Assembly (NCBI RefSeq): GCF_017052655.1
Contig: NZ_JAFIDC010000001.1
Location: 62,001-126,000, forward strand
DNA: 64,000 bases
From: Acholeplasma equirhinis
Lineage (GTDB): Bacteria; Bacillota_I; Bacilli_A; Acholeplasmatales; Acholeplasmataceae
Reading direction: 5' to 3'
Numbering within the stretch: the first letter of the stretch is position 1; every line of letters begins with the position of its first letter. Shown piece after piece: positions 1 to 64,000 of the stretch. The notes under the pieces were generated by a model. It was not told where the DNA came from. It made no database searches and saw only the letters and a list, made by a program, of their open reading frames with translations. The translations under genes and the position numbers were made by a program.

Positions 1-390
1 TGCGAATTTGAATTCTTTAACAGTTTGAAATTAGTCTTTATTGTGATAGCAGTCACACTTTTAATCTCATCTATCTATGCCTCATTCTTTATGCATCAAG
101 CTAAAAACACAAACTTACTAATAACCTTATGGTTAGCATCAGCTGTTTCATTTATGCCTATATTCTACAAAGACATAGAAAAGATTAATCCAAAAGCAAT
201 CAAACCATGGATCAATCATTTAGCATTTATATTAAGTTTATTATGTATTACATTAATAAATGTCAGTACATTTATGTTTAGTGGATTATGGTGGTTAAGA
301 TTACTTTTAGGCGTATTAATTGCAGTTTCATTTATCACTTTAGAGTATCTCAATAGAAAGAAGGAGGTAACTTCAAATGAAAACAATTAA
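1..390 (+). CDS. Small multi-spanning membrane protein (5' end outside window)
   Basis: The reading frame is open from the first base of the window, so the true start probably lies upstream; a TTG at 25 is the only start-like codon near the edge and has no clear ribosome binding site. The visible ~129 residues contain three or four hydrophobic segments separated by short polar loops and end in a charged tail (NRKKEVTSNENN). It overlaps the following esterase by 14 bases, and the esterase ribosome binding site (AAGGAGG, about 360-367) lies inside it, so the two are translationally linked. I recognise no family; an integral membrane protein of unknown function is all that can be supported. Confidence 0.6.
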   Translation, partial: CEFEFFNSLKLVFIVIAVTLLISSIYASFFMHQAKNTNLLITLWLASAVSFMPIFYKDIEKINPKAIKPWINHLAFILSLLCITLINVSTFMFSGLWWLRLLLGVLIAVSFITLEYLNRKKEVTSNENN

Positions 391-1432
391 ACTTGTATTA
401 ATTAGTTTCATTGGCATTACATTCGTTCTCTTTAGTCTTGTTGTTGCAGTACTTGCAACAATCTTTACAACACCTAATGGTTTATCTTTCTTATTAAGAC
501 AAGTTTGGAAAGATGTACCTGAAGGATACCCACAAGCATACTATGATGTTGAAGAGAATTTAGCATTTGATTTGGATCTTACTTATCCTTCTAAATATGG
601 CGAAAATCAATATGATATCATTAGACCAAAAGCCGAAGGAACTTATCCAATTGTACTTTGGGTTCATGGTGGTGCATTTGTGTCAGGGTCTAAAGATTCG
701 ATCAGAGTCTTTGGTGCATTACTTGCAGCAGAAGGTTATACAGTTGTCTTAATGAACTATGAAGTATCACCTGAAAACAATTATCCAAGTGCCTTAATTC
801 AAGTCAATGAAATGATAGAACACATCTTTGATGTCATTGGTAAAAACACAAATATAGATGACTCTAAAATCGTCATCGGAGGCGATTCAGCTGGTGCACA
901 CATCGCTGCAAACTACGCACTCATTCAAACGAATCCAGTTGTATCAGAAAACTTAGGCATTCCTAAAAATGAACGTTTAAATTTAGCTGGTTTATTACTT
1001 TATTGTGGACCATATGATTTAGAAGCATTTGATCAAATGATTACAAGACGTTTACGTAGTGAGAATGAATCAAATCCACTTGCAGGTATACTAGATTTCT
1101 TCATTGATCAAGTAGGTTGGTCCTATCTAGGGTATAAAGATTGGAAAAATTCACCATATATTGATTACACAAATATCGTGAACTTAGTAACTGCAGATTT
1201 CCCAGCATCTTATATTACTGATGCGAATACTGTTTCATTTATGGAAGATGGTATAAGTCTTGCAAGTAAACTTCAAAATCAATTAGGTGTTGATGTAACA
1301 ACATACTTCCCATCAATGATTTATGATAAGGACTATGTACATGAATATCAATTTGACTTTATTGAAAATGAAGTTGAAGCTTTCCAAAACTTAGAATTAA
1401 CAGTGCAATTCCTAGAACAAGTTTTCGCATAA
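377..1432 (+). CDS. Membrane-anchored alpha/beta hydrolase (HSL-type esterase/lipase)
   Basis: 351 residues. Residues 5-32 form an uncleaved signal anchor, placing the catalytic domain outside the membrane. The oxyanion-hole motif HGGAF (97-101) and nucleophile motif GDSAG (169-173, Ser171) are the signature of hormone-sensitive-lipase-like carboxylesterases; an HEYQFDF segment near the C terminus probably carries the catalytic His. The likely reaction is hydrolysis of acyl or aryl esters; the substrate cannot be read from sequence. The ATG at 377 follows AAGGAGG at a good distance and overlaps the upstream membrane gene, suggesting a two-gene operon that ends at the hairpin at 1442-1474. Confidence 0.85.
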   Translation: MKTIKLVLISFIGITFVLFSLVVAVLATIFTTPNGLSFLLRQVWKDVPEGYPQAYYDVEENLAFDLDLTYPSKYGENQYDIIRPKAEGTYPIVLWVHGGAFVSGSKDSIRVFGALLAAEGYTVVLMNYEVSPENNYPSALIQVNEMIEHIFDVIGKNTNIDDSKIVIGGDSAGAHIAANYALIQTNPVVSENLGIPKNERLNLAGLLLYCGPYDLEAFDQMITRRLRSENESNPLAGILDFFIDQVGWSYLGYKDWKNSPYIDYTNIVNLVTADFPASYITDANTVSFMEDGISLASKLQNQLGVDVTTYFPSMIYDKDYVHEYQFDFIENEVEAFQNLELTVQFLEQVFA

Positions 1433-1441
1433 AATTGATTT

Positions 1442-1474
1442 AACCGGAACATAATGATTGCTTCGGTTTTTATT
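1442..1474 (+). terminator. Rho-independent terminator after esterase
   Basis: A 7-bp stem pairs AACCGGA (1442-1448) with TTCGGTT (1462-1468, one G-T pair) and is followed by a T-rich run. It separates the esterase operon from the groESL promoter. Confidence 0.6.
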
Positions 1475-1499
1475 TTGTAAAATTTTTTTGTGCAAGGTG

Positions 1500-1527
1500 T
1501 TGACAAGAAAACTAACTTGATTATAAT
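1500..1527 (+). promoter_or_regulatory. Promoter of groES-groEL
   Basis: TTGACA at 1500-1505 and TATAAT at 1522-1527, spacer 16 bp. It is followed immediately by the CIRCE operator. Confidence 0.85.
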
Positions 1528-1538
1528 AATAATTGAAA

Positions 1539-1563
1539 TAGCACTCAAAGTGAGAGAGTGCCA
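1539..1563 (+). promoter_or_regulatory. CIRCE operator (HrcA binding site)
   Basis: TAGCACTC (1539-1546), nine-base spacer, GAGTGCCA (1556-1563). This matches the CIRCE inverted repeat (TTAGCACTC-N9-GAGTGCTAA) with a two-base departure in the right outer arm. It sits between the -10 and the groES ribosome binding site, where HrcA repression would block initiation. hrcA itself is not in the window. Confidence 0.92.
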
Positions 1564-1581
1564 GAAATGGAGGTGTAAAGA

Positions 1582-3482
<1,901 letters not shown>

Positions 3483-3513
3483 TAATTATCAATTAACTGC
3501 TAAGGTTATTCCT

Positions 3514-3552
3514 TTGACCTTCAAAGTATTTTGTACTACAATAAGTAGTACA
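3514..3552 (+). promoter_or_regulatory. Promoter with overlapping inverted-repeat operator for the M28 peptidase
   Basis: TTGACC (3514-3519), 17-bp spacer, TACAAT (3537-3542). A perfect inverted repeat TGTACTAC-N5-GTAGTACA (3532-3552) covers the -10 element, a position at which a bound repressor would exclude RNA polymerase. The cognate regulator is not evident in the window. Confidence 0.7.
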
Positions 3553-3570
3553 GGGTATAAGGAGGGTTTT

Positions 3571-5238
3571 ATGAAAACCTTAGCATTTTTTAATACTAAA
3601 AAGTTACCGATTATCTTTTTAGCGGTTACTTTATTATTGTCTTTATTTGTTTTATACACACCAGGTGCATCAGCTAAAAATGACACGACTCAATTTAGTG
3701 CTGTACGTGCCCAAGAACATATTGAAGTAATTTCAAGAGAACCACATTCTTACTATGATCGTGATGCACACGAAGATGTAAGACAATATTTAATCTCAAC
3801 TTTAAGTGACTATTTAGGTCCTTTTAGAGTGACTGAGTTTAATTATACAGTCGATCAAGTTAAAACAGAGCTAGAAGCTAGTTATCCATCATTTGATCCA
3901 GATGAAGTTTTATATCCAGTTGAAAACGTCCTAGGTGTTTTACCAGGTGAAAACCCAGAAGGTATTATGTTAGTATCTCACTATGACTCAAGAGGTCATG
4001 TTGGAAGAACTGGTGAACAAGGTCGTTCATACGGTGCAATGGATGATGGTTATGGTGTTGGTACCATGTTAGAACTTGCATATCTTTTAAAAGATAGCAA
4101 TCCAAAGAACTCTATTTACTTCTTATTTACGGATGCAGAAGAGGTTGGACTCTATGGTGCAATCATGGCTGCAGCAGAACAAACATTAATGGATAATGTT
4201 AAATTCATTATTAATTTAGAGTCTCGTGGTAGTCATGGACCGGCTTATATGTTTGAAACATCTGCAAATAATGCAAAAGTTATTGATTTATACCGTAAAG
4301 CAAATTATCCAGTTACCTATTCAATGGCAACAGCAGTCTACGAGTTAATGCCTAACTTCACAGACTTTACACCACTCATGGAAACTGGTAAACCAGGTTT
4401 AAACTTTGCTGTACTTGCTGGACTTGATAATTACCATACACCTTTTGATCGATATGAATTTATAAATATCTCAAGTATTCAACATATGGGTTCTCAAATC
4501 GAACCAGTTATTAGAGAATTCATCAGTGATAGTAAATATATAGAAGATAATTACTTTACTGCAGATTCCAATCAAGTGTTCTTTACAATCTTTGCTGGTA
4601 TTATGATTAATTACTCGCAAGTTTTCGCAATCATTCTTGCGTTCCTATTACTTGTATTATTTGGATTTGTAACCTTCTTAAAGGTTAAAAATCAAACATT
4701 AACCAAAACAACCTTTACAAAGACCTTATTTAAAGGGTTATTGTTATTCTTATTGATGGTTGTCGTTGGTCTAATTTATGGATATGTTGTTGCATTCCTT
4801 GGTAAAGTGCCATTTAGTGTGACTTACACTAGAGTATCATTAACTGAAATACCAACAGCACTATTGATGATAGGACTTGCAGTCATTATGATTAAGAAAT
4901 TTAAATCATCAAATGATGATGCTTTATATATTGGTGTTATGTTTAATGTCTTATTAACATTAGTGACAACATTTACACTAGAAGGTGCATCATTCTTATT
5001 CGCTTTTACTGCACTGTTTGGATTAGTTGCAATATTTACAAACTATATTCCAAATAAACTAGCAAGACAGTTAGTATATGGTATATCATACGCATTTATT
5101 CTATTTATGTTAATCCCAATTCTTTATTCATTCTATAATGCATTAACAGTAGGTGGAACAGTTGTTTTAACAGTCTTATTAACAATAAATGGTTCAGTAG
5201 CTTTACCAATCATTAATAAACAATTTGTAGAAGAATAA
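3571..5238 (+). CDS. M28-family zinc aminopeptidase with C-terminal membrane domain
   Basis: 555 residues from the ATG at 3571, chosen because it follows AAGGAGG; an in-frame ATG at 3514 lies inside the promoter. Residues 12-30 are a signal anchor. The extracellular domain has the M28 co-catalytic zinc motifs: SHYDS (His137, Asp139), GAMDDGYG (Asp158-Asp159), TDAEEVGLYGA (Glu190 catalytic base, Glu191 ligand) and a YHTPFD His near residue 307. After residue ~335 there are about seven or eight hydrophobic helices, as in the ER-metallopeptidase-like branch of M28. It probably trims peptides at the outer membrane face. It is a single-gene unit with its own promoter/operator and the terminator at 5316. 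Confidence 0.88.
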   Translation: MKTLAFFNTKKLPIIFLAVTLLLSLFVLYTPGASAKNDTTQFSAVRAQEHIEVISREPHSYYDRDAHEDVRQYLISTLSDYLGPFRVTEFNYTVDQVKTELEASYPSFDPDEVLYPVENVLGVLPGENPEGIMLVSHYDSRGHVGRTGEQGRSYGAMDDGYGVGTMLELAYLLKDSNPKNSIYFLFTDAEEVGLYGAIMAAAEQTLMDNVKFIINLESRGSHGPAYMFETSANNAKVIDLYRKANYPVTYSMATAVYELMPNFTDFTPLMETGKPGLNFAVLAGLDNYHTPFDRYEFINISSIQHMGSQIEPVIREFISDSKYIEDNYFTADSNQVFFTIFAGIMINYSQVFAIILAFLLLVLFGFVTFLKVKNQTLTKTTFTKTLFKGLLLFLLMVVVGLIYGYVVAFLGKVPFSVTYTRVSLTEIPTALLMIGLAVIMIKKFKSSNDDALYIGVMFNVLLTLVTTFTLEGASFLFAFTALFGLVAIFTNYIPNKLARQLVYGISYAFILFMLIPILYSFYNALTVGGTVVLTVLLTINGSVALPIINKQFVEE

Positions 5239-5315
5239 CAAACTTAATAAATAATTCATTAGAATGAATAAGATATCAAAAGACAACTCGTTATATGCAT
5301 AATTTAAAGGAAAAG

Positions 5316-5346
5316 CATCTTCATATTTTTCAATGAAGATGTTTTT
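5316..5346 (+). terminator. Rho-independent terminator
   Basis: A 9-bp perfect stem, CATCTTCAT (5316-5324) with ATGAAGATG (5333-5341), 8-base loop, followed by TTTTT. It ends transcription from the M28 peptidase and insulates the downstream reverse transcriptase gene. Confidence 0.8.
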
Positions 5347-5427
5347 AATAAGAATAAAAAAAGAATGAAGTAAATCATATAATGTTAATTAATGAATTTT
5401 CACCTAAATATATAAAGGGGATTTAAG

Positions 5428-8112
5428 ATGAAAAATAATATCAATAATATTGTAATGAGTGCATACAATAAATTTAAATTTAGAGTTTACTATGATAACA
5501 ACTTGACCTTGTATAAAAAACAGTTAATAGAATTTGAAAGTAAAAATCTAAACAGTAAATTAGAAAAACTTTCCAAATTTTATGAAAATGATTTGCAAGA
5601 TGACAATTATCAAACGTATTTAATGGATCGAATCAACTTTTTCCCGTTTTATAAAAAGATTGATGAAAAAAATAATTTAGAACTAAATTACATGATTAAT
5701 GCTCCTATTGAAATTCATATATTAGATACCATTTGGACGATATTAATTTCAAAAAAATTACCATTTCATTCAAACAAATCCTTAACCTATGCGAATAGAA
5801 TAGATGTGAATAGGTTATTTAAATCTAAGAAAACAAAAGAAATAGATTGGGAAAGTAATTATTTGTTTGAACCTTATTCAAATGGATATAATCTATGGGT
5901 AGATAATACAGTTAATGAAATTAAAGATTCATTAACTAAGAAAAGCCAAATAACGTTAATAACTGCTGATTTTAAGAGATATTTTTATAATGTGATTAAT
6001 CCGTTTGACTGTTTAAATGAAATAATAAAAAAAAGTGATTCAAAAATAAAAGCAATAACAACTTTTCTCAATAAGTTGTATACCACGTATACTAAATCAG
6101 TAGATTTAATAACCAATAACATAGTGCACAGTGATCAAATTCTACCAATTGGGTTATCATCATCAAAAATATTATCAAATCTATATTTAGATTCATTTGA
6201 TCGTCATATTAAAGCTCAACCAAATGTATTATTCTACGGAAGGTATGTTGATGATGTGATGGTTATTTTTGATGGAAATGTAAATGAAAGTGAGTACATG
6301 AGGGCCGTTAAATCATTTATCGCTGAAAACAATATGATAATTGAATTAAACACAGAAAAAACTAAATCTTTCATATATGACCAAAGTAACTATGCAATTG
6401 AGATGAAAAAATTTAAGTTGTTTTTGGAAGAAAAAAACAACAATGGCTATTATGGACAAGACTCTGAAGAAGATCAATCCTTTAGAATGTATATAAGATT
6501 TGAGAAAAAAAGATTATCAAATGATTATTCTGAATACTCAAAAATAAAGGAGATTCATTTAAAAAACTTACCCTTATCAACAAGTTTGATTTATATGAAT
6601 TATATCTTTAATGATGTTGTCTATGATAACATTACAATTAATCAAATCTATTTAAAGATAAAATCATATTTGATGGATACAAGTATAACGAAAAGTACTT
6701 TATGGAAGGAGATTTTTCAATGGCTTCATATCTATGGGGACAATGAAAAATTTAATGAAATAAGTAATTTAATTGATCAACTGATCAAATCAAGATATGC
6801 ATTATCACTTGTAAATGTAAGAACCAAGAAAATTCGTCTTGTTAAGTCGAAACTTTCAAAGTCCTACCAAGAAATCAAATTAATTTCGATTGCATATTCA
6901 GAATTCAAAATAAATGGAAACACAACTATAAGTAAAGTAAGGGAAAATTTAATTAAATGCAAATTATTTAGACGAAAAAATCTCATTGAAGATTTAATTA
7001 AAAATTTTGATAATCTAAACGAATTTGATTTGAATAAAAATCTAACGGATTATTATAAAAATAATTTAAGTTTTGTCCATTTAAGTGATCTTATGCTCTA
7101 TGATCAATTAGTTAATATCTTCACTGGAAGATTAAAGCCTTTGAAAGATACAATCAATGATTACAAAAAAGTAAATAAAAAATATGATGATGAACAAATC
7201 CTTATAGAGACAAGTGAAAGTAATGGTTATCAGTATACTCAGATTAAAACTAATGTAAGTGAAAAAAATCAAAATTTTGTAGTTGGTCAACCACATATAA
7301 AAATTCCATATGAAGAATCAGAGATATTAAAAAATTTTGATTTTAAACCTACTTTTGATGAGACTGTTAAATTTATTGAGTGGTTTATTATGGCAAAACA
7401 TGACGATGCAAAACTTATTGTATTTCCAGAATTGTATGTATATCGAAATTGGATAAATATTTTGATTCAATTATCTAGATTATTGCAAATCAATGTTACA
7501 TTTGGACTTCAACCAACTATAGTTTCAAATCAATACTTCAACATTTTGATTTCAACATATTCATATGTAGATGGTAAAAAACATAGAAATTTATTTGTTA
7601 CCGCAAGACAAAAAAACACATATGCTTATCGTGAAAAAGAGTGGTGTAAGTCTCAAGGTATTATCTGTAAAGATCCTAGTAAAACAACTAACTTTATAGT
7701 TAAAAATAAGTCAGTATGGTTTGCTGATTATGTTTGTTTTGAAGTGACTGATATTTGGATGAGATCATTGTTTAAAAATTTAGCTGATTTAATTGTTATA
7801 CCAATGTTAAATCATGATACTCGTTACTTTGATAACATTATCCAATCTTTAAGTCGTGATTTATCATGTATAGTAATTACATCTAATTCTGCTTCATGGG
7901 GAAATTCAAGTATCATCTTACCTAAATCTTCAAATATGAACGTTTTAACTGAGTTTAAAGGTGGTAAAAATTATTTTGTTACCAGTGCAATTCCAATCTA
8001 TGAATTAATAAAGTATAACTCAAATCCGGGATTATATAATGGTACAGATGGAAAAATGTTCAAACTACACTCAGCAAATTATAAACAGAAAAAATACATG
8101 ATAAAAGCTTAG
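5428..8112 (+). CDS. Reverse transcriptase-nitrilase fusion, defence-associated RT type 1 (UG1-like)
   Basis: 894 residues. RT motifs: A as TADFKRYFYNV (179-189, Asp181), B as ILPIGLSSSKILSNLYLDSF (238-257), C as YVDD (273-276, two catalytic Asp), D as ELNTEKTK (306-313). Residues ~330-630 are largely helical and Lys/Asn-rich, consistent with the alpha-helical region of Abi/UG-group RTs. The C terminus (~630-890) is a carbon-nitrogen hydrolase (nitrilase) domain: FPELY (Glu668), ARQKNTY (Lys729), DYVCFEVTD (Cys770), so the Glu-Lys-Cys triad is present. RT-nitrilase fusions are the hallmark of UG1, known as DRT type 1 anti-phage systems; UG5 is an alternative. No maturase, endonuclease or group II intron is present. 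The gene stands alone between terminators, with AAGGGG before its ATG, and looks more A-rich than its neighbours, suggesting transfer. Confidence 0.88.
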   Translation: MKNNINNIVMSAYNKFKFRVYYDNNLTLYKKQLIEFESKNLNSKLEKLSKFYENDLQDDNYQTYLMDRINFFPFYKKIDEKNNLELNYMINAPIEIHILDTIWTILISKKLPFHSNKSLTYANRIDVNRLFKSKKTKEIDWESNYLFEPYSNGYNLWVDNTVNEIKDSLTKKSQITLITADFKRYFYNVINPFDCLNEIIKKSDSKIKAITTFLNKLYTTYTKSVDLITNNIVHSDQILPIGLSSSKILSNLYLDSFDRHIKAQPNVLFYGRYVDDVMVIFDGNVNESEYMRAVKSFIAENNMIIELNTEKTKSFIYDQSNYAIEMKKFKLFLEEKNNNGYYGQDSEEDQSFRMYIRFEKKRLSNDYSEYSKIKEIHLKNLPLSTSLIYMNYIFNDVVYDNITINQIYLKIKSYLMDTSITKSTLWKEIFQWLHIYGDNEKFNEISNLIDQLIKSRYALSLVNVRTKKIRLVKSKLSKSYQEIKLISIAYSEFKINGNTTISKVRENLIKCKLFRRKNLIEDLIKNFDNLNEFDLNKNLTDYYKNNLSFVHLSDLMLYDQLVNIFTGRLKPLKDTINDYKKVNKKYDDEQILIETSESNGYQYTQIKTNVSEKNQNFVVGQPHIKIPYEESEILKNFDFKPTFDETVKFIEWFIMAKHDDAKLIVFPELYVYRNWINILIQLSRLLQINVTFGLQPTIVSNQYFNILISTYSYVDGKKHRNLFVTARQKNTYAYREKEWCKSQGIICKDPSKTTNFIVKNKSVWFADYVCFEVTDIWMRSLFKNLADLIVIPMLNHDTRYFDNIIQSLSRDLSCIVITSNSASWGNSSIILPKSSNMNVLTEFKGGKNYFVTSAIPIYELIKYNSNPGLYNGTDGKMFKLHSANYKQKKYMIKA

Positions 8113-8144
8113 TAATTAATAACGTGGTGTAGGTTCTTATTACT
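8111..8144. other. Imperfect hairpin between convergent genes
   Basis: AGTAAT (8111-8116) pairs with ATTACT (8139-8144) and AATAAC (8118-8123) with GTTCTT (8133-8138, one mismatch). No long T-run follows on either strand, so it is only a possible terminator for the RT gene or the convergent GNAT gene. Confidence 0.35.
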
Positions 8145-8167
8145 GAGTTTATCAAACATCTAATTAA

Positions 8168-9073
8168 TTACCTCACAAGTTTCAATGTAGAGAATGAATG
8201 CATGATTTTAAATCCTGCATCCATATATATGTTTCTTGCAGGATTTGTTCTTCCTGTAAAGAGTGTCATATATTCTGCACCCATATTTTTTAAACTATCA
8301 CATAGGATTTGGAATAAGGCTTTTCCTAATCCCAACCCTCTATGTTCTTGGTTTAATTCAATACCATAAAAGATACCACGCTTATCACTTGCTAAATGCA
8401 TTGGTCCTGCAAAACCAATTGCTTTTCCTTGGTAAAGTGCCGTAACAATTGGATAAGGTGTTTCTCTTTTTATATTGTTTAAAATCGCTTCACTAAAGCC
8501 ACGAGACCCTAAACCTTCTGCAAATTCTTTTAATCCATAATGTTTTTTATCATCATAGATAGTGACTTCATATCCACTTGATTTAATTGCATCTAGGTTT
8601 GATTTGAGAGAAGACTTTAATTCGAATTGATAAAGATTGATAAAGTATGTATCTTCAATCGAATGTTCTGAGAATCCAAAATCTAAATAAGCTTTATGTA
8701 GTGGTGAACCTATCAGTTCACCTTGATAATTCGGATGAATATGTTTATCATCTACATACCAAGGTACACCAAACTTATGGAAGAAGTGTACCCAAATTGT
8801 TTGACTGGTATTTTCAATCAGTTTTTTTAATAATGTCTTTTGGTATTCAATCTTTCCTAAGATCATTTGTATATAAATACCTTTTTCATTATCATCACTA
8901 TAAATTAATAAACCTTTAATTGAATCATTCTCTGTTTCAATTAAATATTTTTGATTAGATACCATACGTACAAAATCTGCTTCACTTTGTAGTACGTATC
9001 TAGTATCTTTAATTGCTTCTTTATAAAAACTATAGAACTTATCTATGTGCATGTTTGTCTTGCTCTCTTTCAT
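8168..9073 (-). CDS. GNAT-family N-acetyltransferase (double-domain)
   Basis: About 301 residues. The C-terminal half carries the acetyl-CoA pyrophosphate loop EHRGLGLGKALF (consensus Q/R-x-x-G-x-G/A) followed by a helix and the TLFTGRTNPARNIYMDAGF segment typical of GNAT motif B. The N-terminal half resembles a second, degenerate GNAT domain. It should acetylate an amine on a small molecule or protein; the substrate is unknown. The start is uncertain: ATG 9073 (used here) has no clear Shine-Dalgarno, while ATG 9052 has GAGAG about 11 bases upstream. Either overlaps the end of ogt, so the pair forms a minus-strand operon. Confidence 0.8.
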   Translation of the reverse strand: MKESKTNMHIDKFYSFYKEAIKDTRYVLQSEADFVRMVSNQKYLIETENDSIKGLLIYSDDNEKGIYIQMILGKIEYQKTLLKKLIENTSQTIWVHFFHKFGVPWYVDDKHIHPNYQGELIGSPLHKAYLDFGFSEHSIEDTYFINLYQFELKSSLKSNLDAIKSSGYEVTIYDDKKHYGLKEFAEGLGSRGFSEAILNNIKRETPYPIVTALYQGKAIGFAGPMHLASDKRGIFYGIELNQEHRGLGLGKALFQILCDSLKNMGAEYMTLFTGRTNPARNIYMDAGFKIMHSFSTLKLVR

Positions 9074-9515
9074 AGTTTAATAGATATGCTTTTAATTTAG
9101 GATCAGATGAGAATCCACCAATAGAACCATCTTTCTTAATGATTCTATGACATGGAATAAATAACATGACAGGATTACTGCCAACTGCATTTCCAACAGC
9201 TTGAACTGCTTTAGGATTATTGATACTTTCTGCAATATCTTGATAACTTGCAGTTTCACCAGGAAGTATATCCATTAAAGCACACCAAACTGCCATTTGG
9301 AATTTAGTACCTTTAATATCCAGTGGGATATCATTCGTGATTTCACCTTTAAAGAAACTATCAAGATAAGTAACATAAGGTTTCATCTTTTCTTCATTAT
9401 GTTCTAGCTTTGATAGATCATCATTTTCATATAAATGAAGAGAAGATAAACCTTCGTCTGTTGCTTTTAAGATGAAGGTCCAGTCTAAATGTTTGTAGAA
9501 TGTGTAATATTTCAT
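9039..9515 (-). CDS. ogt: Methylated-DNA--protein-cysteine methyltransferase
   Basis: 158 residues from the ATG at 9515, which has a strong AGGGGG ribosome binding site (minus strand, 9521-9527). The active-site signature IPCHRII carries the acceptor cysteine, followed by the GGFSSDPKLKAYLLNYE C-terminal segment; the preceding TASYQDIAESINNPKAVQAVGNAVGSNP is the helix-turn-helix that binds the minor groove and the Arg/Asn finger region. The protein repairs O6-methylguanine by irreversible transfer of the alkyl group to its own cysteine. It diverges from znuA; the left Zur-like operator (9534-9552) lies just upstream of its ribosome binding site and could affect it. Confidence 0.92.
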   Translation of the reverse strand: MKYYTFYKHLDWTFILKATDEGLSSLHLYENDDLSKLEHNEEKMKPYVTYLDSFFKGEITNDIPLDIKGTKFQMAVWCALMDILPGETASYQDIAESINNPKAVQAVGNAVGSNPVMLFIPCHRIIKKDGSIGGFSSDPKLKAYLLNYEREQDKHAHR

Positions 9516-9533
9516 TTTTAGCCCCCTAAAATT

Positions 9534-9552
9534 TTTGCAAACGATTTGCAAA
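9534..9552. promoter_or_regulatory. zur box: Zur/Fur-like operator 1
   Basis: TTTGCAAACGATTTGCAAA, a palindrome with only the three central positions unpaired. It contains the -35 hexamer (TTTGCA, 9545-9550) of the znuA promoter and lies 19 bases upstream of the ogt start codon. Confidence 0.8.
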
Positions 9553-9573
9553 ACTTACTTTTAATGCTATAAT
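9545..9573 (+). promoter_or_regulatory. znuACB-zur promoter (extended -10)
   Basis: TTTGCA (9545-9550), 17-bp spacer, TATAAT (9568-9573) with an upstream TGC extended -10. It is embedded between the two operators. Confidence 0.8.
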
Positions 9574-9576
9574 CTA

Positions 9577-9595
9577 TTTGCAAATGATTCGCAAA
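9577..9595. promoter_or_regulatory. zur box: Zur/Fur-like operator 2
   Basis: TTTGCAAATGATTCGCAAA, a near-perfect palindrome (one mismatched pair plus the centre), 43 bp centre-to-centre from operator 1 and covering the znuA transcription start. It closely resembles operator 1 (TTTGCAAA-GATT-GCAAA). Confidence 0.82.
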
Positions 9596-9608
9596 TGAGG
9601 TTTTACTT

Positions 9609-10523
9609 ATGAAAAAAATTATATCATCTATTTTTATTTTACTATCAATCTTTATTTTTACCGCATGTAGTGAAGTAGAAAGATACGATATTCTAACAAC
9701 GAATTTCATAACCTATGATGCTGTGCGTTCAATTGTTGGTGATAGTTTGAAGGTAGGTATCTTAACAAATGTAAACCAAGACTATCACGAATATGAACCA
9801 ACATCCAAAGAACTTTTAACAATTAAACAAACAAACGTCTTTGTCTTATTAGGTTTTGAATATGAAACATGGCTAGGTAATGAAGAGACAATTCAAACCT
9901 ATTTAAACAGCGAGGCAGTTTATTTTAATTTAAGTGAAATGGTTGATACAGAACATGATCATCATGATGATGACACACATGACCATCACGAAGGTGAACA
10001 CTTCTGGACGAATCCAATGCTTTATGTAGAAGTCATCAAACATTTAAATGAAGCATTAAGTGAAATATTTTTAGAGTTTGAATCATCATTTCTTACAAAT
10101 AGTTTAGGATATACAAGTGAATTAGAAGAAGTTAGCAACAACTTTAAAACATATCTTTCTAATCTTTTAGAACCTACAATTTATTTTGTTGGTCATAATG
10201 CACTTCAAGGCTTTTCAGAATATTTTGAAATAGAAATCAATCCACTTGAAAATAAAACGAATCCACATAGTGATCCAACCAGTGAAGATGTCATTTTATT
10301 TATTTCAAAACTTAAAGAAAACAATATTAAAATTGTTTTTACGGAAGAATTTGTTGATCAAAGCTATCTAAACTTTATTAAACAAGAAATATCAGATATT
10401 GAGTTTTTAGAATTACATGGTTACCATAAACTCACACTTGAAGATTTTAATCAAGGTATCACATATTTAGATTTACTGAAAAGAAATATAGAAAATATAA
10501 AAGAGGTCTATCGATATGAATGA
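9609..10523 (+). CDS. znuA: Zinc ABC transporter, substrate-binding lipoprotein
   Basis: 304 residues. A lipoprotein signal (hydrophobic 5-18, lipobox FTAC, Cys20) anchors it to the outer face of the membrane. It belongs to the cluster A-I metal-binding proteins (ZnuA/AdcA): metal-ligand candidates are DYHEYEP (His60), the His/Asp-rich loop 113-131 (nine His in HDHHDDDTHDHHEGEH region), VGHNALQ and FTEEF. A His-rich loop before the second His ligand is typical of zinc rather than manganese binding proteins. ATG 9609 is eight bases after GAGG and directly downstream of operator 2. First gene of a four-gene operon with 8-base overlaps. Confidence 0.9.
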   Translation: MKKIISSIFILLSIFIFTACSEVERYDILTTNFITYDAVRSIVGDSLKVGILTNVNQDYHEYEPTSKELLTIKQTNVFVLLGFEYETWLGNEETIQTYLNSEAVYFNLSEMVDTEHDHHDDDTHDHHEGEHFWTNPMLYVEVIKHLNEALSEIFLEFESSFLTNSLGYTSELEEVSNNFKTYLSNLLEPTIYFVGHNALQGFSEYFEIEINPLENKTNPHSDPTSEDVILFISKLKENNIKIVFTEEFVDQSYLNFIKQEISDIEFLELHGYHKLTLEDFNQGITYLDLLKRNIENIKEVYRYE

Positions 10524-11199
10524 TCCAGTGATTACATATGAAAATGTATCTATTCTTTATGGCACACATGAAGTCATAAAAGATATTTCATTTACAGTTA
10601 AAAGAAATGATTTTCTAAATATTGTTGGACCTAATGGTGCAGGTAAAACAACTTTAATTAAATCTTTAATCGATGAAATTAAAGTTGATAATGGAAAAAA
10701 ACATATGGCATGTCAAAGAATTGGTTATGTACCACAAAGACAAGATATTAAAAGACATTTTCCATTATCCGTTAAAGAGTTTTTATATACCGGATTTGAG
10801 AGTCAAAAACTCATTATTTCTAAAGCAGATGAAGACTTAATGAAAAACTGGTTAGAAAGAATGAATCTTGATAAAGATTTGATTCATAAAAAGATGAATC
10901 ACTTATCCGGTGGTGAGCTTCAAAGAGTACACTTTATTAGAGCTTTAGTTGCTAAGCCAGATTTATTAATTCTAGATGAACCTGCATCTGCACTTGATCC
11001 TAATTTTAGAGAGAAGTTTTATGACATCTTAAAAGAAATTAGAAAAGAAGAGCAGTTAACAATTATTCATATTACGCATGACTTAACAGATGTCATCTTA
11101 AAAGATAGTTTAGTCATGTATATTGATAGAGAGATCAAATACTATGGAAGTTATGAAAACTTCCATGAATTTGAACATGAGGGACATCACCATGGATAA
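10516..11199 (+). CDS. znuC: Zinc ABC transporter, ATP-binding protein
   Basis: 227 residues with Walker A GPNGAGKTT (about 39-47), Q-loop VPQRQD, signature LSGGE, Walker B LLILDEP and H-loop ITHDLTD. It powers metal uptake by the ZnuB permease. The C terminus carries a short His-rich tail (EFEHEGHHHG), unusual for the ATPase subunit and perhaps metal-binding. It overlaps znuA and znuB by eight bases each, indicating translational coupling. Confidence 0.92.
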   Translation: MNDPVITYENVSILYGTHEVIKDISFTVKRNDFLNIVGPNGAGKTTLIKSLIDEIKVDNGKKHMACQRIGYVPQRQDIKRHFPLSVKEFLYTGFESQKLIISKADEDLMKNWLERMNLDKDLIHKKMNHLSGGELQRVHFIRALVAKPDLLILDEPASALDPNFREKFYDILKEIRKEEQLTIIHITHDLTDVILKDSLVMYIDREIKYYGSYENFHEFEHEGHHHG

Positions 11200-12010
11200 T
11201 TTCTTAATGTTACTCGATGTACTTAAAAACGGTATAATCATCTGTATCTTATTAGGACTGACTGCAAGTATGCTTTCACCATTTATTGTATTAAATGAAC
11301 AAAGTTTAATTGCAGATGGCCTGTCACATGTATCATTTACTGCACTAGCAATAGGATTATTCTTTTTTGAAGATCCATATTATCTTGCAATACCTATTGC
11401 AGCAGTTGCGAGTATCTTAGTTAAGTGGATTTCAACCAAAACTAAAATTCAAGGTGATGCAGCACTTGGTATGGTTTCAAGTTTCGGGTTTGCGATTGGT
11501 TTAATTGTGATTAGATATTCAAATTCAAATATTGATTTAGAAAGTTTAATTTCTGGTAACCTTTGGTTACGTACTACAAGTGATGTTTATTTATCACTTA
11601 CAGTCTTCTTACTCGTAGGTATCTTTATTTTAGTGTTCTACCGTAAGATGGTATCTTTAACTTATGACTTTGGTTTTGCAAGATTAACTGGTATTAAAGC
11701 TAATTTACTCTCTTATGCATTTGCAGTGCTAACCTCACTCTTTGTTGTAGTTGGTGTAAGAAGTATTGGTGTCTTACTGATTTCAAGTTTATTAATCTTC
11801 CCAGTTGTTACATCGAATATCTTAGCTAAGAACTTTAAGAGTTTAATTTTATTAGGTATTTTAATTTCAGTTGTCGTTGTCTTATTTGGAATCACTTTTG
11901 CACATATCTTAAATGTACCTGCAGGTAGTATGATTGTGATTTCATATGTCATATTATTTATGATCATTAGTTTAATTAAAAAATTAACAAGGGGGCATAT
12001 TTATGACTAA
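11192..12010 (+). CDS. znuB: Zinc ABC transporter, permease
   Basis: 272 residues from the ATG at 11192, which follows GAGGG within the end of znuC; in-frame upstream ATGs lie deep inside znuC and are unlikely. There are seven to nine hydrophobic helices in the ABC-3 family pattern, with the conserved LIADGLSHVSFTALAIG segment (DgisHa motif) near residue 40 and the ATPase-contact region RSIGVLLISSLLIFPV. It forms the membrane channel of the ZnuABC importer. Confidence 0.9.
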   Translation: MDNFLMLLDVLKNGIIICILLGLTASMLSPFIVLNEQSLIADGLSHVSFTALAIGLFFFEDPYYLAIPIAAVASILVKWISTKTKIQGDAALGMVSSFGFAIGLIVIRYSNSNIDLESLISGNLWLRTTSDVYLSLTVFLLVGIFILVFYRKMVSLTYDFGFARLTGIKANLLSYAFAVLTSLFVVVGVRSIGVLLISSLLIFPVVTSNILAKNFKSLILLGILISVVVVLFGITFAHILNVPAGSMIVISYVILFMIISLIKKLTRGHIYD

Positions 12011-12380
12011 GCTCACCCAAAAAAGAGAACTTATCTATAATATTTTAAAAAGTGTCGATGCACCAAAAAGTGCAGAAGAAATTCTAGCACTAGTTGGTAG
12101 TGATTTAAATCTATCAACTGTTTATCGTGCACTTGATAAGTTTTATCAACAAGGTATTGTTTCAAAAAACTATTTAAACAATACCGCATACTACTTCATA
12201 AACGAACATGAACATCATCATTTTATGATTTGTGAAGTATGTAAGGAAAAGTTTGAAATGGACTGTCATATTGATGAAATGATCCATGATATAGAAGCCA
12301 AATATGGCTTCGTAGTCGCAAGACATGATTTAAACTTCTATGGTATCTGCAAAAATTGTAAAATTCAAGAAAATTCATGA
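12003..12380 (+). CDS. zur: Fur-family metalloregulator, probable Zur
   Basis: 125 residues. N-terminal winged helix (KRELIYNILKSVDAPKSAEEIL, LNLSTVYRALDKF) and C-terminal dimerisation domain with the regulatory-metal cluster HEHEHHHFMICEVC and structural Cys pairs CEVCKEKF and CKNCK. The ATG at 12003 follows AGGGGG and overlaps znuB by eight bases. Being last in the zinc-uptake operon, whose promoter carries two Fur-type boxes, it is most likely the autoregulating zinc sensor Zur rather than Fur or PerR; this metal assignment is from context. Confidence 0.88.
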   Translation: MTKLTQKRELIYNILKSVDAPKSAEEILALVGSDLNLSTVYRALDKFYQQGIVSKNYLNNTAYYFINEHEHHHFMICEVCKEKFEMDCHIDEMIHDIEAKYGFVVARHDLNFYGICKNCKIQENS

Positions 12381-12404
12381 AAGCATTTTCTTAAATAATA
12401 TTGC

Positions 12405-12433
12405 TTGATATCTATTGTTTGCATATCTATAAT
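12405..12433 (+). promoter_or_regulatory. Promoter of riboswitch-phnDCEE transcript
   Basis: TTGATA (12405-12410), 17-bp spacer, TATAAT (12428-12433). It lies about 20 bases upstream of the riboswitch aptamer. Confidence 0.85.
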
Positions 12434-12451
12434 AAGGGTAGTATCAAATGT

Positions 12452-12519
12452 AATGTATAATCAACCAGATGTTCGGTGGTTAAGTCTCTACCTGGGTGCC
12501 GTAATACCTAGACTACATT
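12452..12519 (+). ncRNA. Purine riboswitch aptamer, guanine type
   Basis: The three-way junction core of the xpt-pbuX purine family is present. P1 pairs AATGTA (12452-12457) with TACATT (12514-12519); J1/2 is TAATC; P2 pairs AACCA with TGGTT; J2/3 TCTCTACC (12485-12492) corresponds to the UUUCUACC core with only the flipped-out position changed; P3 is CTGGGT/ACCTAG with L3 CCGTAAT; J3/1 reads GACTAC. The base equivalent to xpt C74 is C (12513), the guanine/hypoxanthine specificity, and the position equivalent to U51 is T (12489), arguing against the 2'-deoxyguanosine variant. P2 is shorter and its loop longer than in xpt. Confidence 0.88.
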
Positions 12520-12560
12520 CGTTTATATCCAATTTTTTCAGATGAATGTATTTTGACTTT

Positions 12561-12596
12561 AAACCACGAGCAATCTCGTGGTTTCTTTATTTTTTG
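12561..12596 (+). terminator. Riboswitch expression-platform terminator
   Basis: AAACCACGAG (12561-12570) pairs perfectly with CTCGTGGTTT (12575-12584), loop CAAT, followed by a T-rich run to 12595. AACCAC in its left arm can alternatively pair with GTGGTT in the P2 3' strand of the aptamer (about 12477-12482), which would explain ligand-dependent termination (an OFF switch). Confidence 0.88.
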
Positions 12597-12625
12597 ATAC
12601 AAAAAAACCTTTAGAGGAGAGAAAA

Positions 12626-13624
12626 ATGAAGAAAATCGTTTTATTGTTAGTGGCTGTACTTGCTACAGTATTGCTTGTTGCATGTGGCGAAGCATCTGTC
12701 GATCCAGATGAAATCGTAGTTGCTTTCGTACCATCAAACTCAGCATCAGCAGTTATCACACGTGCAACAGAACTTGAAGAATTACTAGAAGAACGTGTTC
12801 CTGGTAAAAGCTTTAAGGTTATTCTTGGTACTGACTACGATGCAGTCGTAGAAGGTATGCTTGCAGGAACAATTCATGTAGGTTTCTTAACCGGCCAACA
12901 ATACGCTGGTGTATCTGTTGAGTATCCTGGTAAAGTTGAAGTTGTCTTAACTTCAGTTCGTAAAGGATTTGCAGCACAATTTGATGCAAATGGTAATTTA
13001 GTATCTCAACAACAACTCTTAGAAAATATGGCAGCTGAAAACTACACTGGTCAATTATCTGATCGTGATATAACATTCTATCACTCAATCTTAATCGTTA
13101 GAAAAGACAGTGGTATTAATACATTAGAAGATTTAAAAGGTAAAACAGTTGGTACACAAGCGACATCTTCAGGTTCAGGTTTCGTATATCCTGCAGTTTT
13201 ATTACACCAAAATGGTATGAAGTTTGTTTCAGGTGATCCTGATTCAACTAAGGGTGAAGTTAAATACCAAACAATTAATGGTCACCCAAGTGCTGCAATC
13301 GCAGTATTCAATAAAGACGTTGACGCTGCATTCACATTCATGGATGCAAGATCAAATGTCGTTGCTGAATATCCTGATATCTTTGCAGAAACAAAAGTTA
13401 TTGCTTTAACTCCAGGTGTATATAACGATACAATCTCAGTTGTTTCAAATCTTAAAGCTGAATTAAAGACTGCGATTCAAGAAGCATTCTTAGACATTAT
13501 TGGAACTGAACAAGGCTTATCAATTCTATCTGTTTATTCTCATACTGGTTACCTAAAATCTAAAGATGAAGATTATGCAGGTGAAAGAGAAGTTTATATC
13601 TTTAAACGCGACAATTTAAGCTAA
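12626..13624 (+). CDS. phnD: PhnD-family ABC transporter substrate-binding lipoprotein
   Basis: 332 residues from the ATG at 12626, which follows AGAGGAGAG; an in-frame ATG upstream would start inside the riboswitch terminator. Lipoprotein signal with lipobox LLVAC (Cys20). The periplasmic-binding fold of the PhnD/PtxB type follows: VVAFVPSNSASAV, the DYDAVVEGMLAGTIHVGFLTG segment, RKDSGINTLEDLKGKTVGTQATSSGSGFVYPAVLL and AAFTFMDARS. The family binds phosphonates, phosphite or other small ligands, and includes mycoplasmal p37-like proteins with different ligands. A guanine-type riboswitch upstream argues that the cargo here is a purine or purine-derived compound. No C-P lyase genes are nearby. 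Confidence 0.88.
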   Translation: MKKIVLLLVAVLATVLLVACGEASVDPDEIVVAFVPSNSASAVITRATELEELLEERVPGKSFKVILGTDYDAVVEGMLAGTIHVGFLTGQQYAGVSVEYPGKVEVVLTSVRKGFAAQFDANGNLVSQQQLLENMAAENYTGQLSDRDITFYHSILIVRKDSGINTLEDLKGKTVGTQATSSGSGFVYPAVLLHQNGMKFVSGDPDSTKGEVKYQTINGHPSAAIAVFNKDVDAAFTFMDARSNVVAEYPDIFAETKVIALTPGVYNDTISVVSNLKAELKTAIQEAFLDIIGTEQGLSILSVYSHTGYLKSKDEDYAGEREVYIFKRDNLS

Positions 13625-13658
13625 TTAAATAAATTAAAATTTTCGGAGGTAACTAGAA

Positions 13659-14441
13659 ATGATCAAATTTGTCAACGTAGAAAAAACTTACCCTAATGGT
13701 TTTCAAGCTTTAAAGGATATTAACCTTGAGATCCATGAAGGTGAATTCGTGGCAATCATTGGTCTATCTGGTGCAGGAAAATCTACTTTATTAAGAACGA
13801 TTAATAAAATACATCCAATTACTGGTGGGACGCTCTACGTCGATAACGTAGACGTCTCCACCATTCAAGGTAAAGAATTACGTTATTTTAGACGTAATAT
13901 TGGGATGATTTTCCAATCGTTTAACTTAGTAAAGCGAATGAGTGTATTTAAGAATGTTTTATCAGGTAGAGTGGCTTATCACTCTACCTTTAAAACAATG
14001 TTTGGACTCTTTCCTAAAAAAGATCAATTATTAGCATTAGAAGCACTAGATAAAATGGGGATTCTTGATAAAGCGTTTGAAAGAGCAGATCGCCTTTCTG
14101 GTGGACAAATGCAAAGAGTTGCACTTGCACGTGCACTTGCTCAAGAACCTAAGCTCATCTTAGCAGATGAACCTGTAGCATCACTAGACCCTATTACAAC
14201 CCTTTCTGTGATGGATGACTTCTTAAGAATTAATAAAGAATTTGGCATTACCATTATTACCAATATGCACCATGTTGACCTAGCTTTAAAATATGCAACA
14301 AGAGTGATTGGTATTAAAGAAGGTAGAATTGTCTTTGATGGTAAATCAGAAGAAGTCACAGAACAAGTGTTAGAACAGGTATATGGTAGAAAACTCACCA
14401 AGGATGAAGTCTTAGATGCCGCTGAGGTGGTTTTATCATGA
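13659..14441 (+). CDS. phnC: PhnC-type ABC transporter ATP-binding protein
   Basis: 260 residues with Walker A GLSGAGKST (about 35-43), Q-loop FQSFNLVKRM, signature LSGGQ, Walker B LILADEP and H-loop NMHHVD. The NMHHVDLALKYATRVIGIKEGRIVFDG ending is typical of PhnC rather than generic ATPases. It follows phnD by 34 bases with a GGAGG ribosome binding site and overlaps the next permease gene as ATGA. Confidence 0.9.
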   Translation: MIKFVNVEKTYPNGFQALKDINLEIHEGEFVAIIGLSGAGKSTLLRTINKIHPITGGTLYVDNVDVSTIQGKELRYFRRNIGMIFQSFNLVKRMSVFKNVLSGRVAYHSTFKTMFGLFPKKDQLLALEALDKMGILDKAFERADRLSGGQMQRVALARALAQEPKLILADEPVASLDPITTLSVMDDFLRINKEFGITIITNMHHVDLALKYATRVIGIKEGRIVFDGKSEEVTEQVLEQVYGRKLTKDEVLDAAEVVLS

Positions 14442-15259
14442 CAAAATTTGTCCTATCAAACGGTAAAGTTGTTAAGAAACCATTTAACTATGTATGGATC
14501 TACGCTTTAGTCGTTTTAGGTCTTTTTATCTATGCGTTAACTTGGACACCGATTTCAATTACACATCTGAATGTTGATGGATTTGTTCGCATGATGACTC
14601 AACTCTTTACACCACAAAATGGTAGAAATTGGGGAGACTATTTCATGTATGTATTTGAAATATGGGAACCTTTTATGGAAACAGTTAGAACTTCTTTTGC
14701 AGGTACATTCATTGGTGCTGTGTTTGCTATTCCATTTGCACTGATATGTGCAAATAATCTTATTAAGATAAGATGGGTGAATGAAGTCACTAAATTCTTT
14801 TTAAGTTTAGTTAGAACAATGCCGATTGCAATCATTGCGGTACTTGTGGCAGCATTCATTGGTTTCGGTAATACAGCAGGTACCATTGCTGTATCTATAT
14901 TCTCATTTGGTATTCTTTCTAAAATGCTTTATGAATCTTTAGAAACAATTGATATGACACCACTTGAAGCACTGGATGCAACCGGTGCTAGAACACTTCA
15001 AAAGATTCATACATCGGTTGTACCACAAGTTAAACCAGTATTTATTTCATATTTCATTTATGTCTTTGAAATTAATATTAGAGCATCAATTATTCTTGCA
15101 TATGTTGGTGCTGGTGGTATTGGTTTAATTCTAAAAGAAAACTTAGGTCCACTGGTATGGTATAACCGTGATAGAGCAGGTTTAATCATTATTTTAATTA
15201 CGGTTGTTGTTTTAATCCTTAACTATTCTTCTAATGCGATTAGGAGGAAGTTACAATGA
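14438..15259 (+). CDS. phnE: PhnE-type ABC transporter permease 1
   Basis: 273 residues with a BPD_transp_1 fold: an N-terminal helix, then five to six helices, with the EAA loop LEALDATGARTLQKIHTSVVPQ contacting the ATPase. It overlaps phnC and the second permease by ATGA junctions, so the three are translationally coupled. It forms half of the membrane channel, presumably as a heterodimer with permease 2. Confidence 0.9.
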   Translation: MTKFVLSNGKVVKKPFNYVWIYALVVLGLFIYALTWTPISITHLNVDGFVRMMTQLFTPQNGRNWGDYFMYVFEIWEPFMETVRTSFAGTFIGAVFAIPFALICANNLIKIRWVNEVTKFFLSLVRTMPIAIIAVLVAAFIGFGNTAGTIAVSIFSFGILSKMLYESLETIDMTPLEALDATGARTLQKIHTSVVPQVKPVFISYFIYVFEINIRASIILAYVGAGGIGLILKENLGPLVWYNRDRAGLIIILITVVVLILNYSSNAIRRKLQ

Positions 15260-16083
15260 CCGATATAAACTTAACCTTAAAGGAAACATTAAAACAAAAG
15301 CCAAAGACATGGATCTTCAATTGGATTATTACTTTAATACTTGGTTTATTCTTAGTTTATTCAATATCTGATTCATCGATTAACTGGTTTGCTGTTGGGA
15401 ATTTCATTACAGCTTTTCCAACAACCGTTTCAAGATTTTTAAATCCTGACTGGGATTGGATGTTTGGTTTAGAAGTCTTTAAATTCTCACAAAGTGTTGT
15501 TTTCTTTTCAATAGAGACTTTAGCGATTGCTTTTGTAGGAACCGTGATTGGTGCGATACTTGCCATTCCTATTGGTGTCCTTGCAAGTAAGAATATTACT
15601 GGTAATGTGACATCTAAAATCAGTGATTTTGGTCTGATTTTAATTCGTACATTCCCAGAGATTGTTTTAGCAATCATTTTAATTGGACTTGTAGGTCCTG
15701 GACCTTTTGCAGGTGCAGTAACAATTGGTGTGCACTCAATAGGTATGCTTGGTAAACTTTATAGTGAAGCAATTGAAAATATGGACCGTGGTCCAATTGA
15801 AGCATTAGATGCTGTTGGTGCATCAACTTTCCAAAAGTTAAGATATGCAGTTTTACCAAATGTCATGCCTGATTTCTTTTCAATTATTCTATATCGTTTT
15901 GATATTAATATTCGTTCAAGCTTTATCTTAGGGTTTGTCTTCGCAGGTGGACTTGGTGCACCAATATCTTATGCATCAAGTGAAAGAAACTGGGAAGGTA
16001 TTTCAGTGATTGTTATTGCTGTTATGGTTATGGTTTTAACAATTGAATTTATTTCTACGGAATTAAGAAAGAAATTAATTTAA
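15256..16083 (+). CDS. phnE: PhnE-type ABC transporter permease 2
   Basis: 275 residues, homologous to permease 1 (shared EAA loop IEALDAVGASTFQKLRYAVLPN and C-terminal FDINIRSSFILGFVFAGGLG). Two adjacent phnE-type genes indicate a heterodimeric channel. GGAGG precedes its ATG within the end of permease 1. Last gene of the riboswitch-controlled operon, followed by a strong terminator. Confidence 0.9.
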   Translation: MTDINLTLKETLKQKPKTWIFNWIITLILGLFLVYSISDSSINWFAVGNFITAFPTTVSRFLNPDWDWMFGLEVFKFSQSVVFFSIETLAIAFVGTVIGAILAIPIGVLASKNITGNVTSKISDFGLILIRTFPEIVLAIILIGLVGPGPFAGAVTIGVHSIGMLGKLYSEAIENMDRGPIEALDAVGASTFQKLRYAVLPNVMPDFFSIILYRFDINIRSSFILGFVFAGGLGAPISYASSERNWEGISVIVIAVMVMVLTIEFISTELRKKLI

Positions 16084-16097
16084 TACATACTAAAGTA

Positions 16098-16130
16098 AAT
16101 ACACACCATATAATAGGTGTGTATTTTCTT
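16098..16130 (+). terminator. Terminator of phn-type operon
   Basis: AATACACACC (16098-16107) pairs perfectly with GGTGTGTATT (16116-16125), 8-base loop, followed by TTCTT. Confidence 0.85.
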
Positions 16131-16164
16131 ATCATAGTATAATGAATTTATAAGGAGGTTCATC

Positions 16165-17169
16165 ATGAAATTACTACAACCGATGACAATTAAAAACTAC
16201 ACATTTAAAAATAGAGTGGTTATGCCTCCAATGTGTATGTATAGTGTTGAAAAAGAAGATGGTATTGCAACACCATTTCATTTTGCACACTATGTTAATC
16301 GTGCAATTGGTGGTGTTGGTTATATTATTGTAGAATCAACTGCAGTCTTACCAAATGGACGTATATCAATGAATGATTTAGGCATTTGGAGTGATGATCA
16401 AATACCTGCATTAAAACGTATTGTTGATGAAGTAAAACCCTATGGTGCTAAAATTGGTATTCAAATCAATCATGCCGGTAGAAAAGCTAGAGTCAATGAA
16501 AGAATCGTATCAACAACTGATGAAAAGTTTCTAGATACTTACGATGAACCGGTTATTTTAACAGAAGCAGAAACTAAAAAAATCATTAATGCTTTTGGTA
16601 TGGCTGCTAATCGTGCGAATCTTGCAGGATTTGATGCTTTAGAAATTCATGGTGCACATGGTTATCTTATTAATCAATTTTTATCACCTTTAACAAATAA
16701 ATTAACGAATCAATACAGCGATGGCTTTAATTTTCTAACAGAAATCATTGCAGAAGTAAAAAAATACTGGCCAAAAGAAAAGATCTTACAAATTAGAATA
16801 TCTGCATATGAATATAGTGAAGAAGGCCTAACACCATATGATTGGGCATCTTTAATCAATAACTTTAAAGATGACCTAGATTTAGTGAATGTTTCATCTG
16901 GTGGTAATATCCCTGCTAAAGTTAATGACTTTCCAGGATATCAATTAGATTATGCAAGAATCATTAAAGAAGAAACTAATCTACCTGTCATTGCTGGTGG
17001 TCAACTTGAAAGTCTAGTGTTTTCAAATGGACTTGCAGAAGAACATGATATTGATATGATTTATTTTGGAAGAAAGTTATTAAGAGATCCATACTTCCTA
17101 TATGATTATGATAAAAGCTTAATTGCTAAACAATATGTCAGACTTGAACAACTTAAAAAAGCAGAATGA
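16165..17169 (+). CDS. Old yellow enzyme-family NAD(P)H:flavin oxidoreductase (YqjM/NamA-like)
   Basis: 334 residues forming an FMN-binding TIM barrel: KNRVVMPPMCMYS (with the Cys that tunes the flavin in YqjM-type enzymes), GIQINHAGRKA, FDALEIHGAHGYLINQFLSPLTN (substrate/FMN His pair region) and the C-terminal FGRKLLRDPYF phosphate-binding loop. The family reduces activated C=C bonds in enones and nitro-compounds using NADPH. The ATG follows TAAGGAGG, and TATAAT lies at 16138-16143. It is a single-gene unit ending at the terminator at 17169. Confidence 0.9.
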   Translation: MKLLQPMTIKNYTFKNRVVMPPMCMYSVEKEDGIATPFHFAHYVNRAIGGVGYIIVESTAVLPNGRISMNDLGIWSDDQIPALKRIVDEVKPYGAKIGIQINHAGRKARVNERIVSTTDEKFLDTYDEPVILTEAETKKIINAFGMAANRANLAGFDALEIHGAHGYLINQFLSPLTNKLTNQYSDGFNFLTEIIAEVKKYWPKEKILQIRISAYEYSEEGLTPYDWASLINNFKDDLDLVNVSSGGNIPAKVNDFPGYQLDYARIIKEETNLPVIAGGQLESLVFSNGLAEEHDIDMIYFGRKLLRDPYFLYDYDKSLIAKQYVRLEQLKKAE

Positions 17170-17195
17170 GATAGACTTAAGGTCTATCTTTTTTT
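17169..17195 (+). terminator. Rho-independent terminator
   Basis: AGATAGAC (17169-17176) pairs with GTCTATCT (17182-17189), 5-base loop, followed by seven T. It overlaps the stop region of the OYE-family gene. Confidence 0.88.
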
Positions 17196-17272
17196 ATTGT
17201 AATAATCCACACATCAAAATTATTTTTTGTTAAACTAAAAAGTGGATACTAAAGAATTACGGGGATAAGTTA

Positions 17273-18367
17273 ATGATCATAGGATGTGTAAAAGAGATCA
17301 AGTCAAATGAAAATAGGGTCGGTTTAACACCAGATTCAGTTTCAGCATATGTTAAAGCGGGTCACACAGTTTTAATAGAAAAAGGTGCAGGGCTTGGTTC
17401 AGGTTTTAAAGATAGTGATTATAAAAAACAGGGTGCTAAGTTAGTAGAAACAGCAGCAGATGTTTGGAAACAATCAGAGATGATCGTTAAGGTAAAAGAA
17501 CCGATTAAAGTAGAATATAAATACTTTAGAAAAGGTTTAATTCTTTATACATATTTACATTTAGCAGCAGTTAAACCATTAGTTTTAGCACTTATAAAAT
17601 CTGGTGTATCAGCATTCGCATATGAAACCATTAAAGATGAAACAGGATTACCTTGTCTAAAACCGATGAGTGAAGTTGCAGGTAAACTTTCTATTTTAGA
17701 AGGTGCTAGATTCTTATATAAGAATAATGGTGGAAATGGCTTACTGATCAGTGGTGTTACTGGCGTTAACCCTGCTAAAGTGACAATTATTGGTGGTGGT
17801 GTTGTCGGTCGCGCAGCGTTATCTAATGCCTATGGTCTTGGTGCTGATGTGACTTTACTTGATATCAATGAAGATACTTTAACAAAACTTAAGTCACAAT
17901 ATCCGAACATTAAAACATTTAAATCTAATGAAGAAAATCTAATTGAATCTTTAAAAGATGCGGATATTGTTGTATCAGGTGTCTTACTTCCTGGTGCAAA
18001 AGCACCTAAGCTTATTAAAAGAAGTTATTATAAACAAATGAAAAAAGGTGCTGTGATTGTTGATGTTGCTATTGACCAAGGTGGATCAACAGAAGTTTCT
18101 AAACCAACAACACATGCAGAACCTGTTTTTGTTGTGGATGGTATTATTCATTACTGTGTTGCCAATATGCCGGGTATCGTTCCAAAAACATCAACCATAG
18201 CACTTAATCATGCAACGCTTAAATTTGGATTAGAGCTTGCAAATAAAGGTGCAGAAAAAGCAATCAAAGAATCGGAAGCACTTAAAGCAGGTTTAAATAT
18301 CTATCAAGGTAAGATTACTTATAAACAAGTTGCAGAAGCTTTTGATTTAGAATATACAACTTTATAA
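17273..18367 (+). CDS. ald: Alanine dehydrogenase
   Basis: 364 residues. MIIGCVKEIKSNENRVGLTPDSV, IEKGAGLGSGF, YTYLHLAA (substrate-binding His) and the NAD-binding VTIIGGGVVGRAA Rossmann loop (about 168-180) identify Ald. It catalyses reversible oxidative deamination of L-alanine to pyruvate and ammonia. Length matches the family (about 370). GGGG lies before the ATG at 17273. It stands alone between two hairpins. With glutamate dehydrogenase and glutamine synthetase elsewhere in the window it links amino-nitrogen to glycolytic pyruvate. Confidence 0.95.
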   Translation: MIIGCVKEIKSNENRVGLTPDSVSAYVKAGHTVLIEKGAGLGSGFKDSDYKKQGAKLVETAADVWKQSEMIVKVKEPIKVEYKYFRKGLILYTYLHLAAVKPLVLALIKSGVSAFAYETIKDETGLPCLKPMSEVAGKLSILEGARFLYKNNGGNGLLISGVTGVNPAKVTIIGGGVVGRAALSNAYGLGADVTLLDINEDTLTKLKSQYPNIKTFKSNEENLIESLKDADIVVSGVLLPGAKAPKLIKRSYYKQMKKGAVIVDVAIDQGGSTEVSKPTTHAEPVFVVDGIIHYCVANMPGIVPKTSTIALNHATLKFGLELANKGAEKAIKESEALKAGLNIYQGKITYKQVAEAFDLEYTTL

Positions 18368-18373
18368 AACTAA

Positions 18374-18424
18374 AAAAGGTAAACAAGTTTTAAAAAGCGA
18401 TGGTTACCTTTTAATCATCAATAA
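18374..18424 (+). terminator. Probable terminator after ald
   Basis: AAAAGGTAA (18374-18382) pairs with TTACCTTTT (18414-18422) across a 31-base loop. The following T-run is short, so termination may be inefficient. Confidence 0.5.
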
Positions 18425-18433
18425 GGAGTTTCA

Positions 18434-19009
18434 ATGGAAATAATCAATGGACATCAAGTAGAGTTTGATGAAATTAATCATATCTACTATGTAGATGGCA
18501 AAGAAGTACCATCTGTCAGTCAAATATGTAAACTAGATAATCCTTCAATGTATCAAGGTATTGATAAACAAGTTTTAAACATGGCTGCACAAAAAGGTGT
18601 CAATTTACATAAAATCATTGAAAACTATGAACAAAATGGAATTATTCAAAAAGGTAGTATCGAACTTCAAAACTATATTCAAATGAAAAAGAAATACCAA
18701 ATCAATCAGAAACTTTCTGAACGCATGGTTCTGATTGAATTAGACGGAAAAGTTGTTTGTGCAGGTCGATTTGACTTACTGGGTGATATTGGAGGAATTC
18801 CTGCATTAATTGACTTTAAAAGAACCAGTGAACTACATACAAAGTATGTCAAACTACAACTTAATTTGTATGCATTAGGACTGATGCAAAGCTATGGTGA
18901 GATTGTAGAAAAACTGATGGTCATAAGACTGAGATATTTTGAGGTTGAAGTATTAGAATTTGAACTTGACTTTGATTACACAGTTGAAACTTTAAGAAAG
19001 TACATTTAA
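18434..19009 (+). CDS. Lone PD-(D/E)XK-superfamily nuclease
   Basis: 191 residues. A RecB/lambda-exonuclease-like core is visible: a His in KGVNLHKIIENY (helix 1), AGRFDLLGDI (Asp), ALIDFKRT (Asp-x-Lys, metal and catalytic residues) and KLQLNLYALGLM (QxxxY helix). This is the Cas4/phage-exonuclease type of metal-dependent nuclease, expected to cleave DNA. The N terminus (VEFDEINHIYYVDGKEVPSVSQI) resembles phage-encoded members. No cas genes, repeats or phage structural genes surround it, so a former phage gene or a stand-alone repair or defence nuclease are both possible. ATG 18434 follows AAGGAG. Confidence 0.8.
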   Translation: MEIINGHQVEFDEINHIYYVDGKEVPSVSQICKLDNPSMYQGIDKQVLNMAAQKGVNLHKIIENYEQNGIIQKGSIELQNYIQMKKKYQINQKLSERMVLIELDGKVVCAGRFDLLGDIGGIPALIDFKRTSELHTKYVKLQLNLYALGLMQSYGEIVEKLMVIRLRYFEVEVLEFELDFDYTVETLRKYI

Positions 19010-19014
19010 AAAAG

Positions 19015-19046
19015 AAGAGCAATCATTTAAGATTGCTCTTTTGTTT
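19015..19046. terminator. Bidirectional terminator between convergent genes
   Basis: AAGAGCAATC (19015-19024) pairs perfectly with GATTGCTCTT (19031-19040), 6-base loop. T-rich on the right and A-rich on the left, so it can terminate both the nuclease and the minus-strand membrane protein. Confidence 0.88.
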
Positions 19047-20466
19047 CTAAGTCTAAAGTTTCTTTAGGTTCTAGTTCTAATCCGACATATAAAACAATGA
19101 GTGTAAACATATGAAGCGGTGCATAATATGTATTATCCACTAAACCATGTACATGTGTAACAATTAAAACACCAGCAACAACTAATGTTTTAAAGCCCCA
19201 TTTTTTAATAAATAACTTAACAAGTTCAAAATGGTGATAAATTAATGCTAGCAGTCCAACTAATCCCATTGTTGCTAGTGTATGTAAGATTGTATTGTGG
19301 TAACTTCTAAAACTATTGTTTTCCCAAACATCACTATACCAGCTCTTACCAAAGATCGGGGATTCTAAGAAATATTTAATCGCATCCGTCCAATCTTCTT
19401 CACGTCCATTTAAGAATGAATTGGTTTGCATAAACCCAATGAAGAAATCTAACATATAGATAAAGAGTGGGATTGCGATTAAAAGAAGTATTGAACCACC
19501 GATGATTAATTGTTTTTTATACTTCCTATAGTCGATTTTAACGTATTTAAAGATTGCATATAAGAAGATGAGTCCAAACGCTAAAACACCTAAATAAGCA
19601 CCACGAGATGTGGTTAAAACGATAGTAACAAGTGATACCAACATTAATCCAAATTGTAATACTTTATGTAGTACTTTTTTATCTTTAAATAAGAAATACA
19701 TATTAATTGGCAGTAACATTGCAAGTACACCACCAATGTTGTTACCTACACCCCAACCAACATTTAATCTGACATAGAAGCCATCGACTTCATAACCCCA
19801 ACGTTCATCAATTGCCAGTTTCAAGATATCAATAAAAGAACCATAATCGAGATGATCTATATAATAAAAGATCATCATTGTAAATGTTTGAAGGATAACA
19901 ACAATGGATAAATAAAGCATTGTTCTAAATATATATTCTAAGAAAGGTTTTTCATTTGTTATTCGGTAGAATAGATAAAGTGCTAAGTAGATTAAACCCA
20001 TTGAAGAGATCATTAATATGGACATATCAAATGGTTTAGAATCCATTAAGTATCCAATAATAGATAAAAGATAAGCACCAGCAAGAATAGATAAACCTAA
20101 TCCTAATTTTCCAAAATTAAATTCAATCTTAAATTTAATGAAGTGATAAATAAAGGCACCAATGAGAATTGCAATTACTACATATAAGATCCACATTTCA
20201 TTTAAATTTTCCATACCCATATCTTGGTTAGATAACATAATGACTGCATGCGGAAGTAATGGGAATGTATATATGGTTTCTTTAAATAAAATAAGGATCA
20301 TTGCCATAACTAAGACAAAGATACTAATTCCAATTAATTCTAGTACATCAAAATATGGCTTTGGACCAATTGAATCTATATTAATGAACCAAAATAAGAA
20401 GGTAAATATAGATACCGAAATTAAATAATATTTACTTTGTAGAAATTGTTCTAATTTTAATTTCAT
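19027..20466 (-). CDS. O-antigen ligase/polymerase-like membrane protein (paralogue A)
   Basis: 479 residues from the ATG at 20466, which follows GAGG and starts one base after the stop of the upstream paralogue. About eleven to twelve hydrophobic helices, with the TTSRGAYLG motif and a large polar loop (NGREEDWTDAIKYFLESPIFGKSWY) before a late helix, as in Wzy_C/WaaL-type proteins. These proteins polymerise or ligate lipid-linked glycans, or (in TPR-less Gram-positive relatives) transfer them to acceptors. The N terminus (MKLKLEQFLQSKYYL) parallels that of paralogue B. It is far from the main polysaccharide cluster, so its glycan substrate is unclear. Confidence 0.75.
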   Translation of the reverse strand: MKLKLEQFLQSKYYLISVSIFTFLFWFINIDSIGPKPYFDVLELIGISIFVLVMAMILILFKETIYTFPLLPHAVIMLSNQDMGMENLNEMWILYVVIAILIGAFIYHFIKFKIEFNFGKLGLGLSILAGAYLLSIIGYLMDSKPFDMSILMISSMGLIYLALYLFYRITNEKPFLEYIFRTMLYLSIVVILQTFTMMIFYYIDHLDYGSFIDILKLAIDERWGYEVDGFYVRLNVGWGVGNNIGGVLAMLLPINMYFLFKDKKVLHKVLQFGLMLVSLVTIVLTTSRGAYLGVLAFGLIFLYAIFKYVKIDYRKYKKQLIIGGSILLLIAIPLFIYMLDFFIGFMQTNSFLNGREEDWTDAIKYFLESPIFGKSWYSDVWENNSFRSYHNTILHTLATMGLVGLLALIYHHFELVKLFIKKWGFKTLVVAGVLIVTHVHGLVDNTYYAPLHMFTLIVLYVGLELEPKETLDLETKEQS

Positions 20467-20467
20467 A

Positions 20468-21871
20468 TTACGCCTCAACTAAATTATTGGTTTCAACTTC
20501 AATATTACTGAATACTGCAAATACAGAGTAAGTAATAATTGAATACATAAACATATATTGTGTATTATCAATTAAACCATGTAATTGAGTTAATAGATAA
20601 GAAATGAAGAATGCAGAGACTGCAATATTTTTAAAATTCTTTTTAAATAATTTACCGATTTCAAAGAAATGATAAATTAAAACTAAGATTCCAAAGATAC
20701 CACCAGTTGCGAGTACATGGAAGAAAGTAGAATGATACATCGTAATACGATTATCAGTAGGTATTAACCAAAATTCTGTTGTAAGCCAACCACGACCAAA
20801 AAATGGGTATCGTAAGAATTCATTCCAAGCTGAATTTTCATGATCTATCCAAAGTGTTATTCTTCCTGTTAACATCGTATCTGGATTATCAAAATCAAGT
20901 GAATTAAAGAATGCATTCCAAACATCTTTAACAACTGGTGCAAGTAACCAAATTAATATTAAGACTAGAATGATTGCGATTGATAGATTTTTAAGTTGAC
21001 GTTTATCATGTTTGAAAACAGTGTATAAGGCAATAATAATTGAAAGTAGGGAAATTGTAACAACCGACCCTCTAGCACCTGTTACAAAGATCCAAAATGC
21101 ACTCCATCCTAAATATAGCCAAGGAAAAATGTTTTTAGGATATTTATGAAGGTAGTACATGACAACTGAAGTGGCAAGTACCATTAAAATCGTTAAATCA
21201 TTAATATTTCCCCAACCCGGATCAAAATTATCAGGGAAAATATAAATAAAATCAGTAATGATATCATTACCTTCGTAATATGTGAATCCGTTTATCCATC
21301 CTGCAACAAGTTGAAAACTTAATAAGAGTCCCATCATACTAAGAATTCGCATTAAATACTTCGTCTCATTTTTACCAACCGTATTTGCATAGAAGAAGTA
21401 TAATAGTCCATACATTAAACCAAGTGAAGAAAGTAATAAAGATACTTCATTTACTGGTGTATAGAACTGTGGAATGATGAAATAAGCTGCAACTAAAATC
21501 ATAGAGATACCTAGTGATTTTAGTTTAACTTGAACTTTATATTTAATGAAATGTGTAATCATTCCAGCAACAATGATCAATAAACTGAGAAATACTAATG
21601 AACCTTCATGGATTGAATCTATATCAATTTGAGTTACACCAATTGAAAATAATGCACCAAATAGTATTGGGATTGAATAAACTGTATTCTTAAAGAAAAA
21701 CAAAACAATAAAAAAAGGAATTGCTATTAGGCATAACAAACTATATAAAGTTACAGGTATTAATTCAGTTTCAGGAATATAAAAACGATATGACCATATC
21801 GTAAATGAAATTAATCCAACTAAAAATGGATAAATGTGCCCGCCTAAAAATGCTTCAATTTTTGTCTTCAA
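20468..21871 (-). CDS. O-antigen ligase/polymerase-like membrane protein (paralogue B), TTG start
   Basis: 467 residues if translation begins at TTG 21871, which follows AAGAGG at a proper distance and gives an N terminus (MKTKIEAFLGG) aligning with paralogue A. An in-frame ATG at 21958 lies inside the terminator of the preceding gene and is unlikely. About eleven to twelve hydrophobic helices, the GARGSVV motif and the polar loop LTGRITLWIDHENSAWNEFLRYPFFGRGWL match the ligase/polymerase family. It forms a two-gene operon with paralogue A and probably arose by tandem duplication. Confidence 0.75.
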   Translation of the reverse strand: MKTKIEAFLGGHIYPFLVGLISFTIWSYRFYIPETELIPVTLYSLLCLIAIPFFIVLFFFKNTVYSIPILFGALFSIGVTQIDIDSIHEGSLVFLSLLIIVAGMITHFIKYKVQVKLKSLGISMILVAAYFIIPQFYTPVNEVSLLLSSLGLMYGLLYFFYANTVGKNETKYLMRILSMMGLLLSFQLVAGWINGFTYYEGNDIITDFIYIFPDNFDPGWGNINDLTILMVLATSVVMYYLHKYPKNIFPWLYLGWSAFWIFVTGARGSVVTISLLSIIIALYTVFKHDKRQLKNLSIAIILVLILIWLLAPVVKDVWNAFFNSLDFDNPDTMLTGRITLWIDHENSAWNEFLRYPFFGRGWLTTEFWLIPTDNRITMYHSTFFHVLATGGIFGILVLIYHFFEIGKLFKKNFKNIAVSAFFISYLLTQLHGLIDNTQYMFMYSIITYSVFAVFSNIEVETNNLVEA

Positions 21872-21921
21872 ATTAAACCTCTTGTCGTGAAACTCCCTTT
21901 TTATATAGTGTAACACAAAGA

Positions 21922-21947
21922 TAAATAAAAAAGGACCATGAGGTCCT
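21922..21947 (-). terminator. Terminator of the TAC cassette
   Basis: On the minus strand AGGACC (21947-21942) pairs with GGTCCT (21937-21932), 4-base loop, followed by a T-rich run. Confidence 0.8.
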
Positions 21948-21967
21948 AGTTTGATCATCTTGATGAT

Positions 21968-22363
21968 TTATTTTGTCTTTGTAGCATCTATGAAAGTTCT
22001 TACATCGACAACAGGGAGGATAAGCGGTGGTAATAAAGCAGCAGTAGTTAAATTTGTAATTGCAGATCTAATGTAAGGAAACATCATTTGAATAGCACCA
22101 ATGTTTAAATAGTTTGCAATTAGAGATTGATCCTCAACCTCTTCAAATTCAAATTTTGCATTAAAGGAAACATCCACATTAATCGGAAATGGATTTTCTC
22201 TAGTACTTTCAATTCGAACATTGACTTTCAATAAATATGCATTATCTGATTCTTTATAAATTTCTTTTTCATAAATAGGTTGAAAATTGAAGTTTTCACC
22301 TGAGATATGATTATCATGCAAGATAAGTTTGTCTGCTTGAATCAGTGTGGTACGTATTTTCAT
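21968..22363 (-). CDS. SecB-like chaperone of a toxin-antitoxin-chaperone (TAC) system
   Basis: 131 residues with the SecB fold signature: beta-strand-rich N terminus, FNAKFEFEEVEDQSLIANYLNIGAIQMMFPYIRSAITNLTTAALLPPLILPVVDVRTFI, in which FPYIR and PPLILPVVD match canonical SecB (FPYAR, PPLxLxPVNF). SecB normally serves Sec export in proteobacteria; solitary SecB-like proteins directly after higBA are the chaperones that stabilise the antitoxin in TAC modules (M. tuberculosis Rv1957 type). A strong AAGGAGG precedes the ATG inside the antitoxin gene, with a ~50-base overlap, so chaperone and antitoxin synthesis are coupled. Confidence 0.85.
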   Translation of the reverse strand: MKIRTTLIQADKLILHDNHISGENFNFQPIYEKEIYKESDNAYLLKVNVRIESTRENPFPINVDVSFNAKFEFEEVEDQSLIANYLNIGAIQMMFPYIRSAITNLTTAALLPPLILPVVDVRTFIDATKTK

Positions 22364-22799
22364 TGTTTACCTCCTTTGTAGAGATTTCAATATTCTTTGT
22401 ATGTTTAATTTCATTTGATAATTTATTAATGAATATATTTCTAATATATTCGATGAAATGATCTTCGATATCGATTTTTAAATTGTCAAATTTTAACACG
22501 TTATAAATTTCTTGAGTATGATCAAGTAATTCTATTTTTAAATCTAAAGCAAAAGAAATCTTTACTAATGTATCAAGTTGTGGGCTGTTAGAAAAACTTT
22601 CAATTCTTGCAATTGCAGATTGTTTTAATCCTGTCATTTCTGCAAGTTGTTTTTGTGTAATACCTTTGGATTTTCTTACAGAGATAATCTTATCAATGAT
22701 TTTCTTTTGAGACTCATATTGTTTTCTCCATATTTGAAGAGTTTCATTTTTGTCTTCAATTTGTTTGATAACATTTTCAATCTTGTAATCCTTTTTCAT
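22314..22799 (-). CDS. higA: HigA-like antitoxin with C-terminal extension (TAC antitoxin)
   Basis: 161 residues. An XRE-type helix-turn-helix occupies about 36-92 (RKSKGITQKQLAEMTGLKQSAIARIESFSNSPQLDTLVKISFALDL is the visible core). Residues ~93-161 form an extension without the HTH fold, matching the place of the chaperone-addiction (ChAD) region that makes TAC antitoxins depend on SecB-like chaperones. It neutralises the toxin and should repress the operon through the palindrome at 23175. Its ATG overlaps the toxin stop (ATGA), and GGAAGG provides the ribosome binding site. Confidence 0.85.
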   Translation of the reverse strand: MKKDYKIENVIKQIEDKNETLQIWRKQYESQKKIIDKIISVRKSKGITQKQLAEMTGLKQSAIARIESFSNSPQLDTLVKISFALDLKIELLDHTQEIYNVLKFDNLKIDIEDHFIEYIRNIFINKLSNEIKHTKNIEISTKEVNNENTYHTDSSRQTYLA

Positions 22800-23158
22800 A
22801 GTTTTCCTTCCTTTACTAAACTAATTACTCTATTTTTAACACCATTAGCTCTATCTATTTCCGATGGAGGTGTTTTTGTCGATGTTTTCTTAAACCAAGT
22901 GAGTATCCACGCACGACCATATTTATCAACAGTAAATGTTATTCTAATACTATCAGGTCTTAACTCATACAAATCTTCATCTAGTTTTTTAAAAGATTCC
23001 GACTTAAATTCCTGATTCATAAGTAAACCGTGTTCTTTTAGTTTATCTATAAATATATTAACTTTGTTATATAATTTCTGATTACCACTACCAGATAAGT
23101 ACTCCCATAAATTTTGAATATCGGAATCTTGTTCTGTAGGAAAGTATCCAACGACCAT
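22796..23158 (-). CDS. higB: HigB/RelE-superfamily toxin
   Basis: 120 residues. The second half (YELRPDSIRITFTVD, WILTWFKKTSTKTPPSEIDRANGVKNRVI) is the characteristic HigB/phage Gp49-like ending: a core strand with Arg, then the hydrophobic-Phe-Lys-Lys-Thr-Pro segment and a helix. Members are ribosome-dependent mRNA endonucleases that stop translation. As in HigBA modules and unlike most toxin-antitoxin loci, the toxin gene comes first. AGGTGA precedes the ATG. Confidence 0.9.
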   Translation of the reverse strand: MVVGYFPTEQDSDIQNLWEYLSGSGNQKLYNKVNIFIDKLKEHGLLMNQEFKSESFKKLDEDLYELRPDSIRITFTVDKYGRAWILTWFKKTSTKTPPSEIDRANGVKNRVISLVKEGKL

Positions 23159-23172
23159 ATGATCACCTACAC

Positions 23173-23204
23173 ATTATAACAAATTTGTTATATTATTCTA
23201 TCAA
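23173..23204 (-). promoter_or_regulatory. TAC promoter and autoregulatory palindrome
   Basis: On the minus strand an extended -10 (TGTTATAAT; TATAAT at 23178-23173) overlaps a perfect 18-bp palindrome TATAACAAATTTGTTATA (23175-23192). A TTGATA at 23204-23199 is a possible -35, though the spacer of 20 bp is long, so the extended -10 probably matters. The palindrome is the obvious HigA operator. Confidence 0.78.
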
Positions 23205-23298
23205 TATTATATACTATATTCAAGTAAATTTTATAAATTTGTAAATAAAACTATACTTTTTATGATTAAGTGAAAAAAATAGGAGAATTGATCTCCTA

Positions 23299-24633
23299 TT
23301 AATATCCTTGTTCAAGCATTGCTAAGTATAATTTTTCAAATGCTTTAATGTTTGCACCTTTAACTAAATCATAAGGATTTCCAAATGCTTCAGCAGTTTC
23401 ATAAATACCATCAAAGATGGATTTCATGATTTCTTTTAATCTTTGATCAACAACTTCAAATGGCCATTGGGTATGGGTTGCATTTTGGGTCATCTCAAGA
23501 CCGGATACTGAAACACCACCTGCATTTGCTGCTTTACCTGGTACAAAGAGCACTTTATTTTCAATGAAGAAGTTGGTTGCATCTAATGTTGTTGGCATAT
23601 TTGCACCTTCAAGGACAGCTAATACACCATTTTTATTTAAAGTTTTAGCAGCTTCTAAATCCAGTTCATTTTGAGTTGCACATGGTAGTGCAATATCTGC
23701 TTTTAACTTCCACAAATCTTTTGAATTGATAAAGTAGTTTGTATCAGGATATTTTTCTAAGTAATAAGATAATGGTAGTTTCTCATCTCGAATTCTTTTT
23801 ACAAGTTCAATATCTAAACCATTCTCATCATGAATCACACCATCAATATTACTCATACCAACAACTTTTGCACCAAGTGAAGTTGCTTTTTCAGCTGCAG
23901 GTACTGAAACATTACCACAACCTGAAATTAAGATTGTTTTACCTGTAAGATCTGTGTGATAAAACTTCTTTAAAAGGTGTAATGTCATGTAGATAAGGCC
24001 AAATCCAGTTGCTTCAGGTCTAACATAACTACCGCCGTAGTTAACCCCTTTAGAAGTCAAGACTCCATTATGTCTATTCGTAATTCTTTTGTATATACCG
24101 AACATATAACCGATTTCTTTTATACCAACACCACTGTCAGCAGCAGGTACATCAAAATCTGGTCCTGAATATTTCATCAGTTCAATCATAAATGCTTCAC
24201 AGAATCTTTTGATTTCTCTTTCGCTCTTACCCTTCGGGTTAAAGTCAGAACCACCTTTTGAACCACCCATCGGAATACCGGTTAAAGCATTTTTTAATGT
24301 TTGTTCAAAAGCTAGAAATTTAAAGATGGATTCATTTACATTGGGATTAAATCTGAGTCCTCCTTTATAAGGACCCAGTGCTTGATTAAATTGTACTTTA
24401 TATCCACGATTGACTTGAAGATTACCTAAATCATCTTCCCATACAACTTTAAATGAAGCAGAAGTATCTGGTTCTAACATACGTCTAACAACATCTGTTT
24501 CGACAATATTTGGATTTTGATTGATATAATCAGAAATCGAGTTTAAAAATTCTAAAACTGCTTGTAGGAACTCAGGTTGTGTTGGATATTTTTGTTCAAG
24601 TTCACTATATAGCATTGAAAGATATTGATTCAA
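23299..24633 (-). CDS. gdhA: Glutamate dehydrogenase (NADP-type GdhA)
   Basis: 444 residues from TTG 24633, which follows AAGGGG; this gives the usual GdhA length (about 445-450). An in-frame TTG at 24684 would begin roughly at the transcription start given TATAAT at 24695-24690, so it is less likely. Motifs: LGPYKGGLRFNP, GIPMGGSKGGSDFNP (catalytic Lys region), VPAADSGVGIKEIGYM, and the Rossmann loop LISGCGNVSVPA. It interconverts 2-oxoglutarate plus ammonia and glutamate; the KGGSDFNP/RPEATGFG pattern fits the hexameric, biosynthetic NADP class. Confidence 0.93.
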   Translation of the reverse strand: MNQYLSMLYSELEQKYPTQPEFLQAVLEFLNSISDYINQNPNIVETDVVRRMLEPDTSASFKVVWEDDLGNLQVNRGYKVQFNQALGPYKGGLRFNPNVNESIFKFLAFEQTLKNALTGIPMGGSKGGSDFNPKGKSEREIKRFCEAFMIELMKYSGPDFDVPAADSGVGIKEIGYMFGIYKRITNRHNGVLTSKGVNYGGSYVRPEATGFGLIYMTLHLLKKFYHTDLTGKTILISGCGNVSVPAAEKATSLGAKVVGMSNIDGVIHDENGLDIELVKRIRDEKLPLSYYLEKYPDTNYFINSKDLWKLKADIALPCATQNELDLEAAKTLNKNGVLAVLEGANMPTTLDATNFFIENKVLFVPGKAANAGGVSVSGLEMTQNATHTQWPFEVVDQRLKEIMKSIFDGIYETAEAFGNPYDLVKGANIKAFEKLYLAMLEQGY

Positions 24634-24736
24634 GATTTTGATCCCCTTTTTAATATTTATTTTGAAATTCAAAGTATTATCCAAAACTTATTATACTAGC
24701 AATTATTAAAAAAGGTTAGAAATAGAACTAGAGGTG

Positions 24737-24761
24737 AAAAAAAGATGCTATTGCTAGCATC
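24737..24761 (-). terminator. Terminator of the PPi-phosphofructokinase gene
   Basis: On the minus strand GATGCT (24761-24756) pairs with AGCATC (24749-24744), 6-base loop, followed by seven T. Confidence 0.8.
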
Positions 24762-24772
24762 TGATTTCAAAG

Positions 24773-26026
24773 TTATTTTTTAGCAACTAATACTTTCTTT
24801 AAACGAGCAAATCTTGGTAAGCCGTTTTCTTTTTGAAGTTTAGTTTCACCTTGGATTAAAGGTAATGCGTAATCAATATATTCTTGAGTTAAACCTTTAC
24901 CATCAGGTAAGATCCATTCAAGTGGAACTTTACGTTCTGTATTCGCAACAATCTTTAATGGTAATAATGGGAACTTAGCTTTATATTTAGCTGAAGTCTC
25001 ATCACGAACGATACCAACGAATTTATCAGTTGTACCAGCAACAGCTTTTTTAACTGCGATAGAACCGACTTTGAATGCTTCATCGATGTCTGTTTGTGAA
25101 GCTACGTGAGCAGCAGCACGTTGTAATAATGAGAATTCGATTGCACGTGTTTTAACGCCGAATTTTTCACCTACATGTTTAGCTAAGATAGAAGCAGTAC
25201 CACCTAAGTTAGCATGACCGAAAGCATCTTTCTTGATTTCAGCTTCTAATTCAGGGATATATTTACCTTCTTTTGTTTTGATACCTTCTGAAACAACAAC
25301 CATTACTGATTTACCAGTTTTTAATAAAGCACCAACTTGTTCGTAGAACTTGTCAATGTCAAATGCAACTTCTGGTAAGTAGATTAAGTCAGGTTGTACG
25401 CCACCAACTGAAGCAAGTTGAGCTGCAGCTGTTAACCAACCAGCATTTCTACCCATAACTTCAACGATAACGAATTGTTGAGTGTTATAGACAGTACCGT
25501 CTAAATATAATTCCATGATTGATGTTGCTACATATTTAGCAGCAGAACCATATCCTGGAGAGTGGTGGATACCGAATAGGTCATTGTCAATTGTTTTTGG
25601 AACCCCAACAACACGACATTCCCAACCAGATTTCTTCATGAATTTAGAAATCTTTAAGCATGTATCCATTGAGTCATTTCCACCATTATAGAAGAAATAA
25701 CGAATGTTATATTTCTTGAAAACTTCAAGTAATCTGTTGTAATCAGTTGCATCTTTGTTTACGTCTTTTAATTTATAACGTACAGAACCGATTGCAGAAG
25801 ATGGTGTATATTTTAATCTTTCTAATTCAGCTGGATCTTCTTGTCTAATATCAAAGAAATCTTCATCTAAAATCCCTTTAATACCGTGTTTCGCTCCATA
25901 AATTTCTGTGATTTCTTCATGCTTTAGGGCTTCTAAAAAGACACCTGCAGCTGAAGCATTGATTACAGAAGTTGGACCGCCTGATTGACCAAGTAGAGCA
26001 GCACCTACTAATTTAGCTTTAGCCAT
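24773..26026 (-). CDS. Pyrophosphate--fructose 6-phosphate 1-phosphotransferase
   Basis: 417 residues from ATG 26026 (GAGG upstream). It belongs to the phosphofructokinase superfamily: GQSGGPTSVINASAAG, GGNDSMDT, PKTIDNDL, EVMGRNAGWL. In ATP enzymes the nucleotide loop reads GGDGS and the following motif is PGTIDND; here Asp replaces that Gly (GGNDS) and Lys is present in PKTIDND, the residues that favour pyrophosphate over ATP. It reversibly phosphorylates fructose 6-phosphate with PPi. PPi-dependent PFK activity is a known feature of Acholeplasma. It diverges from the ATP-type pfkA. Confidence 0.92.
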   Translation of the reverse strand: MAKAKLVGAALLGQSGGPTSVINASAAGVFLEALKHEEITEIYGAKHGIKGILDEDFFDIRQEDPAELERLKYTPSSAIGSVRYKLKDVNKDATDYNRLLEVFKKYNIRYFFYNGGNDSMDTCLKISKFMKKSGWECRVVGVPKTIDNDLFGIHHSPGYGSAAKYVATSIMELYLDGTVYNTQQFVIVEVMGRNAGWLTAAAQLASVGGVQPDLIYLPEVAFDIDKFYEQVGALLKTGKSVMVVVSEGIKTKEGKYIPELEAEIKKDAFGHANLGGTASILAKHVGEKFGVKTRAIEFSLLQRAAAHVASQTDIDEAFKVGSIAVKKAVAGTTDKFVGIVRDETSAKYKAKFPLLPLKIVANTERKVPLEWILPDGKGLTQEYIDYALPLIQGETKLQKENGLPRFARLKKVLVAKK

Positions 26027-26138
26027 TTTAAAGTACCTCAACTTTCTTATTTGCACCTACTAATTTATCACACTAATTACATATTTGCAAACACTTGTAT
26101 TTTAATTTTGATTTTATTTTATTTATATAAATAATCAT

Positions 26139-26146
26139 GTTATAAT
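26139..26146 (+). promoter_or_regulatory. Extended -10 of the pfkA-pyk promoter
   Basis: TGT directly followed by TATAAT (26141-26146). The -35 region is weak (TTTATT at 17-bp spacing). It lies in the divergent region between the two phosphofructokinase genes. Confidence 0.65.
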
Positions 26147-26177
26147 ATGTTAGTCGTGAAGGGAAGTGACGAGTTTA

Positions 26178-27128
26178 ATGAGGATAGCTGTATTGACCTC
26201 TGGAGGAGATGCTCCAGGGATGAATGCTGCCATAAGAGCGGTAGTAAGAAACGGCATCGAGCAAGGACATGAAGTTTTTGGCATCTGGGATGGATACCGT
26301 GGACTACTCGAAGACCGATTCTTTCAATTAACATCTAAAGATGTTTCGGGGATGCTATCAGTAGGGGGAACAATGTTGGGTACTTCAAGAGTACCTGAAT
26401 TTAAAGAAGTACCAGTTCAAATGGTTGCTTATGATAATTTAAAGAATCGTGGGATAGATGCTTTAATTGTTATAGGTGGAGATGGTTCATATCGTGGTGC
26501 ACTTGCACTACATGAACTTGGTTTCCAAACCGTTGGAATTCCAGGTACAATTGATAATGACGTTTATGGAACGGATTATACAATCGGATTTCATACCGCA
26601 TTAAATACCATTGTGGATGCAATCGACAAATTGCGCGATACATCCAGTTCACATCGCCGTTGTTCTATAATTGAGGTGATGGGAAGAACATCAGGGGATC
26701 TTGCACTTTATGCAGGAATCTGTGGTGGTGCCGAGTTCATCATCACACCAGAAAACCCACTCAACAAAGAACAACTTATTAAAACTCTGAAAAAGCACCA
26801 TGAAGAAGGCAGAAGACACGCGATTATTGTTGTAACAGAACAACAATTTGATGTACACAAATTAGCTGCAGAAATCACTATTCGTAGTGGATTCTCATCA
26901 AGAGCTACTGTGCTTGGTTATATCCAACGCGGTGGTTCACCAGTTCCAGCCGATCGTATTCTAGCATCACGTATGGGAGCTTATGCAGTGGAAAAAGTTA
27001 TGGAAGGATTAAGTGGTGTCTGTGTTGGTGTAAGAAATGATGAATTAATTACGTCACCATTATCAGAAATCATTAATCATCCAAAAGAACGTGCAGAATT
27101 GTACGATTTAGTAAGAAAAATTAAATAA
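26178..27128 (+). CDS. pfkA: ATP-dependent 6-phosphofructokinase
   Basis: 316 residues, near the 319-320 typical of bacterial PfkA. ATP-type signatures: TSGGDAPGMNAAIR, GGDGSYRGA, PGTIDNDVYGTDYTIGFHTAL, EVMGRTSGDLAL and GYIQRGGSPVPADR. It commits fructose 6-phosphate to glycolysis. ATG 26178 gives the canonical MRIAVLTSGGD start. It is followed after 33 bases by pyk, the usual Firmicutes pfkA-pyk operon. Confidence 0.95.
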   Translation: MRIAVLTSGGDAPGMNAAIRAVVRNGIEQGHEVFGIWDGYRGLLEDRFFQLTSKDVSGMLSVGGTMLGTSRVPEFKEVPVQMVAYDNLKNRGIDALIVIGGDGSYRGALALHELGFQTVGIPGTIDNDVYGTDYTIGFHTALNTIVDAIDKLRDTSSSHRRCSIIEVMGRTSGDLALYAGICGGAEFIITPENPLNKEQLIKTLKKHHEEGRRHAIIVVTEQQFDVHKLAAEITIRSGFSSRATVLGYIQRGGSPVPADRILASRMGAYAVEKVMEGLSGVCVGVRNDELITSPLSEIINHPKERAELYDLVRKIK

Positions 27129-27161
27129 GACTATTTAGAGGAATAGAAAGGTATTCAATAA

Positions 27162-28514
27162 ATGAAAAAGACAAAAATTATTTGTACACTAGGTCCAGTG
27201 TCAGAAAATAAAGAAATGATGACTAAGCTTATTAAAGCTGGTATGAATGTTGCGCGTTTTAACTTCTCACATGGTGATTATGAAGAACATGGTGGACGTT
27301 TAAAAACTTTAAGAGAAATCAATGCTGAATTAGGTACTTTTGTAGCAGCAATGCTAGATACAAAAGGTCCTGAAATCAGAACACATGAATTCGATGGTAA
27401 AGTTGAAATCGCTAAAGGTAGTGAAGTTAGAATTACTTTCACTCCAGTATTAGGTAATGCTTCTAAATTCTCAGTTTCATATCCGGGTTTATTTGATGAT
27501 ATGAAAGTTGGCGAAGTTGTTACTGTTGATGATGGTTACTTAACTTTAGAAGTTGTTGCTAAAGATGAAGCAGCTCATGAATTAGTAACTGTTGCTAAAA
27601 ACACACATACAGTTAAATCACGTCGTGGTGTAAACGTTCCAAACGTTGTATTAAATATGCCATTCATTTCTGAAAAAGATCGTTCAGATATTGAATTCGC
27701 TGCTAAGATGGGTTATGACTTTGTTGCAGCATCATTCGTACGTCGTGCTGATGATGTTAGACAAATCCGTGAAATTTTAGATAACGCTGGTGGCCAACGT
27801 GTTCAAATCATCGCTAAGATTGAAAACCAAGAAGGTGTTGACAACTTAGATGAAATCATCGACATCGTAGATGGTATCATGGTTGCTCGTGGTGACTTAG
27901 GTATCGAAGTTGCTAACGAATTAGTACCTTTATATCAAACAGAAATGATCGACAAATGTTTAGCTGCTGGTAAAGTTGTTATCGTTGCGACTCAAATGTT
28001 AGAATCAATGCAAAAAAATCCAAGACCTACTCGTGCTGAAGTTTCAGACGTATTCAATGCAGTACGTGAAGGAACACACGCAACAATGTTATCTGGTGAA
28101 TCAGCTGCTGGTGATTATCCATTCGAAGCTGTTTCAACAATGGCTAGAATTGATGCTAAAGCTGAAGAAGTTGTTGATTACGAAGTATTCTTAGATGCAT
28201 TCTATAAAGGTGAATCAAATGTTGAAGCACTTGCTCATTCAGCTGCTAAATTAGTTTTAGACTATGAAGTTGATGCAATTTTAGCAGACGGTCTTGAAGC
28301 TGCTCGTGCTTTATCTAAGTTCCACACTAAAGTTCCTGTAATTGCAATTGTTGCAAATGCGGATGAAGCAAGAAGTCTTGCAATTAACTTCGGTGTATAT
28401 CCAGTATTAAACATGGATGCTGCAAATGACTTAATCGAAGCTTGGGGCATTGAAGAAGGACAATTCGTCTTATCAGTTTCTAAAGACTCAACGCGTTTAT
28501 TACAAGTAAAATAA
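27162..28514 (+). CDS. pyk: Pyruvate kinase
   Basis: 450 residues: the A, B and C domains without the extra C-terminal phosphohistidine-like domain found in Bacillus enzymes. Motifs: KIICTLGP, NVARFNFSHG, DTKGPEIRT, the active-site Lys segment VQIIAKIENQEGV and MVARGDLGIEV, MLESM and TRAEVSDVFNAV. It makes ATP and pyruvate from phosphoenolpyruvate. Codon choice is strongly biased to GCT, GTT and GGT compared with neighbours, consistent with very high expression. AGGAATAGAAAGG lies upstream of the ATG. Confidence 0.96.
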   Translation: MKKTKIICTLGPVSENKEMMTKLIKAGMNVARFNFSHGDYEEHGGRLKTLREINAELGTFVAAMLDTKGPEIRTHEFDGKVEIAKGSEVRITFTPVLGNASKFSVSYPGLFDDMKVGEVVTVDDGYLTLEVVAKDEAAHELVTVAKNTHTVKSRRGVNVPNVVLNMPFISEKDRSDIEFAAKMGYDFVAASFVRRADDVRQIREILDNAGGQRVQIIAKIENQEGVDNLDEIIDIVDGIMVARGDLGIEVANELVPLYQTEMIDKCLAAGKVVIVATQMLESMQKNPRPTRAEVSDVFNAVREGTHATMLSGESAAGDYPFEAVSTMARIDAKAEEVVDYEVFLDAFYKGESNVEALAHSAAKLVLDYEVDAILADGLEAARALSKFHTKVPVIAIVANADEARSLAINFGVYPVLNMDAANDLIEAWGIEEGQFVLSVSKDSTRLLQVK

Positions 28515-28528
28515 TTAATACTTAATTA

Positions 28529-28556
28529 AGGCTACCAACTTTAGGTAGCCTTTTTA
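28529..28556 (+). terminator. Terminator of pfkA-pyk
   Basis: AAGGCTACC (28529-28537) pairs with GGTAGCCTT (28545-28553), 7-base loop, followed by TTTT. Confidence 0.88.
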
Positions 28557-28558
28557 CT

Positions 28559-28586
28559 TGTCAGGTAACCCAAATAGAGTATAATC
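28559..28586 (+). promoter_or_regulatory. Promoter of the 28629-32003 gene pair
   Basis: TTGTCA (28559-28564), 16-bp spacer, TATAAT (28581-28586). Confidence 0.65.
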
Positions 28587-28628
28587 ATATATAATATAAT
28601 TACTACTGATAGATAGAGGTAAGTAATC

Positions 28629-30104
28629 TTGAAAAGATTTAAACAAATGTGGAACGGGTCATTCGTTAGGTTTATTGAGTATGGCCTGGATATTTTCGTC
28701 ATGATATTTAGTTTGTTCTCAGCAATTCAAATCCACCACTTTTTTGAGTATGGATATTACTTTGGTTGGGATCATATTATAGGAATGTATTGGAACATTT
28801 ATTGGCCATTCTTACTCATGTATGTCATTGTTACATTAATGATGTTAAAGATCTATAATGCAACACTGATCAATAATTCATTTAAGAATGCACTTGCAAA
28901 TACAATGCTTGCACTTGTATTTATGAATGTACCACTTGTACTTTATAACTTTATTCGATTTGATAACTTTATATTTGAATCACCTTGGTATTTACTTGTA
29001 GTTGTTGCAATAGAGATTTTCTTATACTTTATATATAAGTTCTTATTCTATAAACTCTTACTTGTAAAAGACAAACAATATTCTTTAATGATTGGTCTTA
29101 AAGAAGAGATTGATTTATTAGCATCTAAATTCTTAATGGCTAAACAACCGAATCGTATTCTTAAATATTTGCTTTATGCAAATACATTGGACGATGTTGA
29201 TGAATCAATATATGAACTCATAGATGAAGTTGATTCAGTATATATTTCTGAAAATTTAAATATCAAAGTTAAAGAAAAAATCTTGGATTATGCAGCATAT
29301 AAAAACTATAAAGAAGTTTACGTTATCCCAAGAAAATACGACATTTTATTACTTGATTCTACATATGAAGCAATTGATGATACGGTCATTCTGCATAATC
29401 GAAATATGCATTTATCGATTGAAATGCGTTTTGTTAAAAGAACAATTGATTTAATTGTTTCAACCATTGGTTTATTGGTTGCAGCACCATTTATGATATT
29501 GGTCGCATTAATTGTAAAACTACAAGATGGTGGTCCTGTATTTTACAAACAAGAACGTTTTAAACGTAACAATCAACCGTTTTATATTTTAAAATTTAGA
29601 TCGATGACACATAAACAAACCAAGGAACAAGAACAAACACTCGCAACTAGAAACGACTCCCGCATTACACCTTTTGGTAAGTTTATTCGAGCAACAAGAT
29701 TAGATGAATTACCACAGTTAATTAATGTCTTTGTAGGGGATATGAGTCTTGTAGGACCTCGTCCTTATATGAAGAGTGTTGTTGATGAGGCAACAGAAGC
29801 AAATCCTGATTTCATTTATAGAAGTAATGTTAAACCGGGTATCACAGGTCTATCACATATCTTTGGTCGATATGATACAACACCTGAAGAACGTCTACGT
29901 TGGGATTTACTTTATGTTCGTAAATGTAGTTTATGGATGGATATTAAAATCATATTCTATACAATTTTAATTATCTTTAATAAAGATGCAGGGCTTGGCC
30001 GTGCAAAAGAATTAACTTTTGAAGAACTTCTTTCAGAAAAAGGCAAAAAGTTAGAAAGAAAAAACAATTGTCAATATGAGGTTTTCGAAGTTTTAGAAAA
30101 ATAA
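28629..30104 (+). CDS. Undecaprenyl-phosphate sugar phosphotransferase, long WbaP/CpsE-type
   Basis: 491 residues. Four N-terminal hydrophobic helices (about 15-140), a central soluble domain, then a bacterial sugar transferase domain from ~265: membrane re-entrant helix, KLQDGGPVFYKQERFKRNNQPFYILKFRSM, RLDELPQLINVFVGDMSLVGPRPY and PGITGLSHIFGRYDT. It starts a lipid-linked oligosaccharide by moving a sugar 1-phosphate from a UDP-sugar to undecaprenyl phosphate. TTG 28629 is the likely start (AGAGGTAAG upstream). A second, short initiating transferase lies at 38666, so two glycans or a strain-specific replacement may exist. Confidence 0.88.
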   Translation: MKRFKQMWNGSFVRFIEYGLDIFVMIFSLFSAIQIHHFFEYGYYFGWDHIIGMYWNIYWPFLLMYVIVTLMMLKIYNATLINNSFKNALANTMLALVFMNVPLVLYNFIRFDNFIFESPWYLLVVVAIEIFLYFIYKFLFYKLLLVKDKQYSLMIGLKEEIDLLASKFLMAKQPNRILKYLLYANTLDDVDESIYELIDEVDSVYISENLNIKVKEKILDYAAYKNYKEVYVIPRKYDILLLDSTYEAIDDTVILHNRNMHLSIEMRFVKRTIDLIVSTIGLLVAAPFMILVALIVKLQDGGPVFYKQERFKRNNQPFYILKFRSMTHKQTKEQEQTLATRNDSRITPFGKFIRATRLDELPQLINVFVGDMSLVGPRPYMKSVVDEATEANPDFIYRSNVKPGITGLSHIFGRYDTTPEERLRWDLLYVRKCSLWMDIKIIFYTILIIFNKDAGLGRAKELTFEELLSEKGKKLERKNNCQYEVFEVLEK

Positions 30105-30137
30105 TGCTTTCGTTGAAGTGTTTGGGGAGAAAGAAGC

Positions 30138-32003
30138 ATGAAACCTATTAAGTTTAAATCACTCATTGGAATATATAAATATATGTTCTTTGATGCAATC
30201 TCAATTATCTTAAGTTATTTACTCACGATGTGGATGTTTAACATCATGGGTATTAATTTCACATATGATGGCTTACTTTTAGCACTTGCTTTCATTGTGC
30301 CATCTAAAATTGTTATTTATGCTTTAGTTGGTATTTATCGAATTTTAACAAGACACACTGGATTTGAAGATATTATTAGAATTGTTGGTGCTGTCATATT
30401 TACAAACCTGGTAATCATTTTATTTATTTTCTTAGCAAATTCATCATTTATGAGTGAATCTGCATATCTATTTATTACATTAATTGAAATCACATTGATG
30501 ATTTTCCCTAGAATTTTAAGAAGATTAAGAAGAGTACTTGCTTATCAATTTAAGTGGTTAAAATCAATTGGTTCTAGAACATTAATTATTGGTGCAGGTT
30601 CAGCTGGTGAACTTGTTATTAAAGAAATATATAAGAATAAAGACTTAAATAACATTCCTACAGCATTTGTTGATGACAACAAAGATAAAATTGGTAAGAA
30701 GTTGATGGGTGTAGATATTGTTGGTACATTAGATGATATTCCAGATGTCGTTCGTAAGTATCACATTGAAGAAGCAATTCTTGCAATTAAAGAATTACCA
30801 AAAGATAAACAAACTAAAATTATTAATGAACTTGTTAATATGCATATTAAAGTTAAAAGATTAAATATCTTAGAAGAATATGCAGAAAATCAAAAACCGG
30901 CTTTAGTTGATATTAAAGTTGAAGACCTTTTAGATCGTGAAGTCATTCATTTAGATAATGAAGGTATTGAAGCATTTATTAAAGATGAAGTTGTCTTAGT
31001 TACTGGTGGTGGTGGCTCGATTGGTAGTGAACTATGTCGACAAATATTTGCACTGCAACCTAAAAAGTTAGTCATCTTTGATATCTATGAAAACAATGCG
31101 TACGATATTCAAATGGAGTTATTACGCAAGAGTCAAAAAGATCACAACATTAAATATCCAGAACTTGATGTAAGAATTGGTTCTGTCTACAACAAGACAC
31201 GTTTAGAAGAAATCTTTAAACAATTCAAACCAACAGTCGTGTTCCATGCTGCAGCTTATAAACATGTACCTTTAATGGAAGATAGTGCAGTTGAAGCGAT
31301 TCGTACAAATGTACTTGGCACGTATAATGCTGCATTACTTTCAGATAAATACAATGTTAAAAAGTTTGTCTTGGTATCTAGTGATAAAGCAGTTAGACCA
31401 ACTAACGTTATGGGAGCAACCAAACGTTTTGCTGAACTTATTATTCAACATCAACAACAAAATTCAAAAACAGTATTCTCTGCTGTAAGATTTGGTAATG
31501 TTTTAGGTTCAAATGGCTCTGTTATACCATTATTTAAGAAACAAATTGCAGATGGTGGTCCAGTTACGGTAACTCATAAAGATATAACAAGATATTTTAT
31601 GACAATCCCAGAAGCGGTAAGTCTCATCTTACAATGTGGTGTCTATGCAAAACGTGGTGAACTCTTCGTTCTTGATATGGGTGAACCTGTTAAGATCTAT
31701 GAACTTGCTAAGAAAATGATTAAACTTGCAGGATTCCAACCAGATGTTGATATTATGATTGAAGTTGTTGGTTTAAGACCTGGTGAGAAACTTTATGAAG
31801 AATTACTTGTAGATGATAAAACTCAAAATTTAGCTCAAACTGATAATAAGAAAATCTTTACTGAAACAGTTGATAATAAACTACCATCCATTGATAATTT
31901 TGAGGCATTAATTGAAAATTTAGAATGTCTAGACAATAATGAAATTAAAAAGAAAATTAGTGAGTTTATTGATACGTATCAAATAAATGGTAATGGTCAT
32001 TAA
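30138..32003 (+). CDS. Membrane-bound CapD/PglF-type UDP-HexNAc 4,6-dehydratase
   Basis: 621 residues. Four N-terminal hydrophobic helices (about 12-130), a first Rossmann-like domain (TLIIGAGSAGELVIKEI) and a C-terminal SDR domain (LVTGGGGSIGSELCRQI; active-site SSDKAVRPTNVMGATKR with Met-x-x-x-Lys in place of Tyr-x-x-x-Lys; RPGEKLYEELL). The family converts UDP-GlcNAc to UDP-4-keto-6-deoxy sugars, the route to bacillosamine- or fucosamine-type residues. It follows the initiating transferase by 33 bases with GGGGAGAAAG upstream, an obvious two-gene unit. Confidence 0.9.
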   Translation: MKPIKFKSLIGIYKYMFFDAISIILSYLLTMWMFNIMGINFTYDGLLLALAFIVPSKIVIYALVGIYRILTRHTGFEDIIRIVGAVIFTNLVIILFIFLANSSFMSESAYLFITLIEITLMIFPRILRRLRRVLAYQFKWLKSIGSRTLIIGAGSAGELVIKEIYKNKDLNNIPTAFVDDNKDKIGKKLMGVDIVGTLDDIPDVVRKYHIEEAILAIKELPKDKQTKIINELVNMHIKVKRLNILEEYAENQKPALVDIKVEDLLDREVIHLDNEGIEAFIKDEVVLVTGGGGSIGSELCRQIFALQPKKLVIFDIYENNAYDIQMELLRKSQKDHNIKYPELDVRIGSVYNKTRLEEIFKQFKPTVVFHAAAYKHVPLMEDSAVEAIRTNVLGTYNAALLSDKYNVKKFVLVSSDKAVRPTNVMGATKRFAELIIQHQQQNSKTVFSAVRFGNVLGSNGSVIPLFKKQIADGGPVTVTHKDITRYFMTIPEAVSLILQCGVYAKRGELFVLDMGEPVKIYELAKKMIKLAGFQPDVDIMIEVVGLRPGEKLYEELLVDDKTQNLAQTDNKKIFTETVDNKLPSIDNFEALIENLECLDNNEIKKKISEFIDTYQINGNGH

Positions 32004-32015
32004 TATATGAAATGA

Positions 32016-32041
32016 AGGCACATCTTGCGGTGTGCTTTTTC
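32016..32041 (+). terminator. Terminator after CapD-type gene
   Basis: GCACA (32018-32022) pairs with TGTGC (32031-32035), extended by G-T and A-T pairs, then TTTTT. Confidence 0.7.
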
Positions 32042-32044
32042 TTC

Positions 32045-32075
32045 ATAAAAAAAGTAACTCGAGAACGAGTTACTT
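32045..32075 (-). terminator. Terminator of galM
   Basis: On the minus strand AAGTAACTCG (32075-32066) pairs with CGAGTTACTT (32061-32052), 4-base loop, followed by a run of T. Confidence 0.88.
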
Positions 32076-32985
32076 AAAATTCAAAGATATAATCTGTGTA
32101 AAAATTATAAGGTTCTCCTGGTTTTAAAACAGGCAATCCTTTTTGACTCTTTTGACATTCAATCGCAACACTGCTAAATTTAGCACCTTTATCAGCAACT
32201 GAAAGGTTTGTTTTACTTGGTGCATTCTGAGTAAAAACAACCATTGTTTCATAATTAGATCTCACCTTTAAAGTGATATCATTTGCAGAAAGGTGAAGTA
32301 AATCAACATTTTCACTTTCACTATAATAAATATCATCTAAATGATTTTGATCATCAACAACAATATTTCTTGGTGTTGTAAAATCTTTGAATGTACCTTT
32401 TACATCAATGATTTTATTGAATACATTTGAACCATCTGCACGAATCGCAGTTTTTGTTGAATGTATATAGAGTTTATGATTTTCTATTGTTTTTTCTCCA
32501 CTTAAATTAAAGTATGGATGAACAGTTAAGTTACATAAGGTCTCTTTATCTGTTGATGCTTCATGAGTAACTTTTAAAGTGGCACCATTCACAATCTCAT
32601 ATGTGACTTTAATATCCATATTGCCGTAGTAATCATTTATAAGGTCTAAAGATTTATACGTGAATTCTAATTTAGTATCACTTATTTTGTTGGTTTCAAA
32701 TATTTGGAATAAAATACCTTTAGGTCCGCCATGTTTGATGGAATCTCCTTCAAACTTAACGTATTTTCTAGTTTCTTCAGTATTTGGTAAGAATCCAGCT
32801 GTACGTCCAATCGTTCTACCATAAGAGGTATTAATCAAGAAATCATCATCTGTTCTTGGTCTTGACATAACTGGTACTAACTTACCATCTTTTTTTAAAT
32901 AGATTTGAACCATGGATGCACCTAAATCAGTGAGTTCAACCTTCATTTTTTCAGTTTCTAATTGATAGATATTTAATTTATACAT
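32074..32985 (-). CDS. galM: Aldose 1-epimerase (galactose mutarotase)
   Basis: 303 residues, short of the usual ~340. The family pattern is clear: LGASMVQIYL, YGRTIGRTAGF (substrate Asn/Arg region), IKHGGPKG, NLTVHPYFNLSG (catalytic acid His), LDDIYY and SVAIECQKSQKGLP (catalytic base Glu). It interconverts alpha and beta anomers of hexoses. It is a lone minus-strand gene among plus-strand surface-glycan genes. Confidence 0.88.
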   Translation of the reverse strand: MYKLNIYQLETEKMKVELTDLGASMVQIYLKKDGKLVPVMSRPRTDDDFLINTSYGRTIGRTAGFLPNTEETRKYVKFEGDSIKHGGPKGILFQIFETNKISDTKLEFTYKSLDLINDYYGNMDIKVTYEIVNGATLKVTHEASTDKETLCNLTVHPYFNLSGEKTIENHKLYIHSTKTAIRADGSNVFNKIIDVKGTFKDFTTPRNIVVDDQNHLDDIYYSESENVDLLHLSANDITLKVRSNYETMVVFTQNAPSKTNLSVADKGAKFSSVAIECQKSQKGLPVLKPGEPYNFYTDYIFEF

Positions 32986-33114
32986 AATTGTTCTTCCTTT
33001 TTAAGTCTGAATAGTCATCATCAAATTCATCATAACATAATAAATTTAAGTTCGTTTAAAATAGTCAAACTATGTCAAGAATTTTCATTATAATAATTTT
33101 TTTAATAATCTATC

Positions 33115-33128
33115 ATAAAACGCTTCCA
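33115..33128 (+). promoter_or_regulatory. Weak cre-like sequence near the ncRNA promoter
   Basis: ATAAAACGCTTCCA matches the catabolite-responsive consensus (TGNAANCGNWNNCA) except for its first two bases and lies at the -35 region of the RNA promoter. No clear -35 hexamer is otherwise present. Confidence 0.3.
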
Positions 33129-33144
33129 TTAAATAAAAAAAATT

Positions 33145-33152
33145 GCTATAAT
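33145..33152 (+). promoter_or_regulatory. Extended -10 promoter of candidate ncRNA
   Basis: TGC followed by TATAAT (33147-33152), predicting a transcript start near 33159. Confidence 0.65.
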
Positions 33153-33158
33153 CATATT

Positions 33159-33405
33159 CATGAGGCTGTTAAACTAACTTTATAGAAAGAAAACTTAGGG
33201 TATTTAGGAATTATTTTGTTTTTATTTACAGCCAGATTTAAAGAAAAATTCATAACGGTTTTACTTGTAACTACATAACATAAGTAAAGGTCACTTTATG
33301 ACCTTTATTAGACACCTTTTGATTAAGCATTTATCTCTTATGTGTAGTAACCCTCTATTAGGTCCCGCCAGTTGGTAATCCCCTTCCATCTGGCGGGTGT
33401 TTTTA
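33159..33405 (+). ncRNA. Candidate free-standing structured RNA of unknown class (~245 nt)
   Basis: The 593-base gap between galM and glnA holds no plausible gene but does hold an RNA-like unit bounded by an extended -10 promoter and a strong terminator. Paired elements: GGCTGT (33164-33169) with ACAGCC (33228-33233); ACTACA plus CATAAG (33271-33276, 33280-33285) with CTTATG plus TGTAGT (33338-33349), enclosing the perfect hairpin AAAGGTCA/TGACCTTT (33287-33307); GAGG near the 5' end can close against CCTC after the second stem. It lacks tmRNA, RNase P and SRP signatures, and I cannot assign 6S. glnA has its own promoter downstream, so this is more likely an independent RNA than a glnA leader. 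The rest of the gap (33406-33523) shows nothing else. Confidence 0.6.
33364..33404 (+). terminator. Strong terminator of candidate ncRNA
   Basis: CCCGCCAG (33364-33371) pairs perfectly with CTGGCGGG (33390-33397), then TGTTTTT. This G+C-rich stem is the most stable in the gap. Confidence 0.88.
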
Positions 33406-33523
33406 TTAAATAATGAAAAAATACCAAATGAATAGATTTCAGCCTATTTAAGCACTTAAATTACACTCTTTATTCAGTTCATACGACAAAACTTTCAGAA
33501 ATTGAAAAAAATATTCATATAAT

Positions 33524-33552
33524 TTGACATGGAATGAATTTTCTTATAAAAT
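33524..33552 (+). promoter_or_regulatory. glnA promoter
   Basis: TTGACA (33524-33529), 17-bp spacer, TAAAAT (33547-33552). No obvious GlnR box (TGTNANATNTTNTNACA) was found near it. Confidence 0.8.
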
Positions 33553-33578
33553 CAAGCACATAAATGTGGAGGAAACAT

Positions 33579-34916
33579 ATGGCAAAGTACACAAAAGAAG
33601 ATATTTTTAAAAGTATTGAAGAGCATAATGTCAAATATATCCGTTTAATGTTTACAGATATGTTAGGTATTATAAAGAATGTTGAAGTTCCTGCTTCAAA
33701 GATTGAAAAAGTCTTAGATAACCAGCAGATGTTTGATGGTTCATCTATCGAAGGCTTTGTTAGAATTCAGGAAGCCGATATGTATTTATATCCAGATTTA
33801 AACACTTGGTTAATTCTTCCTTGGGAACCAGTTAAGGAAGGTTCAGTTGCAAGATTAATCTGTGATGTTTACAGACCTGATAAAACACCATTCCCTGGAG
33901 ATCCAAGACAAATTTTAAAGAAACAGTTAAAAGAAATGGAAAAATTAGGTTTCTCTAAATTCAATGTTGGTGTTGAACCTGAATTCTTCTTATTTAAATT
34001 AGATGAAAATGGATCCATTGGAATTAACTTTACAGATGAAGGTGGCTATTTTGATTTAGCACCAGTTGATGCAAGTGAAGACGTCCGTCGAGATATTGCA
34101 CTTGAACTTCAAAAATTAGGATTTGTTATTGAAGCAAGCCACCATGAGGTTGCTTATTCTCAACATGAGATAAATTTCCAATTTGATAATGCATTAGAAG
34201 CTTGTGATAATATTCAAACATTTAAATTAGTTGTTAAAAACGTTACTCGTCGTCATGGATACCATGCAACATTTATGGCTAAACCAGTTACTGGTATTAA
34301 TGGTTCAGGTATGCATACGAATACCTCACTTGCTGATAAAGAAGGTAACAATGCATTCTATGATAAAGATGCTAAAAATGGTTTAAGTGAAGTTGCAACA
34401 CATTTCATTGGTGGTATCTTAACCCATGCAAGAGAATTTTGTTTAATTACCAATCCAACTGTTAACTCATACAAACGTTTAGTACCAGGTTATGAAGCAC
34501 CTTGCTATGTATCTTGGAGTGAAGCAAACCGTTCAACAATGATTCGTATTCCTGCAAGTCGTGGTAAATCTACACGTGTTGAAGTAAGATCTGTTGACCC
34601 AACTGCAAATCCATATCTTGCAATGTCAGCAATTCTTGCTTCAGGTTTAGATGGTATTAAAAATGGTTTATTTGTTAAACCAGTAGAAAAGAACCTTTTT
34701 GCACTAGATGAAGAAGGTAGACGTGCACTTGGCGTTTCTAATTTACCTGCTAACTTAAAAGAAGCAATTGATGCATTCCAAGCATCAGACTTTATGAAAG
34801 ATGTCATTGGCTCTCATCTAGCTGAAAAAATGATTACAGCTAAAAATAAGGAATGGGATAGTTATCGTATTTATGTCTCACCTTGGGAATTGAAAGAATA
34901 TCTTAAGAAGTATTAA
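33579..34916 (+). CDS. glnA: Glutamine synthetase, type I
   Basis: 445 residues, the length of the Firmicutes GSI-alpha class. Motifs: [27 protein letters not shown] (metal-ligand Glu), NGSGMHTN (ATP/metal), [12 protein letters not shown] and [15 protein letters not shown]. The adenylylation-site region of GSI-beta is not evident. It makes glutamine from glutamate and ammonia with ATP. ATG 33579 follows GGAGG. Glutamine feeds GlmS, encoded just downstream. Confidence 0.96.
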
Positions 34917-34989
34917 CAAACTTCTTAATCCATTTGTTATCCTAATTTAGGTATAATAAAGATAAATACTTTACTAGAATGGATGAACT

Positions 34990-36126
34990 ATGGATAATAA
35001 ACAAATTACCTTCCAACTAATTGAAGCAGCCTTTAAAGGTGATAAAGTTAAATTTGAATCAGAAGATGAAAAAGGCTTATTAAAACTACTGTTTGAAAAT
35101 GGATTAATTGGGTTAGTATTTAATTCAGTAGATAAGGCGAGTTTTAAAGATCAAAACCTTTACAAAAGAATGCGTGAAATTCATGCATCTTTCATCGCAA
35201 AAGATATTCAACAAACTGAAATCATTAACCAAATAAAGCATGCCTTCAATGAAGCAAAAATAGATCATATCTTTTTAAAAGGTGCGCACCTTAAATCCAT
35301 GTATCCAATGAGCTATATGCGTGGAATGGGAGATATTGATTTACTTGTTAGGGAAAGAGATTTTGAAGATGCTAAAAATATGATGCAAAGATTAGGGTAC
35401 ATTTTTAAATCTGCAGAATCTCATCACCATGTTTATGAAACTTTAGATGGAAATTCAATTGAACTACATCAAAGCCTTGCAAGTTACCTTGAACCAGAAT
35501 TCAAATCCTTACTGCAACAAGCATGGGATTTCATCATTCAAGGTGATTCTTTTACAAAACAGTTAGAACCTGAATTTGAATATCTACATTTACTCATCCA
35601 TTTAGTTAGACATATCAGAACATCTGGGGTTGGTATTAGAAGCGTTCTCGATTTGGAGGTCTTTGCTAAATATCAGACATTAGAAACTGAAAAATTATTC
35701 AATCTTTTAAGTTTAACGAGTTTAATTGAGTTTAATGATAAAGTTAACCATTTAAATCAGATATTTATGCATAGTATTCATATGAATGAATCTGATCAAG
35801 AAGTTGTTGACTATATCATTCATGCAGGTATTCATGGTAATGGCACTGAACATGACCGTTATTTAACAAAACGCACTTATCAAAAAACAAAACAGAAAAA
35901 AGGGCGTATCAGATATCTACTTGGTGAAATATTTCCTAGTAGAGACCGTTTAAAAGAAGGTTATCCATATTTAAAAAAACACTCTTGGTTATTACCTTGG
36001 GCTTGGTTTGTCAGAATATTAAAACAGCTCTTTAAACCTAAAAATACGATTAAACGCATCGAATCTGTTTCTAGTGATAAAAACATGGATAAGGTGGAAC
36101 GTATTTATACGTATTTAGGTTTATAG
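34990..36126 (+). CDS. Uncharacterised nucleotidyltransferase-like protein (NTP_transf_5 type)
   Basis: 378 residues. The core HIFLKGAHLKSMYPMSYMRGMGDIDLLVRERDFEDA (about 95-130) carries the Gly-x-Asp-x-Asp-Leu motif of nucleotidyltransferases with preceding lysine, and LDGNSIELHQSLAS supplies a third acidic position; this is the pattern of the PF14907-type family, often found near glycan or peptide-modification genes. Reaction unknown. The C terminus is basic with a Trp-rich hydrophobic stretch (HSWLLPWAWFVRILKQLF) that may touch the membrane. It lies 73 bases after glnA and 31 before glmS. Confidence 0.75.
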   Translation: MDNKQITFQLIEAAFKGDKVKFESEDEKGLLKLLFENGLIGLVFNSVDKASFKDQNLYKRMREIHASFIAKDIQQTEIINQIKHAFNEAKIDHIFLKGAHLKSMYPMSYMRGMGDIDLLVRERDFEDAKNMMQRLGYIFKSAESHHHVYETLDGNSIELHQSLASYLEPEFKSLLQQAWDFIIQGDSFTKQLEPEFEYLHLLIHLVRHIRTSGVGIRSVLDLEVFAKYQTLETEKLFNLLSLTSLIEFNDKVNHLNQIFMHSIHMNESDQEVVDYIIHAGIHGNGTEHDRYLTKRTYQKTKQKKGRIRYLLGEIFPSRDRLKEGYPYLKKHSWLLPWAWFVRILKQLFKPKNTIKRIESVSSDKNMDKVERIYTYLGL

Positions 36127-36157
36127 ACTAAATACACTATAAAGGGGAATCCATATT

Positions 36158-37939
36158 ATGTGTGGAATAGTGGGTTATATTGGACGTTCAAACGCAAGAG
36201 AAATCATTGTAACAGGTCTTGAAAGACTTGAGTATCGTGGTTATGACTCTGCTGGTTTAACGGTCTTTAATGATAAAAAAAATACGTTCGATATTTTTAA
36301 AGATATCGGACGTGTTTCTATTTTGAAGGAAACAACAAAACAAGTTTTATCTAGAGTTGGAATTGGCCATACAAGATGGGCAACTCATGGTAAAGTTACT
36401 GCACTGAATGCACATCCACATACATCAAGTAGTGGTCGTTTTATTATTGTTCATAATGGTGTCATTGAAAACTTCCAACAATTAAAAGATCAATATTTGA
36501 AACTTGCAAGTTTTAAGAGTGACACTGATACTGAAGTTGTTGCACATTTAATTGAAGGATTTGCATCCTATATGACAGTAGAAAATGCAATTCTAACGAC
36601 ATTAAAATTATTACATGGTTCGTATGCACTTTTAATTGTTGACCAACAAGATCCAGATACAATTTATGCTGCTAAAAATAAACCACCACTTTTGGTCGGT
36701 GTATCAGAAGATGGCGTAACAATCACATCGGATGTCTTAGCACTTGCAGGTGTTTCAAAGAATTATCATGTGATGGAAGATAAAACTTTTGTAGTAGCAA
36801 AGAAAGATGAAGTCAAACTCTATAATTATGACCATGAAGCACTTGAACTGAATTGGCAAAAGGTTAATGTTGATGTGACACAAACAGAAAAAGGCAACTT
36901 TGATCATTTTATGTTAAAAGAAATCAATGAACAACCAGGTGTCATTAGAAGAATTATCTCAGAATACTTTACAGGTTATAAATCTAATATTGATTCTAGA
37001 TTGTTAAAGACAATCAAAGAATCTGAAAGAATTTATATACTTGCAGCAGGTACATCGATGCATGCTGGATTAATTGGTAAATATTTCTTTGAGAAATTAG
37101 CAGGTAAACCAGTTGAGGTACATATTGCAAGTGAGTTCGCATATCATATGCCATTATTAGTATCTAAACCATTTTTTATTCTGATTTCTCAAAGTGGTGA
37201 GACAGCTGATTTAAGAGCATGTCTTTTAAAACTAAAACAATTCAAATATCAAACTTTAACTGTAACAAATGTCATTACATCAACTCTTGCAAGAGAAGCA
37301 GATTTCAAATTGGAAATCTTTGCAGGACCAGAAATTGCAGTTGCATCAACAAAAGCATATATTGCACAAATGGCAGTTTTAGCACTTATTGCATACGAAC
37401 TATCTGCAAAGTTGTTTGATATCAAAATGGAACTTGCTAAGGTTGCACAAGCAATAGAAAATTTCTTATTCGATCCAACGCCAATTAAAGCATTAGTTGA
37501 AAAAGTATTTATTAAAGAACATGCATTTTATATTGGTAGAGGTATGGATTATGCCCTAGCACTTGAAGGTGCATTAAAGCTGAAAGAGATCTCTTATATT
37601 CATACAGAAGGATTTGCAGCAGGTGAACTTAAACATGGTACGATTGCACTGATTGAAGAAGGTACTCCTGTAGTTGCAATTATTTCTGAAGAAGAAATGA
37701 ATATGAACACACGATCTAACCTTCATGAAGTTAAATCTCGTGGTGCAGTTTCGATTATTATTACAATGGACTCACTCAAACAAAAAGGTGATGACATCAT
37801 ATTGGATGACGTATATCCAATACTTGCACCACTTTTGATGATTGTACCAACTCAAATGATTGCATACTTTGCAGCACTTGATCGTGGATACGACATTGAT
37901 AAACCTAGAAACTTAGCTAAAAGTGTTACCGTGGAATAA
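36158..37939 (+). CDS. glmS: Glutamine--fructose-6-phosphate aminotransferase
   Basis: 593 residues. The N terminus MCGIVGYIG exposes the catalytic Cys after Met removal (Ntn glutaminase; GLERLEYRGYDSAG, GHTRWATHG); two SIS isomerase domains follow (AAGTSMHAG, SQSGETADLRA, EIAVASTKAY, EGALKLKEISYIHTEGFAAGELKHG), ending DKPRNLAKSVTVE. It makes glucosamine 6-phosphate from fructose 6-phosphate and glutamine. No glmS ribozyme fits in the 31-base upstream gap. It supplies GlmM and GlmU, encoded at 52661-55359, for UDP-GlcNAc. Confidence 0.96.
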   Translation: MCGIVGYIGRSNAREIIVTGLERLEYRGYDSAGLTVFNDKKNTFDIFKDIGRVSILKETTKQVLSRVGIGHTRWATHGKVTALNAHPHTSSSGRFIIVHNGVIENFQQLKDQYLKLASFKSDTDTEVVAHLIEGFASYMTVENAILTTLKLLHGSYALLIVDQQDPDTIYAAKNKPPLLVGVSEDGVTITSDVLALAGVSKNYHVMEDKTFVVAKKDEVKLYNYDHEALELNWQKVNVDVTQTEKGNFDHFMLKEINEQPGVIRRIISEYFTGYKSNIDSRLLKTIKESERIYILAAGTSMHAGLIGKYFFEKLAGKPVEVHIASEFAYHMPLLVSKPFFILISQSGETADLRACLLKLKQFKYQTLTVTNVITSTLAREADFKLEIFAGPEIAVASTKAYIAQMAVLALIAYELSAKLFDIKMELAKVAQAIENFLFDPTPIKALVEKVFIKEHAFYIGRGMDYALALEGALKLKEISYIHTEGFAAGELKHGTIALIEEGTPVVAIISEEEMNMNTRSNLHEVKSRGAVSIIITMDSLKQKGDDIILDDVYPILAPLLMIVPTQMIAYFAALDRGYDIDKPRNLAKSVTVE

Positions 37940-37958
37940 GAAATTTTGCATATCAAAC

Positions 37959-37976
37959 CATATTACTTGTAATATG
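37959..37976. promoter_or_regulatory. Perfect inverted repeat over the -35 of the regulator gene
   Basis: CATATTAC-TT-GTAATATG. It is nested within a wider repeat: CATATCAAAC to its left (37949-37958) and GTTTGGTATG to its right (37979-37988) are complementary with one G-T pair. No T-run follows, so it is more likely an operator than the glmS terminator. Confidence 0.6.
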
Positions 37977-37995
37977 TTGTTTGGTATGTCATAAT
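37967..37995 (+). promoter_or_regulatory. Promoter of the polysaccharide cluster regulator
   Basis: TTGTAA (37967-37972), 17-bp spacer, CATAAT (37990-37995). The -35 lies inside the inverted repeat at 37959. Confidence 0.55.
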
Positions 37996-37999
37996 GGAA

Positions 38000-38022
38000 T
38001 TGTTCGATAATCAAACGAACAA
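38000..38022. promoter_or_regulatory. Second inverted repeat upstream of the cluster regulator
   Basis: TTGTTCG (38000-38006) and CGAACAA (38016-38022) separated by nine bases, just downstream of the -10, at the transcription start and ending beside the ribosome binding site. Confidence 0.55.
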
Positions 38023-38033
38023 AAGAGGTAACT

Positions 38034-38660
38034 ATGGACAGCAATCATTATTTCTTAAAACCAACACCCCTTTTAAAAGAATATCAATTACTTGATTTAA
38101 TTGCTAAAAACTCCGATATAACTCAAAGAGAACTCAGTCGCAATTTAAATGTGGCTCTTTCGATGATTAATGAGTATTTAGATAAAGCTGAACAAAACGG
38201 ATATATTAGTAAAAACTATAAATCAAGTAAAGATGTTGAATACCACATCACAAACCAGGGGAAAGATAGAATTAAATTACTTAACATTAGATATTTAAAA
38301 AGTGCGTTAGATGTTTATACATCGGCAAGAGGAGAAGTTTCTCAATTCCTTCATAGAGTTATTAATGAAGGATTTAAGAAAATTATCCTTTATGGAGCAG
38401 GGGACGTTACAGATATCTTGCTTCAAACATTAAATTACGATAAATCATTAAATTTAGAGATTGTCGCAATTGTTGACGACAACAAATCTAAACAAAATAC
38501 AAAAATGTATGGTATTGAAATCTTACCAACATCAGAACTAACAAAACTTAAACATGACGGGGTGTTGGTTTCAAGTTATCTACACCACGATAAGATTTTA
38601 GAACACCTAAAATCATTAAATTATGATCAATCTAAAATTATTCACTTTTTTAAGGACTAA
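38034..38660 (+). CDS. Winged-helix/Rossmann-fold protein, probable cluster regulator
   Basis: 208 residues. Residues ~12-75 form a MarR-like winged helix (LLDLIAKNSDITQRELSRNLNVALSMINEYLDKAEQNGYI, then a DVEYHITNQGKDRI wing). Residues ~110-200 are Rossmann-like (KKIILYGAGDVTDILLQTL, EIVAIVDDNKSK, LTKLKHDGVLVSSYLHHDKI), resembling the sugar-nucleotide or NAD-binding domain of CoA-binding/acetyltransferase partners. The combination suggests a transcription factor sensing a nucleotide-sugar or cofactor. It is the first gene of the polysaccharide cluster, six bases from the initiating transferase, and has two inverted repeats at its promoter, so autoregulation is likely. Confidence 0.7.
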   Translation: MDSNHYFLKPTPLLKEYQLLDLIAKNSDITQRELSRNLNVALSMINEYLDKAEQNGYISKNYKSSKDVEYHITNQGKDRIKLLNIRYLKSALDVYTSARGEVSQFLHRVINEGFKKIILYGAGDVTDILLQTLNYDKSLNLEIVAIVDDNKSKQNTKMYGIEILPTSELTKLKHDGVLVSSYLHHDKILEHLKSLNYDQSKIIHFFKD

Positions 38661-38665
38661 AGCAT

Positions 38666-39295
38666 ATGATATTTAAGATATTTAAACGCATAATGGATAC
38701 TTTATTAGCACTGATTGGATTGATTGTTTTATCTCCAGTTTTTTTAGTTTTAATTATCTTAATCAAGTTAGATTCAAGAGGTCCAATTCTTTTCAAACAA
38801 AAAAGAGTTGGTAAAAATAAAAAGCATTTTAATATTCTTAAATTTAGAACAATGAGAATAGATACACCGAAGGATACACCAACACATATGTTAGAAAATC
38901 CAGAACAATGGATTACTAAATTAGGTAAATTCATGAGAAAAACAAGTTTAGATGAATTACCTCAAATTATTAATATCTTAAAAGGTGATATGAGTATTGT
39001 TGGACCAAGACCTGCATTATGGAATCAATTTGATTTAATTGAAGAACGTGACAAATATGGTGCAAACGATATTTATCCAGGTTTAACTGGATACGCTCAA
39101 ATTAAAGGTAGAGATGAATTAGAAATAGTAGATAAAGCAAAACTAGATGGTTATTATGTTTCTCATATGGGGTTATGGTTAGATATCAAAGTGTTTTTTG
39201 GAACAATCTTCAGCGTACTTAAATCAGATGGTGTCGTTGAAGGTGGTACTGGTACAAAAGTAAAAAGAGAAAAGAAAGAGAAGAAAGTAGAGTAA
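38666..39295 (+). CDS. Initiating sugar phosphotransferase, short PglC/WcaJ-C type
   Basis: 209 residues: only the catalytic bacterial-sugar-transferase domain with one N-terminal re-entrant helix (IMDTLLALIGLIVLSPVFLVLIILI). Motifs: DSRGPILFKQKRVGKNKKHFNILKFRTM, SLDELPQIINILKGDMSIVGPRP, PGLTGYAQIKGRDEL. It moves a HexNAc 1-phosphate to undecaprenyl phosphate, the first membrane step. The C terminus is Lys/Glu-rich and poorly structured. It is tightly linked to the next gene (two bases). Confidence 0.92.
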   Translation: MIFKIFKRIMDTLLALIGLIVLSPVFLVLIILIKLDSRGPILFKQKRVGKNKKHFNILKFRTMRIDTPKDTPTHMLENPEQWITKLGKFMRKTSLDELPQIINILKGDMSIVGPRPALWNQFDLIEERDKYGANDIYPGLTGYAQIKGRDELEIVDKAKLDGYYVSHMGLWLDIKVFFGTIFSVLKSDGVVEGGTGTKVKREKKEKKVE

Positions 39296-39297
39296 GT

Positions 39298-40161
39298 ATG
39301 AAACGTATATTAATTACGGGTGCAAATTCATATGTTGGAACGAATGTTGAAAAATGGTTATTAAAAGAACCGGATAAATATTTGGTTAAAACATTAGATA
39401 TGAAAGATCCTAATTGGATTAATCTTGGCTTTTCTAGATATGATGTTGTATATCATGTTGCTGGAATTGCACATGTTTCATCTAAAAAGAGTATGGAACC
39501 ACTCTATTTTAAAGTTAATCGTGATTTAGCGATTGAAACAGCTAACAAAGCTAAAGTATCAGGCGTAAAGCAGTTTATTTTCATGAGTAGCATGATTATT
39601 TATGGAAAAGATAATAAAATCGGTGATTTTAGACATGTAGATATTAATAAGTATGCACCAATTAATGCTTATGGACAAAGTAAATTAGAAACAGATCTTT
39701 CAATTCAAAAAATGCAAGATGAGAACTTTAAAGTTGTCATCATTCGTACCCCTGTCGTATATGGTCCAGGTAGTAAAGGTAATTTTCCTAAACTTCAAAA
39801 GTTAGCATTAAAAGCATTTTTATTTCCAAACATTAAAAATCAAAGAAGTATGATTTATATCGATAACTTAGCTGAATTGATTAAACAAGTAATTTACCGA
39901 GATTTAAATGGTATTTTCTACCCACAAAATGACGAGTATTTATCGACATTAGCAATACTTGAAACAACAAGATTATTAGAAAATAAAAAACTTAGAAAAA
40001 CAAGAATTTTTAATTGGTTGATCAAATGTAAGGGTTTCTTCATACCGTTTATTAATAAAGTTTTTGGTAATAAAACTTATAATCTCGAAATTTCAAATTA
40101 CGATTTCAACTATAGAGTTGTTAAGACTGAACAAAGCATTAGAATGTCGAGGGTATCATGA
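39298..40161 (+). CDS. NAD-dependent sugar epimerase/reductase (SDR)
   Basis: 287 residues. Nucleotide loop ILITGANSYVGTNVEKWL, active-site Tyr-x-x-x-Lys in INAYGQSKLETD, and IRTPVVYGPG are typical of extended SDRs acting on nucleotide sugars. In similar clusters such proteins reduce a 4-keto-6-deoxy-HexNAc (FnlC/WbpV-like), giving UDP-FucNAc or QuiNAc; the specific reaction is not determined by sequence alone. It overlaps the next glycosyltransferase by ATGA. Confidence 0.8.
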   Translation: MKRILITGANSYVGTNVEKWLLKEPDKYLVKTLDMKDPNWINLGFSRYDVVYHVAGIAHVSSKKSMEPLYFKVNRDLAIETANKAKVSGVKQFIFMSSMIIYGKDNKIGDFRHVDINKYAPINAYGQSKLETDLSIQKMQDENFKVVIIRTPVVYGPGSKGNFPKLQKLALKAFLFPNIKNQRSMIYIDNLAELIKQVIYRDLNGIFYPQNDEYLSTLAILETTRLLENKKLRKTRIFNWLIKCKGFFIPFINKVFGNKTYNLEISNYDFNYRVVKTEQSIRMSRVS

Positions 40162-41243
40162 AAAAAGTTCTTATATTGGTGAATCACGATATTGCAATTT
40201 ATAATTCTAGAAAAGAATTGGTAGAAGAATTACTAAAACAAAACTATGAGGTATATATTTCATCTCCATATGGAACAAGAATTGATAAACTTGTTGAGAT
40301 GGGGGCTAAATTCATTGAAACTAGTATCGATAGAAGAGGTATAAATCCTCTAAACGATTTTAAGTTAATTAGACATTATAAAAAAATCATGAAAGATATA
40401 AAGCCAGATGTTATATTAACTTATACGATTAAACCTAATATTTATGGTGGAATTGCTGCAAAATCATTAAAAATTCCATATATTGCAAATATCACAGGTC
40501 TGGGTTCAGGATTTTCAAAACCAGGACCAATCAAAATGATAAGTACATTTTTGTATAAATATGCTCTAAAAAAATCAAAGTATGTATATTTCCAAAATAG
40601 GCAAAATCTAGATTTTTTTAAGAAGAATAAAATTATTCAGGATAATGCAATACTTTTACCTGGATCTGGTGTCAATTTAGAAGAGTTTCAATTTATTCAA
40701 AAAGATTTTAAAGGTGAACGACAAATTGCATTCGTTGGAAGATTAATGAAGGAAAAAGGAATTAATGAGTATTTAGATGCAGTCGAAACTTTAATGAAAA
40801 AGCTTGATAACATAAAATTCCATATATTTGGAATGATGGAAGATGATATTAGTAATAAAATTGAATATTTAATTAGTAAAAACTTTATTAATTATCATGG
40901 GTTAGTTATGGATATGAATGAAGTGTATAAAAAGATTGATATAATTGTGCTGCCATCATATCATGAGGGACTATCAAATGTATTGTTAGAAGGCGCAGCA
41001 TCCGGTATTCCTTTAATTGCAAGTGATATCCCTGGATGTAGAGAAATTATAGAGGATGGTTCAAATGGATATTTAATACAACCCAAAAATCGGGATGATC
41101 TAATTTATAAATTAGAAAAAATGATTTTAAATGATTCAGAAAAAATGAAGGATTTTGCTATTAAAGGTCGATTAATTGTAGAAGAAAAATTCGATAGAAA
41201 TACAGTTACTGAGAGTTATTTAAAAAACATAAAAAAAATTTGA
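40158..41243 (+). CDS. Glycosyltransferase, GT4 family
   Basis: 361 residues of GT-B fold: N-terminal LILVNHDIAIYNSRKELVEEL acceptor domain, ANITGLGSGF, and the donor-site IAFVGRLMKEKGINEYLDA and LPSYHEGLSNVLLEGAASGIPLIASDIPGCREII (E-x7-E motif). It adds a sugar to the lipid-linked intermediate at the cytoplasmic face. It resembles the PglA-type transferase that often adds the second residue. Confidence 0.88.
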   Translation: MKKVLILVNHDIAIYNSRKELVEELLKQNYEVYISSPYGTRIDKLVEMGAKFIETSIDRRGINPLNDFKLIRHYKKIMKDIKPDVILTYTIKPNIYGGIAAKSLKIPYIANITGLGSGFSKPGPIKMISTFLYKYALKKSKYVYFQNRQNLDFFKKNKIIQDNAILLPGSGVNLEEFQFIQKDFKGERQIAFVGRLMKEKGINEYLDAVETLMKKLDNIKFHIFGMMEDDISNKIEYLISKNFINYHGLVMDMNEVYKKIDIIVLPSYHEGLSNVLLEGAASGIPLIASDIPGCREIIEDGSNGYLIQPKNRDDLIYKLEKMILNDSEKMKDFAIKGRLIVEEKFDRNTVTESYLKNIKKI

Positions 41244-41255
41244 AGAGAGATTAAA

Positions 41256-42572
41256 ATGAATTTATACGAAAAAATAGTAAAGAAAGAAGAAAAACTGTCA
41301 TTAGTAGGTTTAGGATACGTAGGTTTACCAATCGCAATTGCATTTGCAAAGAAAATAGATGTTATTGGCTTTGATATAAGCAAAGATAAAATCGAAATGT
41401 ACAAAAATGGTATTGATCCAACTAAAGAAGTTGGCTACGAAGCAGTAAAAAATAGTACTGTCTTATTTACTTCCAATGAAGAAGATTTAAAAAAAGCAAA
41501 ATTTCATATTGTTGCAGTTCCTACCCCAGTTAATGATGATAAAACCCCAGACCTTAAACCGGTAATTTCAGCAAGTAAAACAGTTGGTAGAAATTTAACA
41601 AAAGGATCATACGTTGTTTTCGAATCTACTGTTTATCCTGGAGTTACTGAAGAAATTTGTATTCCAATTTTAGAACAAATGTCTGGACTAAAAGCTGGAA
41701 CTGATTTCAAAGTGGGTTATTCTCCAGAACGAATCAATCCAGGAGACAAATTGCATACACTAGAATCGATTGTTAAAGTAGCTTCTGGTATGGATGAAGA
41801 ATCTACTGAAATCATTGCTAAAATTTATGAGTTAGTGGTTAAAGCTGGTGTTTATCGTGCTGAATCAATTAAAGTTGCTGAAGCAGCAAAAGTAATTGAA
41901 AATGCACAAAGAGATATAAATATTGCTTTTATGAATGAATTATCCATTATATTCAATAAGTTAAATATCGATACAAAAGCCGTGTTAAATGCAGCTAAAA
42001 CCAAATGGAATTTCTTGAACTTTTCCCCTGGTTTAGTGGGGGGCCATTGTATTGGTGTTGATCCATATTATTTAACATACAGAGCACAACAAGTTGGATA
42101 TCATCCTGAAATCATACTTGCAGGTAGAAGACTAAACGATAATATGGGCAAATATGTCGTTGAAAATACTATTAAACAAATGATAAAAGCAAACATTGCA
42201 ATAAAAGGTGCAAAAGTTGCTATTTTAGGCTTTACATTCAAAGAAAATTGTCCAGACACAAGAAATACTAGAGTAATTGATATTTACAACGAATTGTTAG
42301 AGTATGATATTAAACCATTAATTGTTGATCCACAAGCTGATAAAGAAGAAGCATTACATGAATATGGATTGAAATTTAATGAGATGTCAGAGATTAAAAA
42401 TATGGATGTAATTATTCTTGCGGTATCACACAAGGAATTCTTAGAATTGATGATGAGTGACTTTACAAATTTCTTTGCAAAAAGTCCAATTAATTCAGTA
42501 ATTATCGATGTCAAATCAATTCTTGATAAAAAAGCATATTTGGATGCAGGATTTAATTACTTCAGATTATAA
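41256..42572 (+). CDS. UDP-N-acetylhexosamine 6-dehydrogenase (TviB/WbpO-like)
   Basis: 438 residues. Rossmann loop LSLVGLGYVGLPIAIAFA, ESTVYPGVTEE, YSPERINPGD, and the catalytic cysteine motif GLVGGHCIGVDPYYL; C-terminal domain FKENCPDTRNTRVIDI. Four-electron NAD-dependent oxidation gives a UDP-HexNAc uronic acid. YSPERINPGDK matches the Vi-antigen TviB/WbpO subgroup, which acts on UDP-GlcNAc or UDP-GalNAc rather than UDP-glucose. The following gene is the matching epimerase. Confidence 0.9.
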   Translation: MNLYEKIVKKEEKLSLVGLGYVGLPIAIAFAKKIDVIGFDISKDKIEMYKNGIDPTKEVGYEAVKNSTVLFTSNEEDLKKAKFHIVAVPTPVNDDKTPDLKPVISASKTVGRNLTKGSYVVFESTVYPGVTEEICIPILEQMSGLKAGTDFKVGYSPERINPGDKLHTLESIVKVASGMDEESTEIIAKIYELVVKAGVYRAESIKVAEAAKVIENAQRDINIAFMNELSIIFNKLNIDTKAVLNAAKTKWNFLNFSPGLVGGHCIGVDPYYLTYRAQQVGYHPEIILAGRRLNDNMGKYVVENTIKQMIKANIAIKGAKVAILGFTFKENCPDTRNTRVIDIYNELLEYDIKPLIVDPQADKEEALHEYGLKFNEMSEIKNMDVIILAVSHKEFLELMMSDFTNFFAKSPINSVIIDVKSILDKKAYLDAGFNYFRL

Positions 42573-42582
42573 AGGAAATATT

Positions 42583-43557
42583 ATGTTAACAAGAAAATAC
42601 AATTTTGAGAAAGATGCACTTTTTGTTATTACTGGTGGTGCAGGATTCATTGGTTCGAATTTAAGTGAAGCATTAGTCAATATGGGTTATAGAGTTCGCG
42701 TTTTAGATGATCTTTCAAATGGAAATATTCATAATTTGCACTCAATAGCTAACAACCCTTTATTTGAATTTATAAAAGGGGATATTCGTAATTATGATAC
42801 ATGTTTAAAAATAACAAAAGATGCTACATATGTTTTGCACCAAGCTGCATGGGGAAGTGTTCCTCGAAGTATAGAAATGCCTCAATTATATGAGGAGATT
42901 AATATTAAAGGTACACTTAATATGTTGGAAGCAAGTAGAGTGAACAAAGTTAAAAGATTTGTTTATGCTTCAAGTTCCTCAGTATATGGTGATGAACCTA
43001 ATTTACCTAAATATGAAGGAAGAGAGGGAAAACTCTTATCACCTTATGCTCTAACAAAACGAGTTAATGAAGAATATGCTCGATTATATTGGGAACTATA
43101 TCAATTACCAACAATTGGACTAAGATATTTTAATGTATTTGGTAGAAAGCAAAATCCAGATGGACAATATGCTGCTGTGGTACCTAAATTTATTAAAACA
43201 TTAATGAAGGGACAAAAACCAATAATCTATGGTGACGGGCAACAAAGTAGAGATTTTACTTATATTGAAAATGTAATTGAAGCAAATTTAAAGTCATGTT
43301 TAGCTAACCAAGATGCATTCGGAAAGGCTTTTAACATAGCATTTGGCTCAAGAATCACTTTAATTGAAATGTATAATATTATTTCACAGAAGCTTAATAA
43401 AACAATTGAACCTTTTTTTACGCAAGAAAGAAGGGGAGACATTAGGCATAGTTTAGCTGACATTTCTGCTGCTAAACAACTTTTGAAATATGACCCACAA
43501 TATGACTTTTTAAAAGGTATTACCGAATCGATTGATTGGTATTTAAATAATTTATAA
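42583..43557 (+). CDS. UDP-HexNAc(A) 4-epimerase (TviC/WbpP-like)
   Basis: 324 residues from ATG 42583 (AAGGAAAT upstream); the frame is open further upstream but only over the preceding gene. Extended SDR: FVITGGAGFIGSNLSEAL, VLDDLSNG, ASSSSVYGDEP, LSPYALTKRVNEEYA (Tyr-x-x-x-Lys) and LRYFNVFGRKQNPDGQYAAVVPKFI. The RQNPDGxYAAVxPxF and GSVPRSIEMP segments are typical of the UDP-GlcNAc/GalNAc 4-epimerases that partner TviB/WbpO. Together the two genes likely make UDP-GalNAcA. Confidence 0.9.
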   Translation: MLTRKYNFEKDALFVITGGAGFIGSNLSEALVNMGYRVRVLDDLSNGNIHNLHSIANNPLFEFIKGDIRNYDTCLKITKDATYVLHQAAWGSVPRSIEMPQLYEEINIKGTLNMLEASRVNKVKRFVYASSSSVYGDEPNLPKYEGREGKLLSPYALTKRVNEEYARLYWELYQLPTIGLRYFNVFGRKQNPDGQYAAVVPKFIKTLMKGQKPIIYGDGQQSRDFTYIENVIEANLKSCLANQDAFGKAFNIAFGSRITLIEMYNIISQKLNKTIEPFFTQERRGDIRHSLADISAAKQLLKYDPQYDFLKGITESIDWYLNNL

Positions 43558-43576
43558 GAAAAAAGGAAGGACATTT

Positions 43577-44695
43577 ATGCGAGGAACAATAATCTATGCA
43601 GGAGGATTTGAGCTGCCAGATAAAAATGCAGCCGCTCATAGAGTTATAGCAAATGCGAAAATTTTAAAAAAAATTGGTTACAATGTTGTATTTGTTTCTC
43701 CAAAAAATGAAATAACTGATAACAAAAACCTGGTTTTTAGTGAAATTCTTGGATTCGAGGCTTGGGAATATCCAAAAGCAAAAGGAAAGTTAGGCATTAT
43801 ACGGAAAAACTTTGAATATAAATATTTATTAGAAACTGTAAAAAAATATAATGATATAACAGCAATTATTTTATATAATTACCCATCATTTGGGTTGTTT
43901 AATGTCAGAAGATATTCGAAGAAAAAAGATATTAAATTAATCGGAGACATAACTGAATGGTATCAACCATTAAATCCATTTGTCAAACTTGATTCATTTT
44001 TAAGAATGAGATATTTAAACAAAAAAATGGATGGTTTAATATGTATTTCAACTTATTTAACGAAACACTATAAAAAAAATATTTCCAATATTATAACAGT
44101 TCCACCATTAATAGATAAAAATGATCAAAAATGGAATGAATTATCAAGACATATTAAAAAAAGTAATGATAACAAAATACATTTAATTTATGCTGGATCA
44201 CCAGGAAGAAAAGATAAAATAAAATTAATTATTGAATCAATAGAAGGTTTCAATAACTTAGAATTGTCTGTAATTGGGTTGAATAAGAAGGATATTAAAT
44301 CAACAATTCCAAACAATGTAACATTTCATGGTAGATTATCTCATAGTGAAAGTTTAGTAAAACTTAAGTATTCTGATTTTTCAATTTTTATAAGAGAAGT
44401 TAATAAAGTTAGCAAAGCTGGATTTCCTACAAAATTTGTTGAATCAATTTCCATGGGAATTCCTGTTATAACAAATAATACAAGTGATTTATTGGATTAT
44501 TTTGAAGATGATATTGGTTACTTAATTCCCAATTATTCAAAAAAGGAATTAATAAAAATATTTGAAACAATTGATTCTAATGGTATCGAGATCAGTAAAA
44601 AAATGAAGTCAATTTTAATTGAAAAAAAAGACTCATTTGACATTTGCAAGTATGAAGAAAAATTCATTGATTTTGTGAAGGGGTTATGTATATGA
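43577..44695 (+). CDS. Glycosyltransferase (GT4-like)
   Basis: 372 residues. GT-B architecture with a divergent N-terminal domain (IIYAGGFELPDKNAAAHRVIANAKIL), VPPLIDKNDQKW linker and donor domain LIYAGSPGRKDKIKLIIES, FVESISMGIPVITNN (Glu motif). The donor is not predictable. AAGGAAGG precedes the ATG. It and the next three genes are rich in Asn, Lys and Ile and more AT-rich than the flanking sugar-nucleotide genes, as usual for strain-variable serotype genes. Confidence 0.82.
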   Translation: MRGTIIYAGGFELPDKNAAAHRVIANAKILKKIGYNVVFVSPKNEITDNKNLVFSEILGFEAWEYPKAKGKLGIIRKNFEYKYLLETVKKYNDITAIILYNYPSFGLFNVRRYSKKKDIKLIGDITEWYQPLNPFVKLDSFLRMRYLNKKMDGLICISTYLTKHYKKNISNIITVPPLIDKNDQKWNELSRHIKKSNDNKIHLIYAGSPGRKDKIKLIIESIEGFNNLELSVIGLNKKDIKSTIPNNVTFHGRLSHSESLVKLKYSDFSIFIREVNKVSKAGFPTKFVESISMGIPVITNNTSDLLDYFEDDIGYLIPNYSKKELIKIFETIDSNGIEISKKMKSILIEKKDSFDICKYEEKFIDFVKGLCI

Positions 44696-45591
44696 ATGAA
44701 TATAGTTATAAATTATCAATTGTATATATAACTTGTAATCGTGTTGATGAATTAATGACTTCAATTATTTCAGTAACAAAAAATACTTCAGTTTTATTCG
44801 AAATAGTTCTTGTAGATAATGGTTCAACTGATTTAACTGAGAATACTTTTATATCATACTGTGAAGAAAATAGAATTCCATTTAAATATCATAAATTAGA
44901 CCAAAATACTGGTGTAAGTTATGCACGTAATATTGGATATAAATTAGCAGAAGGAGAAATACTATTTTTTATAGATGATGATGCAAAAATTACAAAAGAC
45001 AATCATTCTCTAGATGACATAGTATCGAAATTCAACCAAGATAAATCCCTCTTTGCTGCAACAGGAATATCTATAGATCAAAGATTTGGTGGTGTTTTCC
45101 CATTTAAATTATCAAATAATCAAAATAAACCGTATAAAAAGATTCAAAATTATGTAGGATTTAATCATTTTGTTAGGAATAAATTCAACAAGAAAGATTA
45201 CTTATATCCTGATAATTTATTTTATGGATCTGAAGAATTATATGTGAGTTTTACAATACTAAAACTTAATGGTTACATTGGATATTTTGAAAATCATGAA
45301 GTAACGCATTATCCTAGTATGAATACAAGAATTTCAAGAAAAGATGCAAAAATGAATGGTCATATTAATACATTTGTAATAAAATCATATTTCATTCATT
45401 GGTCATTTAGATTAATTTCATACATATTATTTTTATTAAGAATTCTAAGATTTTCAAAATTTAATATTTTTAAAACATTCAAAATGCTTAAAATAAAGAG
45501 AACTCGATACAATAAGAAATTTATAAATAGATTATCATTCAAACAAACTTTACATGCAATTAAAGAATATGGAGTACTTAATGTATTATAA
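44692..45591 (+). CDS. Glycosyltransferase, GT2 family
   Basis: 299 residues from ATG 44692, eight bases after AAGGGG (an ATG six bases earlier is too close to the Shine-Dalgarno). GT-A fold: SIVYITCNRVDELMTSI, EIVLVDNGSTDLT, GVSYARNIGYKLAEGEILFFIDDDA (Asp-x-Asp metal site). A C-terminal hydrophobic stretch (FRLISYILFLLRIL) may anchor it. It transfers a sugar from a nucleotide donor to the growing repeat unit. It overlaps its neighbours on both sides. Confidence 0.87.
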   Translation: MNEYSYKLSIVYITCNRVDELMTSIISVTKNTSVLFEIVLVDNGSTDLTENTFISYCEENRIPFKYHKLDQNTGVSYARNIGYKLAEGEILFFIDDDAKITKDNHSLDDIVSKFNQDKSLFAATGISIDQRFGGVFPFKLSNNQNKPYKKIQNYVGFNHFVRNKFNKKDYLYPDNLFYGSEELYVSFTILKLNGYIGYFENHEVTHYPSMNTRISRKDAKMNGHINTFVIKSYFIHWSFRLISYILFLLRILRFSKFNIFKTFKMLKIKRTRYNKKFINRLSFKQTLHAIKEYGVLNVL

Positions 45592-46759
45592 AAATCTAAA
45601 AATATCACTAGAATCAATAGCGATTACAATTTTAATATTTATCGCACCATTCATGAGGTTGGTAATTTTTGATCGAGGTATTATTTTTTTAAGTTTATTT
45701 TTAGTCATACCGATCTATTTAATCGGAATATTTAAAAAATTAAGTACTAAATTAATCAAACTAGATATCTTTAGATTTCTGATATTTATTTTTATCCTTT
45801 ACCTAATTTTCTCAAGAGTATATTATTATGGAGCGGATGTAACTTTTTTTGATTTTGATGAAATAAAGTCACTATTGGTAGGATTGCTTTTATTTACATT
45901 TATACCAAATCAAAAAGAATTAAATTTATATTTTATTGCTTCTGTAATTTCAGCCATTATAATGGTATTCCTATATATACTTAGTTCTGAATACTACTTA
46001 GGAGGTGTGAGATTATACGTATTTTTAAATGAAGTTCCATTAGATCCAAATATGACTGCAGCAACTTTTTTTCTTCCGGTTATTTACTTGATTTCAATAG
46101 CGTCTGAAAAGAAAAATTGGTTTTTTAAAATTGCTACTTATGCACTAATTTTATTAAATATTTACTATACCATTTTAAGTGGTTCTCGTGGAGGATTATT
46201 TACAATTCTTGCATTAATATTTGGTACATTATTTTTCATTTATTACAAAAGAAATAAGATATTACAATTCTTCATTGTTTCTGGAATTATTTCAATTGCT
46301 CTAATCTTGATAGCATTAGGATTAGACTCTAACTTGCTATTGAGATTTAACTTATCATTTATTATTGAAACCGGTGGTTCTGGGCGTACAGAAATATGGA
46401 TAACTCAAATTGAGGAATTCTTTAAAAATACATCTATTTTTAACGCACTCTTTGGTTATGGTCAATACTCATCAATATATTACTTAGAAATTGCAGCACA
46501 TAATATATTAATTGAATATTTATGGGAAATTGGTTTAATTGGGTTAATTTATTACCTGATTCTAGTTATATACTTAATTGTCAAATCTTTAAAAAATAGG
46601 TCTTATAAAACTTTTGTTTTATTAATGGGTGTTTTGATGTGGTCTTCAACCATTTCGACAAATAATCAAGTTGTTTATTGGGTATTGTTATATATTTGCT
46701 ATTCAAATCTTAAGGTTGATACTATTATTAATACAAAACTTATCAAAGAAGGTGCTTAA
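45581..46759 (+). CDS. wzy: Polysaccharide polymerase (Wzy-like)
   Basis: 392 residues from ATG 45581 (GGAG six bases upstream). About ten to eleven hydrophobic helices, the LSGSRGG motif and the large extracellular loop before TGGSGRTEIWITQIEEFF, as in O-antigen/capsule polymerases. It joins lipid-linked repeat units outside the membrane. Position between glycosyltransferases and near the wzx flippase supports Wzx/Wzy-dependent assembly. Confidence 0.82.
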   Translation: MYYKNLKISLESIAITILIFIAPFMRLVIFDRGIIFLSLFLVIPIYLIGIFKKLSTKLIKLDIFRFLIFIFILYLIFSRVYYYGADVTFFDFDEIKSLLVGLLLFTFIPNQKELNLYFIASVISAIIMVFLYILSSEYYLGGVRLYVFLNEVPLDPNMTAATFFLPVIYLISIASEKKNWFFKIATYALILLNIYYTILSGSRGGLFTILALIFGTLFFIYYKRNKILQFFIVSGIISIALILIALGLDSNLLLRFNLSFIIETGGSGRTEIWITQIEEFFKNTSIFNALFGYGQYSSIYYLEIAAHNILIEYLWEIGLIGLIYYLILVIYLIVKSLKNRSYKTFVLLMGVLMWSSTISTNNQVVYWVLLYICYSNLKVDTIINTKLIKEGA

Positions 46760-46760
46760 T

Positions 46761-47879
46761 GTGAAAATTTTATATGTTATACCTGTAACCGGAAATGGTG
46801 GCATAGAAAAATTAGTGATAAATTGGGCAAAATTTTTTCTGTTACAAGGTCATGAAATTGAAATTTTAAGTTTCAATAAAGGTATCAATAATGAATTTTC
46901 AGATTTTAAAGTGTATTTTTTAGAAGATATAAAATCCAGAGGAAAATCTATTAGAGAAAAATTAAGTTTATTTTTCAGAGATAACCAATTTGATATTGTC
47001 CACTCACATGTCAACTTAAATAATGGAGTTGTGGCTAAAACACTTTTTAATTCAAAACACACAAAAGTTATTTCTCATTCACATACAGATACATACAGTA
47101 AATTTAATAGTGTTGCATCAAAAATATATCATATGTTCATTTACAAATGGTATAAAAAATATATTGTAAAATATAGTGATATGTTGATAAGCTGTAGTAT
47201 CAAGTCAGGGTTGTTTATGTTTGGAACCAAAACGAATTTTGAGATTCTATACAATGCTGTTGACACAAAAAAATTTATCTTTGATTCAAAATCCAGAAGT
47301 AAAATCCGCAATAAATTAAGTATTTCAGAAAATGAAAAAGTAATTATACACATTGGTCGATATAATGATCAAAAAAATCATAATTTCTTAATTCAAGTGT
47401 TTAAAAAATTATTAGATGAGCATCCAAAGATTAAGATGATATTAATCGGTGATGGTGAAAATTTCATAGATATACAATTTAAAATAAAACAGTACAAATT
47501 AATGGATAATATAATCTTAATTAAAGAAACTAATGAAATTAATGAATATTTATCAGCATCAGATTTATTTATACTACCTTCTAAATTTGAAGGATTTCCA
47601 ATCTCTATAATTGAAGCACAAATTAATGGATTAGATTGTATTATTTCTACAAATATCACGAGTGAAGTTGTAATAAATGAAAACGTATTTTCATTGAAAC
47701 TAAATCAATCAATTGATGAATGGTGTAAACTTATAAGTAAAGTACTATACAATGAAGCAATTGAAACTAAGCGAATTAATCATAGTAATATTGTCTCAAA
47801 TGAAAAATTTGACTTAAATTATCAGATAGAGGCTTTGTACAAAATCTATAATAGATTGGAGAATCAAAATAATGTTTAA
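46761..47879 (+). CDS. Glycosyltransferase, GT4 family (GTG start)
   Basis: 372 residues from GTG 46761, six bases after AAGGTG and one base after the wzy stop; upstream ATGs lie inside wzy. GT-B motifs: ILYVIPVTGNGGIEKLVINWA, VHSHVN, LYNAVDTKKF, IIHIGRYNDQKNHNFLI, LIGDGEN and LPSKFEGFPISIIEAQINGLDCI. EGFPIS is the usual retaining-GT4 donor motif. It overlaps capE by eight bases. Confidence 0.88.
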   Translation: MKILYVIPVTGNGGIEKLVINWAKFFLLQGHEIEILSFNKGINNEFSDFKVYFLEDIKSRGKSIREKLSLFFRDNQFDIVHSHVNLNNGVVAKTLFNSKHTKVISHSHTDTYSKFNSVASKIYHMFIYKWYKKYIVKYSDMLISCSIKSGLFMFGTKTNFEILYNAVDTKKFIFDSKSRSKIRNKLSISENEKVIIHIGRYNDQKNHNFLIQVFKKLLDEHPKIKMILIGDGENFIDIQFKIKQYKLMDNIILIKETNEINEYLSASDLFILPSKFEGFPISIIEAQINGLDCIISTNITSEVVINENVFSLKLNQSIDEWCKLISKVLYNEAIETKRINHSNIVSNEKFDLNYQIEALYKIYNRLENQNNV

Positions 47880-48867
47880 AAATAAAATCATTTTAGTAAC
47901 TGGTGGTACCGGATCTTTTGGTAACTCAGTAGTTAGTCGATTTTTATCAACAGACGTAAAGGAAATTAGAATTTTATCTCGTGATGAAAAGAAACAAGAA
48001 GACATGAGAAAATTCTATACAAATGATAAATTAAAATTTTATATTGGTGATGTCAGAGAATACAACTCTATTGAAGGTGCTTTTATTGGTGTTGACTACG
48101 TTTTCCATGCAGCAGCATTAAAACAAGTGCCATCTTGTGAATTCTATCCGATGGAAGCTGTTAAAACAAATGTTATTGGATCAGATAATGTAATTACAGC
48201 TTGTGTGAAGAACAAAGTTAAAAAAGCTATTTTCTTATCAACCGATAAAGCAGCATATCCAATTAATGCTATGGGTATGAGTAAAGCAATGATGGAAAAG
48301 AATGTTATTGCAAGATCTCGTCAATTAACTGATGGTGATACAGTACTATGCTTAACACGATATGGTAATGTTATGGCTTCTCGTGGTTCTGTGATTCCTT
48401 TATTCTTAGATCAAATTGCTGCAAATAAACCAATTACAATTACAAATCCTGAAATGACACGTTTCATGATGACATTAGAGGATGCAGTAGATTTAGTTTT
48501 ATATGCTTACGAAAATGGGAACCAAGGTGACCTGTTTGTTCAAAAAGCACCAGCAGCAACAATCGACGTGTTAGCTAAAGCAGTTCTTGATTTAAAAGGT
48601 TCAAAAACAGAACCAGTTTATATTGGAACTCGTCACGGTGAAAAACTGTATGAAGTTTTAGTTACAGAAGAAGAAATGGTTAAAGCTGAAGATTTAGGTG
48701 ATTTCTTTAGAATTCCTGCTGATAACAGAAATTTAAATTACGATAAATTTGTTGACAAAGGTTCTAAAAAACTTCAACAAGTTGAATCATATCATTCACA
48801 CAATACAGCAAGACTTGATGTAGAGGGTATGAAAAAACTTCTTAAGAAATTAGATTTATTTAAGTAG
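47872..48867 (+). CDS. capE: UDP-GlcNAc 4,6-dehydratase/5-epimerase (CapE/FnlA/WbjB)
   Basis: 331 residues, soluble SDR without membrane helices. ILVTGGTGSFGNSVVSRFL, FHAAALKQVPSCEFYPMEAVKTNV, LSTDKAAYPINAMGMSKAMMEK (Met-x-x-x-Lys active site) and TRYGNVMASRGSVIPLF identify the CapE/FnlA group. It is the first enzyme of UDP-N-acetyl-L-fucosamine synthesis. capF and capG follow directly, so the pathway is complete. Codon use is closer to housekeeping genes than to the preceding glycosyltransferases. Confidence 0.93.
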   Translation: MFKNKIILVTGGTGSFGNSVVSRFLSTDVKEIRILSRDEKKQEDMRKFYTNDKLKFYIGDVREYNSIEGAFIGVDYVFHAAALKQVPSCEFYPMEAVKTNVIGSDNVITACVKNKVKKAIFLSTDKAAYPINAMGMSKAMMEKNVIARSRQLTDGDTVLCLTRYGNVMASRGSVIPLFLDQIAANKPITITNPEMTRFMMTLEDAVDLVLYAYENGNQGDLFVQKAPAATIDVLAKAVLDLKGSKTEPVYIGTRHGEKLYEVLVTEEEMVKAEDLGDFFRIPADNRNLNYDKFVDKGSKKLQQVESYHSHNTARLDVEGMKKLLKKLDLFK

Positions 48868-48873
48868 GTATTT

Positions 48874-49983
48874 ATGAAAATTTTAGTAACTGGAGCCAAG
48901 GGTTTCATAGGAAAAAACTTAATTGTTGAACTAAAAAATCATGGTTACAAAGATATTTTTGAATATGATATGGATTCAACACTAGAGGAACTAGAAACAT
49001 ATGCAAAAGAATGTGAGTTTGTTTTTCATCTGGCAGGTGTTAATCGTCCAAAAGAGGAAAAAGAATTTGTTGAAGGTAACTATGGATTTACTTCAACCTT
49101 ATTAGAACAGTTAAAAAAATTCAAAAATAAAAGCACAATTGTACTTTCATCATCAATACAAGCAGCACTTGAAAACCCATATGGTATAAGTAAGAAAATG
49201 GGTGAAGAGTTACTCTTTAATTATGGAAAAGATACTGGTGCAAAAGTATTGGTTTATCGTTTTGCAAATGTATTTGGTAAATGGTGCAGACCGAACTACA
49301 ATAGTGCAGTTGCAACATTCTCCTATAATATAGCAAGAGATTTACCAATTACAGTTAACAACAGAGATGTTGAATTAAACTTAATTTATATTGATGATTT
49401 GGTTTCTGAACTCATTAGAAGTTTAAAAGGTGAAGAAAATAGAAAAGATGATTATTGTTATGTTGAACCAGTTCATAAAGTAACACTCGGAAAGATTGTT
49501 GATTTACTGTATTCTTTTAAAGAATCACGTATGAATAGACAAATACCAAATACCGAAGATCCATTTATTAAGAAGTTATATTCAAACTATTTAAGCTATT
49601 TACCAACTGATCAATTTAGTTATGATTTAAAAATGAATATTGACCATCGCGGATCATTTACTGAATTCATTAAGTCTCCAGACCGAGGTCAAGTTTCAAT
49701 AAACATTTCTAAACCTGGAATTATTAAAGGTAATCACTGGCATCATACTAAAAATGAGAAGTTTTTAGTAGTCAGTGGAAAAGGGGTTATCCGATTTAGA
49801 AAAGTTGATGAAACTGAAGTGATTGAATATTTTGTTAGTGGTGAAAAATTACAAGTTGTAGATATTCCACCTGGATATACACATAATATTGAAAATTTAG
49901 GTGACACTGATATGGTTACAGTAATGTGGGCAAATGAAAAATTTGACCCAGAAAAACCAGATACTTATTTTGTGGAGGTTTAA
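48874..49983 (+). CDS. capF: Bifunctional UDP-sugar reductase/epimerase (CapF/FnlB/WbjC)
   Basis: 369 residues with two domains: N-terminal SDR (MKILVTGAKGFIGKNLIVEL, ENPYGISKKMGEELL) and, from ~245, a C-terminal zinc cupin (KPGIIKGNHWHHTKNEKFLVVSGKGVIRFRK, DIPPGYTHNIENLG). This fusion is diagnostic for CapF: the cupin epimerises C3 and the SDR reduces C4. It lies six bases after capE. Confidence 0.94.
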   Translation: MKILVTGAKGFIGKNLIVELKNHGYKDIFEYDMDSTLEELETYAKECEFVFHLAGVNRPKEEKEFVEGNYGFTSTLLEQLKKFKNKSTIVLSSSIQAALENPYGISKKMGEELLFNYGKDTGAKVLVYRFANVFGKWCRPNYNSAVATFSYNIARDLPITVNNRDVELNLIYIDDLVSELIRSLKGEENRKDDYCYVEPVHKVTLGKIVDLLYSFKESRMNRQIPNTEDPFIKKLYSNYLSYLPTDQFSYDLKMNIDHRGSFTEFIKSPDRGQVSINISKPGIIKGNHWHHTKNEKFLVVSGKGVIRFRKVDETEVIEYFVSGEKLQVVDIPPGYTHNIENLGDTDMVTVMWANEKFDPEKPDTYFVEV

Positions 49984-49984
49984 T

Positions 49985-51106
49985 ATGAAAAAACTGAAAG
50001 TAATGACTGTTGTAGGAACTAGACCTGAAATTATACGACTTTCCGCAGTGATAAAAAAACTTGAATCATCAGAAGCAATCGAACATGTTTTAGTTCATAC
50101 TGGTCAAAACTATGATTATGAACTAAATGAAGTGTTCTTTAAAGATTTAGATTTAAAGAAACCAGATTACTTCTTAGATGCTGCGAATGGTGGTGCAGTT
50201 GAAACAATTGGAAACATTTTAAGCAAAATAGATCCAATTTTAGATTCTGTTAAACCGGATGCATTTTTAGTTCTAGGTGATACGAATTCATGTTTAGCTG
50301 CAATTGCTGCAAAAAGAAGACACACTCCAATTTTCCATATGGAAGCTGGTAATAGATGTTTTGATCAACGTGTACCTGAAGAAACAAATAGAAAAATTGT
50401 TGACCATATCTCAGATATTAACCTCCCATATAGTGATATTGCAAGAGAATATTTATTAAGAGAAGGTATTGCACCTGATCGTGTAATTAAAACAGGATCT
50501 CCAATGTTTGAAGTATTAAATCAACATATGGACAAAATCCAAAAATCTAATGTACTTGAAAGACTTGGTTTAAAACAAGGCCAATATTTTGTTGTTTCAG
50601 CACATAGAGAAGAGAATATTAATTCAAATAACTTCTTTGATTTAGTAGAAACTTTAAATGCAATTGCTGAAACCTATCAAATGCCAATTATTGTATCAAC
50701 ACATCCAAGAACAAGAAAGATGATTGAAGCAAAGGATGTAAAATTCCATCCGTTAGTTCAAACATTAAAACCACTTGGATTTGTTGATTACAATAAATTA
50801 CAAATCGAATCTAAGGCTGTTTTAAGTGATAGTGGAACTATTAGTGAAGAATCTTCAATTCTTAAATTTAGAGCATTAAATATTAGACAAGCACATGAGC
50901 GTCCAGAAGCAATGGAAGAAGGTGCTGTTATGATGGTAGGTTTAAAGACTGAGAGAATCATGCAAGGACTAAAAGTGTTAGAAACACAAAATAAAGAAAC
51001 AATTAGATATGTAGAAGATTATTCAATGCCTAATGTTTCTGAGAAAGTTTTAAGAATTATTTTAAGTTATACAGATTATATAAATAGAGTAGTTTGGAGT
51101 AAGTAA
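49985..51106 (+). CDS. capG: UDP-HexNAc 2-epimerase (CapG/FnlC/WbjD)
   Basis: 373 residues from ATG 49985 (GGAGG upstream, at the end of capF). Motifs of non-hydrolysing UDP-GlcNAc 2-epimerases: VVGTRPEIIRLSAVI, VHTGQNYD, GDTNSCLAAI, FHMEAGNRCFDQRVPEETNRKIVDHISD, SAHREENI, LSDSGTISEES. FDQRVPEE and the gene order identify the CapG subgroup, which completes UDP-L-FucNAc. Confidence 0.93.
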   Translation: MKKLKVMTVVGTRPEIIRLSAVIKKLESSEAIEHVLVHTGQNYDYELNEVFFKDLDLKKPDYFLDAANGGAVETIGNILSKIDPILDSVKPDAFLVLGDTNSCLAAIAAKRRHTPIFHMEAGNRCFDQRVPEETNRKIVDHISDINLPYSDIAREYLLREGIAPDRVIKTGSPMFEVLNQHMDKIQKSNVLERLGLKQGQYFVVSAHREENINSNNFFDLVETLNAIAETYQMPIIVSTHPRTRKMIEAKDVKFHPLVQTLKPLGFVDYNKLQIESKAVLSDSGTISEESSILKFRALNIRQAHERPEAMEEGAVMMVGLKTERIMQGLKVLETQNKETIRYVEDYSMPNVSEKVLRIILSYTDYINRVVWSK

Positions 51107-51117
51107 AATTAAAGAAC

Positions 51118-52647
51118 ATGGATAAAAAGAGGGCATTATTAAACATAATTACATCAACGATATTCAAGGTAATACTTATCATTGTCGGTTTATATACAAG
51201 ACGATTTTTGATAATGTCTCTTGGAAGTGAAGCGAACGGATTATTTTCTTTATATATGAGTATTGTAGGCTTCTTAGCAGTTGCTGAACTTGGTATAGGA
51301 ACAGCAATCGCATTTAGTTTATATAAACCAATTGTACAGAATGATAAAGATCAAATTTCAGCATTATACTATTTATTTAAAAAACTTTATACTTATATAT
51401 CAGGTATTGTTTTAGTATTAGGTTTAATCATTATTCCATTTTTGCCAACACTTGCTAAAGATCAAACTAATACATTTAATTTATATACCACATTTGGTTT
51501 ATATTTTATATCAACAATATTGACCTATTTTTATGCATTTAAAACGTCCTTTATAGATGCACATAAAGATAAATATATTACTATCACCATTCGATCAGTT
51601 GCACAGATTTTAGAAGCACTATTACAAATAATTTTACTTACACTATTTAAATCATTTGAACTATTCTTTTTAGTGGCAGTTATTTCTAATATTCTCCAAT
51701 GGGTAATAACAAATATTATATTCAAGAGATTTTATAGTAATAGTATAAATGGAAACAAAAATCTTGATATAGAAATAAAAAATGAAGTTATAAGAAATAC
51801 TAAATCAATGTTTATGCACAAACTAGGAGGTATTCTAGTTGTTACTTTGAATAACATTGTAATTAGTGCGTTTGTAAGTGTGATAGCATTAGGATATTTT
51901 TCAAATTATCAAACAATTATTAATGGAATAAATAGTTTGCTTGTATTGATTTTTGTTTCACTAACACCAATAATTGGACATTCATTTATAAACGTAAGCA
52001 TTAAAATATCACATGAGCAATTTAAAATGATCTACATTTTAAATGTTTTTGTTAGTTTTTTAATCTATTTAGGTTTTTTAGCAATAGCAGACAACTTAAT
52101 TTCAATAATTTTTGATTCTTCTTTAATTTTGGATAAAACTATAGTTATTGCCTTTTCAATCAATTATTTTGTTCAATTTTTAAGACAAACTGTATTGGTT
52201 TATAAGGATGCTACTGGCAATTTTTATTACGATAGATTTAAACCAATTATTGAAGGTATAATCAATATTATACTTTCTATAGTTCTTGTAATTTTATTTG
52301 GACCTATTGGTGTTCTTGTCTCAACAATAATTACAAATATATTTATTTGCCATATTGTTGAACCATATGTGCTATATAAACATAGTTTTAATTTAAAACC
52401 ATTCAAATACATAGTTTCAAATTATGCAGTCATATTTATATATATTATTACAGTATTTGTTTTTGAATTGTTACCTTTACCAACAAATAATAATGTTTAT
52501 CTAGATTTAATTCTAAAAGGGTTTACTTCGGTTTTTGTCACAGTTACTGTCTTCCTAGTAATGAGTCTCTTCTCTAAAGAACTTAGAAATTTTATGAAAT
52601 TCAGTTTTAAAAGGATTTTTAATATTGTGAAAAAAAATAAGTCGTAA
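51118..52647 (+). CDS. wzx: Polysaccharide flippase (Wzx-like, MOP superfamily)
   Basis: 509 residues with about twelve to fourteen hydrophobic helices; the N-terminal RRFLIMSLGSEANGLFSLYMSIVGFLAVAELGIGTAIAFSLYKP is typical of PST/Wzx exporters. It would flip lipid-linked repeat units to the outer face before Wzy polymerisation. The ribosome binding site is weak, so coupling to capG may matter. Confidence 0.87.
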   Translation: MDKKRALLNIITSTIFKVILIIVGLYTRRFLIMSLGSEANGLFSLYMSIVGFLAVAELGIGTAIAFSLYKPIVQNDKDQISALYYLFKKLYTYISGIVLVLGLIIIPFLPTLAKDQTNTFNLYTTFGLYFISTILTYFYAFKTSFIDAHKDKYITITIRSVAQILEALLQIILLTLFKSFELFFLVAVISNILQWVITNIIFKRFYSNSINGNKNLDIEIKNEVIRNTKSMFMHKLGGILVVTLNNIVISAFVSVIALGYFSNYQTIINGINSLLVLIFVSLTPIIGHSFINVSIKISHEQFKMIYILNVFVSFLIYLGFLAIADNLISIIFDSSLILDKTIVIAFSINYFVQFLRQTVLVYKDATGNFYYDRFKPIIEGIINIILSIVLVILFGPIGVLVSTIITNIFICHIVEPYVLYKHSFNLKPFKYIVSNYAVIFIYIITVFVFELLPLPTNNNVYLDLILKGFTSVFVTVTVFLVMSLFSKELRNFMKFSFKRIFNIVKKNKS

Positions 52648-52660
52648 TTTGAGGTGAAAA

Positions 52661-53968
52661 ATGAAATACTTTGGTACTGACGGTATAAGAGGTAAAGCAT
52701 TTGAAAAACTAAATTCTAATTTAGCTTTTAAACTTGGACAAGCAATTGCAAAACGATTCAAACCTGAATCAATTGTGATTGGACAAGATACAAGACTTTC
52801 ATCTAATATGTTAGCTCATGGTGTTGCATACGGTGCTGCACTTGGTGGAGTTAATGTTTTTATGGCTGATGTTGTTTCTACACCTATGATTGCATATTAT
52901 TCAAAGATGAAAGATATGATTGGTGTAATGATTACAGCATCTCATAATCCTTATACCGATAATGGTATCAAAGTCATTAAATCAGGATATAAAATGTTAG
53001 ATCAAGAAGAAATTGATTTAGAATCTTATATCGATGATGGAAAAGTTTATATTGCTGAAAAATTCGGTTCAATAAATATTACAAAAGAAGTAGAGTCTTT
53101 ATATCTTCAGGTTTATGAAGATTTAATGATACCTAACACAAAACTATCAATCAGTTTTGACACTGCAAATGGTGCCACTTATAAAATAGGTAAAAAGATT
53201 ATTGAAAAGTATGTAGAAACGAGTTATCAAATTGGAGATAACCCAGATGGATTAAATATTAATTTAAATGTTGGTTCTACACATCTTGATGCTATAAAGT
53301 CTGCAGTTGCTTTATATAAATCTGATTTAGGATTAAGTTTTGATGGTGATGGTGACAGAATATTAGTTATCGATAAAGATGGGACTTTATTCGACGGGGA
53401 TTTAATTGTTTATGTCATTGCTAAATATTTAAAATCTGTGGGAATGCTCAAAAAAGATACTGTGGTTTTAACTCAAATGAGTAACCCAGGTGTACTTGCA
53501 GCTTTTAAACGTTTAGGTATCAAAGTGATTCAAACCGCTGTTGGTGATAAATATGTTTCTGAGGTACTTATCAAAGAAGATTTAACAATTGGTGGAGAAA
53601 ACTCTGGACATATTATTATTAACGATATACTCCCATCAGGTGATGGAGTCTTTGCTGGAATGTTTTTAATTAAAACATTAACCGAAAATGATATGAACTT
53701 AAAAGACTATACAAAAGAAGTTGTGATTTATCCGCAAAAATTAGTGAATATTCCCAATGTAAATAAAGCTGTTCTAGAATTAGAGGAAGTTAAAAAAGTC
53801 ATCATGGAAGTTAGAAGTGAATTGCCTGAAGACTCACTATTACTGGTTCGTCCTAGTGGCACCGAACCTTTGGTTCGTGTTACAATTAGTTGTCAAGACA
53901 GTGTTATGCTTGAAAAAAACATGGCAAAAATTGTAGATAAAATCAAAGAATTAGGGGAAATGAAATGA
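52661..53968 (+). CDS. glmM: Phosphoglucosamine mutase
   Basis: 435 residues. MKYFGTDGIRGKA, catalytic phosphoserine loop ITASHNPYTDNG (Ser94), metal loop FDGDGDRILVID and phosphate loop RPSGTEPLVRVT. It interconverts glucosamine 6-phosphate and 1-phosphate. AGGTG lies before the ATG, 13 bases after wzx, and it overlaps glmU. Its placement at the end of the polysaccharide cluster ties UDP-GlcNAc supply to polymer synthesis. Confidence 0.95.
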   Translation: MKYFGTDGIRGKAFEKLNSNLAFKLGQAIAKRFKPESIVIGQDTRLSSNMLAHGVAYGAALGGVNVFMADVVSTPMIAYYSKMKDMIGVMITASHNPYTDNGIKVIKSGYKMLDQEEIDLESYIDDGKVYIAEKFGSINITKEVESLYLQVYEDLMIPNTKLSISFDTANGATYKIGKKIIEKYVETSYQIGDNPDGLNINLNVGSTHLDAIKSAVALYKSDLGLSFDGDGDRILVIDKDGTLFDGDLIVYVIAKYLKSVGMLKKDTVVLTQMSNPGVLAAFKRLGIKVIQTAVGDKYVSEVLIKEDLTIGGENSGHIIINDILPSGDGVFAGMFLIKTLTENDMNLKDYTKEVVIYPQKLVNIPNVNKAVLELEEVKKVIMEVRSELPEDSLLLVRPSGTEPLVRVTISCQDSVMLEKNMAKIVDKIKELGEMK

Positions 53969-55359
53969 AAAACTACGCATTAGTATTGGCAGCTGGTAAA
54001 GGGACCAGAATGAAATCAGAAACACCTAAAGTTGCGTTTCCGATTTTAAGAAAACCAATGATTGAATATATTGTAGAGAATATTGAAAAGTCAGTAGTAG
54101 ATGAAACATATCTTGTTTTAGGATATAAACGAGAAATCGTTCAAGACATCTTAAAAGATAGAGCAAAATATGTTTACCAAGAAGAACAATTAGGTACAGG
54201 TCATGCAGCCATGATGGCTGCACCAGTTCTAGGTGAACTTGAAGGGCATACTTTTATCATGCCTGGTGATGTACCACTCATTTGGTATAAAGCAATTAAC
54301 CGTATATTTGAAACACATTTTGAAAATGGTAATGATTTAACAGTAGTTACTGCCATCTATGATGATCCTGAAGGATATGGAAGAATTCTAAGAAACCCTC
54401 AAGGTCAAATCATGGGTATTATTGAAGACCGTGATGCAAATGAATATCAAAAGACGATCAAAGAAATCAATACAGGTATTTACATTGTAAATAACCAAAA
54501 ATTCTTCAAAGAATTAAGTAAACTCGGTAATGATAATGCTAAAGGTGAATATTATATTACTGACATGATTACAATTATGCGTAAAGAATATAAAGTAGGA
54601 ACTTATACTGTTAAAAATAACAGTTTAGTTATGGGTGTTAACGATCTTTATGCAATTAGTAAAGCTGAAAAATATTTAAGAGAATATATCAATAAAGAAC
54701 ACATGTTAAATGGTGTCTCAATGATTAACCCTGAAACAATTACAATTGGACATAATGTTGTTATTGAACCAGGTGTCATTGTAAATCCTAACACAACAAT
54801 TACAGGTAATACAGTTATTAAATCTGGTGCAATCATTGGGCCGAATTCAGAAGTTCACAATTCAGTTATTCATGAAAACGTGCAAGTAAAGCATAGTTTA
54901 GTTTATGATTCTGAAGTACATATGAATACGACTGTTGGGCCATTTGCACACCTTCGTGAGCATGCAAACATCGGTTCAAATAATAGAATTGGTAACTTCG
55001 TTGAAGTTAAGAAATCTTCAACTGGAGATAATACGAAAGCTTCACATCTTGCATATATTGGAGATGCTGAGGTTGGATCAAATGTTAACTTTGGTTGTGG
55101 AACAATTACAGTTAATTATGACGGTGTAACCAAACATAAAACAAAGATTGGTGACTGGGCATTTATTGGATGTAACACAAACCTAATTGCACCAATAAGT
55201 ATTGGAGATAATGTCTTTATTGCAGCTGGTTCCACAGTTACAAAAGATATTCCAAGTAATTCGTTCGCAATTGCAAGAAGTCGTCAAGTAACAAAAGAAG
55301 ACTATAAGAAATTCTTAATTGGTCCTAAAGCTGATAAAGAAGAAATGGATGAAAAATAG
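53965..55359 (+). CDS. glmU: Bifunctional UDP-GlcNAc pyrophosphorylase/GlcN-1-P acetyltransferase
   Basis: 464 residues. N-terminal uridyltransferase (LVLAAGKGTRMKSETPK, EEQLGTGHAAM, VPLIW, NTGIYIVN) and C-terminal left-handed beta-helix acetyltransferase from ~250 (hexapeptide repeats, GPFAHLREHANIG, NFVEVKKSSTG, KASHLAYIGDAEVG, NFGCGTITVNYDGVTKHKT). It produces UDP-GlcNAc, the substrate of CapE, CapD-type and TviB/C-type enzymes in this window. In a wall-less organism its main use is surface glycan. Confidence 0.96.
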   Translation: MKNYALVLAAGKGTRMKSETPKVAFPILRKPMIEYIVENIEKSVVDETYLVLGYKREIVQDILKDRAKYVYQEEQLGTGHAAMMAAPVLGELEGHTFIMPGDVPLIWYKAINRIFETHFENGNDLTVVTAIYDDPEGYGRILRNPQGQIMGIIEDRDANEYQKTIKEINTGIYIVNNQKFFKELSKLGNDNAKGEYYITDMITIMRKEYKVGTYTVKNNSLVMGVNDLYAISKAEKYLREYINKEHMLNGVSMINPETITIGHNVVIEPGVIVNPNTTITGNTVIKSGAIIGPNSEVHNSVIHENVQVKHSLVYDSEVHMNTTVGPFAHLREHANIGSNNRIGNFVEVKKSSTGDNTKASHLAYIGDAEVGSNVNFGCGTITVNYDGVTKHKTKIGDWAFIGCNTNLIAPISIGDNVFIAAGSTVTKDIPSNSFAIARSRQVTKEDYKKFLIGPKADKEEMDEK

Positions 55360-55386
55360 GAGAACTCTCGTTCTCCTTTTATTTTG
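55354..55386. terminator. Bidirectional terminator of the polysaccharide cluster
   Basis: AGGAGAAC (55358-55365) pairs with GTTCTCCT (55370-55377), loop TCTC, followed by TTTATTTTG on the plus strand and an A-rich flank (T-rich on minus) to the left. Confidence 0.85.
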
Positions 55387-57079
55387 TCAAATATTCAAGT
55401 AATTTGGTTGCAGCATCATGCGGACCTTTTTGTTCATATCCTGAAACTGCAAGTTTCGTATATAAAACACCAACAGGTATTTTTAAATCAAACAGTTTTT
55501 TAAAATAAACATTTAATAATGGTTTTGCTATATCTTGATGTTGAGCGGGTCCAAATGGATTTGCGAAGAAACTCTTTGTCATACCAATTTCACTGGTTGT
55601 ACCTTTTGCTTTTCTTGCACCATCTTCAAAGACTTTTACAATTTCTTCTAGATCATTTGAGATTTCTAAACCATCTTTTGTTTCTTCATAGTTGTTTGCA
55701 TAAAGGACTAAATCAACTTTATGTTTTTTCATAATAAAATCATATGTTGATGCAGGTATCACAACTCTAGAGTTTACCTGGTTTGGATTTAAGAAAACAG
55801 CTCTATCAATTTGTTTATAGGCATAACCTTGGTCAAGGTCATCTAATCTAACAAATGCACCAATTTCAGAACCACTACTTACTAGGTTTTCCTCATTAAA
55901 GTAGAAGACACCCATATCATCATATACAACATCAATGGATGAGATCACTTTACTGCCTACAACTCTAAGTGCTTCAATTGTTTCTGATTTACCAGCACCA
56001 CTGTCACCTATTATGACAACATTCTTTTCTGATTTATTGGTAAATTTAAGTTTAAACATTGCACCATGAATAGGTAGTTTACCTTCATTCATAGATCTGA
56101 CATTATATAAAGTAAGTAACATTTTCTTTACATAACCAAAATAATCATTTTTATCATTCAAACTAACAAAACCAATATGAATATTATTTTTAGTATCATG
56201 ATGATATACACCATCATATGTTTCATCATGAATACCATAAATATAAATTAAATCGGGTTTTTTATCTTTAAATTCTTCATAACTGGCAGCTTCAAATAGT
56301 GAACCTAAAGTAACTGCATATTTTAAGAACTTCGTATGTATATACACATATGAAAGATATGGTCCAATTTTAAGTGCAGATACAATATAATCATTTTTAT
56401 TAAAATTTAGAGATTCTAATGGATTTTCTTTAACTGGTTTGAACATGCCAGTTCTCGTATTTGATTTAGAATAAATCATCAGAGGTGGTCTAATTAAAAT
56501 ACTTGAAACAAATCTTTGTTCTGGAAGTTTTGTATAAGGTGAATCATAAGTCCAAGGATTTGTTACAATCGAAAGGTTTGCTTGTGTGCCAGCAGGTAAT
56601 TGTCTTAAAAGATTATATGTTTTATTTAAAATCTTTTGAGATATTGTTCGATATAATTTAAGTACTAAATTAGAGAACATGTCAGAGTGATCGATTAACC
56701 TTTGATTAATGGCTTGATTTGAATCAAATCTACCACGACTGAAGAATCCGAATCTTTCAATCTTACGCCAGAAGTCATAAAAGTTCTCAGTAAAATGATA
56801 AAGACTCATTCTAGTTTCTTCGGATTGATCTAAATTAAAGTTTTTAACAACCGATTTGTAATCCCAAACAAGTAAATCTTTATATAGTGCTAAAACGCCA
56901 TCTGGTTTTAACTTCAAAATCCAATTGAAATCAGTAAGATTAGATGATTTTATTGATTTTAAATATCTTTGAAGTAAAAGGTAGAATGGTCTTGAATCTA
57001 AGATGTTACTTTCTGAGTCACATGGGATTCTATTAAATTGTATAAAAAACGATTGATTGTCTAAATAGAAATCTTTCAT
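55379..57079 (-). CDS. HPr kinase/PEPCK-like P-loop protein of unknown function
   Basis: 566 residues. The C-terminal third holds a Walker A loop VVIIGDSGAGKSETIEAL (about 353-370) followed by ISSIDVVYDDMGVFYF, GSEIGAFVRLDD and QIDRAVFLNPNQVNSRVVIPASTYDFIM. GxSGxGKSE is typical of HprK and relatives, and the whole resembles the HprK/PEP-carboxykinase nucleotide fold. The N-terminal ~330 residues match nothing I recognise. It is too long and otherwise unlike HprK (about 310) or PEPCK (about 530-600) to name either. ATG 57079 follows AAGGGG. A nucleotide-dependent kinase or phosphorylase is the best guess. Confidence 0.65.
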   Translation of the reverse strand: MKDFYLDNQSFFIQFNRIPCDSESNILDSRPFYLLLQRYLKSIKSSNLTDFNWILKLKPDGVLALYKDLLVWDYKSVVKNFNLDQSEETRMSLYHFTENFYDFWRKIERFGFFSRGRFDSNQAINQRLIDHSDMFSNLVLKLYRTISQKILNKTYNLLRQLPAGTQANLSIVTNPWTYDSPYTKLPEQRFVSSILIRPPLMIYSKSNTRTGMFKPVKENPLESLNFNKNDYIVSALKIGPYLSYVYIHTKFLKYAVTLGSLFEAASYEEFKDKKPDLIYIYGIHDETYDGVYHHDTKNNIHIGFVSLNDKNDYFGYVKKMLLTLYNVRSMNEGKLPIHGAMFKLKFTNKSEKNVVIIGDSGAGKSETIEALRVVGSKVISSIDVVYDDMGVFYFNEENLVSSGSEIGAFVRLDDLDQGYAYKQIDRAVFLNPNQVNSRVVIPASTYDFIMKKHKVDLVLYANNYEETKDGLEISNDLEEIVKVFEDGARKAKGTTSEIGMTKSFFANPFGPAQHQDIAKPLLNVYFKKLFDLKIPVGVLYTKLAVSGYEQKGPHDAATKLLEYLTK

Positions 57080-57143
57080 TGTTGTTAACCCCTTCCTTTA
57101 AATTAGATTAATTATAACATAGTGTTATTTTTATCCCTGTTAT

Positions 57144-57154
57144 CATGGTATAAT
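57144..57154 (+). promoter_or_regulatory. Extended -10 promoter of the SGNH hydrolase gene
   Basis: TGG directly followed by TATAAT (57149-57154), 30 bases upstream of the start codon. Confidence 0.6.
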
Positions 57155-57185
57155 ACTCGATGAAAAAAGGAAGTAGAATTGCATT

Positions 57186-57836
57186 ATGAAACTAACTAAA
57201 CAAGAATTACTTGGTTTAAGAGATATGATATCTAAAACAAGTATGAAAACAATTGAAAAATATAAACAACTTAATGAAGCAAACCTAAATGGTGAAGTAC
57301 TTATTTTAGGGGACTCAATGGTTGAGTATTTAAACCCTGAAATGTACTTACCTGGATTTAATATCATTAATCGAGGTGTTGCTGGTGCAACAACAGAAAG
57401 TTTGTTAAATTCTTTTGAAGACATCACTAAAAATATTAATGCTTCAAAAATATTTATTTCAATTGGTTCAAATGATCTTGTTTTATTAGAAAGCACCTCA
57501 GAAGAAGCAGTTAAAGATATTGAGAAAGTATTATTTAAAATCAAATCCAAATTTCCTAATGCACAAGTCTTTTATTTATCAACTACACCTGTTCTTAAAG
57601 AAGGACATAAACTGTACAAAAAAATTTATGTTGCTGGAAGAACAAATGAAGAAAACCTTGAAATTAACAAAGGTGTTCTAGATATCGTGTCTAAATTTGA
57701 TGTTAAATTCATAAACCAATATGATAGTTTAGTTGATCATGATGGATATCTAATTGAAAGCTACACACCAGATGGTATCCACTTAAATAAAGAAGGATAC
57801 AAAATATACGCAATAAATATCAAAAAGTATTTATAA
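57186..57836 (+). CDS. SGNH/GDSL-family hydrolase
   Basis: 216 residues. All four blocks are present: I, LILGDSMVEYL (nucleophile Ser near 46); II, NRGVAGATTES (oxyanion Gly); III, SIGSNDLVLL (Asn); V, TPDGIHLNKEGYKIYA (Asp and His). No signal peptide, so it is cytoplasmic. Close relatives act as platelet-activating-factor acetylhydrolase-like esterases or deacetylases; a glycan acetylesterase would fit the neighbourhood but is not demonstrated. Confidence 0.88.
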   Translation: MKLTKQELLGLRDMISKTSMKTIEKYKQLNEANLNGEVLILGDSMVEYLNPEMYLPGFNIINRGVAGATTESLLNSFEDITKNINASKIFISIGSNDLVLLESTSEEAVKDIEKVLFKIKSKFPNAQVFYLSTTPVLKEGHKLYKKIYVAGRTNEENLEINKGVLDIVSKFDVKFINQYDSLVDHDGYLIESYTPDGIHLNKEGYKIYAINIKKYL

Positions 57837-57847
57837 TTTTAAATTAT

Positions 57848-57884
57848 AACCATATAACTAATTGGTCTAGTTATATGGTTTTTT
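57848..57884 (+). terminator. Strong terminator after SGNH hydrolase
   Basis: AACCATATAACTA (57848-57860) pairs perfectly with TAGTTATATGGTT (57868-57880), 7-base loop, followed by TTTT. A weaker second hairpin (GTGTTT/AAACAC, 57946-57968) with a T-run lies further on. Confidence 0.88.
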
Positions 57885-58019
57885 CTTTTAAAAGCCCATA
57901 TATTTAATCCTTTCATTTAGTAATCCAATAACAAGTTTCGCATATGTGTTTTTTATTATTTTAAACACTTAATTTTTTTTCACTTTATGAAATAAATTTA
58001 CTTTCTTTTGTATAAGTAA

Positions 58020-58057
58020 GTAAAGCGCTTTCATATACTTTGAATATCAAATATAAT
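58020..58057 (+). promoter_or_regulatory. cre-like site and -10 of the giant surface-protein gene
   Basis: GTAAAGCGCTTTCA (58020-58033), whose complement TGAAAGCGCTTTAC matches the CcpA cre consensus except for the final two bases. TATAAT lies at 58052-58057, so the cre-like site covers the -35 region, a position for catabolite repression. ccpA is not in the window. Confidence 0.55.
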
Positions 58058-58078
58058 AATGCTGAGGGAAAAAACAAA

Positions 58079-58097
58079 ATAAACTATTATAGTTTAT
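58079..58097. repeat. Inverted repeat in the 5' leader
   Basis: ATAAACTA-TTA-TAGTTTAT, perfect 8-bp arms, ten bases upstream of the AGGAGG ribosome binding site. It could be an operator or a leader hairpin. Confidence 0.5.
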
Positions 58098-58115
58098 AAA
58101 TTTATAGGAGGATAT

Positions 58116-61100
58116 ATGACGAAAAAGCTATTACTCGCATTGATGGTAATTTTCGCTTTTGTCTTGGTTGCTTGTACAGAACCTGAACTTGATCTTGATT
58201 TTGAGTTCGGTACTGCAGAAGTTACCATGAAAGTGGGAGATACATATACATTAGAGTATACGTTAATCGATGGATTTGAACTGGAATTCAGTTTATCTGA
58301 AGAAGGTATCATATCCATTTCAAACAATACTGTTACAGCACTTGCAGTAGGTGAAGTTACTGTTACTGCAACTGTAAAAGGTACTGAAATTTCAGATACA
58401 ATAAAAGTTATCGTAGAAGAACAAGATGAAGAAGAACCAGTGATTGTTCCAGTAACATCTGTAACAGTAACTGGAACTTCTGCAATTAAAGTTGGAGAAA
58501 CTACGCAGTTAATCGCTGCTGTTTTACCACTTGATGCAACAAATAAGACTGTAACTTGGTCTTCATCTGATCAAACAATTGCGACTGTATCTAATTCAGG
58601 TTTAGTTACTGCACTTAAAATTGGTACAGTAACAATTACTGCAACTGCAGACGGTAAGAGTGGCACACTTGAAGTTGTGATCTCTGAAAATGTTGTAGCA
58701 GTTGAATCTGTTACTATTACAGGTGATGAGGCTGGTTTAACAGGTCAAACAATTAACCTATCAGCAACCGTGTTACCTGCAAATGCAACCAATAAGACTG
58801 TTACATGGTCATCAAGTGATGTTGCACTTGCAACTGTTTCAGCATCAGGTGTTGTTACACTTAAAGCAGCTGGTACAGTGACAATTACTGCAACTGCAGA
58901 TGGTAAATCTGACACGCATGAAATTACAATTACTGATCCTGTCATTTTAGTTGATTCTGTTGAAGTTACAGGTGATGATGAAGGTTTAGTTGGTTCTACA
59001 ATTAACCTTTCTGCATCTGTACTTCCAGAAAATGCAACTGATAAATCTATTACTTGGACTTCTAGTGATGAAACCATTGCAACCGTATCAGCATCAGGTT
59101 TAGTTACTTTACTTAAAGTTGGTGAAGTGACAATTACAGCAACTTCAGGTACTAAATCAGATTCTATAACGATTACTGTGTTACCAATTGCTGTACTATC
59201 TGTTGAAATCCAAGGTGAAGCAGAAGGCTTTATTGGAGATGAAATTACTTTAACTGCATTGGTATTACCAAATAATGCAACCAATAAGACAGTTACTTGG
59301 GAATCAAGTGATGAAGAACTTGCAACTGTTTCAGCTACTGGTGTTGTTACACTTAAAAAAGCTGGCACAGTGACAATTACTGCAACTGCAGATGGCGTTT
59401 CAGACACATTTGATATTGTCATTGAAGTTCCACCTATCTTACCTGATTCTGTTGAAATCTTAGGTTTATCAACAGGTCTTGTTGGTGAAGAACTACAACT
59501 TGAAGTTAAAGTGTTACCAGAAGATGCTGAATTTAGTTCAGTTTCTTGGAGTGTTAACTTAAATACACTTGCAACAATTGATAATGCTGGTTTACTTTCA
59601 TTATTAAGATCAGGAACAGTTGTTGTAACTGTTAATGTCGATGGTTTAACTGCAACTAAAGAAATTACTATTAATAAAGTTGTTGCATCCGTTAATGACA
59701 ACAATTATGGTTCAATCCAAGCTGCAATTAATGCTGCAGTAGCCGATGATGTAATCTATATTAAAGCTGGTACTTATAGTGAATCATTTACAATTAATAA
59801 ATCCAATTTATCATTCTATCCAGAAGGTGGTGTTGTTGTCCTTACTGGGTTAATTAATATTGCTCAAAACTTACAAAATATTGCAATTAGCGGTTTTGAG
59901 TTTACTGGAGCTGCTCAAATTAAGTCAACAGGTACCTTAAAAGGTTTTGAATTTGAATATAACTATGTACACGACTTAACATTAACACCAAATGCTTATG
60001 CACCAGTTAACCGTATTAATGTAAATGCATTTATTCAATTCTATCGTTTAGCTGATCAAGATTTATTTGGTGATATCAACATTAGATATAACGAATTTGA
60101 AGATATTGCTGCTGATATTATTTCACTTGACCGTACAATGGTTAATACTGAGATTAACATTGAAGAAAATATCTTCAGAAACTTTGGTGTTTCAGCGATT
60201 AGATTTGATGGTGGATACAATAATGGTACATACAATATCATTAATAATACATTCGTTAATGATGAATTAAGTGCAGGATCAGCGATTACATTTAGAGCGT
60301 TTGCTCCAACTGCTGGTAATGTACAAACAATTAACATTTTACAAAACTATTTTGAAAATATTGGTACAGTTTCTAAGAACAGAGATGGTGATCAACCAGG
60401 ATCTGGTGTTATCACATTCTCAACGTTTAATACAAATGATACAGTTATCAATATTAATGAAAATACATTCAACCATACATTTAACAGTATCCACTTAAGA
60501 GGTGCTGCAACTAAATGGACTGCAAATGTTGAAAATAATATCTTCCAAGATTCATTAGGTTATATTTTATTTGATCAAGTGAACAAGGTAACATATGTAG
60601 ATAATGTTTATTTAGATCGTTTAGGTGTTGATGTTGACGTAGATAGAATTATTGACAATACAGCATCTACGTTTAGAGTGTTATCAATTGCTGCACCAAT
60701 CTTTGAAGACTTTGAAATTGTTGGTGAAGATCTCGTTGAAGTTACAGATGTTGTTCAATACGAATTAGTTTCTACACCACCGTATTTTGTCTTAAAAGAT
60801 GTCATTTGGGCTTCAAGTGATGAATTGGTTGCAACAGTTGATCAAGATGGTTTAGTTACTTTCTTAGCACCAGGTTTAGTTACAATCTCTGCAACATATA
60901 ATGATTTAACAAAAGATATTGAAATTGAAGTAGTTCCAAAAACTGCAGCATTTGTCAATGGCATTGGCTATCCAACAATTCAAGCTGCAATCGATGCAGC
61001 TGTTGCTGGAGATTCAGTTTTAGTTAATAAAGGTACATATTCAGAAAACCTAACAATCAATAAATCAATTGAATTATATTCAGAATTTAATCAAGCAATT

Positions 61101-64000
61101 TTAACCGGTAAAATTACGATTGCTTCTAATATGCAAAATATTAGTATTAGTGGTTTCACAATGACTGGTGGATTCCAAGTTATTTCAACTGGAACACTCT
61201 TTGGATTTACATTCAGTAATAACATCATTCAAAATACTACAACGACTGGTTCTGGATATCTTCCAAACTCAAGAGTTAACGTAAATGCGATTATCCAATT
61301 ATACAGATTAGCGGATACAAACGTATTTGGTGATATTTATATTACAGATAATGTCTTTACAAATATTCAATCGGATATTATCTCAATTGACCGTACAGCA
61401 CATGATAAAGAAATCTTAATTTCTGGAAACGTCTTTGAAGATTTCCAATTATCAGCTGTAAGATTTGATGGTGGTTACAATAACGGTACAATTACAATTA
61501 CTGAAAACTACTTTGGTAATACCAATAAAGGTGGACAAAACGCAATTCTATTTAGAGCGTATTCTGCATCAAATGGTAATACACAAGTAATCAACATTAC
61601 AACAAATACTTTCTATAATATTGGTAATGAACAAAATAACCCAACAGATAGTTACCCAGCATCTGCGGTTATTGCTACATCAACATATAACTCATACAAC
61701 ATTGACTTTAATATTGAAGATAACAACTTCATTAATACACACAATACAATTCACTTAAGAAAGAATGAAAATACGACTAAAGCAATTTGGGATGTAGATG
61801 TCTTAAATAACCTCTTTGTTAATCCAACTGGATACATCTTTAGAGAAGATGGTAATATTGCTGGATTTGAAGATAATATAATCATTGATGAAACATCTGA
61901 AGTAATACAACAAGATAGAATAGAAGTTACATTAACTGCGTCTCTGCATCTTGTCAAAATTTTACCTTTAACAGCAGAATATGTTGTGATTACATATACA
62001 TACAATCCAGCATCAGCAACTTATGATATTTTAGAAGAAGTTAAAACTGGTGTCGTTGGAACAACAGTTAAAATTATTCCAGCACCTAAACTAGGTTTCT
62101 ACACAGAATTAGAAGTTTATGAAGGTGTGATTGAAGCGGATGGTTCACTTGTGATTGAAATCGTTTATGAAGAATTTACTGCAACATTTACATACAACTT
62201 AGTTCTAAACGGTGGCAACATGTTCTATCCAAACCGTGAAGCAATGGTATTAGACTTCCTTGCAGACTACAACTTATTTGGTGGAACAAACTATACACCA
62301 ACAACAATCCCACGTGATACATTTGGTACATCATCTACAAATATGCATACATTCTTCTTTGATGCAAGATTCCGTGATAAATGGTTATGGGTTGCTAAAT
62401 ATTTAGGTGTTGTTGGTTCATCAACTAATAAACCTGCAGCTCAAAATATTGTTTCACGTGCATCTGCTGCAGCATTTGAAGCAGCAAATCGAGACTGGAA
62501 ATATGCATGGAGTTATGAAGTACGTGGATTTATGGAAGGTCGTAAGTTCATAGAAAATGCTAACTGGCAATCATCAGACTACTCAATTCAAGAACTTAAG
62601 AATGGTTTCTGGTCATATTTAATTAATGATCGTCAACAAACTGAGTTCTTATCAACAGAACCAACATTAGTCTTACCTACAAACGTATATTTAGAAAACT
62701 ATGAATTCTTAGGTTGGTATGACAATCCAGGATTTAATGGTGAACCAATTACTGAAATTGCAGAATCTAAGACTTTATATGCTAAGTGGCAAGAAAAAGA
62801 TCCAATAACTGCACTTGCAATCTCAAATGCAGAAACTGAAATGTTTAAAGGTGATACATTACTACTTGATGTCGTAATTACACCTGCAAACGCATTTAAT
62901 AAACAATTAATCTTTACATCATCAAATGATAAAGTGTTAACAGTTGACGAAGATGGCTTAGTAACCGCAGTTAATGCTGGACAAGCTAAAATTACTGTAA
63001 CAAACCATAATGGTTCAGTTAAAGTTGAAATGAATGTTATTGTTTATCCAAAAGATAGCTTTACATTATCATTTAGCCAAGGCTTTACAGGAAACATTAA
63101 GATTGGTGATGAATTTACAATTACAGTCGTTCCATTTGGTAAAGATTCAGAATTAAGAATATTTACATTCGAAATCGAAGCAGATGGTATCTTAGAATTA
63201 ACAGAAGGAAACAATTTTAAAGCATTAACATCTGGTACAACACATATTGATATTTTTGAAGATGATGAATTAATCTTCACTTATACAGTACATGTACAAG
63301 AAGCATTAGACACAGAAGATCGTGTTGATGCCTTACTTGAATTACTTGCATCTGCAAATAATGCAGTGGTATCAGGACTAAATGTAATTACTTATTACAC
63401 TGCATCTCAAGAATGGTCAGATCCAAGATATGAATCAGTGAATGCATTCTTATTTGACAACTTAGTTATTGATAGAACATCATTCCCTGCTAACCCTGCA
63501 CAATTTAGTAATACATTAAAACCTTCAACTGAGTTTATCTTAGTGCATGATACTGCTAATCTTAACGGTGGTTTAATGACACACGGTGCATTCTTTGCAA
63601 CCCCTGCTAACAAAGTAGGTATCCACTATACAGTTGGTGATTATGGTGTCCTAGGCTCACTTCCAGATGCATATGTAGGTTGGCATGCTGGTGATGATTC
63701 ATCTTATACATTCACCTGGACATCAACAGGTATACTTGCAAATGGTAATACAAATCCAGTGATTGATATTTCTGTTGATGGATACTTTACATTCAATGGC
63801 ATTAAATCAACAATTACAGCACCAAGAGGTAACTCTAACCAAATCTTAGATAAGTCTTACTTTACAATGCAAGGACCAGTTTGGGATATCCAAAATGGTT
63901 ACTATGTCATGGCTCCTCATTACTTTGAAACATCACAGCAAGCACGTGGCGTTATTGGAGCAAGAGCCGGTAACAAAGTATCAACTGGTATCGAAATGAA
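58116..64000 (+). CDS. Giant surface lipoprotein: Big2 repeats, two beta-helix domains, amidase-like domain (3' end outside window)
   Basis: The frame is open from ATG 58116 (AGGAGG upstream) to the window end, at least 1,961 codons. Lipoprotein signal MTKKLLLALMVIFAFVLVAC (Cys20). Then about six Big2 Ig-like domains to ~59690 (recurring pattern NATNKTVTWSSSD, ATVSASGVVTL, GTVTITATADG); a right-handed beta-helix (59690-60700; SIQAAINAAV, INIEENIFRNF); one Big2 (60710-60940); a second homologous beta-helix (60945-61905); a YNPASATYDILEEV-type repeat; a Listeria-Bacteroides-like repeat (YEFLGWYDNPGFNG, LYAKWQ, near 62690-62800); further Big2-like domains (62810-63300); and from ~63530 an amidase_2-like domain (FILVHDTAN, GIHYTVGDYGVLG, VGWHAGD, VSTGIEM). 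It is probably an adhesin or glycan-binding surface protein with an enzymatic end. Confidence 0.88.
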   Translation, partial: MTKKLLLALMVIFAFVLVACTEPELDLDFEFGTAEVTMKVGDTYTLEYTLIDGFELEFSLSEEGIISISNNTVTALAVGEVTVTATVKGTEISDTIKVIVEEQDEEEPVIVPVTSVTVTGTSAIKVGETTQLIAAVLPLDATNKTVTWSSSDQTIATVSNSGLVTALKIGTVTITATADGKSGTLEVVISENVVAVESVTITGDEAGLTGQTINLSATVLPANATNKTVTWSSSDVALATVSASGVVTLKAAGTVTITATADGKSDTHEITITDPVILVDSVEVTGDDEGLVGSTINLSASVLPENATDKSITWTSSDETIATVSASGLVTLLKVGEVTITATSGTKSDSITITVLPIAVLSVEIQGEAEGFIGDEITLTALVLPNNATNKTVTWESSDEELATVSATGVVTLKKAGTVTITATADGVSDTFDIVIEVPPILPDSVEILGLSTGLVGEELQLEVKVLPEDAEFSSVSWSVNLNTLATIDNAGLLSLLRSGTVVVTVNVDGLTATKEITINKVVASVNDNNYGSIQAAINAAVADDVIYIKAGTYSESFTINKSNLSFYPEGGVVVLTGLINIAQNLQNIAISGFEFTGAAQIKSTGTLKGFEFEYNYVHDLTLTPNAYAPVNRINVNAFIQFYRLADQDLFGDINIRYNEFEDIAADIISLDRTMVNTEINIEENIFRNFGVSAIRFDGGYNNGTYNIINNTFVNDELSAGSAITFRAFAPTAGNVQTINILQNYFENIGTVSKNRDGDQPGSGVITFSTFNTNDTVININENTFNHTFNSIHLRGAATKWTANVENNIFQDSLGYILFDQVNKVTYVDNVYLDRLGVDVDVDRIIDNTASTFRVLSIAAPIFEDFEIVGEDLVEVTDVVQYELVSTPPYFVLKDVIWASSDELVATVDQDGLVTFLAPGLVTISATYNDLTKDIEIEVVPKTAAFVNGIGYPTIQAAIDAAVAGDSVLVNKGTYSENLTINKSIELYSEFNQAILTGKITIASNMQNISISGFTMTGGFQVISTGTLFGFTFSNNIIQNTTTTGSGYLPNSRVNVNAIIQLYRLADTNVFGDIYITDNVFTNIQSDIISIDRTAHDKEILISGNVFEDFQLSAVRFDGGYNNGTITITENYFGNTNKGGQNAILFRAYSASNGNTQVINITTNTFYNIGNEQNNPTDSYPASAVIATSTYNSYNIDFNIEDNNFINTHNTIHLRKNENTTKAIWDVDVLNNLFVNPTGYIFREDGNIAGFEDNIIIDETSEVIQQDRIEVTLTASLHLVKILPLTAEYVVITYTYNPASATYDILEEVKTGVVGTTVKIIPAPKLGFYTELEVYEGVIEADGSLVIEIVYEEFTATFTYNLVLNGGNMFYPNREAMVLDFLADYNLFGGTNYTPTTIPRDTFGTSSTNMHTFFFDARFRDKWLWVAKYLGVVGSSTNKPAAQNIVSRASAAAFEAANRDWKYAWSYEVRGFMEGRKFIENANWQSSDYSIQELKNGFWSYLINDRQQTEFLSTEPTLVLPTNVYLENYEFLGWYDNPGFNGEPITEIAESKTLYAKWQEKDPITALAISNAETEMFKGDTLLLDVVITPANAFNKQLIFTSSNDKVLTVDEDGLVTAVNAGQAKITVTNHNGSVKVEMNVIVYPKDSFTLSFSQGFTGNIKIGDEFTITVVPFGKDSELRIFTFEIEADGILELTEGNNFKALTSGTTHIDIFEDDELIFTYTVHVQEALDTEDRVDALLELLASANNAVVSGLNVITYYTASQEWSDPRYESVNAFLFDNLVIDRTSFPANPAQFSNTLKPSTEFILVHDTANLNGGLMTHGAFFATPANKVGIHYTVGDYGVLGSLPDAYVGWHAGDDSSYTFTWTSTGILANGNTNPVIDISVDGYFTFNGIKSTITAPRGNSNQILDKSYFTMQGPVWDIQNGYYVMAPHYFETSQQARGVIGARAGNKVSTGIEM
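58450..59690 (+). repeat. Tandem ~250-bp coding repeats (Big2 units)
   Basis: Five consecutive units share near-identical DNA such as GCAACCAATAAGACTGTTAC (58541-on, 58787-on, 59279-on) and GTGACAATTACTGCAACTGC. They encode Ig-like domains and are divergent enough to be stable but could recombine. Confidence 0.8.
59690..61905 (+). repeat. Duplicated beta-helix module (~1.26-kb period)
   Basis: Two copies align through their length: PVNRINVNAFIQFYRLAD versus PNSRVNVNAIIQLYRLAD, SAIRFDGGYNNGT versus SAVRFDGGYNNGT, and matching N-terminal SIQAAINAAV/TIQAAIDAAV. The separating Big2 domain was probably duplicated with the module. Confidence 0.82.

Follow-up and report, generated by a model that had tools for sequence, protein, structure and literature searches.

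A divergent UG5-type reverse transcriptase-nitrilase of Acholeplasma equirhinis with an apparently altered priming loop

A stretch of 64,000 nucleotides from Acholeplasma equirhinis (the window; contig NZ_JAFIDC010000001.1, positions 62,001 to 126,000) carries a gene in which a reverse transcriptase (RT) is fused to a nitrilase. The first-pass annotation had assigned the protein to UG1, the class of DRT type 1, and had named UG5 as the alternative. This raised the question of which class the protein belongs to and how it might act. The gene is an uninterrupted open reading frame from an ATG start to a TAG stop and is present as a single copy in the genome of 1.45 Mb (7 contigs). Its features are collected in Table 1.

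Table 1. Positions of the RT-nitrilase gene, its flanking signals and the coded features, numbered from the first nucleotide of the window
Feature	Position	Strand	Basis
Terminator-like hairpin with T-run, in the gap that separates the RT gene from the M28 peptidase gene	5311..5346		z -4.9
Shine-Dalgarno-like AAAGGGG, 7 nt 5' of the ATG	5414..5420	+	read in the sequence
RT-nitrilase fusion gene (UG5-large type), 894 aa	5428..8112	+	ORF, PADLOC profiles, tree
RT motif A, catalytic Asp181	5968..5970	+	invariant in UG5 and UG1
RT motif B, PIGLSSS (240-246)	6145..6165	+	sequence alignment
RT motif C, YVDD (273-276)	6244..6255	+	D275 and D276 invariant
Loop predicted to be disordered (residues 338-348), where DRT1 has its priming loop	6439..6471	+	pLDDT under 50
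Tyr341-Tyr342, candidate priming residues	6448..6453	+	YY in 5/5 clade members
Middle domain, mostly helical, about residues 375-590	6550..7197	+	AF2 secondary structure
Nitrilase (CN-hydrolase) domain, residues 612-892	7261..8103	+	AF2 model, Foldseek, structure alignment
Nitrilase Glu668	7429..7431	+	invariant in 21 UG5 proteins
Nitrilase Lys729	7612..7614	+	invariant in 21 UG5 proteins
Nitrilase second Glu, Glu736, fourth tetrad residue	7633..7635	+	at least 90% conserved in 21 UG5 proteins
Nitrilase nucleophile Cys770	7735..7737	+	invariant in 21 UG5 proteins; aligned with DRT1 C1116
C-terminal lid motif K879-L-H-S-A883	8062..8076	+	aligned with the DRT1 K1219/A1223 motif KxxPAGF

The class was examined with the PADLOC profiles and with a tree, as the first-pass annotation had proposed. 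The best profile was RT_UG5-nitrilase (346 bits, E 1e-103), followed by a second UG5-nitrilase model (E 1.3e-60), RT_UG5_small (E 1.4e-28) and Drt1a (E 7.9e-26, 88 bits). In a tree of 27 mostly full-length proteins, with UG1 as the only outgroup, the four UG1 proteins were separated from all UG5 proteins including the window protein with a support of 100/100. A tree of the RT domain only agreed with the UG5 placement, with weak support and long-branch warnings. Inside UG5, the window protein and four homologues formed a clade, again with 100/100, here termed the window clade. The closest members are 35-37% identical (L055, L003 and L054 of the genomes G009, G043 and G338) and the fourth is L048 (G258). 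Judged by its sequence, the protein belongs to the UG/Abi defence RTs, in which it is a UG5, single-gene class-3 (UG5-large) RT-nitrilase and not UG1/DRT1. According to Sharifi and Ye (PMC8934634), a nitrilase is fused to the RTs of class 1 as well as of class 5, and the class-3 proteins of Neville et al. 2026 are named DRT1, DRT5S and DRT5L (PMC13275509). Since DRT5S and DRT5L are class 3 in that paper, whose text does without the word UG5, we take them as UG5-small and UG5-large, and the window type is probably their DRT5L.

The N-terminal part of the protein matched Pfam RVT_1 above the cut-off (E 1.4e-12). When 21 UG5 proteins were compared, the catalytic residues D181, D275 and D276 were invariant, and the whole of motifs B and C and the motif-D Lys311 were invariant or nearly so, which confirms the motifs A to D read previously. 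Together with the middle domain, the RT part matched AbiA, AbiK, DRT4 and DRT9 in Foldseek.

The nitrilase was checked by structure because the match to Pfam CN_hydrolase alone was below the cut-off (E 0.23). An AlphaFold2 model was built from 19 sequences (pLDDT 80.9, pTM 0.81), and its residues 612-892 aligned to solved CN-hydrolases with Z 22.1 and an rmsd of 2.9 A over 228 residues at 12% identity; Foldseek gave E 2e-9 for the same part. In the model these residues are a nitrilase fold with the tetrad E668-K729-E736-C770, far beyond chance. Of the two checks suggested for this domain, the profile search therefore stayed sub-threshold and the structure prediction returned the nitrilase. The residues Glu668, Lys729 and Cys770 had been numbered correctly by the first-pass annotation, and Glu736 is added here. 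A fold search in a library up to April 2026 did not have the DRT1 structure 9YFD among its matches, which has no bearing on the fold. From the conserved RT catalytic residues and the nitrilase tetrad, both active sites are intact by sequence, as had been claimed.

The first-pass annotation had stated that the action of the nitrilase in defence is not established. This holds for the nitrilase substrate, but DRT1 itself was solved in 2026 (PMC13275509). In DRT1, DNA adducts drive the assembly of tetramers and filaments, and the C-terminal tail with K1219 and A1223 caps the nitrilase pocket; the mutation of K1219/A1223 abolishes defence, which also depends on C1116 and on the RT site and is abortive (PMC13275509). 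Purified DRT5S and DRT5L make covalently attached DNA without a template, so protein-primed untemplated synthesis is documented for DRT1 and DRT5S/L, and the filament, the lid and abortive infection for DRT1 only (PMC13275509). The window protein can be tied to the DRT1 scheme because C770 corresponds to C1116, the tail residues K879 and A883 line up with the essential K1219 and A1223, and a loop after the palm that is predicted to be disordered lies at the Ser402 site. The C-terminal Lys was kept in most UG5 proteins examined and the Ala at the position of A883 in 14 of 21.

On this basis we propose that a hydroxyl residue in the flexible loop after the palm would be the acceptor to which the RT attaches a short DNA chain made without a template, and in the window clade this residue would most likely be Tyr341 or Tyr342. 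The DNA adduct would drive the assembly of nitrilase tetramers, possibly of filaments, which would stay dormant as long as the C-terminal tail (K879/A883) caps the pocket. Phage infection would release the lid, for which a phage ssDNA helicase is involved in DRT1. Cys770 would then hydrolyse an essential amide, nitrile or amine compound, and the cell would be stopped before the phage is released. The family, the predicted fold, the intact active sites, the conserved lid motif and the conserved Tyr pair are established here; the whole mechanism of the window protein and the Tyr priming site are what we infer from the comparison. We consider it fairly probable that the protein is a single-gene class-3 (UG5-large) defence RT that acts in this way, and the gene is likely to serve in anti-phage defence.

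To locate the priming site, the region behind motif D was compared. In the window protein, the motif-D Lys K311 (K373 in DRT1) is followed in the AF2 model by a helix (322-337) and by the disordered loop 338-348, and the Ser402 of DRT1 sits where this loop is found. DRT1 residues 382-478 are unresolved in the structure (PMC13275509). The window protein has no Ser at the place corresponding to Ser402, as far as the approximate alignment of the loop goes. All 16 other UG5 proteins that were compared had a Ser 26-27 residues past the motif-D Lys (in SSE, PSQ, ASE and similar contexts), a feature noted in the present comparison and not a published UG5 criterion. This Ser was found in 0 of 5 proteins of the window clade, which all have Tyr-Tyr 29-31 residues past the motif-D Lys. 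L008 and L129, two divergent UG5 proteins, do not enter this count since their loops could not be aligned with confidence; both have a Ser nearby. Four UG5 proteins from viral contigs (L170-L173), fetched after the pattern had been noticed, all had the Ser.

The placement is supported by the AlphaFold model of a Maribacter UG5 protein, in which Ser372-Ser373 start a disordered stretch (372-385) after a helix (358-370), matching the position of Y341-Y342 in the window protein. The UG5 Ser is a near-equivalent of the DRT1 S402, a few columns off and not strictly the same residue, and S402 is not conserved in other class-3 DRTs (Neville et al., PMC13275509). Tyr priming has a precedent in related RTs, since two Tyr residues that lie close together serve for priming in DRT9 (PMC12483538). 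In the literature searched, no priming residue was reported for any UG5 protein. The pattern suggests that most UG5 RTs prime from the conserved Ser and the window clade from Tyr341 and/or Tyr342; as the clade has five members, it comes from few independent lineages. An early reading of six sequences, in which Y342 seemed invariant across UG5, was dropped when more sequences showed the Tyr pair to be a feature of the clade. The UG5 protein L006 (G191) has both the conserved Ser and Tyr-Tyr at residues of about 366-372 and is a possible intermediate between the two forms.

The priming residue is the point at which an alternative survives best. The protein could be of the same class with the same nitrilase effector and prime from another residue, for example Ser351, Tyr355 or one outside the loop, the Tyr pair being structural. 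Several hydroxyl residues lie in or near the loop, and the four full-length proteins of the clade all share S351 and Y355 as well, but these two are further away from the positions of DRT1 S402 and of the UG5 Ser. Moreover, Y341-Y342 lie in the stretch of lowest confidence, where invariance is unexpected unless it is functional. We consider this alternative unlikely, though it deserves attention, and keep the Tyr pair as the preferred candidate.

So far, the window clade is known from five genomes, which belong to Acholeplasma and to related lineages of Bacilli. Its member L048 (L048:4654-6588, the same gene as L135:12653-14587, in G258) has 644 residues and no nitrilase domain, and no nitrilase remnant was found near its gene in the contig of 17.7 kb. 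Because the domain is missing, the RT may have another role there, a hint that a different effector can be combined with the primed-DNA module. It is conceivable, and we put it forward tentatively, that this UG5 clade has moved the priming site of the RT-nitrilase from Ser to Y341-Y342 in the same loop, with L006 as an intermediate, and that one member has shed the nitrilase. The general kind of protein is already known; the new element is a rare and divergent clade whose priming loop is apparently altered.

The genomic setting was analysed next to the distribution of the gene. The RT-nitrilase gene is flanked by a gene for an M28 peptidase on one side and by the GNAT gene of a GNAT-ogt-znu-fur block on the other, with groESL to the left, and lies outside any defence island. 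The M28 family peptidase with membrane segments (3568-5238, +) adjoins the RT gene, and no copy of it was found in the rest of the genus (seven genomes). On the right, the block is kept in the relatives, the left side is not, and groESL is elsewhere there; for this reason the RT and M28 genes are placed at a rearranged junction. When the site was compared with the empty site of the relatives, no precise insertion boundary could be drawn. The claim that the gene is flanked by its own terminator holds for the upstream side, where the stable fold is the terminator hairpin, and fails for the 3' side, where a terminator-like hairpin was looked for and none found. For an associated ncRNA, no Rfam match above threshold was obtained near the gene. 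The GC content of the gene is 25% against about 33%, but its GC3 of 0.21 is normal for the window (0.12-0.24). A horizontal import deduced from the low GC was rejected, as the GC3 is ordinary and genes of the glycosyltransferase type in the window are equally AT-rich. Elsewhere in the window, a purine riboswitch (12433-12535, +) lies directly 5' of an operon for an ABC transporter of the phosphonate type (from 12578 on), which is an odd combination for the annotated substrate class.

Within the genus, none of the other seven genomes has the gene, and strong UG5 matches were found in 4 of 160 genomes of the order; its distribution is sporadic. A first genome scan with a single sequence as the query had found nothing. 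Close relatives were sought in phages, with none found, and in plasmids, where all matches were distant. When viral contigs were scanned with the single protein or with the alignment of the clade, nothing full-length came up; with a broader UG5 alignment three full-length UG5 RT-nitrilases (L170, L172 and L173) were found on IMG/VR contigs, so UG5 genes may travel on phages or prophages. In the fourth viral UG5 locus (L171:4980-7788) the RT reading frame ends at 646 residues and the alignment match continues to the end of the nitrilase, which suggests a split or frameshifted two-gene form. Three relatives of the window gene lie beside known defence genes. Genes around the homologues code for a TIR protein resembling ThsB and its PDC-M50A partner, for a cytosine methyltransferase accompanied by a candidate restriction protein of the HNH type, and for a protein of the GmrSD type, a subunit of type I restriction and AbiO/Nhi. 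These neighbours are circumstantial support for a defence role. In our literature search, no paper connected a defence-associated RT to Acholeplasma.

A domesticated or housekeeping RT-nitrilase with no use in phage defence would agree with a single gene of typical GC3 outside a defence island. The absence from the rest of the genus, the few occurrences in the order, the defence genes beside three relatives and the UG5 genes on viral contigs speak against it, and we regard this as improbable. A little less credible still is a multi-gene system with a PD-(D/E)XK exonuclease as partner. The window contains a phage-type exonuclease of this kind (phrog_298, 18434-19009, +), which none of the other seven genomes in the genus has. 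In G009, a homologue (43% identity) follows the RT at a distance of 46 bp, and a gene upstream of the RT in G338 weakly matches PADLOC RTasPDDEXK (E 1.4e-6). In the window, however, the exonuclease is 10 kb from the RT, and of the 15 genomes that have the exonuclease family, the other 13 gave no match to a UG5 RT. The protein looks like a phage recombination exonuclease, and DRT1 defends alone. The co-occurrence is too weak to claim a partnership and was kept as a lead only.

The DRT type 1 (UG1) label was controlled with a true DRT1, L100 of a Photobacterium plasmid, which scored 1890 bits with Drt1a and 124 bits with UG5. The window protein shows the reverse order. It shares the domain order with DRT1, the Drt1a profile does match, and the DRT1 structure 9YFD is the best PDB sequence match for the UG5 profile (E 3e-30, two stretches). 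Nevertheless, the profile scores, the control and the split in the tree support UG5, and the window protein is about 335 residues shorter than DRT1. The headline class of the first-pass annotation was therefore given up, and a UG1 system is very improbable. That the RT stems from a retron, a group II intron or another mobile element and has gained an extra domain, as hinted at by the weak retron and intron RT matches that any RT gives, is hardly credible at all, since no maturase and no Rfam RNA match above threshold was seen near the gene, the UG5 profile covers both the RT and the nitrilase, and UG5 proteins of several phyla have inherited the nitrilase together with the RT; here the first-pass annotation had judged correctly.

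Few class-3 defence RTs have been studied as little as the UG5 RT-nitrilases, and the comparison yields a specific prediction, Ser in most UG5 proteins and Tyr-Tyr in the window clade at one place of the loop, which is directly testable. With the typical UG5-nitrilase RTs the window protein has in common the domain order, the RT motifs, the nitrilase tetrad, the C-terminal K motif and the position inside UG5. It differs from them by an identity of about 20-24%, by 346 bits against 618-1034 for the typical members scanned, and by Tyr-Tyr in the place of the conserved loop Ser. With DRT1/UG1 (9YFD, PMC13275509) it shares the RT and nitrilase in one chain, the KxxxA motif of the C-terminal lid and the flexible loop after the palm, whereas DRT1 belongs to a separate clade (100/100), is about 335 residues longer and primes from Ser402. 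The K motif common to UG1 and UG5 suggests that the control by a lid is ancestral to the nitrilase-type DRTs. The CN-hydrolases and amidases (2e11, 6i00, 2uxy) resemble residues 612-892 in fold (Z about 22) and in the tetrad residues, but they are stand-alone metabolic enzymes with 11-17% identity. The protein-primed RTs DRT9 and AbiK share Tyr-primed DNA synthesis with the mechanism proposed here, in DRT9 from a close Tyr pair; they have no nitrilase, their Tyr is elsewhere in the chain, and DRT9 needs an ncRNA template (PMC12483538).
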